From Manis javanica (taxonomy: Eukaryota > Chordata > Mammalia > Pholidota > Manidae), in assembly GCF_040802235.1 (NCBI RefSeq), contig NC_133158.1, forward strand, positions 162,413,401 to 162,477,400: a stretch of 64,000 nucleotides of DNA, given 5' to 3'. This document shows, piece by piece, positions 1-64,000 of this stretch (positions within the stretch are counted from its first letter, which is position 1; every line of letters starts with the position of its first letter). Below the pieces are notes generated by a model, which saw nothing but the letters and a program-made list of their open reading frames with translations, was not told the origin of the DNA and ran no database searches. Both the position numbers and the translations under genes were made by a program.

Positions 1-159
1 ATGCTTCTGCCTTGTCCCCTTGGCCTCACATTCCTGCTGCGAGGAAGCTCAAGCTGCAGTACAGAGTGAGTGTGAAGGAACCATCTGGAAAGCAACTCCT
101 CCAGCTCCCCGCTGATGTGACATGCAGCTGGGACCAACCACCCCCTCTGGGCCCCGCCC

Positions 160-262
160 CAACTGCAAATTCCTGAACAAAATGAACAACTGTTATTATT
201 TTGGAGTATGGGGCCACTAGGTTTTGGAGTGGTTTGTTATGTAGCAATAGAAAATTAAAATA
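160..262 (+). mobile_element. Old LTR-like 3' end (tentative)
   Basis: GGCCACTAGGTTTTGGAGTG followed by GTTTGTTATGTAGCAATAGA is a common terminal motif of old mammalian LTR-type repeats. Only the end is visible. Confidence 0.4.
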
Positions 263-284
263 ATTCATTCCCCCCTTTAACTTT

Positions 285-425
285 CACAATAATCCCATCA
301 GTGTACTACCAATGGCTCCTTTTTACAAATGAACTTTCCCCAAGGAAACCAGCTGGAGGGTGGGCCCAGGAATCAAATCCAGGTCCATCTCAAAGCCAAA
401 GCTCTTAACTGCTCTGTCGTACCCC
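285..425 (-). mobile_element. MIR
   Basis: On the minus strand this shows the MIR core, including the 'ctgggattcgaacccagg'-like segment (plus strand 365-395) and the TTAACTGCTCTGTCG end. It is diverged. Confidence 0.55.
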
Positions 426-719
426 ACACCTGTCCAGTGCCCACACTACTGGTATCAGTCACTCAGACTTTTAGCTGCAATCCTAGCAGGCTGTTCCATG
501 CTCGGTGTCCCAGGCAGGCCCCACCCACAGGACTGGACCACATCTCTCCACTTTCATTCCTTCCCTGACCTGGGCATGCTTATCCGGGCACCCAGCGCAG
601 GCTCATTGCAGTGAATCATTCATTACGAGAACATCACAGAAACTTGGGTGTGGGCCAGCTCACTTCCTCATTTTTCTTTCTCTCTTTCTTACTAGTTATC
701 AAAATCCTGGTTGTTGAAC

Positions 720-734
720 CAGCAGCAGCAGCAG
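720..734 (+). repeat. (CAG)5
   Basis: Five CAG triplets lie in RBP1 intron 2. The tract is short and not in a coding context. Confidence 0.9.
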
Positions 735-1094
735 CATCTGAGAACTTGCCAGAAAAACAAGTTCTCAGGCCCCAGTCCAGACCTTCTGAATTGAAGCTCT
801 GCGGGGTAGGGCAAGCTCAAGTTTAAGAACGACTGCTCTAAGCATGGATGTGGTTCTTAATCCATGTTCTGTGGACTCTGAAGGTCTTAGCTTGTTTTTA
901 GATGCAAGTGACAGAAACCAGTTCAAATGGCTTAAATGGTAAGAAAGGGAAGGCACTGGCTCTTTCCCAGTATATGAAAAGTCTCAGAATGGTGGTAGTG
1001 CCAGGAGCTCCAATGTTGAGTTTCTCTCTTTCTCTCTCTCATTTCTGCTTTTCTACTGGCTTTATCTTTTCCTTCTGTTGGATTTCTCTATGCC

Positions 1095-1215
1095 AAAATG
1101 ACACCCATTTTCCAGATGTGAAAACAGAGGCTATGATGGGTCCAACCATTTAAGGTCACTCTGTCAGTTAGGTAATAGAGGAGGATGCAAAACCAGATGT
1201 CTGACTCCAGTAACC
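1095..1215 (-). mobile_element. MIR
   Basis: The plus strand reads CATTTTCCAGATGTGAAAAC followed by GGTCACTCTGTCAGTTAGGT, the reverse complement of the MIR core. Confidence 0.7.
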
Positions 1216-1349
1216 AGGGCCCCTCCACACCCCCTGCCTTGTCCATCCTGTCCGTGTTCACCTCTAGATTGCCATGAGGCTCCCTCAAGGAGCTGAGGTG
1301 CTGGCCCCCAGCAGACCTCCATGGAAGACCTTGGAGAGCTTTATAAATA

Positions 1350-1530
1350 GACTAGTTAGAATCCTTTCTCTGCCACCAGCTGGCTAGGTGACCTCGGCCT
1401 GAAAAGTTTCTTCACCTATCTGAGCGTCAGATTCCCATCTATAAAATGGGCATAAGGATATTTACTGAGCCAACAGTCATGGGGACAACAAGAGAGAAAG
1501 TGCTAAAATCACTTGGTGCAAGTATGGCAC
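1350..1530 (+). mobile_element. MIR
   Basis: TGCCACCAGCTGGCTAGGTG and CCCATCTATAAAATGGGCAT are the conserved MIR core blocks in sense orientation. Confidence 0.75.
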
Positions 1531-3107
1531 CTTCTACACGTTCTTTTCCTTTGCTCCTGCCTAATGAAAACCCCAGCCTAACAAACAGTGTTATTCTTGA
1601 AAGCACCTTTGTGAATTTTATTTGGGTTGCTTTAATCCTTGTTTTTGTAATCCTCAAAAGCATGCTGCTGACACCGACTGCAGAGGTCAGAGAACTAAGA
1701 CGTGAAAGAGACTCTGTGTTTCCACCCTGGGAAGGATCCAGCCAAACGCAGGCTCCCTGATTTGGGTGGGGCAACTCGCAGGAGGCTCCCAAACCCATTG
1801 GCATTCTCGGCTGTGCAGCCCAGAGAGTTAATTCCACCATTGCTATTCTGTTTTTAAAAATAAGAAAAAAAAAAATCTCTTCAGTGAGGTAAGGATAGGA
1901 TCAGAATGCTGGCGAGAGTTTAAACCACAGAGTTAACAGCAGTTTGGTGGATTTCACGCCATGTATAAGTGGCTGCCTGGATGGAAGTAAGGAAGTCAGG
2001 AAGGGAAGGGAAGGGAACATAGGTGGTTGAAAAAGAAAGAACTCAGAAAAATTTATGAGTGCCAATATGTGAAGATGCTCCAGAAATAAGACTGAGTGAA
2101 AAAGCAATGTGCAAAGTAGATTTCCTTCCCTTCTTTTTTTTTTTGGTGGGAGACTTTTAGATAGAGAAATTGATCAATTGGCCAGTCAATAGAAAACAGC
2201 TTCTATTTCGAGGAAGACTTCCGGACAGATCCACCAGAAACAGTGACAGTGATGACCTCTGGGGAGTGGGAAGGGGTCCTTTCCTCTGCAGTCCACTCTC
2301 TCCTGTGCTCTTTGAGCTTCTTTCCCTTTTACAATAAAAACAAAGAGAGCCACAGAGGGCGGAGGGCTGGAAGGGGAAGGCAGGCCTCTGGAAGGGGTCA
2401 TCCTGAGTTCAAAGCTGGACATGAGGGCGAGGCCTCAGTCAGGGGGAAGGCTCCAGGCTCTAAGTGAACAAAGCTGCCTCCCTCAGGAAAAACCTGACCC
2501 CCTGTCCATGGTGGGGTGAAAATGGCCCTTCTGCTGCCTCCCGCAGAGCCAGGCTCACGGCTGGGATTCCTGGGTGAGGCTGTCTTCTCCCATAAAAGCG
2601 GCTCCTGCTGGTGGGGCGTTGGGAACAAAGAGCCTGATCATTCCTCATTCTGAGGGATTCCCTGGCTGGCCCAGGAGTGGGGAGCATTATTTGAAGTTGA
2701 GAAGCACCTCACTTTTTCAAGGTTCCTCACTGTCAAAGTGTACGCCTGCTAGATTCAATAAATGACACTGGCTTAAAACTGGGATTTCATTTTAGTAAAT
2801 AAAGGCATGCAGGAGGTAGTGGAGAAAAACCAAGACTGGACTATATACATTTCCGCCAAAATGACATTCCTTGCTGCTTGTGGGTCATGCAAAATCTGAA
2901 TAGAACAGACTGGAAATGTGAGCTGAGTGACCCCCCGGCTACACAGTTCTGAATCCTGCCACCCCTCAGCCCTGTGAGAGAATGCAGTCATTTCAGATGG
3001 TTCTGGGCAAGGACGGGTAACATCCATGGGGTCCTGTACACCTGATTTCATAGTTCTGTACTTTTTATAGAGATGCAGGTACAGAAGGATGTTTCTTTAC
3101 TCCAAGG

Positions 3108-3275
3108 CAGTGGTTCTCAAGCTTTAAATCAGAACCACCAGGCAGGCTTATTGAAACCCAGACTGATGCCCCCACTCCAAGAGTTTCTGATTCAGTAGGC
3201 CAGCCTGTGGCTGGAGAATTCCTAACAAGTTCTTAATGTTGCTGCTGGTCTCTGCTGCGGGAATCACCAGTCTAG
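3108..3275 (+). mobile_element. MER5A (hAT-Charlie nonautonomous transposon)
   Basis: The unit starts CAGTGGTTCTCAAGCTTTAA and contains GAGTTTCTGATTCAGTAGGC, the diagnostic MER5A core. It is nearly full length. Confidence 0.8.
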
Positions 3276-3829
3276 GGAGCCCATGGCGCAAGCAATGACG
3301 TATGGCCATTTGATCTTTGACTTAAGAGTATTGGGGTGGGGTGAGGACTGGAAAACAGGAGGACGTCCCATCTAAAGGGAGCAACTGTGACAGTGTCCCA
3401 GGGATCCACACAGCACAGGAATGAACAGGCACCCAGTGCATTCAACAATTTTGATTTGTCTAGGTAAGAATAGCCAGAAATAGGCATTTTTCAGTGAACG
3501 CTAACAATCTTTGGCCATCTTTGGCAACTGGCTCTGAAATCTTTCAAACATTGTGCTGGCCAAGCAAAACACATCTGCTGGCTGATTTCACCCTCTGCCA
3601 GCTGTTCTAGGACACAGATAAGTTTCCCCTGGAAAGAGGCAAGATCAGAGATTTTGAGCCAGGAAGCCTCTGGGCCCTTAGGGAGGGATGTTAGCCTGAC
3701 CACACCTCCCCCAGCAAGGGCTCACTGCAGCTTGTCAGAGCCAGGTCTGGGCTCCCTTGCGGGTCCTCCCACTCTCCTCTTTCCCAGACACACCCTGCAG
3801 TCCAGCCAAACTGAAGTCTTTGCAGATTG

Positions 3830-4415
3830 CTCCTCTCTCCCCTCCAAAACCCCCTTCCAACCAGGCCTTTTCTGACCTCTGGGCCTCTGTGCCATACTCC
3901 TGTCCCTTCGCCACATCTGTCCTAATTCTTACTTTTCCCCTAAGGCCCCGCTCAGTCATCACCTCCCGGAAACCTTCCCTGGCCACTGCTCCCCCACCTG
4001 CAGCCCTCAGCCCACTGTTCCCATCACTGCACTGGGCTATAAGTGCCCAGAGACATGTCCAGGAGGACTTGCTGCCTCTGTGTGCCCAGGGCTTAGCCCA
4101 GGGCCTGGTGTGGGTTCTGAAGTAGCATTTATGTCCTCTTGGCTTCCTCTCCTCTCCAGTGATGACCATACTGTTTGCCTGGCTACTTCCTGTTTATCTT
4201 CAGGCTCAGACGAGCCTTCCCTGACCTCCCAGGCCCAGGAGGGGGGTCCTTCTGCCTGTCCTTCCCCATTAGCACAGTATGGCTGCTCAGCTCTGCCTGC
4301 CCCCTCTACATGAACCCCATGAGGACAGGAATCCTGTGCCATCCACAGTAATGCAGGGGCTGCAAGTGCTTGTAGGACCGAGGAAGGAATGGATGAAACA
4401 GATGAATGAATGATC
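3830..4415 (+). mobile_element. L2 LINE 3'-end fragments
   Basis: Two L2-like stretches occur in tandem: CCCGGAAACCTTCCCTGGCC near 3965, and GAGCCTTCCCTGACCTCCCA near 4212 with a terminal GATGAATGAATGA near 4405. The long ORFs here (for example minus 4037-4573) are chance frames in this GC-rich repeat. Confidence 0.65.
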
Positions 4416-5094
4416 CCAGGTGAGAAATGAGACCCTTGTGAATAATGTGCTGCGAAGAGTCTGTTAGCATGAACCCAACCTGACGATGAGAAGAAAGTGG
4501 CCTCCTCCTGGTAACTGCCCCTGGCTGGTGGGTGCAGAGCATGTGGAGCAGAAGGGACAGGGGCAAAACTCATCTTTGGTAACTGCTGGAGTACCTAGTG
4601 ACTTCAGCCAGTGTGGCCACCTGGTGTGCAGCTCTCCCTGCATTCACATGTCTTAGGCTGGATAGTTTCTCTAACTATTATCCTATACCCTTCCCCAGCC
4701 ATGCTCTTTGCTGTAGCCCACCATCGAGCTGGGCAGTCCAGAGAAGGGCTTCTGTGCAATGCAGAGGAGCAAGGGAAGAGGGAGCAGAGAGCCATCCATT
4801 CCCCCAACAGCAAGCTGAGTGTGTGCCATCTGCTTGGAGGGGCTGCCCTGAGTCCTGGGACAGCAAAGGTGACTGTGAGTCCTAGTTCCATTTCATCTAG
4901 GTCGCCAAGCTGCGGGGCCTCCTGCTCTGTCCACTTACCACTGGCATAATGCTGGGTCAGGAAGAAAAGACAGCCATGTGCCCTTCCCTTTCTGTCCAAA
5001 CCACACCCCCTGCGACTCCTTTTCTTTTACTATTAGGTGTGGAAGTCACCTGCTCCGGACCACTTCTGGGACCCCCTCTGGGGGCTCCCTTTGT

Positions 5095-5450
5095 CACCAC
5101 TGGCCACACTGTGTTCTGTTAGACTGCGAGTTCCTGGACATAGGGGACTGTGACACACTCCCGTTTGTCCCTGTGTCTGTACAGGGATCAGCATGTGAGC
5201 AAAATGGAAGGTCCAGTGCAGCGGCTGATGGCAGGGACCCTGGAGCTGACAGACCAAATTCAAATCCTCCTCTGCTGCTTACTTAACTTTCCCAAGGTCA
5301 TGCAACAAGAAATCCTGCCTCGGTTTTCTTATCTGTAAAATGGGGTTGAAAATGGTGCAGAGAAGATTGAGTTAAAATAAAATGTGACCAGTACCTGGTG
5401 CACAGTAAATACTTGATGAGTATTAGCTAGTATCACTAGGTGTTCAATAA
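5095..5450 (+). mobile_element. L2 fragment followed by MIR
   Basis: An L2 segment (TTAGACTGCGAGTTCCTGGA, about 5118) is followed by a nearly full MIR (TTCTTATCTGTAAAATGGGG at about 5326, ending TGTTCAATAAATG at 5450). Confidence 0.75.
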
Positions 5451-6739
5451 ATGTCTCATGCAATAACAGATGAGGGCAGGAATGAAAGAGCGGAGCTAAT
5501 TAGCCAAGCAAGTACAAGCCAGCACATTCTGGAGGCTGCAGTGACCCAGACAGAGATGTGCTCTTGTGAGGACCTTGAAAGTCAGCTGGGGACAAGGACT
5601 GTTTATGGTGCAGCTCCATGCAGTGGGCCAAGGAGTGGACCCTGGGCACTGGTCTGAAAAGCAGGCCCCCACTTCACCAAGGCAGACCGCATCCGAAGGT
5701 CTCCTTTCCCGCTGTGAGCCTCTCTGAGGACTAAGAGGCCTTGGGCCTTCTACGGGCACAACCTGAGGCTTTCCTAGGACAATAGTGTTTTATCTCCCTA
5801 GTGGCCTCTCCAAGGACACCGTGCTAGCTACCACTTCTCCTGGCATCGTTCCAAAGAGCAGACTCAGATACTAACTCCTGACCGCCTTCAGATGAGTCAG
5901 CAATGTGGGGATGAGCCGTCCACACCCAGGGCTCTCTATCCGTAGACACCAGCCCTCCTTCAACCACAGTCCTAACACTCCTCAGCCATGTGGTTTCTGT
6001 GAAGGCTACCAGCAGAGAGGAGCTTTGCTGGGGGCAGGAGAGTGTGCTTCAAAGTCCAAAGGCATACAGTCCAAATCTCATCTCTTGCAAGTCTCCTCTC
6101 TGGGAGCCTCAGTCATTGTGGACTATGGCTGCTCACTGGGCTGAGGTGGGAAATAGCTGGATCGCTGAAGGACACATTGCAGACCCTCAGTAAATGGGGT
6201 TGGGGAGAGGAGAGCAAGAGCCTCCTCAGTAAGCAAGGTGGCTCCCTGGGGTGCACACGAACTAGCTCTGGACCCAAGGCTGAGAAAGGAAGGCCCAGGG
6301 CACCCTGCCTTCCCAGCAACCCGAGAATGTTGATAGAGGCCTGGGGCTGACCATCCGCAGTCTGCTAGGCTGCGCTAATTGAGGTCTCCTGGTCACCAGC
6401 ATCCCGCCCTGGGGGAGGATAGCATACTCCCCACCTTCCCCAGCTGTCTGCTCTGGCCTGGCCTGAAGTGGTACCAACCTACTAAGTAGGTGTTGGCCGC
6501 ACAGTTCAAAGCAAGCTCAGCTGCAGGAGGATACGGTGGGAATGGGATGGCCAGGAGCCAAATCCCAGTATGGGGAGGAGGATGGGCAGGTTGGAAGGCT
6601 TCTGGCAGAGATCAGGGTGCCCTGTGTCCCAGAATGGCTTCATGCTAGGTCATGCAGCAAGTTTATGCTTCAGAAGGTTTCCCTGTATTTTTTGTTCTTT
6701 TTTCCCTTCCTCCAACAGCCCACAGGCAGCCAGAAAACA

Positions 6740-6925
6740 GAGTCAACAGATTTACCTGCGTTTCCAGCCCAGCTACTCTGGGCGTGGTTCTTCAGCTCTT
6801 TGAGACTGTGTCCTCATCTGTAAAATGGGCGTTCTTATACCTCCCTTAAAGGTTGTTGTAAGGCTTAAGTGAAGTCAGCTGTATAAAGCACCTGGCTCAG
6901 TGCCCAGACACAATGGAGACACAAC
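6740..6925 (+). mobile_element. MIR next to RBP1 exon 2
   Basis: CCTCATCTGTAAAATGGGCG and GCACCTGGCTCAGTGCCCAG are MIR core and tail. It lies in intron 2 about 200 bp from the exon. Confidence 0.75.
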
Positions 6926-7128
6926 AAACCGTAGCTTTCACAACTATTACCATCTGGTTTGGACAGAGGGGCATGCTTGGTGAGTCCCTGCTGCCTGCCC
7001 AGAAGCTGTGGGTGAGATCTCAGTCCCTCAGAGCACAAGGTCCTCCTAACTCGCCTCTCAGAGGAACTAGCCCAGCCTTTGGTCAGGTCCCCTGGGCAGG
7101 AGATACCCTGACATGTGCAAATCCTCAC

Positions 7129-7307
7129 CATGCACTTGCGGTCATCTATGCCTGTCAGATCCTCCTCAAACTCCTCCCCAATCTGGAAGTCCATGATGTA
7201 GTTCCTAAAAGTGCTCAGCGTGCGGATGATCATATGGTCGCCGTCCTGCACGATCTCTTTGTCTGGCTTGAGCAAGTTGGCGATTTTGCGCAAGGCCACA
7301 TTGACAT
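7129..7307 (-). CDS. RBP1: RBP1 coding exon 2
   Basis: This 179-bp exon continues RBP1 from the split Asp codon to the Met of the DDRKCM segment, about 60 residues. It covers the rest of the helix-turn-helix lid and the early beta strands of the fatty-acid-binding-protein fold. Visible hallmarks are NVALRKIANLLKPDKEIVQ, DGDHMIIRTLSTFRNYIMDF and EEDLTGIDDRKCM. The lysine in KPDKE corresponds to the retinol-contacting Lys40 (mature numbering) known for the family. The acceptor is TATACAG at 7310-7308 and the donor is GTGAGG starting at 7128, so the junction phases match exon 1. One visible change from human is FQIGEEF, where I recall FQVGKEF. Exons 3 and 4, which complete the barrel and contain Gln108, must lie left of position 1. 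Confidence 0.96.
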
Positions 7308-7793
7308 CTGTATAGGTGCGGGGCAGAGACGGGTAGAGAGTTAGCCAGAAAATTCAGAGAGCTGTTCCCGAGGTAGCCGGGCCCCAGGAGCCAGCTCCTG
7401 CCCGGGAAAAGTGCTGGGGTTCCCTGCTCGCTTAGTCCTGTGTCTCCATACAGCTGTCTGCCTTTTCTTTTCTTCTTTTCGTTCTTCTTTTTCCCCGCAA
7501 CAAAGTTTTCTGCACTTACTAGCTTTTTAAAAGCAAAAACTAGCAAACCTACCCCTGCTTTCCTAGTGAAACGATCCAAGTCTAGAGCCAACAGTCAGAG
7601 GTCTACCGCCAGTGAACCCTAACAACCCGCATTCCTCAGTCCACACGCAGCCAGCTGGCCACCCTGGCAGCCGCGGTAGCGGCCGCGCTCTCTGCTGCCC
7701 GGGTGCCCGGTCGGCAGCTCGTCCCGGCGGAGGCGACGGGCCCAGGCTTGGGGGGCTCCGGGGAGGGGGCGCCCCGGCCGCAGGGCTCCTTAC
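7308..7793 (-). other. RBP1: RBP1 intron 1 (486 bp)
   Basis: This short intron separates coding exons 1 and 2, with donor GTAAGG at its high end and acceptor TATACAG at its low end on the minus strand. The half next to exon 1 is GC-rich and belongs to the CpG island. The half next to exon 2 has a pyrimidine-rich stretch on the plus strand near 7450-7500. No other coding signal is visible in it. Confidence 0.9.
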
Positions 7794-8430
7794 CGAGCGC
7801 GCGCAGGTACTCCTCGAAATTCTCGTTAGCCAGCATCTTCCAGTACCCGGTGAAGTCGACCGGCATTTTGGGGAGCGCCTGGGGCCGGACCACCACGCAG
7901 CTGGCGCGAGCAGCTCTTGGCTCTGCCGGGACAGCGGCGGCCGAGGAGACCCGAGCGGTGGGGGGCCCGGAAACGCGCGCCCGCCGGGGGCAGGGGGCTC
8001 GTAGGGGCGGCGACGGCTGGATTCCAGGCGCGCACAAAGCCCGCGGGAGGATCTATTGTAGCTGTCGCTCCTCCCCCGCCAGCGGGGACTGGGGCGGGGG
8101 ACCTTGGAGGGCCGGGTCTGCTCCTGGCCCGAGGCCACCTTCATGCAGACCTTCAGGTCGCCACTCGTAAAAGGAAGAGGAAATGGCCTGGGGGTGGGAT
8201 GCTTTATTTGCCCCAACTCTTCGGTTTCTGCGGGATTCCTTCAAAGGCCCTGAACTTCTCCCTCGGCTGCTGGGAAACAGTGTCCTCGGGTGTTGCTGGA
8301 GAGGTCAGGGAAAGAGGCCACTTAAAGGCCTTTGTCTAACGCCCTGTTGGCCGGTGGGCGGCCCGGGCGGGGAAAGCTGGGCAGTTCAACTCCGGGCGAG
8401 AAAAGTGAGGCGCTCTCCACATCACCCCCT
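7640..8430 (-). promoter_or_regulatory. RBP1: CpG-island promoter and 5' region of RBP1
   Basis: The stretch is strikingly GC- and CpG-rich compared with its surroundings and surrounds the RBP1 start codon. GC boxes are visible upstream of the ATG, for example GGGGCGGGGG at 8091-8100 and the CCCGGGCGGGG near 8363-8373. I see no clear TATA box, so initiation is probably Sp1-driven and dispersed; the exact transcription start cannot be read from sequence. Several long overlapping ORFs occur here on both strands only because stop codons are rare in GC-rich DNA. Confidence 0.8.
7794..7866 (-). CDS. RBP1: RBP1 (cellular retinol-binding protein 1) coding exon 1
   Basis: This exon encodes the first 24 residues plus one base of cellular retinol-binding protein 1, the cytosolic lipocalin-fold carrier that binds all-trans retinol and presents it to LRAT and retinol dehydrogenases. 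The reading starts at the ATG complementary to 7864-7866 and gives MPVDFTGYWKMLANENFEEY followed by LRAL. The human protein, as I recall it, differs here only at one Val/Ala position. The exon stops at a consensus donor (G|GTAAGG, donor at 7793-7792), leaving a lone G that joins AT of exon 2 to make the Asp codon. It lies in a CpG island, as expected for a first coding exon. Longer reading frames overlapping it run through the splice site into the intron and are shadows. Confidence 0.96.
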
Positions 8431-8579
8431 CTCCCCCGCAATTAAAGCAAACTTCTTGTTGTTTGAAATAACTATGGGGCCTCTGGATTGCTATGGTGCG
8501 CAGCGATGTTTTAGATCCCTTGCTTCATGCAAATATAAGGCATTGTCAAGATGCCATTGAGTTTTCCCTCTCCTTGCAC

Positions 8580-8815
8580 CTCAGGCAGCACAGTACTCCG
8601 CAGGGTTCTGCACTTTGCTTTTTTTCACTTACTGTATCCTGGACACCTGTACTTAGAAAGCATTCCCATTTTTTTGCAGGATAGTCCATTGTTTATCTAG
8701 CGTTGTCCCCCATTGATGAACATTTATGTTGCTTACTATTCTTTACTATTAGAAACAGTACTGCAGTGAAGACCTTCTATCACATCTCATTTGCTACCTG
8801 GTAGGTATGTCGTCA
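8580..8815 (-). mobile_element. Old L1/HAL1 3' fragment
   Basis: Antisense L1-like order is visible (TACTGTATCCTGGACACCTG, then CCATTGATGAACATTTATGT). It sits just downstream of the RARE on the promoter side. Confidence 0.6.
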
Positions 8816-8867
8816 GGCCTTAAAACCTTTGTCTTTGCCAGTAACGAGATGACATAATCACGTGGGT

Positions 8868-8881
8868 TGACTTTTTGACCC
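8868..8881 (-). promoter_or_regulatory. RBP1: Retinoic acid response element (DR2) upstream of RBP1
   Basis: On the minus strand this reads GGGTCA AA AAGTCA: two nuclear-receptor half-sites in direct repeat with a 2-bp spacer. It lies about 1.0 kb upstream of the RBP1 ATG. Rodent Crbp1 genes have an established DR2 element bound by RAR/RXR about 1 kb upstream of the promoter, with a nearly identical core as I recall it. Position, spacing and half-sites all agree, so this is very likely the conserved element through which retinoic acid induces RBP1. The first half-site has G rather than A at its first base, which is tolerated. Confidence 0.8.
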
Positions 8882-9185
8882 TCTATTAAAGACTTAATGT
8901 CTCTTATAAATTGCTTTTTGCACAGATCACAGCCTGGGTGACAGCAAGTTCATTCTCATCCCCCTCTAGTGCTACCATGGGCCCCCCTTACCACCCCCGC
9001 CTCCTCCCCAAAGCTTGCACACTGCATCTGGCTGCGTTAGGGAAAGATGCCTCTTACTTAGGGCAGGGGCGGCTTCATGCCAGGAAGTGACATGGATTTC
9101 AACCCCCTTTACCCATTTGCTCAATGGTTCCTCAGCCTTAGCTCTGCTTCCATTTTGGGCCACATTAATTCTTTGTTGTGGGAAG

Positions 9186-9335
9186 TGGGGGTGTCTGTCC
9201 TATGTATACTAGGATATTTAGCATCCCTGCTTCTGCACAGTTGATCCCAGTTGGTACCTCCCACAAAGATGTCTCCACGACATAGCTAAATGTCTCTGGG
9301 AGCAAAATCACCCCTAGCTGAGAGCCACTGCTCCG
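9186..9335 (-). mobile_element. MER20 (hAT-Charlie)
   Basis: The minus strand begins CAGTGGCTCTCAGCTAGGGG and continues with GATTTTGCTCCCAGAGACAT, the MER20 5' half. The end with GGGATGCTAAATATCC is also present. Confidence 0.75.
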
Positions 9336-10194
9336 GACTGCTGTAGCCCTCAACAGACCCATTTCCCATCTCTTCTCACCTGGCTCTGGGATGCTCAGGC
9401 CATCACACAGGCCCTGGCTCTGGGCCTCTCCCTAGCCAGCCCACGGCTCATCTCAGTGGGACAGACAGGGCAGCCTGTTTGGCCCTGCCTAGCCTGAATG
9501 TGCAAGAAGAAAGCTCTGTGGCTCAGTCAGGTGGATGGGTGGGTCCTGGCCAGGCTGGGGTTCTCTGAGGCATCTGGTCAGGGCCAGCAGCTTTAGGCCT
9601 GGGCTTCTTTGTCAGCCTGACTCCCTGGAACAGAGCGTCAGCCAAAGGCTTAAGCAGTGAAATGTCATTCCCGTGGTCCCCCGCAACTAGTCTAAACGCT
9701 TCTCCCTGCTCCTCCACACCATCCAGTTCAGACAAATGGATTTCTCACCCTCCCCAACCTTCTCCCTTTGTTCCAAGTCTCCTGAAATGGTTAATACTAA
9801 ATGCCTGTCACAGTACCTGGCACACAGCAGGGATCCAGTCAGTTCTGGCCCTCTGCCAGTCTTCACCCTCTAGGTGGAGGCGTTGCCCACCCCCCTCCCC
9901 ACTCCCCCACACCTCTCTGGTCCTTCCTGCCCATTGCAAAGAACCAAGGTCTGGCTACTTCTCCCTCCTCTGGCCACACTTTGGGCATCTCTTGCTCACT
10001 GACCTCACTCTTCTGAGCTGGCCAGCTGGGTGCATGGCTGGGCCATGTGGTTCAGCCTGGTTTTGTCTGGTTTCTCTCTGCCTTTGTCTAATTCCACAAC
10101 AGATCAGTACTGGGGCTCCTCCCAGGAGGGCTCTGCAAGCATAGCTCCAGCTGGGTGTGCTGTTAACCGCAGCCGGAGTTGCTTGTGAGGGCAG

Positions 10195-10385
10195 GCTTTA
10201 GAGGCAGAATGCTTGGTTTGAAGCTGGTTGTGCCACTGTCCTGCCGAGTGATCTTGGGTAGGTTGCTTATCTCTTCTGTGCCTCAGTTCCCGCATTTGTA
10301 AAATGGGGACACTCTGTCTACCTATCTAGGTACTACCTCTTAGCAAAGGAGATAAGGGTCAAAGAAATCACAAAGTACGTACTGC
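10195..10385 (+). mobile_element. MIR
   Basis: TGCCTCAGTTCCCGCATTTG and TAAAATGGGGACACTCTGTC follow a tRNA-like head (GAATGCTTGGTTTGAAGCTG). Confidence 0.75.
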
Positions 10386-12040
10386 TCCAGACATGCTGCT
10401 GTTTGAGCCAGAGGAGCCTTAGGAGGGAGACAAATGGAGAGGGAGAGAAGGGAGCTGGCCTGTGCTCCATTCTGGGGCCCTACAATCACCCCAATGCGAT
10501 GAGTGAAGAGTGCTCCATGGCAGTGCTGCGGAGGGTGAGGGGTCACTACGGTGATGCTCCCGTAGCCCCTCTGCCTTGCCTGATTTAATCTGTTAATCAG
10601 TGGCATGTGGAGCTCCTTCTTGTCAGTGATATCACTGGGATTGTAAAGCAAAGAGTCACTGAGCACAGTGTAGAAAGAAGAGAGAGGGGATCTGGGTGGG
10701 ACCAGCAATTTGTGAGGACACCCAGGAGGAGGAGGGCTCTCACTGGAACTGAGGACAGCCAGGATTAGAGAGGTGGGGAGCAGGGTGGTAGGAGAGCAAA
10801 AGTGTGCCCAGGAAGGGGCAGATTTGTTAATGATGGGGACAGGGGTGAAAAGGCTCCAGGACAGCCTACTGGGGCTTGCTTATTCACCTGCCTTAAAGAA
10901 GAGCAGGGGACACCTGGAGATCCATGACCAAGCCCTAAGAGCCCCCAAGACTACAAAGAGGGGCGACCAGTCCCGTGGGAACCACCTGAGGCTGTGAGTG
11001 TACTGCAGGACTGACAGGCACCTTGAGCAACCCTGGGGTGGGGGAGGGAGGACAGGAGAGAGCCCAGGGCCTCAGGATGGGTTGCGGGGGGCAGGGGAGA
11101 GGAGCCCAGAGGAGCTGGGTTCTAGCGGGTCAGTCTGCTCCGTGGGCATAAGTGAGAGCTCAGGAACCACCTCCACCTCGTGATTCCTTGATCGCCCAGG
11201 ATCCTCCCGATGGCCCTGTGAGGCGCGAACTCTTATCCCCAGATAACTGTGAAGTCTTGGAGCTTTCCCAGTCAGGGGCTGCTTGTGAAGGCTGTGGAGG
11301 CAGAACGCTTGGTCTGAGTCATTGTGGGGGCAGCAGCGCTTCCTGAGGGCTGTGGGGTTGGAGCCGAGAGCCTGGGAAGAGACCCCGAGGATCCGTCCCT
11401 CCCCAAAGTACGCTCCTCACAAGAGGCTGGGCAGGAAGGTGCCCCCCAACCTCATCCTGCCCTCTCCACCTGGGGTCCCTCAGCCAGAGTGGAGTCTCCT
11501 AGCAGGGGACAGGCAGTTTCCTACTCCTGCCTGGTGCATATACAGAAAACCATCCTCATCTGACACCACATGTCTGCCTGTCTTCTCAGGGGCTCATTTT
11601 ATTTTGGAGACTTGTAGAATCTTCTCCTTTCTGTGTGCGAATAGATCGTAATGGAGAACTGACACTGCTCCAGCCTGCGCTGTCGCAGTGCCATCTGTGA
11701 GCTTAACGTCTGAAAGGATGAGAGTGGCCCCACAAAGCTGCCTTCTTGTGTCCATGGTGTTGGCCAGTAAGTGAGCTTGTCAAGAGGCCGCAGGGACTGA
11801 GGGGCACCAAGGTCTACGGAGGATGTTCTCTGATGGGTTCATGAATATGCAAATGTGAAAATGATACACCATGTCTACAAGCTCCAGAATCTTAAACCCA
11901 CTTAAGGGGGCGTAGCCTGGGATTTATTTCTGTCTAGAAAATGGCTCTGTAGAGTGGGTCAGCTACCTTTCATTGATACATAACAGTTATTTCTACAGAT
12001 TGTGATACATACTGCGTGGGAGGTGGGAGGGGTTTCTGGT

Positions 12041-12086
12041 TTCCTTCCTTCCTCCCTCCCTCCCTCCCTCGTTTCCTTCCTTCCTA
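12041..12086 (+). repeat. (TTCC)n/(CTCC)n microsatellite
   Basis: This is a tract of TTCC and CTCC tetranucleotides with one GTTT interruption. On the minus strand it is polypurine. Confidence 0.9.
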
Positions 12087-12109
12087 TTTTTCTCTTCTCT
12101 CTCACTCAT

Positions 12110-13080
12110 TTTTGCTCTCATAACTATTTTATTATGTACAGTTTTAAACCTATATAAACATAGGGAGAATTATATGTTGAACTCCCATAGATTCATCACC
12201 ATCTTCAACAATTATTAACCCACAGTCAATCTTGTTTCAGCAATATCCCCACCCACCCCCCATTTCCAAAATTATTTTGAGGCAAACACCAGATATCATA
12301 TATCATTTCACCTAGAAACATTTCAAGAAGTATCTCTCCAAGATGAAGACTCATTAAAGAAAAATTATACACCATTATCACAACTAAAAAACAAAAATAG
12401 TAATTCCTTAATATCATCAAATATTTCATAATTTCATAATATCATTTATCTTATAATTTTTTTTTCAATTTCTTTGTTTAAATCAGGATCCAAACAAGCC
12501 TTATCCATTGCCATTGGTTGATATAGCTCTTTTATTTTATGGTTTACCCTTTTATTAAAAAATATAAATATAAATAGATAGTCATGATTTTCTTTTCTTA
12601 AATGATAGCATACTACATACCTTTCTTTAACTTGATAGAATATCCTAGAGATCTATCACAGTAATTCAGGGAGAGCTTCTTCCTTTCCTTTACGGAGGCA
12701 AGTGCTCCATTACATGGATGTGCCGAGGTTTACTGAACCAGTCCCTTCCTGATGGACACATAGGTTGTTTCTAGTCTTTTGGTGTAACAAACAGTGCTGC
12801 AATGAGCAGGTTAAGCCTTGTCATATTCTATCTTTGGGATAGATTTCTTGGGGTGGGATTGTTATGTCAAAGGGAAAATACTTAATATACTTTTGCTGGA
12901 TACTGCCAAATTTCCCTCCCGAGGACTGTTCCATTTTGCCTTCCCAGCAGTGGTGTGTGAGGGTGTCTGTTTCCCAACACATTATGTTGTCAAACTCTTG
13001 GATTTTTGCTAGGTGTAAAAAAGGTAATCTGCATTGGCATTTGGGGAGGGTTTTGACACCAAGTAAGCAGTCATGTTCTT
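12110..13080 (-). mobile_element. Old L1/HAL1 (antisense)
   Basis: The stretch moves from an A/T-rich 3' region (12120-12450) to L1-like antisense blocks (GATGGACACATAGGTTGTTT at about 12752, then GGATAGATTTCTTGGGGTGG near 12837 and GCCTTCCCAGCAGTGGTGTG near 12939). Confidence 0.65.
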
Positions 13081-13309
13081 GTTTAGCCAGGATTATAAAA
13101 GCCCCAGTCAGTCCCCTCTGCACATGTAAACAGCCATTGGAATGGGGTGGAATTGCAGAGCACAGTTAGGACTTCTGGGCTCATGTTACTAAATTGTGTT
13201 TCTGAATTCCATCTGCAGTCCTCATTCCCACATGTTACCTCATGTGACTGTTCAGTGTAACATGCTACTAGAAATGGCATACATGGCTCATGGCTTGTGA
13301 TAAGATGAG

Positions 13310-13945
13310 TTATAAGAAATATATATTTGGTCATTCAGATGACCAAAATATATTTCTCAGGTGTACTGGTCTTTATCCACAGTTTTCGAAAAATGCCTCA
13401 GCACCATAGAAGTGAAAGGAGTGTATATTATGTCAATCAGAGGCTTCTGGACCCCCCAAGGTAGAGGGATTGAATCAGCCAATGACCAATGATATAGTCA
13501 GTCATGATTATGCAATGAGGCCCTCACAAAAACCCACGACAAGAGTGTTTTGCTCTCTCTTTTGCACACTGCTGCTCTGTAAGAGAGAGCTTCCACACTT
13601 GGGGAACCAGGACACTTCCATGTGCCACCAAGCCAGGCTCCAAGCTCCATCAAGGAGAGTATTTTCCTGAATTCTGTGAGCCGCCCTCTCAAAGTAATCA
13701 AATTTAAGGGGGAGGTTGTTGGAACCTCCAATCTCTAACCTATTGGTCAGATGCACAGGTAAGTGCCTGGGGCTTGCAACCTGCATCTGAAATGGGGCTG
13801 AAGGGCAGTCTTGGAGGACAGAACACTTAACCTGGGGAATCTGGTGCTGTCTCCAGGCAGACAGCATCAGAATTGAGTTGAGTTCTCGGCATCCTGGTGT
13901 TTGAGAATTGTTTGGTGTAGTGTGTGGGAAAACCAGACACACACA
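13310..13945 (+). mobile_element. Ancient LTR (probably ERVL/MLT2-like), solo
   Basis: Blocks I associate with old mammalian ERVL-type LTRs appear in order: ATGACCAAAATATATTTCTC, GGCTTCTGGACCCCCCAAGG, GGAACCTCCAATCTCTAACC and CTGTCTCCAGGCAGACAGCA. The segment ends near the GTGTGGGAAAACC stretch. No internal viral genes were recognised next to it. Confidence 0.55.
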
Positions 13946-13980
13946 CACATCCAGTCAGACAGACAGACAGACACACATAC
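13946..13980 (+). repeat. CA/GACA-rich simple repeat
   Basis: Short ACAC and CAGA tracts lie at the edge of the LTR-like segment. Confidence 0.7.
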
Positions 13981-15739
13981 AGGAATTGGGTCCAGGAAAC
14001 CAAAAAGAGTTGGTGTGAAACTCAGGGCTCTAAAAAGAGCAGAGCCTCCCAGGGTCTAGGCAACTGGAAGGTAGGTACCCCATGGGTGGTCCTATTTCTT
14101 TGCTGTCTACCTTGCGAGGCTTGCCACTGAGACATGCCAGGGCCCGGATTAGGGATGGTTTTACTTTTCACATGCTTCCTGCTATTCCAGCCGAGGGTGA
14201 TGAGGTAATTCTCCTGGGTTGCTGCCAGATGGCTAGAGCACCTTGGAAAGGGTGGTACAGAAATGGGAGTGGCAAGGGTCCTGTCCACAGTAAGGACCTG
14301 GCCCAGTGGGCAGACCCAGGACACTCAATGAGGGGATGTTGTTGGTCGTGGCAGTTTTGTGAAGAACAAGACACCCTTTATTTTATCTACCTCAGTGTAC
14401 CTCCCCAGTCAAACATCCTCCTGCAAAGGTCCTTGGGTCCCAAGTTTCCAAACCCATGGCCTATAGACATCTATGTGCAGGGTAAATGCCTCCTGGAAAA
14501 GAAGCCTGGGTCCTGTGGGGTACTGTGGTTCCTGTGGGCAGGCACAGAAGTCGGGCCTGGGGAATTACCCATAAGCTGATGGAAGCCCACACACGAGCTC
14601 CAAGGCTGTGCCAGAGAGGTGACTATGCTGGATCTCCTGACCTGACAGACCTATAAGGGGGCAGGAACCTTACAGAGTAGAGGCCACAAACCCAGATGAC
14701 AGAAGCGGGAGGGTTGTGGAGCAGTTTACAGGCACCCAACAGGATGGTCTCCCAGAGCATTGTTTCAGTTGAGGGACAGCATCTTACACGGTGGCATAGC
14801 TGGTAGGAAATCAGAAGTCAGTCCTTGAGATTCAGTCTGATTCCAGTCTTTAAGCAGCTGTTTCATCCTGTCGGTGATACGGTAGATGAAAAGACCAGTG
14901 ATGGCAGGCTTCATGCCCTGCCATATCACGCCATTGATGAGGGAGCGAATGGTTTTTGTTCTGAAGCAATTACTAGAGGAATTTTAAAGTGAGATGTCAT
15001 CAGCAATTACACCAGAGTCACTAAAAAGTGGAAAGGGTCAATATGATTTATCTGCCTACTGGTGGCCCATCACTATACCTCTGCCAGAACAGGCTTGCAG
15101 AAGGGCTGAGTGGGAGTGGGGGGCAGGTTATCCAGGAACTTGGGCCCCTGCAGGGTTTAGGCAGAGGACAGGTGTGGGCAGATGCTTGACCCACATGGTG
15201 TTTGCTTCATGTTGAGCATGCCCACTGGGCCAGTGGCTGGAGAGAGGCGCCCGATGTTTTTTTTTTAAATCACTTCTCTTGGTCAGTCTTTTTCTAGTAC
15301 TTGGTGGACTTGAGCCTTGAGGGTTTGAGGCTTAACAGAAGATTTTATAGATTTTGTGTTTTCACTTTGATGATACTCTTAAAATATGATTTGGCCAGTA
15401 ATAAACTTGAGGGAAAATGAACTATATATACTCATACCTTTGTCACTTCCTTGGTTTTTAAGGAAGATCGTGGTTTTTGTGTACATTCCCTGGCCTTCCT
15501 ATGGAGCCAAGCAGAGGGGCTGGGCAGAGGGGAGGGTTGGATGTGGTCCCAAAAGGCTGACTGATGGACAAAGAGCAGGCAGCTGGCCTTGGAAGAAGAG
15601 GGAAGACTGGAAAAGGCTGAGGGATGGGAGGGGTGGGGTGGGCTCACAGGAGTCCTTGCACAGAGTTAAGAACTCTTCAGAAGTAATTGTTAGGACCACA
15701 CATGGGCCTTGTGCTGATTAGAGAACTCTGGGTGAGATA

Positions 15740-15895
15740 TGACTCCACTGGGCCTTCATTTGAAGAAAAGAACAAGGTTTAGGGAGGTTTGTGACTTTCT
15801 CGAGGTCACATGAGTAGAGTGGCAGGGCTGGGGACTGAATTTGGGTCTGGATCTGTGAATTTGAAGCCCAAGGTCTTAATCAGCTATCGTTTCCT
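15740..15895 (-). mobile_element. MIR
   Basis: The plus strand shows TTTCTCGAGGTCACATGAGT and GGCAGGGCTGGGGACTGAAT, the reverse-complement MIR core. Confidence 0.7.
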
Positions 15896-16589
15896 GAATA
15901 AGGCAAAGGTCTATGGGGATCTTGGTATACTGGATCTGATAAATAAGCCCACAGAAGAAAATACTGGAGACAAAATAAGAATCCCAAGTCATCATCAGTA
16001 TGGAAGCAGAAACTGAATCCCCACATGGAATGAAAGCATAGGGAATATTTTCTAATCAGAAAAATCTATATAGAGTTAAAGATTAATGTACCTTAGTGAG
16101 GCTCTGGCCAGATTTTAAAAGAACAAATCTTGCCAGACCAATGCTTTTGTGTTCTTGGGGTGGAATTATACATACAATGAGAGATGAAAGGGAAGCGGCT
16201 GGTCAAACACACATTGATTTGCAGGAAGCATGTGACCATGTCCTCCCGGACATCCCGAAAATGAGTACAGTCAGGATAATAGACAGGGGAAGGCAGGCTC
16301 AGGGGAGGATCACAGGGGGTGGGTGGGCCAAGACCACCTGATCAGGCCAGGGCTAGCCTCAAGGCCTCAGTTTCTGTCCTGTCTCCTCAGAAACAGTGGA
16401 GGGTAAACACGCCTATTAGGTAGCTAGCTCATGGAGGGTTTGTGTTCCCAAAATGGGAAGAAATAGGCCAGGTGCTCACTGAGTTGGACGGAGAACACAT
16501 TCCAAATAGCATTATAATAATCTTTGTAAAGACTCTTCACCTCTGTGACCTTCTTCCTGCACCATTGATAATGTCCAGTGGAATGAACA

Positions 16590-16700
16590 GAGATGGGTTT
16601 TAGGGAGACTGGTTTTGAATCCCAGGCCCACCATTTCCTAGCTGTGTGATCTTGGGTAAGTCACTTAAAGTAGCCAAGCCATTATTTCATAGGGTGTTTT
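16590..16700 (+). mobile_element. MIR
   Basis: TTTCCTAGCTGTGTGATCTT and GGGTAAGTCACTTAAAGTAG are strong MIR core matches. Confidence 0.8.
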
Positions 16701-16739
16701 GAGCAGTTTGGCACTCACATCCCCAATTAGGTCTAGTTT

Positions 16740-17400
16740 CCTTCTCTTCCTTGTCATTCGAGGCCCTCGGCCCTCTGACCCCAACACCTTTCCCCAGCTT
16801 TAGACTCCTTTCCCTTCTGCTCACCCTCCACGTGGGTGGCTTTCCGCCTACGCTCTCACAGCCGTGCCTGACTTCTGCAGATCCCTCTGCCCAAATGTGC
16901 CCCCTCAGCGACTCTCCCCTTCCCGTCAAAGTCCTCACGCTCCATCTCACTGCAACCTCGTTCCTGAATTTGGAGAGGCCTGAGTGCTCCCGGTCACCTG
17001 CTTTTGCTTACTCTGCCCCGGAGCTGTTTCTCACATGTGTGCACTTCTGCACGCCTGCACCAGCTCCCGCAGCGAGACTGTCACTGCTCTGTGGCCTGTG
17101 ACTGTGTCTCCAGGGCCGTGTATAGGCCTCACAACACCTGGCCATGGGCTGGACACACAGAAACATGAGCTCAAGGGACCTGTGCTGAGAGAACTGGGGA
17201 AAGTGTAAAAGCTGTGACTTGATGGACCCTTGCAGCACTTGCTGAGCACTTTGCAGGTGCCACAGTGGGCTAGATGCTGAGGATACTGCCTGCCACCCCG
17301 AGTGAGACCCTACTCCAAGGAAGTCAAGTCCAGTGGGAGACAGAAGTATAACAAGTAGAGCATTGTATGAAGTTCTTCAAGGACAAGATGGTGGTTGAGC
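16740..17400. mobile_element. L2 fragments in opposite orientations
   Basis: Plus-strand L2-like protein-coding-derived sequence (16740-17170, weak) is followed by an inverted L2 3' end (17235-17400: TGCTGAGCACTTTGCAGGTG, CCAGTGGGAGACAGAAGTAT). Confidence 0.45.
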
Positions 17401-18644
17401 ATAGAGACAAAGTTTAGAAGGAGAGTAGGTGTTTGTCTGACCGAGGGTGGGGAGAGTACTCCCAAGGAGGACTGGCACACGCAAACGCAGGGAGGTGTAG
17501 GTAAGCCTGGCATCTCCTGGGAGGTATAGGTAAGCCTGGCAATATCTACCAGGCCTGGCATATTCAAAGGTGGCTGCAGCATGGCTGATGGGAAGCAACG
17601 GGGGCAAAAGGGGTGGCATGACATCTCAGAGGGAAAAAGGATGTTGGAGAGACAAGTGGGGCTGGGCTAAGGAGAGCCGTATAGGCTATAACAAGGTATG
17701 CAGACTCCTGCAGGCAATGGGGAGCCATGGAGAGGAGTACAGGAATGTTGCCAAGAGCGAGGGAGTAAAGCAGAGACATGCAGTCATGGGAATAGGAATA
17801 GGCCCTGGGAGGGAGTTCCTGGGAGGCTGCCAGCCCAGAGGTACGGAGCACATGGTGGGCATGTGGCGGGCTGGAGGGCGACTCCTCTGGCTGCTGGGAG
17901 GCTGCAAAGACTGTACAAAGGCAACCACAGTGTCATAGGCCTGGGCTACCAGGCCCTGGGCTCTATGGATGAGAGTAGGGTGTGAGAAGTTCTCTGCTTA
18001 CCCATCCTCATGCCCACCAGCCACCTAAACAACCTCCTTTTATCCACCCACCTAAAACGCCAGGAACAACGTTTGCTTACAGACTGCTATGTCTCTTTGT
18101 GGTGAGTGAGTTCCTGAAATTCTTCATCACAAATTATCTATTGAAAAAAATAGATAGACATTGCTTTGGCTTGTTTAAAAGATAATGGAGGTGAACCTTT
18201 GCAAAGGAGTAAGGAAATGAGGATTTCAACACATTTATGAGATTCTTTTTTTAAAAAAATTCATTTCAACAGCTTTATGAGATTTTTAAAAAAAAATTCA
18301 ATTTACTTAAAAAAAATCTAGTGTCTACAATCTGGTAACACTGATTAGAATAAAAAGTACACATACCATTTGACCCCAAAATCCCACTCCTGGGAATCTA
18401 CTACACAAAAGCATGGTTTGCAAGGGCTCAGGTCTAAGGGTGTTAACTGAAGCATTATTTGCAGCAGCAAAATGGGGAAGAAACTTGGGATAAGAACTTC
18501 CTAAACTACTCCTTTGAGAGTGTTCCACGTATGATTAAGTGTATGTGTGTACAAAGGATTCCGTGTGCAAAAACACGGATTTATACCAAGTTAAACAGAT
18601 GTGTTTATCATGGGGGCTTCTCAGTGCTATTCAGATGCTTAAGG

Positions 18645-18770
18645 GGTATTATTTCCTGAAATATTTATTGAGCCAGGAGGTGTGCTAGGGAAAAAGAACA
18701 ATGATCGAGATGACCTCCTGTTCTCAGCAGACTTTGAGTCACCACCGAGTCAGCCATTTCCAGAGGAGTG
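18645..18770 (-). mobile_element. L2 3' end
   Basis: AATATTTATTGAGCCAGGAG followed by GTGTGCTAGGG is the reverse complement of the L2 terminus. Confidence 0.6.
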
Positions 18771-18974
18771 AAGCTCTTTTACGAGGGAAGGATGGGGAGC
18801 TAGGAGGACAGCGGGTGAGTCTAACTTAATCAGGACTCAGGGCTTCCTGGACGAGGTGATTTGAGTGGAGAACTGAAGAAGACAGGGAATCAGCCTGAAG
18901 AAGGGGGAAATGGGAGAGGCTCAGGAGGAGTCAGGTCCTCACTCTCAGGGCAAGCAGAGGAAGTGCAGATGGAT

Positions 18975-20285
18975 CTTCAAAACCACCTCTACTGAGGTAT
19001 AATTTAACCACCACAGAATTTACCCATTCTATGTGTATAGTTTGATGAGCTTTAGCAAATGTACATAGTGTGCAACCACCAGTACGATCTAGTTTTGGAA
19101 CATTCCTATTACCCCCAAAAGGCCCCTGTGCCCACTTGCAGTCAACCCACCCTCTGGGGCAAGCACTGGTGTGCTTTCTGCCTCTATAGTTTTGCCTTTC
19201 CTAGAAATTTCATATAAATGGAATCATACAATTTGTTGTGTTGTCTGGCTCTTCACCTGGTGCAGGTATCTATCTCTGGTTCCTCCTTTGAGTTGCTGAA
19301 TGTAATCCACTGCGTGGTTGTAAAACATTTGTTTATCCATCTACCAGCTGGCAGATGACTGAATTTTCCCAGCTTGTGGCTATAATGAATAATGATGATA
19401 TAAACATTCACATGCAAGTCTGAGTGGGTTCATGTTTTCATCTCTTTTGGGTGGATGCTGAGGATTGGAATTGCTGGATTGATTTGAACCATTCTAGGGG
19501 GTGCACAGTGGTATCTCATCACACTGTGGTTCCCTAATGACCCCCTGTGCTGAGCATCTCCTCTATGTCATCACTCATGCATCTTCCTTGGGGAAGTGCC
19601 TTGTTTCTGGGATTCTACATTTGGTGACTCTCTTGCAGGACTGAGGGCTCAGGCAGTTACCCCTCATGGCAGTAGGTTATTAGAGCAAAAGGGTGCACAG
19701 TGGGACTAACTAGGGGAAAGACATGTTGGGTGGAGTCCAGGTGAAGGCTTCCAAAGTTCTCCCTCCTGGGGTGGGGGTTGCACAGAAATACTTCTTCCTC
19801 CATCAGTGAAATGCAGCAACAGCTGTGTGTCTGTCCAGGAAAGTCTGCTTGAGGCCCAGAATCCAGGGTTTTTATTGTGGGCTGGTGATATAGGTACTGT
19901 GCCTGCACAGGCAGCCTTGATTACCAAAATTCCAAACTCCTAGATGGAAAGCAGGTATTCACTGTAAGTCACATTGTACAAACAGTCTAGCCAAGCCTGT
20001 ACAGCGTTCAGTGCCCAGACAGACAAAACAACCTTATCAGTTAGAAACATAGGCAACATTCCAAAAGCCTATTTCTTAGCTGCCAGCCAAGGGCCAGCTG
20101 CCTGAGCAGGATCTTACCAAGAGCAACACCAGACCTGCGCATCACTTTTAAAGTGGGCTTTTAGTCTTCTTATTTTTGAATTGTTGGAGCTCTTTACATA
20201 TTCTGGACATAAGTCATTTGTTAGATATACCTTTTATAAGTGTGTCTTCTGAGTCTGACTTGTCTTCCATTTTCTTATTGCATCC
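18975..20285 (-). mobile_element. Old L1 (antisense), interrupted
   Basis: L1-like antisense DNA spans 18975-19620 (GAGGTATAATTTAACCACCA, TTCATATAAATGGAATCATA, GGATTGGAATTGCTGGATTG). It resumes at 20155-20285 (TTGTTGGAGCTCTTTACATA). The 530 bp between are an inserted, unidentified segment. Confidence 0.65.
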
Positions 20286-21353
20286 CTTGGAAAGTTTGGG
20301 CAGGGAAGTAAAATAACCAGATTTTTAGATACACATACAACTGCTCTGGCTCATGTAGAGAAGGGACCACAGGGGCCAAGAGTGGATCGGGGAGGACATT
20401 ACAGGAGTCCAGGGAAGAGAGGCTGGTGGCCTGGACTGGGAAGTGACAGGAAGGATGAGAGAAGGGGCTGCACACGAGGGATGCGGAAGAAAGACTGCCT
20501 GGGCATGTAAGCACTCACGATGGATTTCCACCAGGAGTGAAAAGGCAGGGCTCCCCAGACTTGTCCATAGAACACAATACTATTATTGTTTTTAACAGTG
20601 AAACTCCCATTAATTTGTGGGATTTTAATATTCTGATAATTTGGGAAAGGTGAGACCAGATTAACTTTAGATCCTTTTAGTTCTCAAAGTCTGTGGGCCA
20701 GGAACAAGACTTCTGCAGATTATTTTAACAATTCTAAAATATTCTGAAGTGTGTGCCTAGGTGCATTATTATAGATTCTTTATTAGTCACGTGTGTTACC
20801 TACAGTGCTGAGCTTTTGTCCAAGAAATAATTTCATGACTAAAATTGAACACAGTCCATGAATGGAGACCTTAGTGAAAAGTACGAGGACAGAGATAAGA
20901 AATTCATATTCATGTATTAACCCAATTACCAAACGTACCTTGCAAATCTGGAGCGCTATCGGTTTGAAATGGGATTTCACATCATTCTGTCCCAAGTGAT
21001 ACACAGTATTAGAAATGAAAAATTCTTTCCTCAGGCTGGGACACAGAGTGCCTCTCATCTGGACAGTGTATGCTATCGTGGGGGAACCTTTATTTATGGT
21101 TGGAAATTCGATTTACCCAGGAGCCCAAAGCACAGTTTTTCTGTTCCTGCAAAATAAACAAAATGCCTGGGCAAACTAGATGCAAAGAAGGCCTGAGGGA
21201 ATGGGAAGGAATGTGAAATCAGGTATGCAGGTCAGTGTCAAGGACATAAATCAGGGGCACAGCAGTGATAGGTTTTCTCTCTCCTGATACTAAAAAAGGG
21301 AGGCTACATGAATCAGTGGGACAAAGTGAGAGTATGGAAATTGAGATATATGA

Positions 21354-21379
21354 GTGTGTGTGTGTGTGTGTGTGTGTGT
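21354..21379 (+). repeat. (GT)13 microsatellite
   Basis: A perfect GT run is followed by an ATGGGCGCGCACACA stretch. Confidence 0.95.
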
Positions 21380-21654
21380 ATGGGCGCGCACACAAATATA
21401 TAAAGCGGGTTTTGTTGTGCGTTGTTTTATTTTAGGAGACAGTGTAAGGCTCTGAAATGGAGGTTTTCCCTGGTGGGAGCCACACCATACAGCCATGAAT
21501 CAGAGATGAAGGCATCTCGTCTAAGCCTAGGCGGGCCTGGTGCCCTGAGCCTACGGAAGGCTGGACAAGGGGATGCTGGCATGTGAGGGTGCCTGCTGTC
21601 AGGTACACACCCAATACTAACCCCTTCTTAAGGAGCTGGTGATGAATCCAGCTC

Positions 21655-22165
21655 ATCACGCTGCTTGTTTTGCCTGGTCCTGACTGAGGGCCTTTGTACA
21701 TGCTGGGTCTTCTGTCTGAAAACCTAGCTGCCTCCCAAGTCTTGTGAATTCACCTTTCAGGTATCAAATCCATCCTCAATTCCCTGCTTTCTACACTCTG
21801 TCATCAGAGTGAATCCCTGATGTTTTATGGGGTCTAATGTTTGTTCAGTATTGAAGGCCCTTTTTCAGGAAATGAATAAAAATTACAAACGTGAAATTAG
21901 ATACACAGTTAGTTGGAAAGGGCCTGGGAAGTAGGGATCAGAGCTAGGTGTTGCCAGCCCCATGGGGTCCTGTGGCCCCTGGCCAGCAGAGCCCTCATCG
22001 CAGCTTGCCACCATTGTTCATTTGGGTGACCGATGCATGTGTGTCTCCCCACTGGGCTGTAAGCTTCCTGTGGGGACTGGGTCTGTTTCGCTCGTCATCA
22101 GACTCCTAGTAATTCAGTCTAGTGTCAGGCCCACGAGAGGTCCTCAATAAATGATTTGAAGAAGT
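21655..22165 (+). mobile_element. L2 3'-end fragments
   Basis: Two pieces are visible: CCTTTGTACATGCTGGGTCT near 21690, and GGGCTGTAAGCTTCCTGTGG near 22054 with TCCTCAATAAATGATTTG near 22141. The DNA between them is unassigned. Confidence 0.65.
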
Positions 22166-22554
22166 GACCCTTGAAATTTGAATCATAATAGTCACAGTCA
22201 TAACCATAAAACGATTACCTTTGACTCACTGAGTCTCTTGGTTTGCCCTGAATGTCAGCATGGGGGCTGCAGGGTATGTTGGAAGCCCCAGCCTGCCAAG
22301 ACACGGGAGAAGCTGCTATGCACTTGGGAGTAAGGGGAGAGTGAAGTTGGGGGTTCCTCTAAGTCAAGGATGTGGCTTTGAAGTCCTACTGTCACAGCAC
22401 TCTGTCCCCCAGAATAACGTGACCTCCCAAATTCACCCTTTCTGAGAGGACGCTATTCTAAAATACTTAATTCTAGAGCTGCTGCTTCCTGATTTCCCTA
22501 TGGGGAAACAGAAGACCCCTCCTTATATGTATCCCTCCCCCCCTACAGCCATAT

Positions 22555-22742
22555 CCTTGAGCCAGTCTCAACCAGGGTGGTTATTGTTTACCCCAGGAAT
22601 GTCTGGTGATGTCTGGGGGCATTTTTGTTGTTACAGTTTGGGGGGGGTGCTGCTAAGCATCCAGGATGTACAGGGCAGCCCCTCACAGCAGAAGTGATAC
22701 GGCCCAGAATGTCAATGTTGCCCAAGTTGAGAAATCCTGCCT
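22555..22742 (+). mobile_element. MER20 (hAT-Charlie)
   Basis: A nearly complete copy includes GGAATGTCTGGTGATGTCTG, GCTGCTAAGCATCCAGGATG and AATGTCAATGTTGCCCAAGT. It lies about 1.2 kb from the inferred NMNAT3 transcript end. Confidence 0.8.
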
Positions 22743-22974
22743 CAAACCCACAGGTCCCTTTCTCACCACTTTTTCTGGACACTACAGCTATTGACAGGTT
22801 TCTTGACTCCTTTGCTTTCTGTGCTCTACACAGAATGATGAGGATGTGATACCCAGAGCGTTAAGGAGGAAGATATTCAACAGAGTAAATGTGACATAAT
22901 TTCAATCATACAGTTTATTAAAAATAAATCTAATACTGTAACAGGCCATCTTTCTAGGTGAGTGCATTGAAAGA

Positions 22975-23235
22975 CTTGGGGATCTTATTAAAAAGCATAT
23001 TCTGAGTCAGCAGGTCTGCGGTGCAGCCTGAGGGTCTGCATTTCTAACCAGCCTGAGGCCACATTTGGAGCAAATTTCTAGGTACTTAGGATATGTCAGC
23101 AAACAAAACAAAGCCCTGCACCCCTTGGAGAGCTTCCAGTCCCAAGCTCCCAGAGGGGAAGGGACCTAGTCAAAGCCACACAGCTTGTCAGGGCAGCTTT
23201 CAGACAAGGCTGTTTGGTTCCTATTCCCCTGCATT
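22975..23235. mobile_element. MER5A fragment and adjacent old L2/MIR-like remnant
   Basis: The 22975-23062 part (TCTGAGTCAGCAGGTCTGCG, GGGTCTGCATTTCTAAC) is MER5A sense. The next 170 bp have an L2-terminus-like start and a MIR-like CAAAGCCACACAGCTTGTCA block, both inverted. Confidence 0.55.
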
Positions 23236-23928
23236 ATCAGGGTCCTTGAGGATGTCTTGGAGGGCAGAGGTCAATCAGGGTGGGAAAGGCCAGCAGGGTG
23301 GAAGTCTGGGACGATCCCCACCCTACCCCAGCAGGGTCCTACTACCCTGGACCCAGGGAACCCTGGTTTCCTACTTCATTCATCTCTCATGACACACATG
23401 CAAATGCTGCGATATAACTGACTCCCCATTTTCCTGCACGACTGAATCTGTAGCAAGGATAAACTGGGTGAATTGTGGAGAATAAGTTCTTAGCCATTCA
23501 GCAAGTGTAAAGAGTAGACTCAAAGCAACTGCTCCCTCCATGGCTAGTACCTGGGGACATAAACTCTAAAATTCACGCCAGTTCGACTGGAACAGCAGCA
23601 TATTTCACACAATAGCTAGAAAGAAGAGCAACAGCTGGCACATCAGGCATTAATAATATAACAAAGAAAGAAAAAAGAGAAACTTTTCATTAGTACCTTT
23701 TGATGTCAATTTATTATTTACCCCTTTGCCAATATTCAAACAGGCAGGCAGTCATAAAACATTCAAAAAGATCCTCTAAGACAGTCGAGGCATCTGCTTT
23801 ACCTCCGTCCCTTTTTGGAAACTTGCAAATCAGAAGACCTGGCATTTATAGAAAAGTTGTGTTAAAAATATCTGCTGTATCAAAAATACTGTTTGAGGAT
23901 CATGACTTGGATAGATTTGAATTTAAAT

Positions 23929-24467
23929 TTTATTAACGGCCAGTAGGCAGGCAGACCATGGTTCTTTGGGGAAGGTTCCATGTAAAATGGGGAAGTGCTG
24001 CTTCCAAATTTTTGACCCCTCAATTAGTATTATTTTGGTCTGAAATGAGGTGTTGACAAAGCCTACTGTGTGGTAATTAGCAGCCTGACAAGTCTTTCCA
24101 ATCAAGACCAGTATGTTGCACCTGGTCCTAGTGAAAAAGTGCATTGTGGGCAATTCCGATCGGACCCTCAGGGACCCTGCCACTCGCAGAACCTCCTTCA
24201 GTGCTCACACTGCAATTATCATTTACAAAAAAGAAGGCCTCTTCATCCAGAGGTTCTGGGAGATGGTGCCAAATCCTACTGACCTGCCACCCCATTTTAA
24301 CTTCTTTTATAAATGCACATCCTTGTGATGGAGACACCTGCTCCTTGCAAAAGAAGGTATTTCTTCCAGGGACAGAACTCTCCTAAGAAGTAAAATCACT
24401 GTAGAAATAAAACAAATGAAAACTGGAAAAGCAAAAAGTAAAAAGAAAGCCCTTAACTACCCTCTTC
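23929..24467 (-). other. NMNAT3: NMNAT3 3' UTR with candidate poly(A) signal
   Basis: On the minus strand the sequence after the NMNAT3 stop runs about 530 nt to AATAAA, complementary to 23929-23934. I place the transcript end just beyond it. No earlier clear AATAAA was seen between the stop and this site. The true cleavage position cannot be read from sequence alone, and another signal further left is possible. Confidence 0.5.
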
Positions 24468-24929
<462 letters not shown>

Positions 24930-25494
24930 TCATGGCCACTAAGATTTCATTTTCCATCTGAAAATTTCACAAAATGCTCTTCTTGGAATGTATGAGGAAC
25001 TGAATGTCTCCGTGTTCAAGACTTAAAAAAAAAAGCATATAAATAAATCTGAAGCTACTTCAGGGACACACAATTGTTCAGTAATAATTTAATAAAGCTT
25101 TTGTTTAATATTGGCAAAGTGCCAAGTGCTACAAAACTGATCTTTTTTTCCCAGTGCAGCACCACAAGTCTGTCAGTGGCTGCTGGATGCCGTGGCAGAG
25201 TGGTCGGAAGGCGTCTCTCCGGTACCCAGAACCCCATCTTTTGATCGAAGGTGAGGTTGTTAAAGCCCCAGGGCTAACAAGCAAGTCACTGCCCTCCTCA
25301 AAATCCATTTCAGCAGTAACTCTTTTATGAATAAAATATCATAAAGGTTAATTATGAAGGATCTTTGAATAACCAAAAGGTATCTAGGACCCCAGCTGGT
25401 GACCTTTTCATCTGTTTTCAATAAAAATTCTCTAGAACAATGGATCACTGTGGATAATCCTTTGGTATTCTAACAGAATGATTGTGATAATAAA

Positions 25495-25745
25495 AGAAAA
25501 CCTAACATTTATTGGGTGTGTGCTTATGAGCACCACTGCTAAGCGCTTTATGTATAATCTCATTTGATCCTCAAAACAACTTCGTGAGGTAGGTGTTATG
25601 GTTCTGCCCATTTTGTGGAGGGGGAAACCGAGGCACATGGAGACAAGTGACTTGCCTGAAGTCACTCATCTAGGTAGACGAGTCAGGGTTCAAACGCAGG
25701 CAGCTAGCCTCCGCGTGGGGCATTTGTAACTGCTGGGCTCTGCCG
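25495..25745 (-). mobile_element. MIR (nearly full length)
   Basis: The plus strand gives the whole inverted element: ACATTTATTGGGTGTGTGCT, TTTTGTGGAGGGGGAAACCG and GGTAGACGAGTCAGGGTTCA. Confidence 0.85.
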
Positions 25746-26404
25746 CCGCCTGGTGGCAGGAACTGTACATGCAGCCCTGAGAAGCCCTTCCTGGATTTCC
25801 TGGCACTGTTCATGCTCATGTCCTTTTTTCAATGGACTCTTTTGAAAGGAAAAACCAAGTGCATGCTAGAAGCAACCAGCAGATCCTTAAAGCCAACTGC
25901 AGCTTCAGTAAAAGGCCAAAAGCTGGGCTTCTGGAGTGGTGGCATCTCTCAGTCACCATAAAACCTGTTAGGAGGGGCTTCAGTGATACCACCTGCTGGG
26001 GGAAACTTGATGTAAGTGGTATGTTTATGTTCCTCTATTGTGGAACTATCGAAAGAATCTGGATGTGGACCAGCGAGTTGAGTTTACAAAGGTGCACTAG
26101 AATGGTTGTGGAATGGAAAGTAAGAAATTGGAAGTGTCATGGAGAGGTCTGAGTTCTCGCCTCAGCTGGGCACAGGCTGCTGGGAGGCTGGAGCTACTAC
26201 TATCCTTCCTTCTCTGGGCACAGTACTCCATCCATGAAATGGTGGGCACTGGACTTGTTACCTCATTTTGAAGCAGCAGACGTAATTATGGACACACATT
26301 TTAAACACTCCAGCAGCTCAATATTGGCATATTGAAATGGTATGAAAACATAATAAAACATTAAAACATTACAATTAAAACATACATTCATGAATTTTCT
26401 GCGA

Positions 26405-26590
26405 TTACAAACCGGAACTCTACAGCCGGACACCTTAGATTCAAATCCTGGCTCTGCCACTCAGCAGCTGTGTGACCTCCACTTTGAAATGAGGGTATTA
26501 ACAGTACTTACCTCATAGGATTCTTTTAGAATTGAGTGAGCTTATAAATGTAAGGTACTTAGAACAGTGCTTGGAACAGACTGTGATGTG
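26405..26590 (+). mobile_element. MIR
   Basis: TCAAATCCTGGCTCTGCCAC and GTACTTAGAACAGTGCTTGG are strong sense matches. Confidence 0.85.
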
Positions 26591-27544
26591 TTAACTGCCA
26601 TCCGTCCAGCCACCTGTTCACCTACTTATCCACCAGTCAGTCCATTCATCAGTATATCCATTCATACTTATAAGGTATCTCCTAAGTGCCTGGCCTTTTA
26701 AAAACATTTAATTAAACTGCATTTAAACTTATTTGGTAACTCAGATGTTTCACTAATTTGGGCTGATCCCATCACTTACAACATCTGTGTGGATTTGAAC
26801 TGTTATGCATCTGTGAGGTTTTACTCTAATTTCTTATTTATTCAACCTTGTAATACAGCACGAGACCAGCATTTGACCTTTCAAACAATTGAGTAGTTTT
26901 TATGTGGTCTTTCTATGTGGAAGATTGGATGATGTGAATTTAATTCTAGGTCATCTGAAGCTTGGGAACACCCCCTGTTCCCACAGGTGGGAGAACAGAG
27001 AAGACACCCCCTTCTCCTCTCAGGGGATTTTGTGGGGACAATTTCCATGTATCAGCTTTGATATTAGATACTGTTTGATTCATTAACAATGACAGCAAGG
27101 AATGAGTCACTGTGAACCCTTACCTATAAATGTCTACACCTTCCCTGTCCCCCATGTCAAAGGCATTTCTGTGCTGTTGGTGCGATAGGTCACTTCTGCA
27201 AGCAACATATGCCTTAGATCCCAACTCTGTCAGTCCTGTCACCAGACCTCGCAGAGGCATTCACATATCCCTTTCAGACTCATTCACACTATGGCCACAA
27301 AATCTTCTGATTGAGTGACTCCAGATGTCCAAGGTGCCCAAGTCTGAAGCACTTAAGTCTGAGGTGTTGAATAAAGGCTGCTGATCTGAGTTGTCTTCAC
27401 AGTGATACAGTGAAACAAATAGGGATGTCCGTGGGCATTTGGGGCAGTGTGCTCTCTTTGAGTACTCACAGGCTTTGAAGTGTCCCCAGGACATTTTCTT
27501 TCAATGTTCAGTGGCCCTAACTCTTGGACATCACAGAGCACCAA

Positions 27545-27665
27545 CCCTGAGGTCAGTCAGCCCTGGGTTTGAATTTCCGATCTGCTGGGACCGTGGGGCA
27601 TTTAGAGCTGATGGCTCCATTTCCTCAGATGGAAAATGAGGATAATAAAACCTCCTTCGGAAATG
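27545..27665 (+). mobile_element. MIR fragment
   Basis: TGGGTTTGAATTTCCGATCT and TCCTCAGATGGAAAATGAGG mark a shortened copy. Confidence 0.65.
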
Positions 27666-28269
27666 ATGCAAACTGAGTGTGGAGTGGATACAATGTGAAT
27701 TTGCTGCCTAGTGCTGGGTTTGGACACAACCACGTGTGCCAGGAGTGTGGGACTCCTGGGTTTAAACAGGAAGACACCAGAACTGAGGCCAGGTGACGAC
27801 ATGGGAAGGGCAGCACCCAAATCAACCAGATGAGGCCACCTTGGGACCATCAGTGTAAAACGGAGTCTGATGAAGAGCCCATGTGGCTGTATGGGAAGGG
27901 AATCTCCGAAGGCTGCTGAGCATGCTCAGCCCTGTCAGCCAAGGGCAGGGACCACCTTCTCAAAAAGACAGAAACTTTGCGCTGTTAAAGGGCCATCCAG
28001 CACACAGTGTCACACCCAAGTGGCCCAGAATGTGGCAAGCCATGTGACTCTGGGCATGTCTGAGGAGGACAGCAAATCACAGGAGCGATGAGCAAAGCAG
28101 GGCTCTGGCAGCCCCAGCATGCTGAGCGCAGCCCATTATTTGCAGTCCCAGAGTAGAACAGCGCATGGTAAAAACACAGCACACAGAATGGCTCTTTAAA
28201 ATATGTCACCAGTAACGTGCAAGCCACCCCATCAAAAGCCAAACTCATGCTGAGTTTGAGCTTCCTTTT

Positions 28270-28810
28270 TTAAATTGCGTTACTTTTTTTTCCAATTACA
28301 AACATGAAATCTGTGTCAATTATGGAAAGTATGGAAAAAACATAAGTATTTAAAACATAATAACAACAGGAATTATGCTTTCTACAAAAACTGCCAATAT
28401 TTGGTGTATTTTTAAGTCTTTTCTATGGATTTGACATATAAATAGGTATGAAAATATATTTACATATTTTTTATATACTTCAGATTATATACATGATATT
28501 GCAACCTGTTATTTTTCCACTTACCTCATAAGCACTTCTCCATATATGAAAACATTTTGCATAGATTCTTTAGCCTATGTATACAGTATAATTTACTTAC
28601 ATGTTCCCTTATATTTAAACATTGGGGCTGCTCTTATTTTCTGCCATTATAAAAATTGCTGTGGTAATCATCTTTTTGCATAAATCTTTGTCCCAACTTC
28701 CAATTATATTCCTAGAAGGGGGTACAGCAAGCAAAGGGCATAAACATTTTTCAAGCCCCTGATATATTTTGGTAAATTGAAAAGTTCACTTTTCACTGTA
28801 TGTAAACTTC
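28270..28810 (-). mobile_element. Old L1-like A/T-rich stretch
   Basis: The phrase order (GCATAAATCTTTGTCCCAAC, ATTCCTAGAAGGGGGTACAG) resembles the antisense 3' region of very old L1/HAL1 copies. Confidence 0.45.
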
Positions 28811-29269
28811 CTTTTTTAAACAGTTACTTAGGAGAGTACAAAATGAGTAGGATTTAGAATGTGAACAAAGAAGAAGGGGACAAAGGACGAGCCCCAACAT
28901 TATAGGCCCTTGCAGAGTAGGCTAGTAGCCCCTAGAAAAATAAATCCAGAAAGAATGAGGGGTGAACTTTGACAGAGGAAGGGGGAGGCCACCTCAATGA
29001 AGGCAGCCAGGACTGGTTTCACAGGGAAGGTGCTTTCCGAACTGGGCCTCATAGCATAGATAGGTTTTCACCAGGGAAGCCAAGAAGGGAAGGGGGTAGG
29101 AGGGGCATGGCAGGCAAATAGCTGAGACAGGGATTCTGGAAGCATCTGCAGAGGCGAAGCGTGAGAAGCTGGGGGCCTGGGCATGGCTCTCCTCCCACAG
29201 CCCTGGTGACTCCCCACCTCTTACCAGAAGCTTCCATATTCCCCAGCAGCACGAGTGCCCATCACCTAA

Positions 29270-29515
29270 GCTGTTTCCGGCCTTTGGGCCTTGCTTAACT
29301 GCCCCTCTGCCCAGAAATGCCTCAACCCCAGAAACCCTGCTGATCCTACACGTCTCAGTGCAGGTGTCTACTCCTCCAGGCAGCCTTCCTAATCCACGCT
29401 TGGACTAACCACCACTCACAGCCTGTCTCGAGCTCTGGTCAGGGGCTGGGCTGGGCTGTCACTTTTCTCTGCCTGCGCCTGTGGCCTGGCCTCGGGGGGT
29501 GCTCAGCAAGAGTCT
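29270..29515 (+). mobile_element. L2 fragment
   Basis: GTCTACTCCTCCAGGCAGCC followed by TTCCTAATCC is the L2 motif at the end of the reverse-transcriptase-derived region. Confidence 0.55.
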
Positions 29516-29739
29516 CTAAAGCGTATTAGGAGTGACGGCTGAGCCAGAGATGATTCAGAAAGAAGGCAGGCTGAGAATTAACACGGTGCCTTGCTCATGT
29601 CTGGGGACTAGGGGAGGAGTCCACGTAGGCAGCGCAGGAGAGGCAGAGAGGCTGGCAAGAAGGATATAATAAACACTGCATAAGCTGATTATGTAGGAGG
29701 TTCTATACCTGCTTCTCAGATTTCTATTCTAGTGCACAG

Positions 29740-29910
29740 TTCCCTGAACTGTCTGTTAAACAGTCCCCAGAGTGCCTATTAGACATCCAGCTTCCTAGGC
29801 CCCATTCCCAAGCAGGAGGTCTGGTGTGTAGCCAGGGAGTTAGTGTTTGTGATAAGCTGCATAGCAACTCTGCTGTGAGTAATCCTTTGACCAGCATTTG
29901 GGGACTGTGG
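29740..29910 (+). mobile_element. MER5A/B-like transposon
   Basis: AGCTTCCTAGGCCCCATTCC and the following TAGTGTTTGTGATAAGCTGC fit a diverged MER5-group copy. Confidence 0.45.
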
Positions 29911-30828
29911 CATTAAACCATGATGGCCTGCTGGCATTTTCAAGTCCTTTTGGAAGAACGCTTCCCGGTCTGTGTTCTGGGGAGCACTAGTTCTGAGAAA
30001 TACCAATGCATTAAAAAGAGTCCCATGATTAAAAAGTGAGAGTGGCTGTGAGCTATTTCCCTTTCTTATAGAGTCACTTGAACACAGTAAAGGCTCTGAC
30101 AAGGTCTGCAGCAAAGAAACCATTTTAGGTTTGTTCAACTCTGACATTCCTGAGGCCTCTGATCTGGGGGAAACCTGCAGCCAGAAACCCCACAGATAGG
30201 CTGGCTGGAATGTCCCCTGAGTGGCACAAGTGACTCCTGGCTCCTGTCACATCCTGCCCTCCCATCAGCTGTGCTCCTGTGCATGTGCATGAGGGGGCTA
30301 TGCAGTACCGGGGCTGCCATTAGAGAGGAAGAGATGTTGAAATCAAAGCTGACAAGGTTCCATCAAACAGCCGGAGCTGACTGCGGGTAGAAACCCAGGG
30401 TTACACATTGAAAGGCAAATTTAAATTCCCTGAAAAACAGGTTTCCTCTTCTGAGTAAACCATTGTGTGACATGGCTGGGTATTGTCTCTCAGTTTAAGG
30501 GTTACAGTGACACCTTTTGTATTCAAAAGGCTGAAACTTTTAAAAGAACTCCAGCATCGCTTACCACTTTACCCCGTGTGGCCCTGACTGATCTGTGTCA
30601 TAAGTGCAAGTCACAAGGGTAGGTAAGCTCCTTTGGGGCAGAAAATCCTAAATTAGTATAACAATTTATAAAGTGGGGGTGTTGGATTGTGTAATTTGAC
30701 CTTTCAGTCTGGGAAGTGTCCCCACAGGCAGGGTGCTCTGAGTCCTTATCTGTGCCCAGATACTTCCCCGACCATCTCACAGGAATCCTGCACGTCACCC
30801 TTCCGCGGCCAAGAGGGTCAGCACCCAC

Positions 30829-30911
30829 CTGCAGGGGCTCGGGAGGCGGGCGTGCCGTGGTCCGGGCCTTCCGCTGGGGGCAGAGCTCTCAGCAGTTCGC
30901 TGTGATGATGC
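30829..30911 (-). CDS. NMNAT3: NMNAT3 internal coding exon (83 bp)
   Basis: This small exon was found by its protein, HHHSELLRALPPAEGPDHGT then PASRAPA, which matches the variable linker of NMNAT3 (human [20 protein letters not shown], recalled). It begins with G after the acceptor TATTATACAG (AG at 30913-30912), restoring Arg with AG from the upstream exon. It ends with G before the donor GTGGGT at 30828, restoring Ala with CT of the last exon. Its 83-bp length fits 1+27x3+1. The linker is the least conserved part of the protein, which explains the substitutions. Confidence 0.92.
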
Positions 30912-31009
30912 CTGTATTATAAACATACAGGCTCAGGGGGTGTCTGTCCCCCAGAGCCACCAGGGTCTCAGATTCTAAGTCTTGGCTTGCTTTTGTCCCT
31001 TTTGGGTAG

Positions 31010-31145
31010 CTTATTCCACAAATACTTGTTGAGGGCCCACTATGTGCCAGGCCCTGGGCCAGGTGCTGGGACAAAAGGCAGATGCATCGGTGTCCTCGCA
31101 GAGTGTCCCATCAGGACAGTCACTCTTCTGCGAGCCCTGGGGGAA
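31010..31145 (-). mobile_element. L2 3' end
   Basis: AAATACTTGTTGAGGGCCCA and CTATGTGCCAGGCCCTGGGC are the inverted L2 terminus, well conserved. Confidence 0.75.
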
Positions 31146-31214
31146 GTAAGCATACTTCTACTCTTTTAACATTTTCTTTCAGTATCTAACTTCAAAAAAT
31201 AAAAAGATGAGTAG

Positions 31215-31560
31215 GGATTAGGGACATAGGTTACTTGAATCCGACAGACCTAAGCTCAAAATACAAATTTTCACTGTAAAGCTGGGATAACACCTACTTT
31301 CTGGACTTCTGGGGAGGGAAATGCACTCCCACACGGTGAGCCCCGGCACAGGGTATGTTCCATAGGTGGCTCCCAACAGAGCTGCCTGGCTCTTACCATA
31401 AACTGCATCTTAGGGCTGCACAGGGTGAGGCTGAGAGACTGCCTGGGTTGAATCCCAGCTCCCCCAATGGTCAGCTGTGTGACCTTGGGCAAGCGGTTTC
31501 AGGTCTGTGTGTGGATGGCTCAGCACCTGCTTCCAGTGGTGGTTATGAATATTACAGGAG
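31215..31560 (+). mobile_element. Two MIR copies
   Basis: A degraded copy lies at about 31215-31300 (TACTTGAATCCGACAGACCT). A better one lies at 31415-31560 (GGTTGAATCCCAGCTCCCCC, GTGTGACCTTGGGCAAGCGG). Confidence 0.7.
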
Positions 31561-31804
31561 TCATACACCCCACGTGCACTGAACAGAGCAAATCTCACTA
31601 TGTGTTAGCATTTCAAGTACTATTAGACTTACACCGATTTGGTTTGCTCGGCTCTGTTAGCAACCTATTGTCTGCAAATCAAATGATACCGTACTTTTTT
31701 TTTTTTTAATCAAACATAGGTAATCACTCTGTCCTGTATCAATTTGATCTTCCGTCTTCCACCTGCCCCATGATGCATTTACTAGAGCTGTGTTCAGGAG
31801 GGAG

Positions 31805-31935
31805 CAAGGCCTGGTGGAGAAAGCATTTGCTTTGCTGCCAGAGTGGGTGAGTTCTGGACCACGTTTTCTTGCTTGTGTGATCCTAGGTGGGTCGCTCATA
31901 CTCTCAGAGCCTCACTGCCCTCGTCTGCTGATTGG
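31805..31935 (+). mobile_element. MIR
   Basis: TGCTTGTGTGATCCTAGGTG and CTCAGAGCCTCACTGCCCTC give the core. Confidence 0.65.
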
Positions 31936-32054
31936 TCACCAGGGAAGTTAATGCTGGCCTCATCTACACTGAGTATCATGAGACCATGAAAGAGCAGATG
32001 CCTCCACTCTGCCAGATGCTGGGTGAGTGGCTCACTGCTGGTTATCACTGGGAG

Positions 32055-32400
32055 AAGGCATGGGGTAAAGCTTAACTTCTAGAGTTAGACTGCCTGGTTG
32101 GAATTCTGGTTCCAGCTAGTAGCTGTGGAATCTTGGGGGTTCAAGCAATCTGCCTCTACTTTCTCCATCTGTAGAATGGGGGATAAGGACAGTACCCATG
32201 CCAGAGAGCCATTGTGAGGATGAACTGAAGAGGATAGCACTGGCCCAATAAACATGAGTTGTTCTTACCATTATTACTCTCTATCTTCTCACTGGATGGT
32301 GAACAGTGAGCTCATTTAATTCATTCTTATATTCTCAGAACCCAGGAACCGCTTACTTAAAGTCAGCTGAATTCAGGAACAATGGAAGGAATGGATGAAC
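32055..32400 (+). mobile_element. MIR followed by L2 end
   Basis: The MIR (GAGTTAGACTGCCTGGTTGG, CTCCATCTGTAGAATGGGGG) runs to about 32265. An L2-like terminus (ACTGGATGGTGAACAGTGAG) follows. Confidence 0.7.
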
Positions 32401-32579
32401 AAATACATGTGATTCTGGTCCAAAACCCTTCCTGGTGATTCCAGAGCCTCAGCAGAGTCTCCCTGGGGCCTAGCCAGCCTGTGTCTGTGTTTCCATTATT
32501 GTACTGGTTTGGTTTTGGTAAGCTTCATCCCTGAGAATTCAGTTTTGGCTTAGTCTGGATCTCACATCAGATGGCAGGT

Positions 32580-32770
32580 CTGAGTCTCACCTCTGCTCTC
32601 TAACTGCAGGACTTTGAGAATGTTACTGACCCTTTCAGAGCCTCCATTTGCTCACCTGTAAAATGGGTGAAACCCATCTACTTGTCGAGGTTGCTGAGCT
32701 GACTAGGTATTAAATATGTGAAAGAGCCTGGCACACATAGTAGGTGATCAGTAAATGGTAATGGTTGCCA
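32580..32770 (+). mobile_element. MIR
   Basis: CTCACCTGTAAAATGGGTGA and GCCTGGCACACATAGTAGGT are close to consensus. Confidence 0.85.
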
Positions 32771-33089
32771 TTTTATTTTACCTACCTTGAAGCTGCTAGT
32801 TCAAGCTGACCGTGCTTTAAACATTAGCTGGGTCTCTAACTCTGCTATGCAAATGGTTATGTTCATTGCCAAATGCCTCTTCCTCATAGATCTCCACTCT
32901 GCCTTTGTTGGGCAGTGGTCATTGCTTCCTCCTATTGCCTGCCTTAGGGGTGCCCTGGGCCTGAGGACTGACCCTGGAGCATGTTCTCCATGTCCTCAGC
33001 AGCCCCACCAGCCTCCAGGGATGCCCGATCAGAGGGTCACTGTGGCAGCATGAAATCAGCCACACTGTGTTCCCACTGTGGTCAGGGGG

Positions 33090-33234
33090 GCCATGAGCAG
33101 GGCTTCAGAGTCGAACAGACTGTGGCTCCACCACTTGTTTATTTGTTGTGTGACTGTGATTAACTTAGCCTCAGTTTCTTCATCTGTAAAATGAAGACAA
33201 CATAAGATCGTGTTTGCAAAGGGGTTCATGAAAT
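33090..33234 (+). mobile_element. MIR at the edge of a hexamer repeat
   Basis: GGCTTCAGAGTCGAACAGAC and GTTTCTTCATCTGTAAAATG are MIR core. Its 3' part passes directly into the GTGATG repeat. Confidence 0.75.
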
Positions 33235-33580
33235 GATGGTGATGGTGATGGTGAGGGTGACAGTGTGGGTGACAGTGAGGGTGAGGGTGACAGTGAGGGT
33301 GATGGTGATGGTGATGGTGACAGTGAGGGTGATGGTGAGGGTGACAGTGACAGTGATGGTGATGAGGTGGGTGAGGGTGATGGTGATGGTGATGGTGACA
33401 GTGAGGGTGATGGTGACGGTGACAAGGAGGGTGAGGGTGATGGTGACAGTGATGGTGAGGGTGACGGTGAGGGTGTTGGTGGGGGTGATAGTGACAGTGA
33501 GGGTGACGGTGATGGTGACAGTGATGGTGATGTAGTGGTGATGGTGATGGTGAGGGTGACAGTGAGGGTGATGATGATGG
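33235..33580 (+). repeat. GTGATG/GTGAGG/GTGACA hexanucleotide minisatellite
   Basis: About 345 bp consist almost entirely of GTGANN hexamers (GTGATG, GTGAGG, GTGACA, GTGACG). The third doublet varies in a loosely ordered way. One plus-strand and three minus-strand frames stay open and read as dipeptide-like strings (HHCH, SPSP, TITV, VMVM); these are artefacts of the repeat, not proteins. It lies in an NMNAT3 intron. Confidence 0.95.
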
Positions 33581-33944
33581 CCCACATCCAGTGACATTGT
33601 ATCCAAGGCCCTCCCCCAACCACATGGGGAAAAGGTGAGTGAAATAAGTTACCAAATGCCCTAAAAGCATGAAAGCTGGCCTATATTAAAAAAAATAAAT
33701 GATGTTAATTCACTGTTGATTCTATCAAGAAGACACTAAATGGAGCAATGTGTAGAGTGGATTTCTACCATGCTTCTAATTTCATCTAACTTTACGATTT
33801 TAACCAGCTTTTCAATCTTTAAAAAGCTGCTTTTGGTAATTTTAGGAAAACATTATGAATCAAATGAATTTTCTAATGAAGATCACTCCCAAATAATGGA
33901 AATCTTAATCAGCTATCCAATAAAACTGTGTCGACTACTCATGT

Positions 33945-34325
33945 TGGTGGATTCTGAACTATGGCTGCACAAAGTAAATCATTTGGGACCTTTCAAAATA
34001 TACCCATGCCCAGACCCCACCCAAGACAAATCATAATCTCTGAGAGGAGGTGGGATGGGCATTTTTAGAGAGTTTCCTGGGTGAGTCCTATAGCCAGGGC
34101 TGAGTCCACTGGTTTGGGTGCATCTTGGTACTAATCCTCAAGCCTGATTTACATGGTTGGTAACTGAGGTGGTAGCCCCATTACTGGGCACACATTAGAA
34201 TTACCAGGGAGCTCTTAAAAATCTTGATACCCCATCCCAGACCAATGACATCCCAGTCTCTGGGGTTTAGTACTTTTGAAAGCTACATAGCTGATTCAAT
34301 GTATAGCCAGGGCTGAGAAGCACTA
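33945..34325 (+). mobile_element. Two MER5A-like copies
   Basis: The first (about 33945-34095) has GCCCAGACCCCACCCAAGAC and the second (about 34165-34325) has AGAATTACCAGGGAGCTCTT. Both share the MER5A layout. Confidence 0.6.
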
Positions 34326-34509
34326 CACAAAGGATATATTACAAACAGAAAAAAAAGAAAAATATTGTGTTCAAATCTCAGCTCACACCTGCATTTTGCA
34401 GCAGAAGCACTAGTAATTTTATGTAGTACTGTGGTCAGTTCCTGTTTATCCCAGAATGGCATCTCTGTTTTGAGGATAAATTATGGGCCAGTGTTAAGAA
34501 TGCACGGAA

Positions 34510-34716
34510 GGTAGCTAACATTATTAAGTACTACCATCAACCAGATGTTCTGCCTGCACCTTTTCATTTAATTCACACAGTACCCAGAGAGGAAAGTGGT
34601 GCCATCCCTATTTTAGTAGGTGACAAATTGAAGCTCAGAGAGGCTAACTCACTTATATCAAGTCACTTAGCTAGTAAATAGAGCTCCAAATCTGGGCCCT
34701 AGGCCATACTGCCTCT
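34510..34716 (-). mobile_element. MIR (nearly full length)
   Basis: The plus strand reads TTTCATTTAATTCACACAGT, AATTGAAGCTCAGAGAGGCT and TCACTTAGCTAGTAAATAGA. Confidence 0.85.
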
Positions 34717-35584
34717 CAGAGGGTAGGCGAGGACGGGGCGGGGGTGGAGAAGGGACAGTGTGTTTCTGACTTCATACTGAGGGTAAATGATTTACTGGAT
34801 CAGCTTTTGTTTTGTTTCTATTCTCCTCTGCTAGCCTCCATAAATGAGAGCTGAACATATTACTCGTTCTGAAAGGACAATCTAGGTATAAATTTATTCT
34901 TCATGTTAAAGGAAAAGAGAGCATGCATCCTAACAATTATTTCATGCTTGCTCCCCTTTTAATTTGACAACAGGTTCTGAAGCGGCACTGTAACTGCTGA
35001 ATGCTTCTAGCTGGTTATCTCCCAAGTGAAAGGTAAATAATAAGTACTGGGATATGTAACTAAATGTTTACCTTTATGAAAAAGGGAAACATCTTTCTCC
35101 CAAGTGACTCCAAAGGTAAGTAAAAAATGGAGACCAAAACAGATGATGAACAGGGCTGCCAATTTTTGACTTGTCCTGTGTGTGCTGATGATCCTAGGAC
35201 AGAAGATGCAGCTCACAATTTGCAATCCCTTCCAGCAGAGGGGGCTGCCATTAGTGACAGGCAGGCCCACCTCACAGTCCCCTCTGACAGTCAGGACAGG
35301 TGGGACTTCCTGCTTCTCTTGCAAATTCCCAGCAGTGTTTCCCGGACACAAGTCAGTGATCCATTGTTCAAACATGCAAGGCTTGCAGGAGCTTTTAAAC
35401 GACTAGTTACTTATGCTAAATGCTGACAGCAATTCCAAAGAAAAAAAGTCCCAAGCAACTATTTCTAGATTTAATAGTTTTTTTTTTTCAAATTTGTAAA
35501 TGTCTAGATTTATAGAACCCAGGATTTATACCATTAGAAAAGAAGGCTTACTATGTAGATGTGGTTTTTAACTTAGTCAATGAT

Positions 35585-35765
35585 GACAATAATAAAAGGT
35601 ACCACTTACTGAATATTCTTATGTGGTTCTGGGTCAGAAAAGTTATTCACATTTTATAAATCCTCTTCAGGTTTTGTTGTCCCCATTTTTCAAGTGAGAA
35701 ATATGTCTCAGAGAAGTTAAGTCAAGTGCCTAAAGTCACATGGCTACTAAGTGGGCAATGAACCC
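35585..35765 (-). mobile_element. MIR
   Basis: The plus strand has ATGTCTCAGAGAAGTTAAGT and AGTCACATGGCTACTAAGTG. Confidence 0.8.
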
Positions 35766-36020
35766 CATGCTACCACCCTCTGCAACAAGAGAGGACATTT
35801 CCACAAAGTGCATCCTGCAGGCTGTGGTTTGTGGTTTTTTACTCAGACTTATCTGTGAACATCTGTTGGTCTCTCCCTCTGAGGAGAAGCACTTCCTGGA
35901 TTTTGGCTAGGAAGGCCTGGCTGAAGCTGCACTCAACACTCCACTCCTACGTTTTACCTGGGGGACCTGCAGAAGCATCCCAAGGCCCCTGGTCATCACA
36001 CAAAAGCATGTCCACCATTA

Positions 36021-36362
<342 letters not shown>

Positions 36363-36799
36363 TCAAGGACCCTGTGCTTCTACTCCAGAGTCTTCTACAA
36401 CCCAGAGAAATACTTCTGAGTGGAAGGCTGTGGGCATAGAGCCAGAACAGTTTCCCAGATAGCAATGTGGACAGGTACGGTCTGCATAAGTTGGGGGAAC
36501 ATCATGTCTTCCCGATGTGGGACTTCACAGAGGCACTATCATCCTCTAATCATGTGTGGGACAAAAGCTGCATGAAGTTTCTTAGCCCACATGGGGATTC
36601 TGTGGACCAAAGATAAAGGGATGGGACTTAGAAGGAATCAGGTAGGCAGGTAATGGGAAGTCCACTGACTGCACAGGCCCACCACTCATGTTGGAATGGG
36701 AAGGCGTACTTTGGAAAAGACACTGGCTGTGGGGCTTAGTATGGCTATGGGATGAGAGAATGGAGGTATTTTAAGTTTAGGGCTACAGTGACATGGTAG

Positions 36800-37015
36800 A
36801 AGCTACAGAGAACCATCATGGAAAGAGTATGAATTGTCAGTCTTAGGGGGCAGTTCCAGCTCCATCACTTACTAGGATGCCTTAGCAAATTACCAAGCTA
36901 TTTGAGAAAATAAAATACTTAGCCACTTGACCCTCATTTTTCCTATCTGTAAAATGGGATAATTCCTCCTTGGCAGGACCTTGTGGTAAGGTTGAAATTA
37001 GATAATGTTTATGTA
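36800..37015 (+). mobile_element. MIR
   Basis: TTCCTATCTGTAAAATGGGA and CCAGCTCCATCACTTACTAG identify it. An inserted A-rich bit lies between the blocks. Confidence 0.7.
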
Positions 37016-37149
37016 GTGGGATTGTATTTTGATTTAGTATATAACATAGTTTAAAAAACTGTATAATAAAATATAACATTCACCAAAGAGGGCACAAAAC
37101 ACAGTTTGATGAAGAGCTCTAATGTATATCCTGCTTTAATGATAGCCTA

Positions 37150-40100
37150 GGTTAAGCTACAGAACACTTCTGGCACGCCAGAAGTTCTCTATCACAACCC
37201 CCATGCTGATGGAAGTTAATCATTATTCTTACTTTTATAATAGTAACCCACCATCTTTACTTTATAGCTTTACCATGTATTTATGCAGCCTTAAAAAACA
37301 TAGATACATTTTTCCTGCTTCTGAAATTTTTATAAATGGAATCATACTGAAAGAACTATTTTTCACCTCATCTAAATAGAATTCATGTAGCCCAACCAGT
37401 TTTATTTGTTGTATAACATTCCATTGCATTGTTATATACCAAATTGATCCATTTTGCTGTTGGCGGACTTGGTTTGATTCTGGCTTCAGACCATTACAAA
37501 CAAGGATGCTATGAGAATCCTTGTGCAAGTCTCCCTATACACACAGGCACTTATTTCTTAGGATCCACACCTAAGAATGGAATTGCTGAGTCATAGGGCA
37601 GGTGTGTTTGCAGCTTTACTGGATAACACAAACAGTTTTCTTTAGTGGTTGTAGCTATTTACCCTCCCACCAGTGGTGTATAAGAGTTTCATTTGCTCCA
37701 CACCATGCCACATGCAGTTATTGTCAGAATTTTCCCAATTTGATAAATTTGCTTTTAATGTTCATTTTCTTACTAATGAAACCGAACATTTATTCATATG
37801 TATTCTTAGACATTGAAGCTTGAATTTTTTGTGAAGTGTTTGTTCAAATCTTTTGCCCATATCTTGGGTTGTCTGCCTTTTTATAATTGAGTTGTAGAGT
37901 CCTCATATGTTCCAAACACAAGCCTTTTGTTGGTTGGTTATATAAATATCTTCTCTCACTTTATGGCTTGTCTTATTCTTTTTACCAAACTAAAGTTCTT
38001 AATTTTAATGTAGTTGGTTATTAGTTTTTCCTTTACAGCTGGTGCATTTTGTGTTATGAAGACATTTTCCTAGATTATCTCATAAAAGGTTTACAATTTT
38101 GTTTTCACATTTGCATCTTTGTGTATGATATAAGTCCTATTAAGTTATTTTCTATTTGGATAGTCAATTATTTGAGCAACATTCACCAAAAAGGCCCCTT
38201 ATACTCCACTACTATGCATTGCTACCAGTGTCCTACATCAGGTGTCCATCTGTGCATGGGCTTGTTTCTCCACTCTGTTTTGTTCTGTTCTATTTGCCTG
38301 TCATTGTGCAATCTCATACTGCTCTGTTATGTATGCTTTACTATACATCTTGGTATCTGGATGAGCAAATCTTCCCACTTTATTGTTCTTCAAGAGTATC
38401 TTGGCAATTATTGACTTCTTGCATTTTCTATATAAATTTTAGAAAGGGCTTGTCAAGTTCCACAAATGAAATGCCCCTACTCAACCAAAAAAACAAAAAA
38501 ACAAAAGACAAAAACACCTGCTGAAATTTTGATAGGAATTGGACTTAAATTCAGTTTAGGTAGAATTGACATCTTTAGAATATTGAGCCTTGCTATCCAT
38601 GAGCATGGTATATCTTTCCATTTATTTAGGTCTTCTTAAATGACTCTAAATAAAGTTTTACTTTTTGTTTTTGTACAGCACTTACACATCTTTTGTAAGA
38701 TTTATTCCTGGATACTTGCTTTTTTGGGTGCTACTATAAATGGCATTTAAAAATACTTTTTTTCTATTTGTTGTACAAATATATATATATGTATAAATGT
38801 ATATATGTAGAAACATAATTGATTTAGGTATTTTGAATGTGTATCTAGTAACCATGATAAATCTTTTGATAATCGTAATAGTTTATCTGCACAGTCTTTT
38901 GAATCTTCTAAGTCCAAAATAATACCATCAGAAAATACTGACAACTTTGCTGTTTCATTTCTAAGTCTTATTCATTTATTTTTCTTTTTGCATTGTTTAA
39001 GACTTTTAGTGTAATGCTAAATAGAGACAGTGTTAGTAGGCATCCTTGTTTTATTCACATTATCAGGGGGAAAGCTTTTAAGTTTCATTATTTCATATGA
39101 TGTTTGCTGCAAGTTTTCTGTAGATACTCTTTTTCAGTGTGGCAGAGACAACACTGTGTGTTCATTAAGACCCATTTTTGTTTTTCCTCTTTCTGGGTGC
39201 ATAGGAAGTTAATGTTTCTGTACCTCTTGAAATTAGGTTGGGTTTATGTGATTTGACTGAGTTATAGTCAATGGGATACGGGTGGAAGTGATTATGCCGC
39301 ATCTAAACTTGGCCTTAAAACTCTTGCATGATCCTCCAACTCTTTTATAGTGAACCTGAAAGCCACAACTAAGGTAGCAAAGCCATAGACGGGTCTACTA
39401 GGATCCCTGAGATACAGCTTGGAAGGAACAGCCCTGTAGATCTTCTGAACCTATGTGAGGTTTATCTGATGAGAGATAAACTTTATTTAAAGTGTTAAGC
39501 CCCTGAAATTGGAGTATTTGTTATTGTAGCCTAGCCTGGTCTATCTTGTAAATCTGTTACTTTAAGGGACATTCTTAGCTATTCCTACCTTAAAGAGCTT
39601 TTGTCATAAATGAATTTTATCAAATGTTTTTTCTGTAGCTCTTGAAATGATTGTGTGATTTTTCTCTTTTAGTCAGTTAATACAGTGGATTGCTCTGATT
39701 AATTCTCTAATCTTTAACATTGCATTCCTGAGATAAACCCAATTTGGTCAAGATATGTTATCTTTTTCAATATATTGATGTGATCATTTTGCTATTTTTT
39801 TTTTTTAGGAAGAGAAGTCTGTAATTTTCTGTTCTCTTAATGTCTTAACCAGGTTTTGTATCAAGCTTATGCTAGCCTCACAAATAGTAATGGGGTGTTC
39901 CCTCTTTTTCTGTGTTCTACAGGAGTTTGTATAAGACTGAAATGGTATTTTTTTCTTAAGTGTTTGGTAGAACTTAACAGTAAAGTTTTAAGATGCTGGA
40001 GTTTAATTTGTGAAACTTTTTGACTACTGATTTAATTTAATTGTTATAAAATGATACATATTTTTATTTCCTAATTATAACTTTTAACTTACATTTTTCT

Positions 40101-41182
40101 AGCATTTTTTCATTTTATTTAAAATTTGAAATATATTGCCATAAGGTTGTTCACAATATTCTTATCTGTTTAGTGTTGACACCATCTGTACTGATGTCCT
40201 TTCCATTCCTCATGCTGGTTTTGTCTCTGTTCTTTTTCTGTGCTCAGTCTTCCTAGAGGTTTGTCATTTTACTAGCCTTTTCAAAAAACCAACTTTAGGC
40301 TTTATTGATCTTCTTTATGGAATGTTTGTTTTCCATTTCATCAATTTCTGTTCTTATTTTTATAAATTCTGTTTTCCTACTTTCTAGGTGTTATTTTGCT
40401 ATTCTTTTTCTAACTTCTTGCTGGATCTACAACTAATTTGCAGTTTGTCTTATTTTCCAATATACACAGTTCAGGCTATAAAATTTCCCTCTAAGCATGT
40501 CTTTACTTGTATCCCAGGAATTTTAATATGTAGTATTTTCATGATCATTCAGTTCAAAAATTTTTAAATTTCCATTATGCCTTTTTTTGAACCATGAGTT
40601 ATTTAGAAGTATTTTTCTTAATTACTAAACATACTGAGATTTTTTGGTTGTCTTTTTGTTTTTTATTTATACCTTAGTTGCACTGTAGTCAGAGAAACAT
40701 AGTCTATATTGATTTCAATTACTTGAAATATGTTGTTACTTGATTTATATCCTAGGATATGGCCAGTTTTGGTAAATGTTCTATGTGTGCTTAAAAAAAA
40801 GGTATATTCTATGATTGCTGGGTGCAATTTTCTGTTCATTTAGTCAAGATTGCTAATTGTCTTGTTTAAATCTATTTTCTTACTGATTTTTTTGGTCTGC
40901 CTGCTTGTATTAGTTACTGAAAAAGGCATGTGAAAATCTCCCACTATAACTGTGGATTTTTCTGTTTTTCCTTTCAGTTCTTTCAACTTTTCATATATTT
41001 TAAGGACATGTTATTGCCTACATATTATTTTTACATAACTTTCTGTGAATTGGCCTGTTTATATCTAGTAATGCTTCTTGAGTTAAAGTCCATATATCTG
41101 ACATTAATATAGCTTCAGCAGTATTATTTTTTTTAGTTTATACATTGCATATTTTTTTCACCCTTTTTCTATTAATCTTTTA
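37150..41182 (-). mobile_element. Ancient L1 (antisense), left part
   Basis: The plus strand reads as degraded antisense L1 in the normal 3'-to-5' order: the 3'-terminal ORF2 region near 37400-37750, the RT region near 38700-39180, and upstream ORF2 to about 41100. The order parallels that of the young L1 in this window. Many stops and indels mark an old copy. Confidence 0.75.
39195..39545. mobile_element. LTR-like insertion within the ancient L1 (tentative)
   Basis: L1-like sequence is interrupted here by about 350 bp that ends in a TTAAGCCCCTGAAATTGGAG-type stretch reminiscent of old MaLR/ERVL LTR 3' ends. The family is not certain. Confidence 0.35.
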
Positions 41183-43196
41183 CTGGCATACTGTGTTTTA
41201 TTGTGCTTCACTTTATTGTATGTCACAGATATTATGTTTTTTAAAAATGGAAGTTTCATGGCAACCTGGCATCAAGAAAGTTCACTGGTGCCATTTTTCC
41301 AACAGCATTTGATCACTTTGGGTTTGTGTGTCACATTTTGGTAATTCTCACAATGTTTCAAAATTTTTCATTATTATGTTTATCATGGTGATCTATGATC
41401 AGTGATCTCTGATATAACCATTTTGGCTCACCAAGAACTGTGCCCATATAAGATGGTGAATTTAACTGATAAAAGTTTTGTGTGTTCTAACTGCTCCAGT
41501 CATTTTCCCATCTCTCTCCCTCTCCCCAGGCCTCCCTAGTCCCTGAGACTAAGATAATTAATGAAAGTGGTTACATTAAACAACAGATTTTCAGTGTAGC
41601 CAAAACATCCTGCTATTGGAAGAAGATGCCAGCTAGTACTTTCATAGCTAGAGAGAAGTCAGGGCCTGGCTTCAAAGCATCAAAGGAATGGCTGACTCTC
41701 TTTTAGGGGCTAATGCAGCTGGTGATGTTAAGTTGAAGCCAGTGCTAATTTACTATTTCAAGAATCTGAGGGCTCTTAAGAATTTTGCTGTTTCTACTCT
41801 TCCTGTGCTCTGTAAATGAACAACAAATCTGGATGACACATCTGTTTACTGAATAGGTTAGGCTCACTGTTGAGACCTACTGCTCAGAAAAAAAAGATTC
41901 AAGACTGACAATGCCCTTGGTCACCCAAGAGCTGTAATGGAGAGGTGCAATGAGATTAAAGTTGTTTTGATGCTTGTTTCACAAAACTATTCTGCAGCCC
42001 ATGGATTAAGGAGTAATTTCCATTTTCAATATTTATTCTTTAAGAAATAAATTTTGTAAGGCTATAGCTGCCACAGATAGTGATTCCTCTGATGGATCTG
42101 GGCAAAGTAAATTGAAAACCTTCTAGAAAGAATTCACCATTCTAGATGCCATTAAGAACATTCATGATTCATGGTCTATTTATGTTTATTCATTTGTTTT
42201 GTTTTAGATTCCACATATAAGTGACATCATACAGTATTTATCTTTCTCTGCCTGGCTTATTTCATTTAGCATAATACCTTCTGGCACCATCTATGTTGTT
42301 GAAAATGGAAAGATTTCTTTCTTTTTATGGCTGAATAATATTCCATTGTATATATGTACCACATCTGCTTTATCCATTTATTAGTTGATGGACACTTTGG
42401 GAAGAGGTCAAAATATTAACATTAACAGAAGTTTGAAAGAAGTTGATTCCAACTCTGATGGATGATTTTGAGGGGTTCAAGACTTCAGTGGAGGAAGTAA
42501 TTCCATAGAAACAGCAAGATAACTAGAACTAGAAGTGGAGTCTGAAGATGTGACAACTGCTGCAATTTCATGATAAAACTTTGAAGAGGAGTTGCTTCTT
42601 ATAGATGAGCAAAGAAAGTGCTTTCTTGATATGGAACTTACTCCTGATGAAGATGCTGTGAAGATTGTTGAAACGGCAACTAAGAATTTATAACATTACA
42701 TAAACTTAGTTGATAAAGCAGTAGCAGGATTTGAGAGGATTGAGTCCAATTTTGAAGTAAATTCTACTGTGCTATCAAACTGTATCACTTGCTACAGAGA
42801 AACTGTTTGTGAGAGGAAGAATAAATCGATGTGGTAAGGTTTACTATTTTACTTTAAGAAATTGCCACATCTACCAGTCTTTAGCAACCACCACCCTGAT
42901 CAGTTAGCAAGCCATTAAAATCAAGGCAAGACCTTCCACCAGCAAAATAATTATGACTCACTGAAAACTCAGATGATGGTTAGCCATCTTTTAGTCATAA
43001 AGTGTTTTTAAATTAAGGTATATAGTTTTTTTTAGACATAATGCTATCATACACTTAATTGACTACAGTATAGGGTAAACATAATTTTTATATGCTCTGG
43101 GAAACCAAAGAACTCATTTTACTCAACTGTTATTGCTATATTTGCTTTACCGAGGTGGTCTGGAACCAAACCTGCAATATCTCTGAGGTATGACTG
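41183..43196 (+). mobile_element. Tigger1-like DNA transposon (decayed)
   Basis: A pogo-class element of about 2.0 kb is flanked by TA dinucleotides (41181-41182, 43197-43198). Its ends are imperfect inverted repeats: CTGGCATACTG at the left, and at the right a sequence whose complement reads CAGTCATACCTCAGAGATAT. The interior on the plus strand matches remembered Tigger1 transposase sequence with many stops, for example the stretch at about 41625-41780 that would encode the catalytic-domain region around [14 protein letters not shown] residues. It is ancient and inactive. Confidence 0.75.
42175..42398 (-). mobile_element. L1 3'-end fragment inside Tigger1
   Basis: Tigger1 sequence breaks off at ATTCATGG (42174) and resumes at GAAGAGGTCAAAATATTAAC (about 42401). 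Between them lies antisense L1 ORF2/3' sequence (the ATTCCATTGTATATATGTACC region). This is a younger insertion within an older one. Confidence 0.75.
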
Positions 43197-43198
43197 TA

Positions 43199-43835
43199 CT
43201 TCTGTTTTAGGCAAATTTTTGTAAATAGCCTATAGCTAGATTAAAGATTTTTTTCAAGTACGATAATTTTAACTGGAATATTAAGTTCACTCACATTTGA
43301 TATGAATGTTGATATGTTTAAGTTTCTAGCTATCATCTTTTTTTTTGTTGAAAAGGTTTTTTTCTCCCTTTCTTTTTTTGCCTTTCTGGACTTTATTCCT
43401 TTTTTTTCTCTTATACTGGAAGACACATGTACAGTCTTACATCCAAAGTAAATCAAGAACTTTCTCTCTTCCTCAGCAACACAAGGATTTCAGAACTCTG
43501 TACAACTCCATTTACCACCTCCTGACTTACATGCTATTTTTGTAGATATTTTGTCTATTTTTTCTTCTAGCCCTATCAGGTCTTATTATTCTGTTTTATA
43601 CAACCAATGCTCACTTAAACTTATCCACTTATTTGCCATTTTCTCTGAACTCCAGTTCTTCTTGCATATCAGATTGTTTATCTGGGAATTACTCTCCTTC
43701 TGACAGAATACATCCTGTAGAACTTCCTTAAGTTGGTGACTTCATTCTTGAGAGACTTTTTTGAAATAATACCCTCATTCCTGAAAGATATTTTCACTGG
43801 TTTAAAATACTTGGTTGGAAATAATTTTTGAAATA
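43199..43835 (-). mobile_element. Ancient L1 (antisense), right part
   Basis: T-rich degraded sequence resumes after the Tigger1 and looks like antisense L1 upstream of the part left of it (for example the 43700-43830 stretch). This is consistent with one old L1 split by Tigger1. Confidence 0.5.
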
Positions 43836-43965
43836 GGTTTCAGGGATTTGGTATGGTGATGTACAGTAACTACACTTATTGTGGTGAGCAATTTGTAATG
43901 TATAAAAATGTCAAGTTATACACCTGAAACTATTATAATGTCAACTATACTTCAATAAAAAACTA
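43836..43965 (+). mobile_element. L1MA-type 3' end fragment
   Basis: The ACACTTATTGTGGTGAGCA and TATACTTCAATAAAAA stretches are typical of the 3' end of old L1MA elements in sense orientation. Confidence 0.6.
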
Positions 43966-44056
43966 CTTATGTGATTTGTATTACTTACAGACATTTATAC
44001 TTCTCCTTTTGTGAAATGCCTGTTTAAACTCACTGTGTATTTGTCGTCTACTGATG

Positions 44057-44072
44057 TGTATGAACTCTTTTT
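44057..44072. repeat. Target-site duplication, L1 3' side
   Basis: TGTATGAACTCTTTTT occurs here and again at 52939-52954. The T-run at its end merges with the L1 poly(A) tail as read on the plus strand, so its exact right edge is ambiguous. Confidence 0.9.
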
Positions 44073-44085
44073 TTTTTTTTTTTTT

Positions 44086-44625
44086 GAGATTTTTAGTATT
44101 TTATTGAGTTTGAATAAACCACCTAGAGAATTTTCCATAGAAAAACATTACAGTGTGGGAAGTTTTGAATTATTATTTCACTGTATTGTAACACTGAAAT
44201 GTTAAGAAAATCTATTTATACCTTAAATCAAAATTTGTTGTAACTGTTAATAGATTTACAATTGCATTAAATTATTAGACTAAAATGACCCTGGATTCAC
44301 AGATTTGGGTGAAACGTGGCTATACTATGTTTTAGCTGAGTAAACTTGGGAAACTATTTAATCCCCCTGAGTTTTTCCTCTTTAAAAAGGGAATAGTAAT
44401 GTATGTACATACATCATACTGTGATGATCAGAGTAACTCTTGTAAAGCATTTAGCACAGTGCTAATGACACTGATGGCTAGGTATTAACAGTTACTTCTC
44501 CCCAGCCTCCATGGTGGACTGCTCTATTTACTTAACTCTTGCCAGTGTTTGGGAATTTCAGGAGGCCTCTATCTTTGAGAGTTAAAGAATTAAATTAGTG
44601 TAGTCTCTTCTGCTACAATACATGC
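44086..44625 (-). other. 3'-transduced genomic segment of the L1
   Basis: This 540-bp segment lies between the A-rich tract after the retroviral R (44662-44626) and the terminal poly(A), inside the target-site duplications. It is not L1: it contains a MIR on the plus strand at about 44320-44490. In L1 sense it ends with AATAAA (44105-44100) about 14 nt before the poly(A), so a downstream genomic signal terminated the progenitor transcript. Confidence 0.8.
44320..44490 (+). mobile_element. MIR inside the transduced segment
   Basis: TTGGGAAACTATTTAATCCC and GCATTTAGCACAGTGCTAAT are MIR blocks. They show that the surrounding 540 bp came from ordinary genomic DNA. Confidence 0.7.
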
Positions 44626-44662
44626 TTTTTTTAAATTTATTTTTATTTTTTTTTATTTTTTT

Positions 44663-46302
44663 GAGAGGGCATCTCTCATATTTATTGATCAAATGGTTGT
44701 TAACAACAATAAAATTCAGTATAGGGGGGTCAACGCTCAATGTACAATCATTAATCCATCTCAAGCCTAATTCTCGTCAGTCTCCAATCTTCTGAAGCAT
44801 AACGAACAAGTTCTTACATGAAGAACGAATTCTTACATAGTGAATAAATTCTTACAATGTGAACAGTACAAGGGCAGTCATCACAGAAACTTTCGGTTTT
44901 GATCATGCAATATGACCTATAAACCATCAGGTCAAATATGAATATTCGTTTGATTTTTGTACTTGATTTATATGTTGATCCCACATTTCTCCTATTATTA
45001 TTATTATTTTTATTTTTAATAAAATGCTGAAGTGGTAGGTAGATACAAGATAAAGGTAGAAAACATAGTTTAGTGCTGTAAGAAGGCAAATGTAGATGAT
45101 CAGATGATCAGGTGTGTGCCTATGGACTAAGTATTAATCCAGGCTAGTCAAGGGCAGCAAGACATCCACGGATGCAGAAGATTTCTCTCAAAGCAGGGGG
45201 GGTGAGGTTCTGAGCCTCACCTCTGTTGATCCCCAAATTCTCACCTGATGGCCCCCCTGCGACTGTGCCTGTCTTAGGTTGTTCCTCCCTTGAGGAATCT
45301 TACCCGTCTCTGGCTAACCAGTCATCTTCCGGGGCCATACAGGGAAATGTAAAGTTGGTAAGTGAGAGAGAAGCCATATTGTTTGCAAACGTTAGCTTTT
45401 TACTTCTTTGCAGATTTATGCCCTGTGGCTTCTATGCCCAGCACTTGTCTCGAGGTATCTTTACCACCTGGAGGAATTATGATACTCGGTAAATTCAATA
45501 TGAGGCACGAATTCTATTTAAGGTTTGTAATTAGGAAGGAAGAAGAAAAGCTATAGATGTAGCGTATGAAGGAAACTTGGGAGGATTGATTATTTCTTTG
45601 ACATATCTTCTTGTATAGTACCTTAAGTATGTATAGGTTTTAAACTACTAACTAATTTGCACACACATATTAACATAATAGGAATACGGTGACATAAACA
45701 AAGCAAATCTATAATTACCAGCCATCTCCAGTGAAGCCAAGAAAACCATTTAGGCACCCTAGGCATTTGTGAAAATTTATCTATGATATGATGGATATTG
45801 TCCAACTGTACTTGAACCATCAGACAAATTAAAGCAGCCCATTTCTGGGATCTGTTCACATCCCATATGTTCTTTTAACCATAGATAGTCTATAGTCATG
45901 AGATTTTGGGGTGCTACAACTTGCACCCCTCCCAACTCCTGGTTGAGTTCCAACAGTACAGATCCGGTCAAATTCGTTGTCTCACTGTATGCACATGCCA
46001 GCCTAGACATCTCCCTCCTCATTCCTATGGCAAGTCCAGGAGACGGTGGGCTGGATGCAGCCACAACCGCAGCATCGTCCGGATCCCTGTGGAGGCTTTT
46101 TGATGATCATCCCCCGGCACAAGTCCTCCAGAGAGTGCTGATGCCGGAAGCTCCTCCTCATATCGTATCTTAGTTCATTCTCTGGGTATCCAAGCTAGGC
46201 CTTGATCTTCTGCGTAGAAACAAACAGACCCTTTGCCCACACTTTGACATGCCCTCTATACCACTGTGCAGAACTCATTGGAGGTCAGCACACAGTAACT
46301 GC
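44663..46302 (-). mobile_element. Endogenous-retrovirus 3' end carried by the L1
   Basis: Downstream of the internal A13, in the same sense as the L1, lies the 3' end of a retroviral transcript. It has a broken env transmembrane region (about 46064-45623), a stretch with no clear coding, a polypurine tract AGGAGAAA (44993-44986), then a U3 that starts TGTGGGA (44985) and runs 323 bp to the end of R. AATAAA lies at 44686-44681, 18 nt before the CCCTCTC/poly(A) junction at 44663. There is no U5 and no CA terminus, as expected for an RNA-derived copy rather than an integrated provirus. The family is unassigned. Confidence 0.75.
45623..46064 (-). pseudogene. Broken retroviral env transmembrane-subunit remnant
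   Basis: Two overlapping minus-strand frames (46064-45777 and 45859-45623) together resemble the ectodomain-to-membrane part of a retroviral TM subunit. The first contains a leucine/glutamine-rich helix followed by WLKEHMGCEQIPEMGCFNLSD, the position where such proteins carry a Cys-rich loop. The usual adjacent second Cys is replaced by Gly. The second continues with a Trp-rich pre-membrane segment (VPKWFSWLHWRW) and a hydrophobic stretch. A frame change around 45780-45860 and the absence of any surface subunit make it non-functional. It is an old viral fragment; assignment to a genus is not attempted. Confidence 0.6.
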
Positions 46303-46315
46303 TTTTTTTTTTTTT

Positions 46316-46831
46316 AATTAAGAGAAAAGAATATTATCAGAAAAGAGTACCTCCATAGCTGATCATCTGACCCCCTTTAAGTGATCAACATTAAGGATAT
46401 TTAAAGCATGCGTTGATCTTTGATTTACCAATAGTTTTATCCTGTTAAGGAGTAATCCCCCTTTTCTTTCTTTCTTTCTTTTTTTTTTTAAATTTTTAAT
46501 CTACACTTACCTGAAGAATACTATGTTTACTATGCTCTCCCCTATATCAGGTCCCCCCTAACAACCACATTACGGTTACTGTCCATCAGCTTAGCAAAAT
46601 GTGGTAGAGTCACTACTTGTCCTCTCTGTGTTGTGCAGCCCACCCTCCCCTTTCTCCCTCCCCCCCATGCATGCTAATCTTAATACCCTCCTTCTTCTTC
46701 CCCCCCCTTATCCCTCCCTGCCCACCCATCCTCCCCAGTTCCTTTCCCTTTGGTACCTGTTAGTCCATTTTTGGGTTCTGTAATTCTGCTGCTGTTTTGT
46801 TCCTTCAGTTTTTCCTTTGTTCCTATAATCC
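46316..46831 (-). other. Conventional L1 3' UTR
   Basis: About 515 bp follow the ORF2 stop in sense orientation. A purine- and G-rich tract (plus strand C/T-rich at about 46621-46745) is the hallmark of mammalian L1 3' UTRs. A polypurine AAAG stretch follows (plus strand 46465-46492). It ends at AATTA followed by 13 A (46315-46303), where an ordinary copy would have its tail. Confidence 0.75.
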
Positions 46832-49800
46832 TCAGATGAGTGAAATCATTTGGTATTTCTCTTTCTCCGCTTGGCTTATTTCACTGAGCATAATACTCTC
46901 CAGCTCCATCCATGTTGCTGCAAATGGTTGGATTTTTCCACTTCTTATGGCTGAGTAGTATTCCATTGTGTATATGTACCACATCTTCTTTATCCATTCA
47001 TCTACAGATGGACATTTAGGTTGCTTCCAATTCTTGGCTATTGTAAATAGTGCTGCGATAAACATAGGAGTGCATCTGTCTTTCTCAAACTTGATTGCTG
47101 CGTTCTTAGGGTAAATTCCTAGGAGTGGAATTCCTGGGTCAAATGGTAGGTCTGTTTTGAGCATTTTGATGCACCTCCATACTGCTTTCCACAATGGTTG
47201 AACTAATTTACATTCCCACCAGCAGTGTAGGAGGGTTCCCCGTTCTCCACAGCCTCGCCAACATTTGTTGTTGTTTGTCTTTTGGATGGCAGCTATCCTT
47301 ACTGGTGTGAGGTGATACCTCATTGTAGTTTTAATTTGCATTTCTCTGATAATTAGCGATGTGGAGCATCTTTTCATGTGTCTCTTGGCCATCTGTATTT
47401 CTTTTTTGGAGAACTGTCTGTTCAGTTCCTCTGCCCATTTTTTAATTGGGTTATTTGTTTTTTGTTTGTTGAGGCGTGTGAGCTCTTTATATATTCTGGA
47501 CGTCAAGCCTTTATCGGATCTGTCATTTTCAAATATATTCTCCCATACTGTAGGGTTCCTTTTTGTTCTATTGATGGTGTCTTTCGCTGTACAGAAGCTT
47601 TTCAGCTTAATGTAGTCCCACTTGCTCATATTTGCTGTTGTTTTCCTTGCCCGGGGAGATATGTTCAAGAAGAGATCACTCATGTTTAGGTCTAAGAGGT
47701 TTTTGCCTATGTTTTTTTCCAAGAGTTTAATGGTTTCGTGACTTACATTCAGGTCTTTGATCCATTTTGAGTTTACCTTTGTATATGGGGTTAGACAATG
47801 GTCCAGTTTCATTCTCCTACATGTAGCTGTCCAGTTTTGCCAGCACCATCTGTTGAAGAGACTGTCATTTTGCCATTGTATGTCCATGGCTCCTTTATCA
47901 AATATTAATTGACCATATATGTTTGGGTTAATTTCTGGGGTCTCTAATCTGTTCCACTGGTCTGTGGCTCTGTTCTTGTGCCAGTACCAAATTGTCTTGA
48001 TTACTATGGCTTTGTAGTAGAGCTTGAAGTTGGGGAGTGAGATCCCCCCTACTTTATTCTTCTTTTTCAGGATTGCTTTGGCTATTCGGGGTCTTTGGTG
48101 TTTCCATATGAATTTTTGAACTATTTGTTCCAATTCATTGAAGAATGTTGCTGGTAATTTGAGAGGGATTGCATCAAATCTGTATATTGCTTTGGGCAGG
48201 ATGGCCATTTTGACGATATTAATTCTTCCTAGCCATGAGCATGGGATGAGTTTCCATTTATTAGTGTCCCCTTTAATTTCTCTTAAGAGTGACTTGTAGT
48301 TTTCAGAGTATAAGTCTTTCACTTCTTTGGTTAGGTTTATTCCTAGGTATTTTATTCTTTTTGATGCAATGGTGAATGGAATTGTTTTCCTGATTTCTCT
48401 TTCTATTGATTCGTTGTTAGTGTATAGGAAAGCTACAGATTTCTGTGTGTTAATTTTGTATCCTGCAACTTTGCTGTATTCCGATATCAGTTCTAGTAGT
48501 TTTGGAGTGGAGTCTTTAGGGTTTTTTATGTACAGTATCATATCATCTGCAAATAGTGACAGTTTAACTTCTTCTTTACCAATCTGGATTCCTTGTATTT
48601 CTTTGTTTTGTCTGATTGCCGTGGCTAGGACCTCCAGTACTATGTTAAATAACAGTGGGGAGAGTGGGCATCCCTGTCTGGTTCCCGATCTCAGTGGAAA
48701 TGCTTTCAGCTTCTCGCTGTTCAGTATAATGCTGGCTGTGGGTTTATCATATATGGCCTTTATTATGTTGAGGTACTTGCCCTCTATTCCCATTTTGCTG
48801 AGAGTTTTTATCATGAATGGATGTTGAATTTTGTCAAATGCTTTTTCAGCATCTATGGAGATGATCATGTGGTTTTTGTCTTTCTTTTTGTTGATGTGGT
48901 GGATGATGTTGATGGATTTTCGAATGTTGTACCATCCTTGCATCCCTGGGATGAACCCCACTTGGTCATGGTGTATGATCCTTTTGATATACTGTTGAAT
49001 TCTGTTTGCTAATATTTTATTGAGTATTTTTGCATCTACATTCATCAGGGATATTGGTCTGTAATTTTCTTTTTTGGTGGGGTCTTTTCCTGGTTTTGGT
49101 ATTAGGGTGATGTTGGCTTCATAGAATGAGTTTGGGAGTATTCCCTCTTCTTCTATTTTGTGGAACACTTTAAGGAGAATGGGTATTATGTCTTCTCTGT
49201 GTGTCTGATAAAATTCCGAGGTAAATCCGTCCGGCCCCGGGGTTTTGTTCTTGGGTAGTTTTTTGATTACTGTTTCAATTTCTTTGCTTGTAATTGGTTT
49301 GTTTAACTTTTGTGTTTCTTCCTTGGTCAGTCTTGGGAGGTTGTATTTTTCTAGGAAGTTGTCCATTTCTTCTAGGTTTTCCAGCGTGTTGGCATATAGG
49401 TTTTCATAGTAGTCTTTAATAGTTCTTTGTATTTCTGTGGAGTCTGTCGTGATTTTTCCATTCTCATTTCTGATTATGTTGATTTGTGTTGACTCTCTTT
49501 TTCTCTTAATAAGTTGGGCTAGAGGCTTATCTATTTTGTTTATTTTCTCAAAGAACCAGCTCTTGGTTTCGTTGATTTTTGCTATTGTTTTATTCTTCTC
49601 AATTTTGTTTATTTCTTCTCTGATCTTTATTATGTCCCTCCTTCTGCTGACTTTAGGTCTCATTTGTTCTTCTTTTTCCAGTTTTAATAATTGTGATGTT
49701 AGACTATTCATTTGGGATTGTTCTTCCTTCTTCAAGTGTGCCTGGATTGCTATATACTTTCCTCTTAAGACTGCTTTCGCTGCATCCCACAGAAGTTGGG

Positions 49801-50674
49801 GCTTAGTGTTGTTGTTGTCATTTGTTTCTATATATTCCTTGATCTCTATTTTGATTTGTTCATTGATCCATTGATTATTTAGTAGCATGTTGTTAAGCCT
49901 CCATGTGTTTGTGAGCCTTTTTGTTTTCTTTGTAGAATTTATTTCTACTTTCATACCTTTGTGGTCTGAAAAATTGGTTGGTAGAATTTCAATATTTTGG
50001 AATTTACTGAGGCTCTTTTTGTGAGCTAGTATGTGGTCTATTCTGGAGAATGTTCCATGTGCACTTGAGAAGAATGTATATCCTGTTGCTTTTGGATGTA
50101 GAGTTCTATAGATGTCTATTAGGTCCATCTGTTCTAGTGTGTTGTTCAGTGCCTGTGTGTCTTTACTTATTTTCTGCCCGGTGGTTCTATCCTTTGGGGT
50201 GAGTGGTGTGTTGAAGTCTCCTACAATGAATGCATTGCAGTCTATTTCCCTCTTTAGTTCTGTTAGTATTTGCTTCACATATGCTGCTGCTCCTGTGTTG
50301 GGTGCATATATATTTAGAATGGTTATATCCTCTTGTTGGAGTGAGCCCTTTATCATTATGTAGTGGCCTTCTTTATCTCTTGTTACTTTCTTTGTTTTGA
50401 AGTCTATTTTGTCTGATATTAGTACTGCAACCCCTGCTTTCTTCTCACTGTTGTTTGCCTGAAATATGTTTTTCCATCCCTTGACTTTTAGTCTATGCTT
50501 ATCTTTGGGTTTAAGGTGAGTTTCTTGTAAGCAGCATATAGATGGGTCTTGCTTTTTTATCCATTCTATTACTCTATGTCTTTTGATTGGTGCATTAAGT
50601 CCATTTACATTTAGGGTGACTATTGAGAGATATGTACTTATTGCCATTTCAGGCTTTAGATTCGTGGTTACCAA
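46832..50674 (-). CDS. L1 ORF2 protein (endonuclease and reverse transcriptase), intact
   Basis: ORF2p nicks target DNA and reverse-transcribes L1 RNA at the nick. The 1280-residue frame starts with the endonuclease ([28 protein letters not shown], and the catalytic SDH segment [10 protein letters not shown]). It continues with the reverse transcriptase (NYRPISLMN, and the FADDMILYI box with its catalytic Asp pair) and ends with the Cys-rich domain [18 protein letters not shown], arranged C-x3-C-x7-H-x4-C. Total length is close to other mammalian ORF2 proteins (about 1275). No internal stop is present, so the element could be competent for movement. Confidence 0.95.
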
Positions 50675-50842
50675 AGGTTCAAGGTTAGCTTCTTTAGTAT
50701 CTTACTGCCTAACTTAGCTCGCTTATTGAGCTGTTATATACACTGTCTGGAGATTCTTTTCTTCTCTCCCTTCTTATTCCTCCTCCTCCATTCTTCATAT
50801 GTTGTGTGTTTTGTTCTGTGCTCTTTTTAGGGGTGCTCCCAT

Positions 50843-51796
50843 CTAGAGCAGTCCCTGTAGGATGCCCTGTAGAGGTGGTTTGTGGGAAGCGAATTCCCTC
50901 AGCTTTTGCTTGTCTGGGAATTGTTTGATCCCACCATCATATTTAAATGATAGTCGTGCTGGATATAGTATCCTTGGTTCAAGGCCCTTCTGTTTCATTG
51001 CATTAAGTATATCATGCCATTCTCTTCTGGCCTGTAGGGTTTCTGTTGAGAAGTCTGATGTTAGCCTGATTGGTTTTCCTTTATAGGTGACCTTTTTCTC
51101 TCTAGCTGCCTTTAAAACTCTTTCCTTGTCCTTGATCCTTGCCATTTTAATTACTATGTGTCTTGGTGTTGTCCTCCTTGGATCCTTTCTGTTGGGGGTT
51201 CTGTGTAATTCCATGGTCTGTTCGATTATTTCCTCCCCCAGTTTGGGGAAGTTTTCAGCAATTATTTCTTCAAAGACACTTTCTATCCCTTTTCCTCTTT
51301 CTTCCTCTTCTGGTATCCCTATAATACGAATGTTTTTCCTTTTGTATTGGTCACATATTTCTCTTAGTGTTGTTTCATTCCTGGAGATCCTTTTATCTCT
51401 CTCTATGTCAGCTTCTATACGTTCCTGTTCTCTGGCTTCTATTCCTTCAATGGCCTCTTGCATCTTATCCATTCTGCTTATAAATCCTTCCAGGGATTGT
51501 TTCACTTCTGTGATCTCTTTCCTGACATCTGTGATCTCCTTCCGGACTTCATCCCACTGCTCTTGCATTTTTCTCTGCATCTCATCCCACTGCTCTTGCA
51601 TTTTTCTCTGCATCTCATCCCACTGCTCTTGCATTTTTCTCTGCATCTCATCCCATTGCTCTTGCATTTTTCTCTGCATCTCTGTCAGCATGTTCATGAT
51701 TTTTATTTTGAATTCTTTTTCAGGAGGACTAGTTAGGTCCGTCTCCTCAGGTGTTGTCTCTGTGATCTTTGTCTGCCTGTAGTTTTGCCTTTTCAT
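50843..51796 (-). CDS. L1 ORF1 protein (RNA-binding chaperone), intact
   Basis: ORF1p trimerises through an N-terminal coiled coil, binds L1 RNA in cis and acts as a nucleic-acid chaperone. The 317-residue frame has a coiled coil (about residues 30-130), an RRM region (IRIIGIPEEEERGKGIESVF) and the C-terminal domain (TPRHIVIKMARIKDKERVLK, then LQARREWHDIL). The coiled coil contains four exact copies of the 11-residue unit EMQRKMQEQWD. Length and domain order match other mammalian L1 ORF1 proteins. It lies 168 bp upstream of ORF2 on the same transcript. No stop or frameshift is seen. Confidence 0.93.
   Translation of the reverse strand: MKRQNYRQTKITETTPEETDLTSPPEKEFKIKIMNMLTEMQRKMQEQWDEMQRKMQEQWDEMQRKMQEQWDEMQRKMQEQWDEVRKEITDVRKEITEVKQSLEGFISRMDKMQEAIEGIEAREQERIEADIERDKRISRNETTLREICDQYKRKNIRIIGIPEEEERGKGIESVFEEIIAENFPKLGEEIIEQTMELHRTPNRKDPRRTTPRHIVIKMARIKDKERVLKAAREKKVTYKGKPIRLTSDFSTETLQARREWHDILNAMKQKGLEPRILYPARLSFKYDGGIKQFPDKQKLREFASHKPPLQGILQGLL
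51551..51682 (-). repeat. Four 33-bp tandem repeats inside L1 ORF1
   Basis: Four consecutive in-frame 33-bp units, nearly identical at the DNA level, encode repeated EMQRKMQEQWD in the ORF1p coiled coil. Only one base (C to T in the last unit on the plus strand) differs clearly. Confidence 0.9.
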
Positions 51797-52938
51797 GGTG
51801 ATAGAGATAGTTTGCAGAGCTGGTACAAGTGACCGCTGGAGGAGCTTCCCTTCTTGTTGGTTTGTAGCCTTTTCCTGGGAGAATAGCGACCTCTAGTGGC
51901 TTGTGCTGGGCAGCTGTGCGCAGACAGGGCTTCTGCTTCCTGCCCAGTTGCTATGGGGTTTATCTCCGCTGTTGCTGTGGGCTTGGCCTGGCTGGGGCTG
52001 CTTGTCCAAAATGGTGGAGCCCCGTTGGAGGGGGAGCGGCCAGGAGGCTATTTATCTCCGTAAGGGGCCTCTGTGCTCCCTGCTGCCCAGGGGGTTAGAG
52101 TGCCCAGAGATCCCCAGATTCCCTGCCTCTGGTCTAAGTGACCTGTCCTGCCCCTTTAAGATTTCCAAAAAGCACTCTCCAAACCAAAACAACAACAGCA
52201 ACAATGAGAGAGGGAACAGAAAGAAAGTGAAAAAAAAAAAGGAAAAAAAAGGAAACAAGCGATTTTTTTTTTTTTTTTTTTTTGTCCTCAGGTGCCGGTC
52301 CCAGGCACCCGCTCACTGGTCCTGCTGCCCTGTCTCCCTAGCACCAGGGTCCCTGTCCTTTCAAGGCTTCCAAAAAGCACCCACCCACCGGTCCCGCAGG
52401 GAAGGAACGCTCGATATTCTTTGTCCTCAGGCACTGGTCCCAGGCACCCGCTCACCAGTCCCGCCGCCCTGCCTCCCTAGCACAGGGGTCCCTGTCCCTT
52501 CAAGGCTTCCAAAAAGCACTCGCCAAAAAGAGAGAAAAAAAGGGGAAAAACGCGCGATTTCTTCCGTCCTCAGGTGCTGGTCTCAGGCACCCACCCACCG
52601 GTCCCACAGGGAAAAATGCGGGATATTCTTTGTCCTCAGGTGCCGGTCCCAGGCACCCGCTCACCAGTCCCGCCGCCCTGCCTCCCTAGCACCGGGGTCC
52701 CTGTCCCTTTTAGGCTTCCAAAAAGCACTCGCAGAAAAGAGAAAAAAAAAAGGGGAAAAACGCGCGATTTCCTCTGTCCTCAAGTGCCGGTCTCAGGCAC
52801 CCGCCCACCGGTCCCGCAGGGAAAAACGGGGGATATTCTTTGTCCTCAGGCGCCGGTCCCAGCCACCCGCTCACCAGTCCCGCCACCCTGCCTCCCTAGC
52901 ACTGGGGTCCCCGTCCCTTCAAGGCTTCCAAAAAGCGC
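51797..52938 (-). promoter_or_regulatory. L1 5' UTR/promoter
   Basis: This 1.14-kb region upstream of ORF1 should contain the internal RNA polymerase II promoter of the L1. It has a single-copy part next to ORF1 (51797-52140) and a tandemly repeated part (52140-52938), both GC-rich and rich in CpG. A run of 23 T on the plus strand near 52262 interrupts one monomer. The element begins with GCGCTTTTTGG on its sense strand, directly at the target-site duplication, so the 5' end looks complete. Confidence 0.8.
52140..52938 (-). repeat. Tandem promoter monomers in the L1 5' UTR
   Basis: The block ending in AAGGCTTCCAAAAAGC recurs at 52158 (variant), 52363, 52502, 52711 and 52921. Spacings are about 205, 139, 209 and 210 bp. 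Each unit also carries the TCCCAGGCACCCGCTCACC and CACCGGTCCCGCAGGGAA sub-blocks; the 139-bp unit lacks one of them. This is a monomeric promoter of about 210-bp units, similar in principle to mouse L1 monomers. Confidence 0.8.
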
Positions 52939-52954
52939 TGTATGAACTCTTTTT
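52939..52954. repeat. Target-site duplication, L1 5' side
   Basis: This is the second copy of TGTATGAACTCTTTTT, followed by AACAAG. Joining the sequence before the first copy to the sequence after this one rebuilds continuous pre-insertion DNA that resembles an old L1. Confidence 0.9.
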
Positions 52955-53400
52955 AACAAGTATATTATATGTTTGCCTGTGTGTCTGTTGGCAACCATAC
53001 AGAGAGGATTTTCCTCCAAATGATGGATCTTTCCCTCAACTTCCGGTTGCTGGGAATTATGTCTGCGTCTTCAGTCAACTAAAACTCTCCACATCCATGG
53101 CAAGTAAAGCCTCAAGTCTTCATCTCAGGAATATTTTCTTCTGTCATTTCTTCAGTTGTTATTGCTCCTCTGTTCTGTTCTCTTACAGCAACTCTGTCTC
53201 AACTCATAACTTCCATATCCTCACTTTTTTCTTGAGTTCTGGAAGAATTCCTTGGACTGGTGTTCTAATTCTCTATTTGAATGTCAGAAATTGCCTTCCT
53301 GTTGCCCTGTCTCCACTGAGCACTAATTTGGTGATGTTTTCCACTCCAGAAGTCCTTCACTGTCCTTAGATTGCTCCTTTTTCATGACAAGCTGCTCTTC
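52955..53400 (-). mobile_element. Probable old L1 flank of the young insertion
   Basis: Together with about 43970-44056, this is the pre-insertion DNA; the first part resembles antisense L1 ('tgaactctttttaacaag' context). Similarity fades after about 53000 and the remainder is weakly supported. Confidence 0.35.
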
Positions 53401-54449
53401 TGCTGTTATCACATTCTCCTCTTGAATCTCATAGAGAACCAGGGGTTTAAATTTTTTTTTTTAAGTGGAAGTCCACTTGGTCTGAATCTGTAGGCTGGGA
53501 CTATCTTTGGAAATACAGTTCCTTCGCATATGACCTGTGACTTTTCTCTGACTGGGCAGCTGCCTCCAGAAGGCCTACTTGTCCAGTATGAGCTACTGGG
53601 TGCCTCTTTTAGAGCCTGGGTAGGTCACTGTTTAATTACTTTGTTCACAGTAAAAGCATAAAGGCAACATTTAAGTTTATTGTAACTGTTCTTTGCACCT
53701 TAGACATACACTTGCTTGTGTAGTTTAAAGAGGGAGCTACAGGGCAAAGAACACAGCCATTGACAGGAAAGTCTCCAATGCTAAGGTTTATGTTTAGTTT
53801 TACCAACTGAAATATATAAAGTAGAAAATTAAATTCTTTTCTTCAAATTCTTAAGTGACTGTGCCATTTCTTTTTATTAAATAATCTGTTCCCTCCTACC
53901 AATACTCATTTTTGTTTCGCCCCTACCATATATTAATCTTTTTATTTAGACATTACGTTCCATTGTGCTGTCTAGAGTCATTATCACATTCATTTAATCA
54001 CTTTAAAAAAATTACATTTTAATGTCTGAGAGCTTTCTGAGCCCCTGGTTAGTCTGCCAGGAGAACATTGTGGATACTTTTCTCAAGTTAAATAAAAATA
54101 GCCATGGGCATTTCCACTGGACAGCCCATCAATACAAACATTCCCATGAGTGGCTGGCCATGCTTCCAGTTAGCTACATCCCCCCACCAGGGCAGAGCTG
54201 CTGCCCTCAGCACCCTTTGCCTTTTTCATTCAGGCTGGCCCTGGGGACATGTGTCCCTGGCTGCTGCTCTTATGAATGGATCTTTTTTTCCCCTCATATA
54301 TTATTTTGTATATATTTTCATTACATTGTATTATAACTGTTATATAGACAACTCTGTACCTTGGCTTGTTTATTTTGAAGCTGGATTACCTTGCCGAACT
54401 TATTAGTTCTGATGGTTTTTCAAACGCTTCTCCTGGATTTTCTAGGGAT

Positions 54450-54925
54450 ACTGAAATGCCACTTACAAATAATGAAAATTGAATTTCCTTTGTGTAACTG
54501 CTGATGCCATTAGAAAACAGTAGTGGGAATAGGCATTCTTTTCTATTTCCTTGCTTCTATGGGAATGCTTCTCAAGTGTTAGGCCATTACATAACATGTA
54601 GGTAAGTATTTTTATAGTTCTAATTTATTAAGAGCTTAAAAAAATTCAGAGTGGGTGTTGGATTTTACTGAATGACTTCTAAGTGTGTACTGAGAGGATG
54701 ATTTAGGTTTCATAAAAAGACACTGTCTTGGTAATGCAATATATTAATAGATTTTTTATGGTATATTGTCCTTGAATACCTGGCACAAATGCTAACTGAT
54801 CATGTTGAATTATTCTTTTATTAGCAATTTGATAACTTGCTACTTTATATGGGTATTTTGCATCCAAGATTATATTGTTTAACATTGGCTATAATGCCAC
54901 AATATCCGTATCCAATTTCCATTGT
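54450..54925 (-). mobile_element. Old L1 ORF2 fragment
   Basis: The minus-strand frame at 54885-54703 resembles the L1 reverse transcriptase segment before the FADD box (IQHDQLAFVPGIQGQYTIKN), parallel to [20 protein letters not shown] in the young ORF2. It is a short, broken copy. Confidence 0.75.
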
Positions 54926-55329
54926 TCTAGAAAATGGCTATGGTAGATTGAATTATTGGTCCTAATTCCTCACTCTGTCATTACTGTATTACACACCCAC
55001 ATCTCTGCCACAAAGGCAGAATGCACTCCCCACCCCTTTACTTTGGGCTTGGCCATGAGACTTCTTCTGGCCAATGAGATATTGGCACGTGTGACCCGAA
55101 CAGACTTAAAACTTGTTTGCTTGGTGGGGCTTGCAATCCTGTGCCTAAGCCATCCCAGTGTGAAGAATATGGGAGCTATCCACTACCCCTTCTATTTCCC
55201 TAGACCCACAATTATTTAAAGACTTTCAACTAGTAAGAATTTGATAACAAGTAGTTTGTGGCATTTAGCTTGTGCTCAGCAACTGTTGCTCCCTCCAACC
55301 TCTTACCTGGTCCACTAGCAGAGGAGGGA

Positions 55330-55825
55330 ATTGTGGCAGACTATATTTTCCAAAGATGGCCACAACGTCATCTCCCAGCCCACATGCTTTTCCAGAACCT
55401 GACCACCCTTCCATGGAAAGGTGAAGCCTGAGCCTCTACCCCTGGACCTGGCTGGGCACTTGGACTGTTTTCACCCAGTGGTGGAAGTGATACTACAGAA
55501 CTCTGAGGCTAGATCATAAAAATGCCATGTGCTTCCACCTATGGCCTGGGGACACTGGAACCCGCTGTCAAGCTGTGAAAGCCCAAACTAGCCTATGCAG
55601 AGAGACCCCACAATGAGCATGTACATGTTATGGTCGACAGCCTGCCGAGACCCTGCATTGACTGCCCAATGTGTGAGAGATGCAGTCTCTGGATGGTTCT
55701 GGGTCTCAGCTGCCTCCTCATTCTCAGTCTTTGAGTCTTCCCAGCTGAGTGCCCCAACACTGTGGAGCAGAGACAAGCCGTCCCCACCGTGCACAAAGTC
55801 CTGACCCACTGATCTGTGAGAATAA
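55330..55825. other. Possible old LTR-type repeat, unassigned
   Basis: The TGTGGCAGACTATATTTTCC opening and an overall composition without coding signal recall old LTR elements, but I cannot name a family. The preceding 54940-55330 stretch is similar in character. Confidence 0.3.
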
Positions 55826-55829
55826 CAGA

Positions 55830-55990
55830 ATGGGGAATTCACAACCTTAAGTCAGGGGTGGTATAGCTGGAACAGGAACAAGAGTCAGAAAGGTCACATG
55901 ATTTTCCTATGGTTAGAATCCCAGAAAATGGCTGGACTGGGATTTGAACCCAGCTCTGCTGTGCTTTTTTGCACTGCACCATACTGATGA
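55830..55990 (-). mobile_element. MIR
   Basis: The plus strand GACTGGGATTTGAACCCAGC is a near-perfect inverted MIR box. Confidence 0.8.
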
Positions 55991-57834
55991 TCAACAGTAA
56001 GGTCTGGTGAGCCCTAAGCCAGCCAGGGCTGTGGAGGGTACCACTGGGTAGCACCACCTCTGTGTATGGGGAGCCCTGAACTAGGTCTCTCGGGGAAATT
56101 CCATCCCCTGTAGAGCTGAAGGCAAGAAATGGGGCCATCTCCCCATGCAAGACTGGGCGGCAATGAAATGTTACCACTGTTTAAAATGGCAGCAGCCTCA
56201 CAAACCATGAAGCAGAGACTTAACCACATTCCACAGTGTAATGACATCATTATTTCCGCAGAGAATGCTTTAGCACAGCACGTTTATCAGCATTTTATTA
56301 AGAATCACCATACATATTTAAAACAAAACTACATTTGTCAAAACAGTTGAGAAAAGCATTAGGTAATGCTCAGGTTAGCTGCCCTGCTGTGGAGGCTATT
56401 CCTTATTCTCCTCCTCCCTTTGGCAGACTCCAGATCTGGGGCTTTTGTTGGGAGAAGTTGTGTTCGTGGGCACAGGCACAGTCCACACACTGCCCACTTC
56501 AAGGACCCTACTGTCCATTTTCTTCTTTCTCTGGTTGTGCTGGCTGAAAAGCACCCACTGTAGCAAGTGCTGTTAGGAATCAAGTGACAAGGAAAGGAAG
56601 CCAGTGATGAAAGGCAGATTGAAAGAAAAAAGAAAAAAAGACCTGGATCTCAACTGAATGGATCTACATGATTTGAAAAAGAGGTTACTGTGATTGAACC
56701 TGGCCTCCAAGCTAAGTCTGGAAAACATGAGGCTTTTGAGACTGTTGAGGCCATCTGACACTCTTTTCTTCAAGTTCTGCTTGCTAGTTTGTTTGCTTCT
56801 TCAGTCGGACTGCTCTCACTCACAGGGTCCAAATGAACTTGAGACGCCTATGCACTGCTCTGCTCTGTGTGCTGCTGGCCACAAGAACCCATCCATTTCA
56901 CAGGACACCATGTGCCTGGATTGCCAAGGCCTGGAGCAGGCGGGAGAAGAGATCCAGGAACTCCCGTTTTCCCAAAGTAGAGTTGTGCAGCATTTCTGTC
57001 TGTCCACCATTTCATTTCTCTTTGTGTGAAGAGTCTTTCAACCAGCAGATTCTTCCAGCATGCTCCAAAACCCCCCTCTGGTGTCCAGAATCTTTCAAAG
57101 TCTAGCTTGTCAGTATGAGGTTCCTCTTTCTTTGATTTCCACATGTCCCGCTTTCTTTGTGTGCAGCTTCTTCAAAACGTGGCAAAGTAAACAACAAAGC
57201 AGCAATATTTCCTAGGGCTCAAACATCCCTTCTGGTGCTGGAGGGCAGGGGCCTCTCTCTCCTGTTCCATTCTTACAGTTGTTTCCCTGGGTTCAGGCAC
57301 TAGGCGGTGGTCAGCTGGCAGAGCCTCCTGTTTTTGCGGCTGCTGACAAAGCCTCTGATGGGGTGGCTGGCACCTTGGGGTCGAACATGCTTTCAGGGTA
57401 TTAGAACTTCTTTCTTCTGCATGTCTCCATTTTCCATCACTTAATTCCCGGCTGTGTCTCTGCCTGCTGATCAGAATGAATGTCCTTTTAGAGTAGGTAG
57501 GTTTTAAAAAGAGCTCAGCAGAACTCTGAAATGCTAGAGTCTCATGGCTCCTCAGAGACTCATTACCTTCTCTTTGGGGGCCTTGGAACAGGCAGGAACT
57601 TCACACAAGATGAAAGGCAGTGGGAGGCAGGTTGTAATCAGGCAGCTTTGGCTTTGGCTTGGTGTGTAGTCTTCTGGAGTCATGGGAAAGCAGCTCAAAA
57701 CACTGCCGTGGGCAGCCTCTGTATGGGATCTATGTGAAGGCTCGTTTCTCATTAATGAATAACTAGTCCTGGACAATCTGTCACTTTCACTGTCCTCTCA
57801 AGTTGGGCTTTGTAATGGCAGGAACTTGGCAATG

Positions 57835-57960
57835 AGCATGCAGAGGTTGAGCATGAGACTCAGCTCTACTGCTTATGAGCTGTGTGACCTGGGGCAAATG
57901 ACTTAATCTCTCAGTTCTCCAGTTCCTGCACCTGAATCACATGTGCTAATATAGATATTA
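57835..57960 (+). mobile_element. MIR
   Basis: GAGCTGTGTGACCTGGGGCA and ATGACTTAATCTCTCAGTTC match the core. Confidence 0.75.
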
Positions 57961-58094
57961 GGAGACAGAGACCAGTTCAGGGCAAACATATGGTTGGAGA
58001 GCATACTAGAAATATCAGTTGAATCTGAATTTTCTCCTACCTTTCCCTTGTTTCACTACAAACATCATTTCTCCTCTTCTTGAGGCAAGAGGGG

Positions 58095-58235
58095 GCCACA
58101 TTCATTTATTTAGCCTGCAACTTGGCATGCGCTCTAAGTCAGGTAGGGCGCCAGCACTGTGAATTCTGAAATAAATATGGTGGGGGCCCTGTTCTCATGG
58201 GTTCAGTACTGGGGGAGACGGACAGTCAACACGCG
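58095..58235 (-). mobile_element. L2 3' end
   Basis: ACATTCATTTATTTAGCCTG and GGGGCCCTGTTCTCATGGGT are inverted L2 terminus blocks. Confidence 0.6.
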
Positions 58236-59194
58236 GTGGTCAGTGAAGGCAGAAGTATACAGGGAGCCCTGGAGAGGCTCTGGACAGGTGGGGTGGATTT
58301 GCTGGGGGAGGGGACAGCTAACCTGAGTTAGGCACGATGCAGAAGGCAGATGGGGACCTAAGAAAGGTAAAGTCTTGTTAATCAAATCAAATAGTTCCAC
58401 TTTAACTGTACTGAAAAGAGTCTTAAAAAAATCTTCAGAATAACTGAAGCTTGATGAGTCCTTGGTTCTGCACTAATATTCATGCCCATTTCTTGATACA
58501 TTTTCAATTTACCTTCATGGTAATTTACACTCAAGGAAACTGTCCAAGATGTGCTAAGGGATTCAATAAAATGGGTCATAGGGTCAAATGCTATGGTGAA
58601 ACAGAGGGCTTAATTTTACCGATAAAATTTAAATTGCTTAGCTGCCTGTTTGCATTATTTGTGTGATTACTCAATGAATGGGAAGGGGTCACTCACTATA
58701 GGAATCCGGAAGCCATTTTCCAAATTCTTTAAGCCCATCTGGTGGCCTTGCAGACTTTGCCCTTAAGGTTAACCGACACTGCATTAGGAAGGAAATGGGG
58801 CCCACTGGCCCACCTCAGCCCCTGGGGCTGCTCCTGAAACTGCTGCAGGAACAAGGGGTCTGAAACTGGAAATTTTCCTAAGACTGACATTGGGAGGAGT
58901 GAGGAGGAGGACACCATCAGTACTTGTCCTGAGATTTCTCAAAGGGGCTCTGTACTGATGTCATTGTTAAAAGTGCATATTCGGCGGCACTTAGACCTGC
59001 TCTCTGGCAGTGAGGCTTTATAAACTTAAATTGTTCCCATCCCAGCTGAGTGCTACAGGTCAGTACTGACTGTAGTAAAATCACGTCCTTTCAATTAGCC
59101 AAGGTTCTTTCATTAACGCAGCACCAGGCGCTAAAATAAACAAAGACCACTTTCTATAATGAACAAATCATCAATTTTATGAGTATGGAATGAG

Positions 59195-59250
59195 TATGGA
59201 ATAGAAGGCTAAAGTCAATTATATCTCAATAAAAAAACGTTTAGTAAAAA
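59195..59250 (+). mobile_element. L1MA-type 3' tail fragment
   Basis: GTCAATTATATCTCAATAAA followed by an A-run is the terminal signature of an old L1MA copy. Confidence 0.5.
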
Positions 59251-59984
59251 AAAGAAGAATATGGGTTTCTTAGGTTGTAAATGTTTTATGGAGTTTAATG
59301 CAATTTCATTTTTGAGGTTTATTTCCAATAATACCCTTAATTTACAAGTCTAATGTATTCATAGGTCAATTCTGATTATGTAAATTGTAGTTGATTTCCA
59401 TTTGCAATATAAGACATTCAGAGTTGCAAAAGTAACCCAAAGCTACCATTCTCACCAAGCAATAAAAAATTAGTCCCTCTGGGGGAATATTTTTCTTAAA
59501 CATTTTATTTTTCTTTTCATTTCAAGTGTTGTTTAGATTAGTATTTCTGTAGCTGTTATGGGTAATGGTTTATAGGCTACCAGCAATCCCAAAGACAAAG
59601 GGTTCAGTGATCAAATAAGCTTGGGAATCATCGGGTAGGCAAAGTGAAACAGATCCTCTGAGAGCCCCTATAGTGTGGGTGTGCAGAGCAACTCTTCAAG
59701 AAGGGGACAGAAATCTCAGGGTTTACCAGGCTCATTTAGGTTTCTTGGAACTTTCCCCGATGAGCCTTCATAGGACCACGTTATGAAAAACTCAGTTAGC
59801 ACCATTGGTAAATTGTATCAGGGGATCAGGCTGCTTCTATTTAGATGCACTTTGCACTAGACCCAGGCCTATAGAGTGTTTTACAACTGCGGATATATAT
59901 TAGATTTCTTGCGGGGAGCTTCCTCAGATACAAACCTCCCACCTCAACATCCAAAGTGTTGATCTAAAATATGGAATCACATCT

Positions 59985-60200
59985 TGATCATCACTGACAC
60001 TGCCACCAAGTCATGACCAGCATTTTTGACCAACACCACATCCCCACCACTACCATCACATTGGTAGCACCACCACCATCATACACGGCCAACAGGACCA
60101 CTGCTGCCATCATTAGGATGACCTACCCATCACGACCCCCCCCCCATCACCCTGTGAGCAACTGACACCACCGCCGTTATCATCCCATCATGCACACTTC
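59985..60200 (+). repeat. Degenerate CAC/CAT-rich low-complexity tract
   Basis: This is an imperfect trinucleotide-rich stretch with many CAC, CCA and CAT triplets and a C9 run near 60137. Confidence 0.75.
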
Positions 60201-60318
60201 CAGCACTGCCGCCAGCCAGCCACCGTGCTGCAGCCACTAGAGTCGGTCAGAGCAGCCAACCACTGCTCTCGCTGCTGCCACCACCTTCCCTACGTCCACA
60301 TTGGGGAGGAGGTAAAAA

Positions 60319-60331
60319 AACAGTGCTCTTA
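60319..60331. repeat. Target-site duplication, left copy
   Basis: AACAGTGCTCTTA here recurs exactly at 60779-60791, flanking the truncated element. Confidence 0.85.
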
Positions 60332-60778
60332 CACTAAACTATGTTTTCTACCTTTATCTTGCATCTACCTACCACTTCAGCATTTTATTAAAATCATAAT
60401 AATAATAATAATAAGGGAGAAATGTGGGATTCACATATAAATCAAGTATAAAAATCAAACGAATATTCATATTTGTCCTGATTGTTTATAGTTCATAATG
60501 CGTGATCAAAACCGAAAGTTTCTGTGACGACTGCCCTTGTCCTGTTCACCATGTAAGAACTTATTCACTATGTAAGAATTTGTACACCATGTAAGAACTT
60601 GTTCGTTGTGCTTCAGAAGATCTGAGACTGATGAGAATTAGACTTGGGGTGGATTAATGATTGTGCATTGAGTCCCCTGTACAGAATTTTATTGTTGTTA
60701 ACTGTTAACAACCATTTGATCAATAAATATGAGAGATGCCCTCTCAAAACAAACAAACAAACAAACAAACAAAAAAAC
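60332..60778 (+). mobile_element. 5'-truncated, L1-mobilised copy of the retroviral 3' end
   Basis: The sequence matches the sense strand of about 45076-44663. It enters just upstream of the polypurine tract (AAGGGAGAAA, 60413-60422), then has a U3-R of 323 bp (60423-60745), AATAAA at 60722-60727, and a tail of AAAC repeats to 60778. The ends are bounded by a 13-bp duplication. The A-rich tail, truncation and missing U5 show movement of an RNA by L1 machinery, not retroviral integration. Confidence 0.85.
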
Positions 60779-60791
60779 AACAGTGCTCTTA
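60779..60791. repeat. Target-site duplication, right copy
   Basis: This is the second exact copy of AACAGTGCTCTTA, following the AAAC-rich tail. Confidence 0.85.
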
Positions 60792-61369
60792 GTTCAGGTT
60801 GCAACCAAAGATTGGAAGACTATATAAAATAGCACATTCTTATCCCTAGTTATGATGGCATACTAGTAACCATCAAGTGGAGCCAGAAATGATGTCACAG
60901 CGGAATTTGGAAATCTAAAGTCTGGAGTCTAAAAAGGATTGCTGATCCAGGGCAGGGCTCCCTCCCTCCATTGCCACCATGCCAAGAGTCAAAAATGTCA
61001 CACAGAGCTGCTGCATCAGCTTATCTGATGAGAAGATTCAGTCCTAGTCTCATTTCAGAAATGTGGAAGCTGAGCTTCAGCTAGTTGTTAGGGAGGAACA
61101 ACTAGCCATGTGGCAACTATGGACGGGCTTTAAAACCAGCAAGAATGAAGCTTGCTACTGTTGAGGAGTTACCTCACAGGCTCGTTTGGGGGCTTAAACA
61201 ACAGAATGTATGTGAAAACATTTTATAAAAGGAGCTATTCAAATGTAATATTATTACTATTATTTTTGTTTCATGTGATGAAGCTCATTTTTTTACTATA
61301 TAACAATTTACTTAGCTCTTTAGATAATGATGTCAACATAATTTGCTTCCCTTGTAATCTTATGTATTT

Positions 61370-62760
61370 TAGCTTTTTACTTTGAGATAATTTTAGACTC
61401 AACAAAGTTGCTAAGTACTAACAAAGACAGCAAAGAGTTGCCATATTCATCCAGCTTCTGCTAATATTATTTTATATAACTATGGTATAATGATCCAAAC
61501 CAGGAAAGTAACATTAACACTATTCACTAATTTAGAGATCTTACTCATGTATGTCCCACTGAGACCTTTTCCTGGCGTAGGGTCCAATCCAGGATCCCCC
61601 ATTGCATGTAATTGTCCTGCATCCTAACTGGGGACAGTTTCTCAGTCTTTCATGACTTGGACACTTTTGGAAAGTACTGGCCAGTTCTTTTGCAGAACAC
61701 CCCTCAGTTTGGTTTGTCTGTTTTCTCACAATTATATTGAACTTACGCACCTTAGGCAAGAATACCCGAGAAACCATGTCATGCTCTTTCCAGTGCCTCA
61801 TTAAGGGGCACGTGATGCCGACCAGTCTTGATTCTGATGGTATTTACTTTGATACTCGATTAAGGTCATGTCTGCCAGATTTCTTGATGTGAAGTTACTA
61901 TTTTTCCCAGTGTATTTGTAATTAATAAGCATCTTGTGGGAAAATACTTTGAGATTATGTAAATATCCTGTTTCCCATCAAACTGTTGCCCACAAAATTT
62001 AGCATGCATTGATGACTGGTGTTCAACAGTCTTTACTATGATGTTTGCCAAAAGGCAATTTTCTATTTCTAACATTCTTTCTACAGTATTAACCAGAATT
62101 CTACTGTAAGGAGGGACTATGCCTTCTTCCACATTTACTTATTTCTTCATTCAATCATTAGGTTGTATCAATATAGGCTCATGGATATCTATTTTATTAT
62201 ACGGGGTTAATCCATTATCATTATTTATTTTGTTCCTCAAATTATTTCAGATTTGTTCAATGGAAGCTCCTTTAAAATGGCCCCTGTGTCTTTCTGACAT
62301 GCTTCTATCATTTATTAAGCAAGTCTTTGCTTATTTGCCTATTCAGGCCCATCTTGTACTTTCTCTGCCCCAACTCTGGAGTCAACCATTTCTCCAAGAA
62401 GCTCTAGTTTCTTTTATTGGAGAATGGCATTTAGAAACCAAGAGAGCTAGTTGTGCTCATTGCTATTGGGGTTTTGTGGTTTCTAAGCATCTCTTAGAAG
62501 ACAGAGCTAGGAAGTTATGCATTATATAATTATATAATATGCACATGTGCACACACCTCTCCGTATCTATTTCTATAATTACATATATATGTAAACCACC
62601 AGTGTATATCGAAACCTCCAATTCCAATGCCACTAGAGTTCATTCTAGCTTCACATCCTTTTTTGTAACTCCTTTATGTAGTAGTGAGAAACCTGGCTCT
62701 GTCTTCCACATCATTTACTCATTTGCTTGCTTCTAGTATTTGCATAGTTTCAAAATTGCT
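61370..62760. mobile_element. Old L1M-type sequence
   Basis: The stretch around 61590-61700 (CCAATCCAGGATCCCCCATT and the following region) is typical of old L1M/L1ME 3' regions seen across placental mammals. Boundaries are uncertain. Confidence 0.5.
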
Positions 62761-63689
62761 TCCTTATACACCTGTGGAAAACAGATTCTCTGACTAGAGA
62801 ATGGCACTTCTGTGAGCCTTTTGTCTTCAGCCTTGCAGCAGCCAGTCATAATGCCGCTCTCCAGGGTGCTGAGGTCAGTTCTTTTCTTTGCCACCGCCTT
62901 CAGTGTGGGTACATATTCATTTGTAACAGAGTAAGGCTCATTTGTTACTGTTTGTATTTCATCTTAGGTTCCCCTCACAGCCTGGCTGACTTTAATTATA
63001 TATTTACTTTTCGTGGTATGTGATTCCACTGTTCTAAGAGTCAGACTATAAAAAGATGTACCCCAGAGAAGAGTTTTCCTCCCTCATCCTAGCTTCTACC
63101 CTGTTCCCATTCCCCAGTCTTTCCACTCTGTTCTCACCTACTCTCCCTGGAGGTAACCAATCTCATCAGTTTATAAAATCTCTTCTTAAATTATTTTGTT
63201 TTAAGATTTATCTTCCCTATAATTATCAGTAACTCAAAAATCTCCCCAAGGTCTAACTTTCTGGACAACTGCATCTTTAGAAATATTTATATGGATGCAT
63301 CTTTTCAGTTTTGTTTTAGTTAATGCATTTTGTGCTGTTGGGAATGTTACCTCCGTGACTGTTTTATCTGATGTTGGTCTGGGTTTTCTGAACGCTCTTT
63401 GCATGATTTCTCTTTAGGACCTGCATAGCAGAGAAGCCAAATGCTGGAGTCCGACTCTCAATGATCTTTGCTTCCGATGTGGAAGATAGATGGTGGCAGG
63501 TCCTGGCATATTAACCCTGGAGCTGTCTCCTTGGGGAGGTGAAAGTTGGGCCTGACTGTTTGATGTAGCAGCAGTGGCAGGCAGGACACAACATGGTTTG
63601 TTCAGGAGATGGGGTCCCCCAAGGCCAGACAGTAAGAGACTGGCTTTGCATTCCATGAGCCGAGGGCTTTGTCTTTTACTTGCTGGGGA

Positions 63690-63805
63690 GGCCACCTGCA
63701 AAATGTGGCACTTCTCCAGGCCTCAAGCTTCCTTACACCTATAAATGGGAATATTAAAATTTAGTCACAGGACTGTTTTAGGGATGATGTGACTATTAGA
63801 AAAGC
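63690..63805 (+). mobile_element. MIR fragment
   Basis: CTTCCTTACACCTATAAATG and GGATGATGTGACTATTAG fit the centre of a diverged MIR. Confidence 0.5.
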
Positions 63806-63889
63806 CCTGGTGTCGAAGAAGGCCACTGGAGACAAGTCATTTTCTTATTTCACCCCTCCGTCCCTACATTAATAACATATGTTGTTTCA

Positions 63890-64000
63890 ATTCCTCTTTA
63901 AATTTTTAATTAAACTTTTTGAGATAGTTGTAGACTTATATGCAGTTGTAAAAAATAATACAGAGCTATCCCATGCACCCTTTACTTCACTTCCCCCAAT
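63890..64000. mobile_element. L1ME-type fragment cut by the window end
   Basis: TTTTTGAGATAGTTGTAGAC and ATAATACAGAGCTATCCCAT are characteristic of L1ME-family 3' regions. It continues beyond the window. Confidence 0.55.

Follow-up and report, generated by a model that had tools for sequence, protein, structure and literature searches.

The genome of the pangolin Manis javanica harbors a propagating family of chimeric L1 elements, in which a coding L1 is followed by the 3′ end of a retrovirus, made up of an env remnant and the U3 and R regions of an LTR. Four observations together lead to this conclusion: one L1/viral joint recurs at many places in the assembly, the flanks of the copies differ, target duplications are found around them, and L1 body and viral tail have diverged together. 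The family was probably founded by read-through of an L1 transcript, which captured the retroviral env/U3-R end, and then spread by retrotransposition.

The copy from which the analysis started lies on the minus strand of the window, that is, the whole 64,000-nucleotide stretch analyzed here. It is a full-length L1 in which ORF1 and ORF2 are both open in the list of open reading frames, and all of its L1, viral and transduced sequence is enclosed by one 16-bp target-site duplication (TGTATGAACTCTTTTT) at 52939–52954, on the L1 5′ side, and at 44057–44072, on the 3′ side, where it overlaps the poly(A). ORF1 (50843–51892; 349 amino acids, stop to stop) matches the Pfam models Transposase_22 (5.5e-25) and Tnp_22_dsRBD (4.6e-20), and ORF2 (46832–50701; 1,289 amino acids) matches RVT_1 (6e-47) and Exo_endo_phos (4.6e-24). 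An intact L1, outer duplications around everything and a retroviral 3′ end in the L1 sense had all been read from the letters in an earlier note on this DNA, and all three readings stand. The ORF1 protein finds its best matches in annotated Manis javanica proteins (88% identity over 91% of the query), with Manis pentadactyla near the top too. The RNA-binding and dsRBD domains of ORF1, the endonuclease and reverse transcriptase of ORF2 and, among the chimeric copies, the target-site duplications, A tails and 5′ truncation are those of LINE-1; the 3′ end, by contrast, is not homologous to that of relatives and carries about 1.8 kb of extra sequence past ~46499, which counts against an ordinary L1 3′ end but not against the element being an L1.

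Two parts of the L1 vary in length by repeat units. The 5′ region of the window copy consists of 2.7 copies of a tandem ~210-bp monomer (52377–52936); the number of units kept varies between copies, several of which carry further units, and the 5′ region of mouse L1 is likewise made of tandem monomers. Within ORF1, a 33-bp (11-amino-acid) repeat occupies 51549–51682 in 4.1 copies that are 99% alike, and the open ORF1 lengths seen among copies (317, 318, 328, 339 and 349 amino acids) differ in steps that are mostly near 11 amino acids.

The viral tail (46302–44663) lies on the same minus strand and comprises a degenerate env remnant that includes the transmembrane subunit, TM (44986–46302), and U3-R (44663–44985), terminating in AATAAA (44686–44681) followed by GAGAGATGCCCTCTC. 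Its 3′ limit is the end shared by 24 of the 25 copies examined; the LTR boundaries were set by eye, a purine-rich tract followed by TGTGGGATC from 44985 being read as the start of U3. Within the env remnant, a 109-amino-acid frame (46106–45777) is similar in sequence to the TM subunit from avian sarcoma/leukosis virus (ASLV; PDB 4jpr, E 2.7e-6; 5h9c, E 3.1e-6), and it is the similarity of this one env piece that points to a retroviral origin of the tail. A Pfam search with three env pieces, at E up to 1, gave no match, and IMG/VR, from which records of the host genome are possibly excluded, held no confirmed relative of the env piece and no exact match to the R end. A conjectured integrase C terminus just inside 46302 gained no support from sequence searches. 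Two LTRs around gag, pol and env, as in an endogenous provirus, are not present: the env remnant and U3-R are followed directly by an A tract. Stops interrupt the env remnant in every frame in all 20 copies counted, 15 of which retain the same 109-amino-acid open piece and 19 the same 83-amino-acid piece. Such shared breaks fit a provirus that was dead before or soon after its capture; they could instead date from the L1 lineage early after capture.

The A13 tract at 46303–46315 had at first been taken for the end of the ordinary L1 3′ UTR, a placement that the end points of two tail-less relatives replace. These L1s, L033 and L034, adjoin fetched copies, and their match to the chimera ends at sense positions 6472 and 6484 (position 1 being window 52954), beyond which each passes into its own A-rich end and then into other DNA. 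Identity to the chimera is 79% for L033 over 108 bp, with 85% for the neighboring stretch of ORF2 in L031, and 86.8% for L034 over 4.1 kb. The ordinary L1 3′ end is thus near 46499, ~190 bp upstream of A13, with the ordinary 3′ UTR at 46499–46831. An A-rich/(GAAA)n tract (46462–46498), probably the poly(A) relic of the founder L1, and a 146-bp module (46316–46461) lie in between, and this order of ordinary end, A-rich tract and module is found in all 25 chimeras examined. In the 21 copies that were aligned, an A tract of variable length then stands exactly at the joint and is followed by the viral part; the remaining four show the same order by continuous or near-continuous matches. The longest frame of the 146-bp module has no match in Pfam, and no AATAAA was seen in the module before A13. 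Its position between two A tracts may reflect two founding steps. In L032, expansion of the A-rich L1-tail relic has produced a lengthy microsatellite, (GAAA)n/(GA)n, at 1940–2140 of the sense-oriented locus.

A 221-bp probe across the joint was searched against the assembly (2.56 Gb, 63 contigs). From 258 candidates, 40 places were scored and all 40 match, with at least 219 of the 221 bases covered at 94–100% identity. Twenty-five of these places were examined (the window, 20 fetched at 9.9 kb and four at 5 kb), and the same L1/viral joint is present in every one; in the 20 long pieces, the match starts in the 5′ region or in ORF1, spans ORF2 and extends into the tail, interrupted here and there by small gaps in some of them. 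The flanks differ between copies, the exception being L017 and L018, which have theirs in common and represent one insertion. The earlier note had offered an L1 lineage as its explanation should the junction recur genome-wide in many copies, and the search bears this out. ORF1 (at least 300 amino acids) and ORF2 (1,289 amino acids) are both open in four of 21 copies, namely the window copy, L013, L019 and L024. In 24 of the 25 copies, AATAAA is kept and the viral R site, which sometimes carries point changes, is succeeded by an A tract; of these 24, the window copy continues into a second transduction and the other 23 have ends that are proven by duplications only in part. The chimera L009 ends earlier, in a run of A's just before U3 (near 8510 of the sense-oriented locus) that is preceded by an A-rich stretch containing AATAAA, as would result from internal priming or from the use of another poly(A) site.

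Target duplications were sought with an exact rule (at least 15 bp, not A-rich), under which duplications of 15–16 bp are present in the window copy, tested apart, and in five of 14 other copies, and none of 182 mismatched pairs passes, the longest match among them being 14 bp. In nine copies the exact rule finds no duplication, perhaps because their 5′ ends or flanks do not lie wholly within the fetched pieces; near-match duplications were found for L019, L022 and L027. The test covered neither L009, L021 and L028, for which the script gave no acceptable R end, nor L018 (the same insertion as L017), L020 and L026 (in or beside other L1s) and L029–L032 (later additions). L029 starts inside the L1 3′ UTR and runs on into the viral part, with a 17-bp duplication read by eye.

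Four further tail copies, met by chance and all near other family copies, bear on a different account, in which the viral tail is for the most part a repeat in its own right, SINE-R-like or proviral, with the L1 chimera as a minor offshoot of it. Two of them do begin inside the tail: an older, 5′-truncated copy on the plus strand of the window (60332–60745; 88% identical, with a direct repeat around it read by eye), which stops at the R site shared by the family and carries an A-rich tail of its own, and L021, which begins at 8970 and is continued in L040. The other two reach back into L1 ORF2, from sense position 4881 in L035 with L038 and at least from 4772 in L028 with L039. All four, few as they are, end at R with A's, and none shows U5. 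The differing start points and the extension into ORF2 favor 5′-truncated L1 insertions over a separate repeat with a fixed start, and we consider an independent repeat very unlikely.

Body and tail of the chimera have also diverged together (17 copies, 2,000 permutations; L009, L015, L018 and L026 left out). For pairwise distances in ORF2, the correlation is r = 0.72 with the env remnant (6 of 2,000 permutations as high), r = 0.74 with U3-R (1 of 2,000) and r = 0.48 with the L1 3′ UTR (39 of 2,000); those in the 3′ UTR correlate with the env remnant (r = 0.70, 0 of 2,000) and U3-R (r = 0.57, 9 of 2,000), and the env remnant with U3-R (r = 0.72, 3 of 2,000). Mean pairwise differences are 2.1% for ORF2 (19 copies), 3.2% for the L1 3′ UTR part (21 copies), 2.3% for the env remnant (20 copies) and 3.7% for U3-R (20 copies). 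Two points weaken the argument from co-divergence: insertion age could account for part of it, and ORF2 correlates less with the L1's own 3′ UTR than with the viral parts.

At a single locus, the same arrangement could be mimicked by a viral segment that inserted later into a resident L1, nested within it and never mobilized jointly, and a 13-bp A/T-rich match (AAATTTAAAAAAA) that flanks the module and the viral part together in the window copy might be taken for the duplication of such an event. It is the longest of the matches found there and pairs the A-rich tract before the module with that after R; around the viral part itself the match is 9 bp, and only A-rich, low-complexity matches were seen in this copy. 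When the sequence before the viral part was shuffled, 4 of 500 shuffles reached 12 bp or more, and because R is followed in many other copies by a simple run of A's, the 13-bp match is read as low complexity. The earlier note had named a viral segment with its own target duplication inside the L1 as the finding that would overturn joint movement, and these A-rich matches, set beside a joint found in 25 of 25 copies, do not amount to one. Body and tail co-diverge, truncated copies (L029; L035 with L038) start in the L1 and run through into the viral part, and the joint recurs at independent sites, by which nested later insertion is effectively refuted. Joint movement of L1 and viral sequence, as originally proposed, agrees with this recurrence, with the truncated copies and with the duplication that encloses both parts.

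The window copy does not end at the viral R site, where it had been thought to terminate. It runs on through an A-rich tract (44631–44662), left over from the poly(A) of the parent copy, into a 544-bp segment with its own AATAAA at 44105–44100 (44087–44630), and then into a second poly(A), the tail of the present insertion (44069–44086, edges ambiguous by 1–2 bases). The 544-bp piece has one other copy in the assembly, at G000:C1:208467727-208468270, which is 100% identical (both candidates, the window included, were confirmed), and it is present in none of the 20 long pieces of other copies. At this source locus it follows TCAATTTTTAAAAAGCATG; no L1 sequence was found in the 3,544 bases examined there, and the locus is an empty TTTTT/AAAAAGCATG site. 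With a single-copy source, a position after an A tract, before the final poly(A) and inside the duplication, and a signal of its own, the 544-bp segment is a 3′ transduction of the ordinary kind. It would stem from a parent chimeric L1 at the TTTTT/AAAAAGCATG site, whose transcript went beyond the viral signal and stopped downstream of the AATAAA at 44105–44100. As the source locus contains no L1, this parent is missing from the assembly, and it is therefore probably insertion-polymorphic or lost. The absence of any change over 544 bp points to a recent jump, so that the chimeric form apparently moved very recently. The window lineage thus does read through and transduce.

A similar event would explain how the family arose. 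The founder L1 would have inserted in sense orientation into a provirus that had already decayed, or a short way upstream of one, and its transcript would have passed its own 3′ end (probable relic at 46498–46462), the 146 bp and the env remnant before being cleaved after the AATAAA of the R region. The chimeric RNA would then have spread by ordinary target-primed L1 retrotransposition, with the viral AATAAA as the usual 3′ end of the family since the capture, a use of the viral poly(A) signal that we infer from the end points of the copies. Read-through as the founding step is likewise indirect, and is preferred because it needs no new mechanism and agrees with the later behavior of the same lineage.

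The variable-length A tract that stands exactly at the viral joint in the 21 aligned copies would suit another origin, in which the L1 reverse transcriptase started by copying a viral RNA whose poly(A) tail had been added at R and, at A13, switched to the poly(A) of an L1 RNA with the 146-bp module already attached, the resulting chimera then propagating. An L1 with an earlier 146-bp transduction would indeed end in A's at the joint, but the module shows no AATAAA before A13, and the stops found in every env frame of all 20 copies counted are easier to reconcile with genomic DNA that has decayed than with a functional viral RNA. What the lineage did later was, moreover, read-through. We regard a template switch as unlikely on these grounds, and return to read-through into a provirus as the favored origin.

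The end of each new copy would be set by its surroundings. In ordinary L1s nothing beyond the cleavage site is copied, and the viral U5, which lies downstream of that site, would have stayed behind; termination would therefore hang on the flank of each new insertion and could fail, the parent of the window copy being such a failure. It is plausible, judging from sequence, that a retroviral terminator was adopted to replace a weak L1 signal, as the earlier note had suggested. In favor of this, AATAAA is kept in the 24 R-ending chimeras, and neither of the two tail-less relatives has one ahead of its A tract (the A-rich tail of L034 itself contains AATAAA); on the other side, the window lineage bypassed R and L009 ended before it. 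More far-reaching is the possibility, which we put forward tentatively and do not favor, that in an autonomous mammalian L1 lineage a retroviral U3-R came to work as both terminator and 3′ UTR, and that the lineage thereby displaced ordinary-ended L1s as the main active one in pangolins and became a counterpart of SINE-R that is autonomous and arose convergently.

The nearest analogue is indeed the SINE-R of SVA, a hominoid composite retrotransposon: it ends at R and, like the pangolin tail, forms a module of env 3′ end and LTR with an A tail. In SVA, this module consists of the 3′ end of env and the 3′ LTR of HERV-K10, followed by the A tail (PMC12593883, in part), and the element is mobilized by L1 proteins (PMC7353768, in part). 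By contrast, SVA is non-autonomous and contains hexamer, Alu-like and VNTR parts, whereas the pangolin module is preceded by a coding L1; furthermore, SINE-R derives from HERV-K10 and the pangolin TM is ASLV-like, the likeness to HERV-K10 being one of description only. Both L1 and SVA are known to give rise to 3′ transductions when their own signal is bypassed for a downstream one (PMC12593883, in part). The 544-bp piece is an ordinary case of this with a located source, whereas the retroviral segment has become fixed in an L1 family of many copies. A chimeric L1 insertion has also been described at mouse Axin1 (PMC6500023, in part), and it shares with the present case the involvement of an L1; that, however, is one insertion at one locus, in contrast to a multi-copy lineage with one joint. 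Alpha-like endogenous retroviruses (ERVs) occur in M. pentadactyla, for example ERV-Alpha-Mpen, and one gamma ERV of that species has a LINE-1 between env and the 3′ LTR (PMC12584738, in part). Alpha-like pangolin ERVs, likened by description, are a candidate source of the ASLV-like TM; ERV-Alpha-Mpen and its like differ from the chimera in being proviruses with paired LTRs. No L1 family with an ERV 3′ end is described in the accessible portion of PMC12584738, nor is such a chimeric element in those of PMC9604959 and PMC1764860.

No recognizable account of an L1/env-U3-R chimera was found in the literature searched, a search that took in neither repeat databases nor, for the most part, subscription journals, and a repeat-library consensus may already contain the chimera unremarked. 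L1s with 3′ transductions are known; a multi-copy autonomous L1 family that ends in retroviral U3-R is, as far as could be searched, undescribed. Transductions at the 3′ end are usually seen as passengers, and here one has become fixed in a family that has multiplied and apparently jumped very recently. The missing parent of the window copy suggests insertion polymorphism. The presence in one genome of related L1s that either have or lack a canonical retroviral AATAAA offers a natural experiment on how the quality of a terminator bears on the success of an L1, and the occurrence of env-U3-R modules in both pangolin L1 and SVA raises the question of whether such modules are a favored cargo of the L1 machinery.
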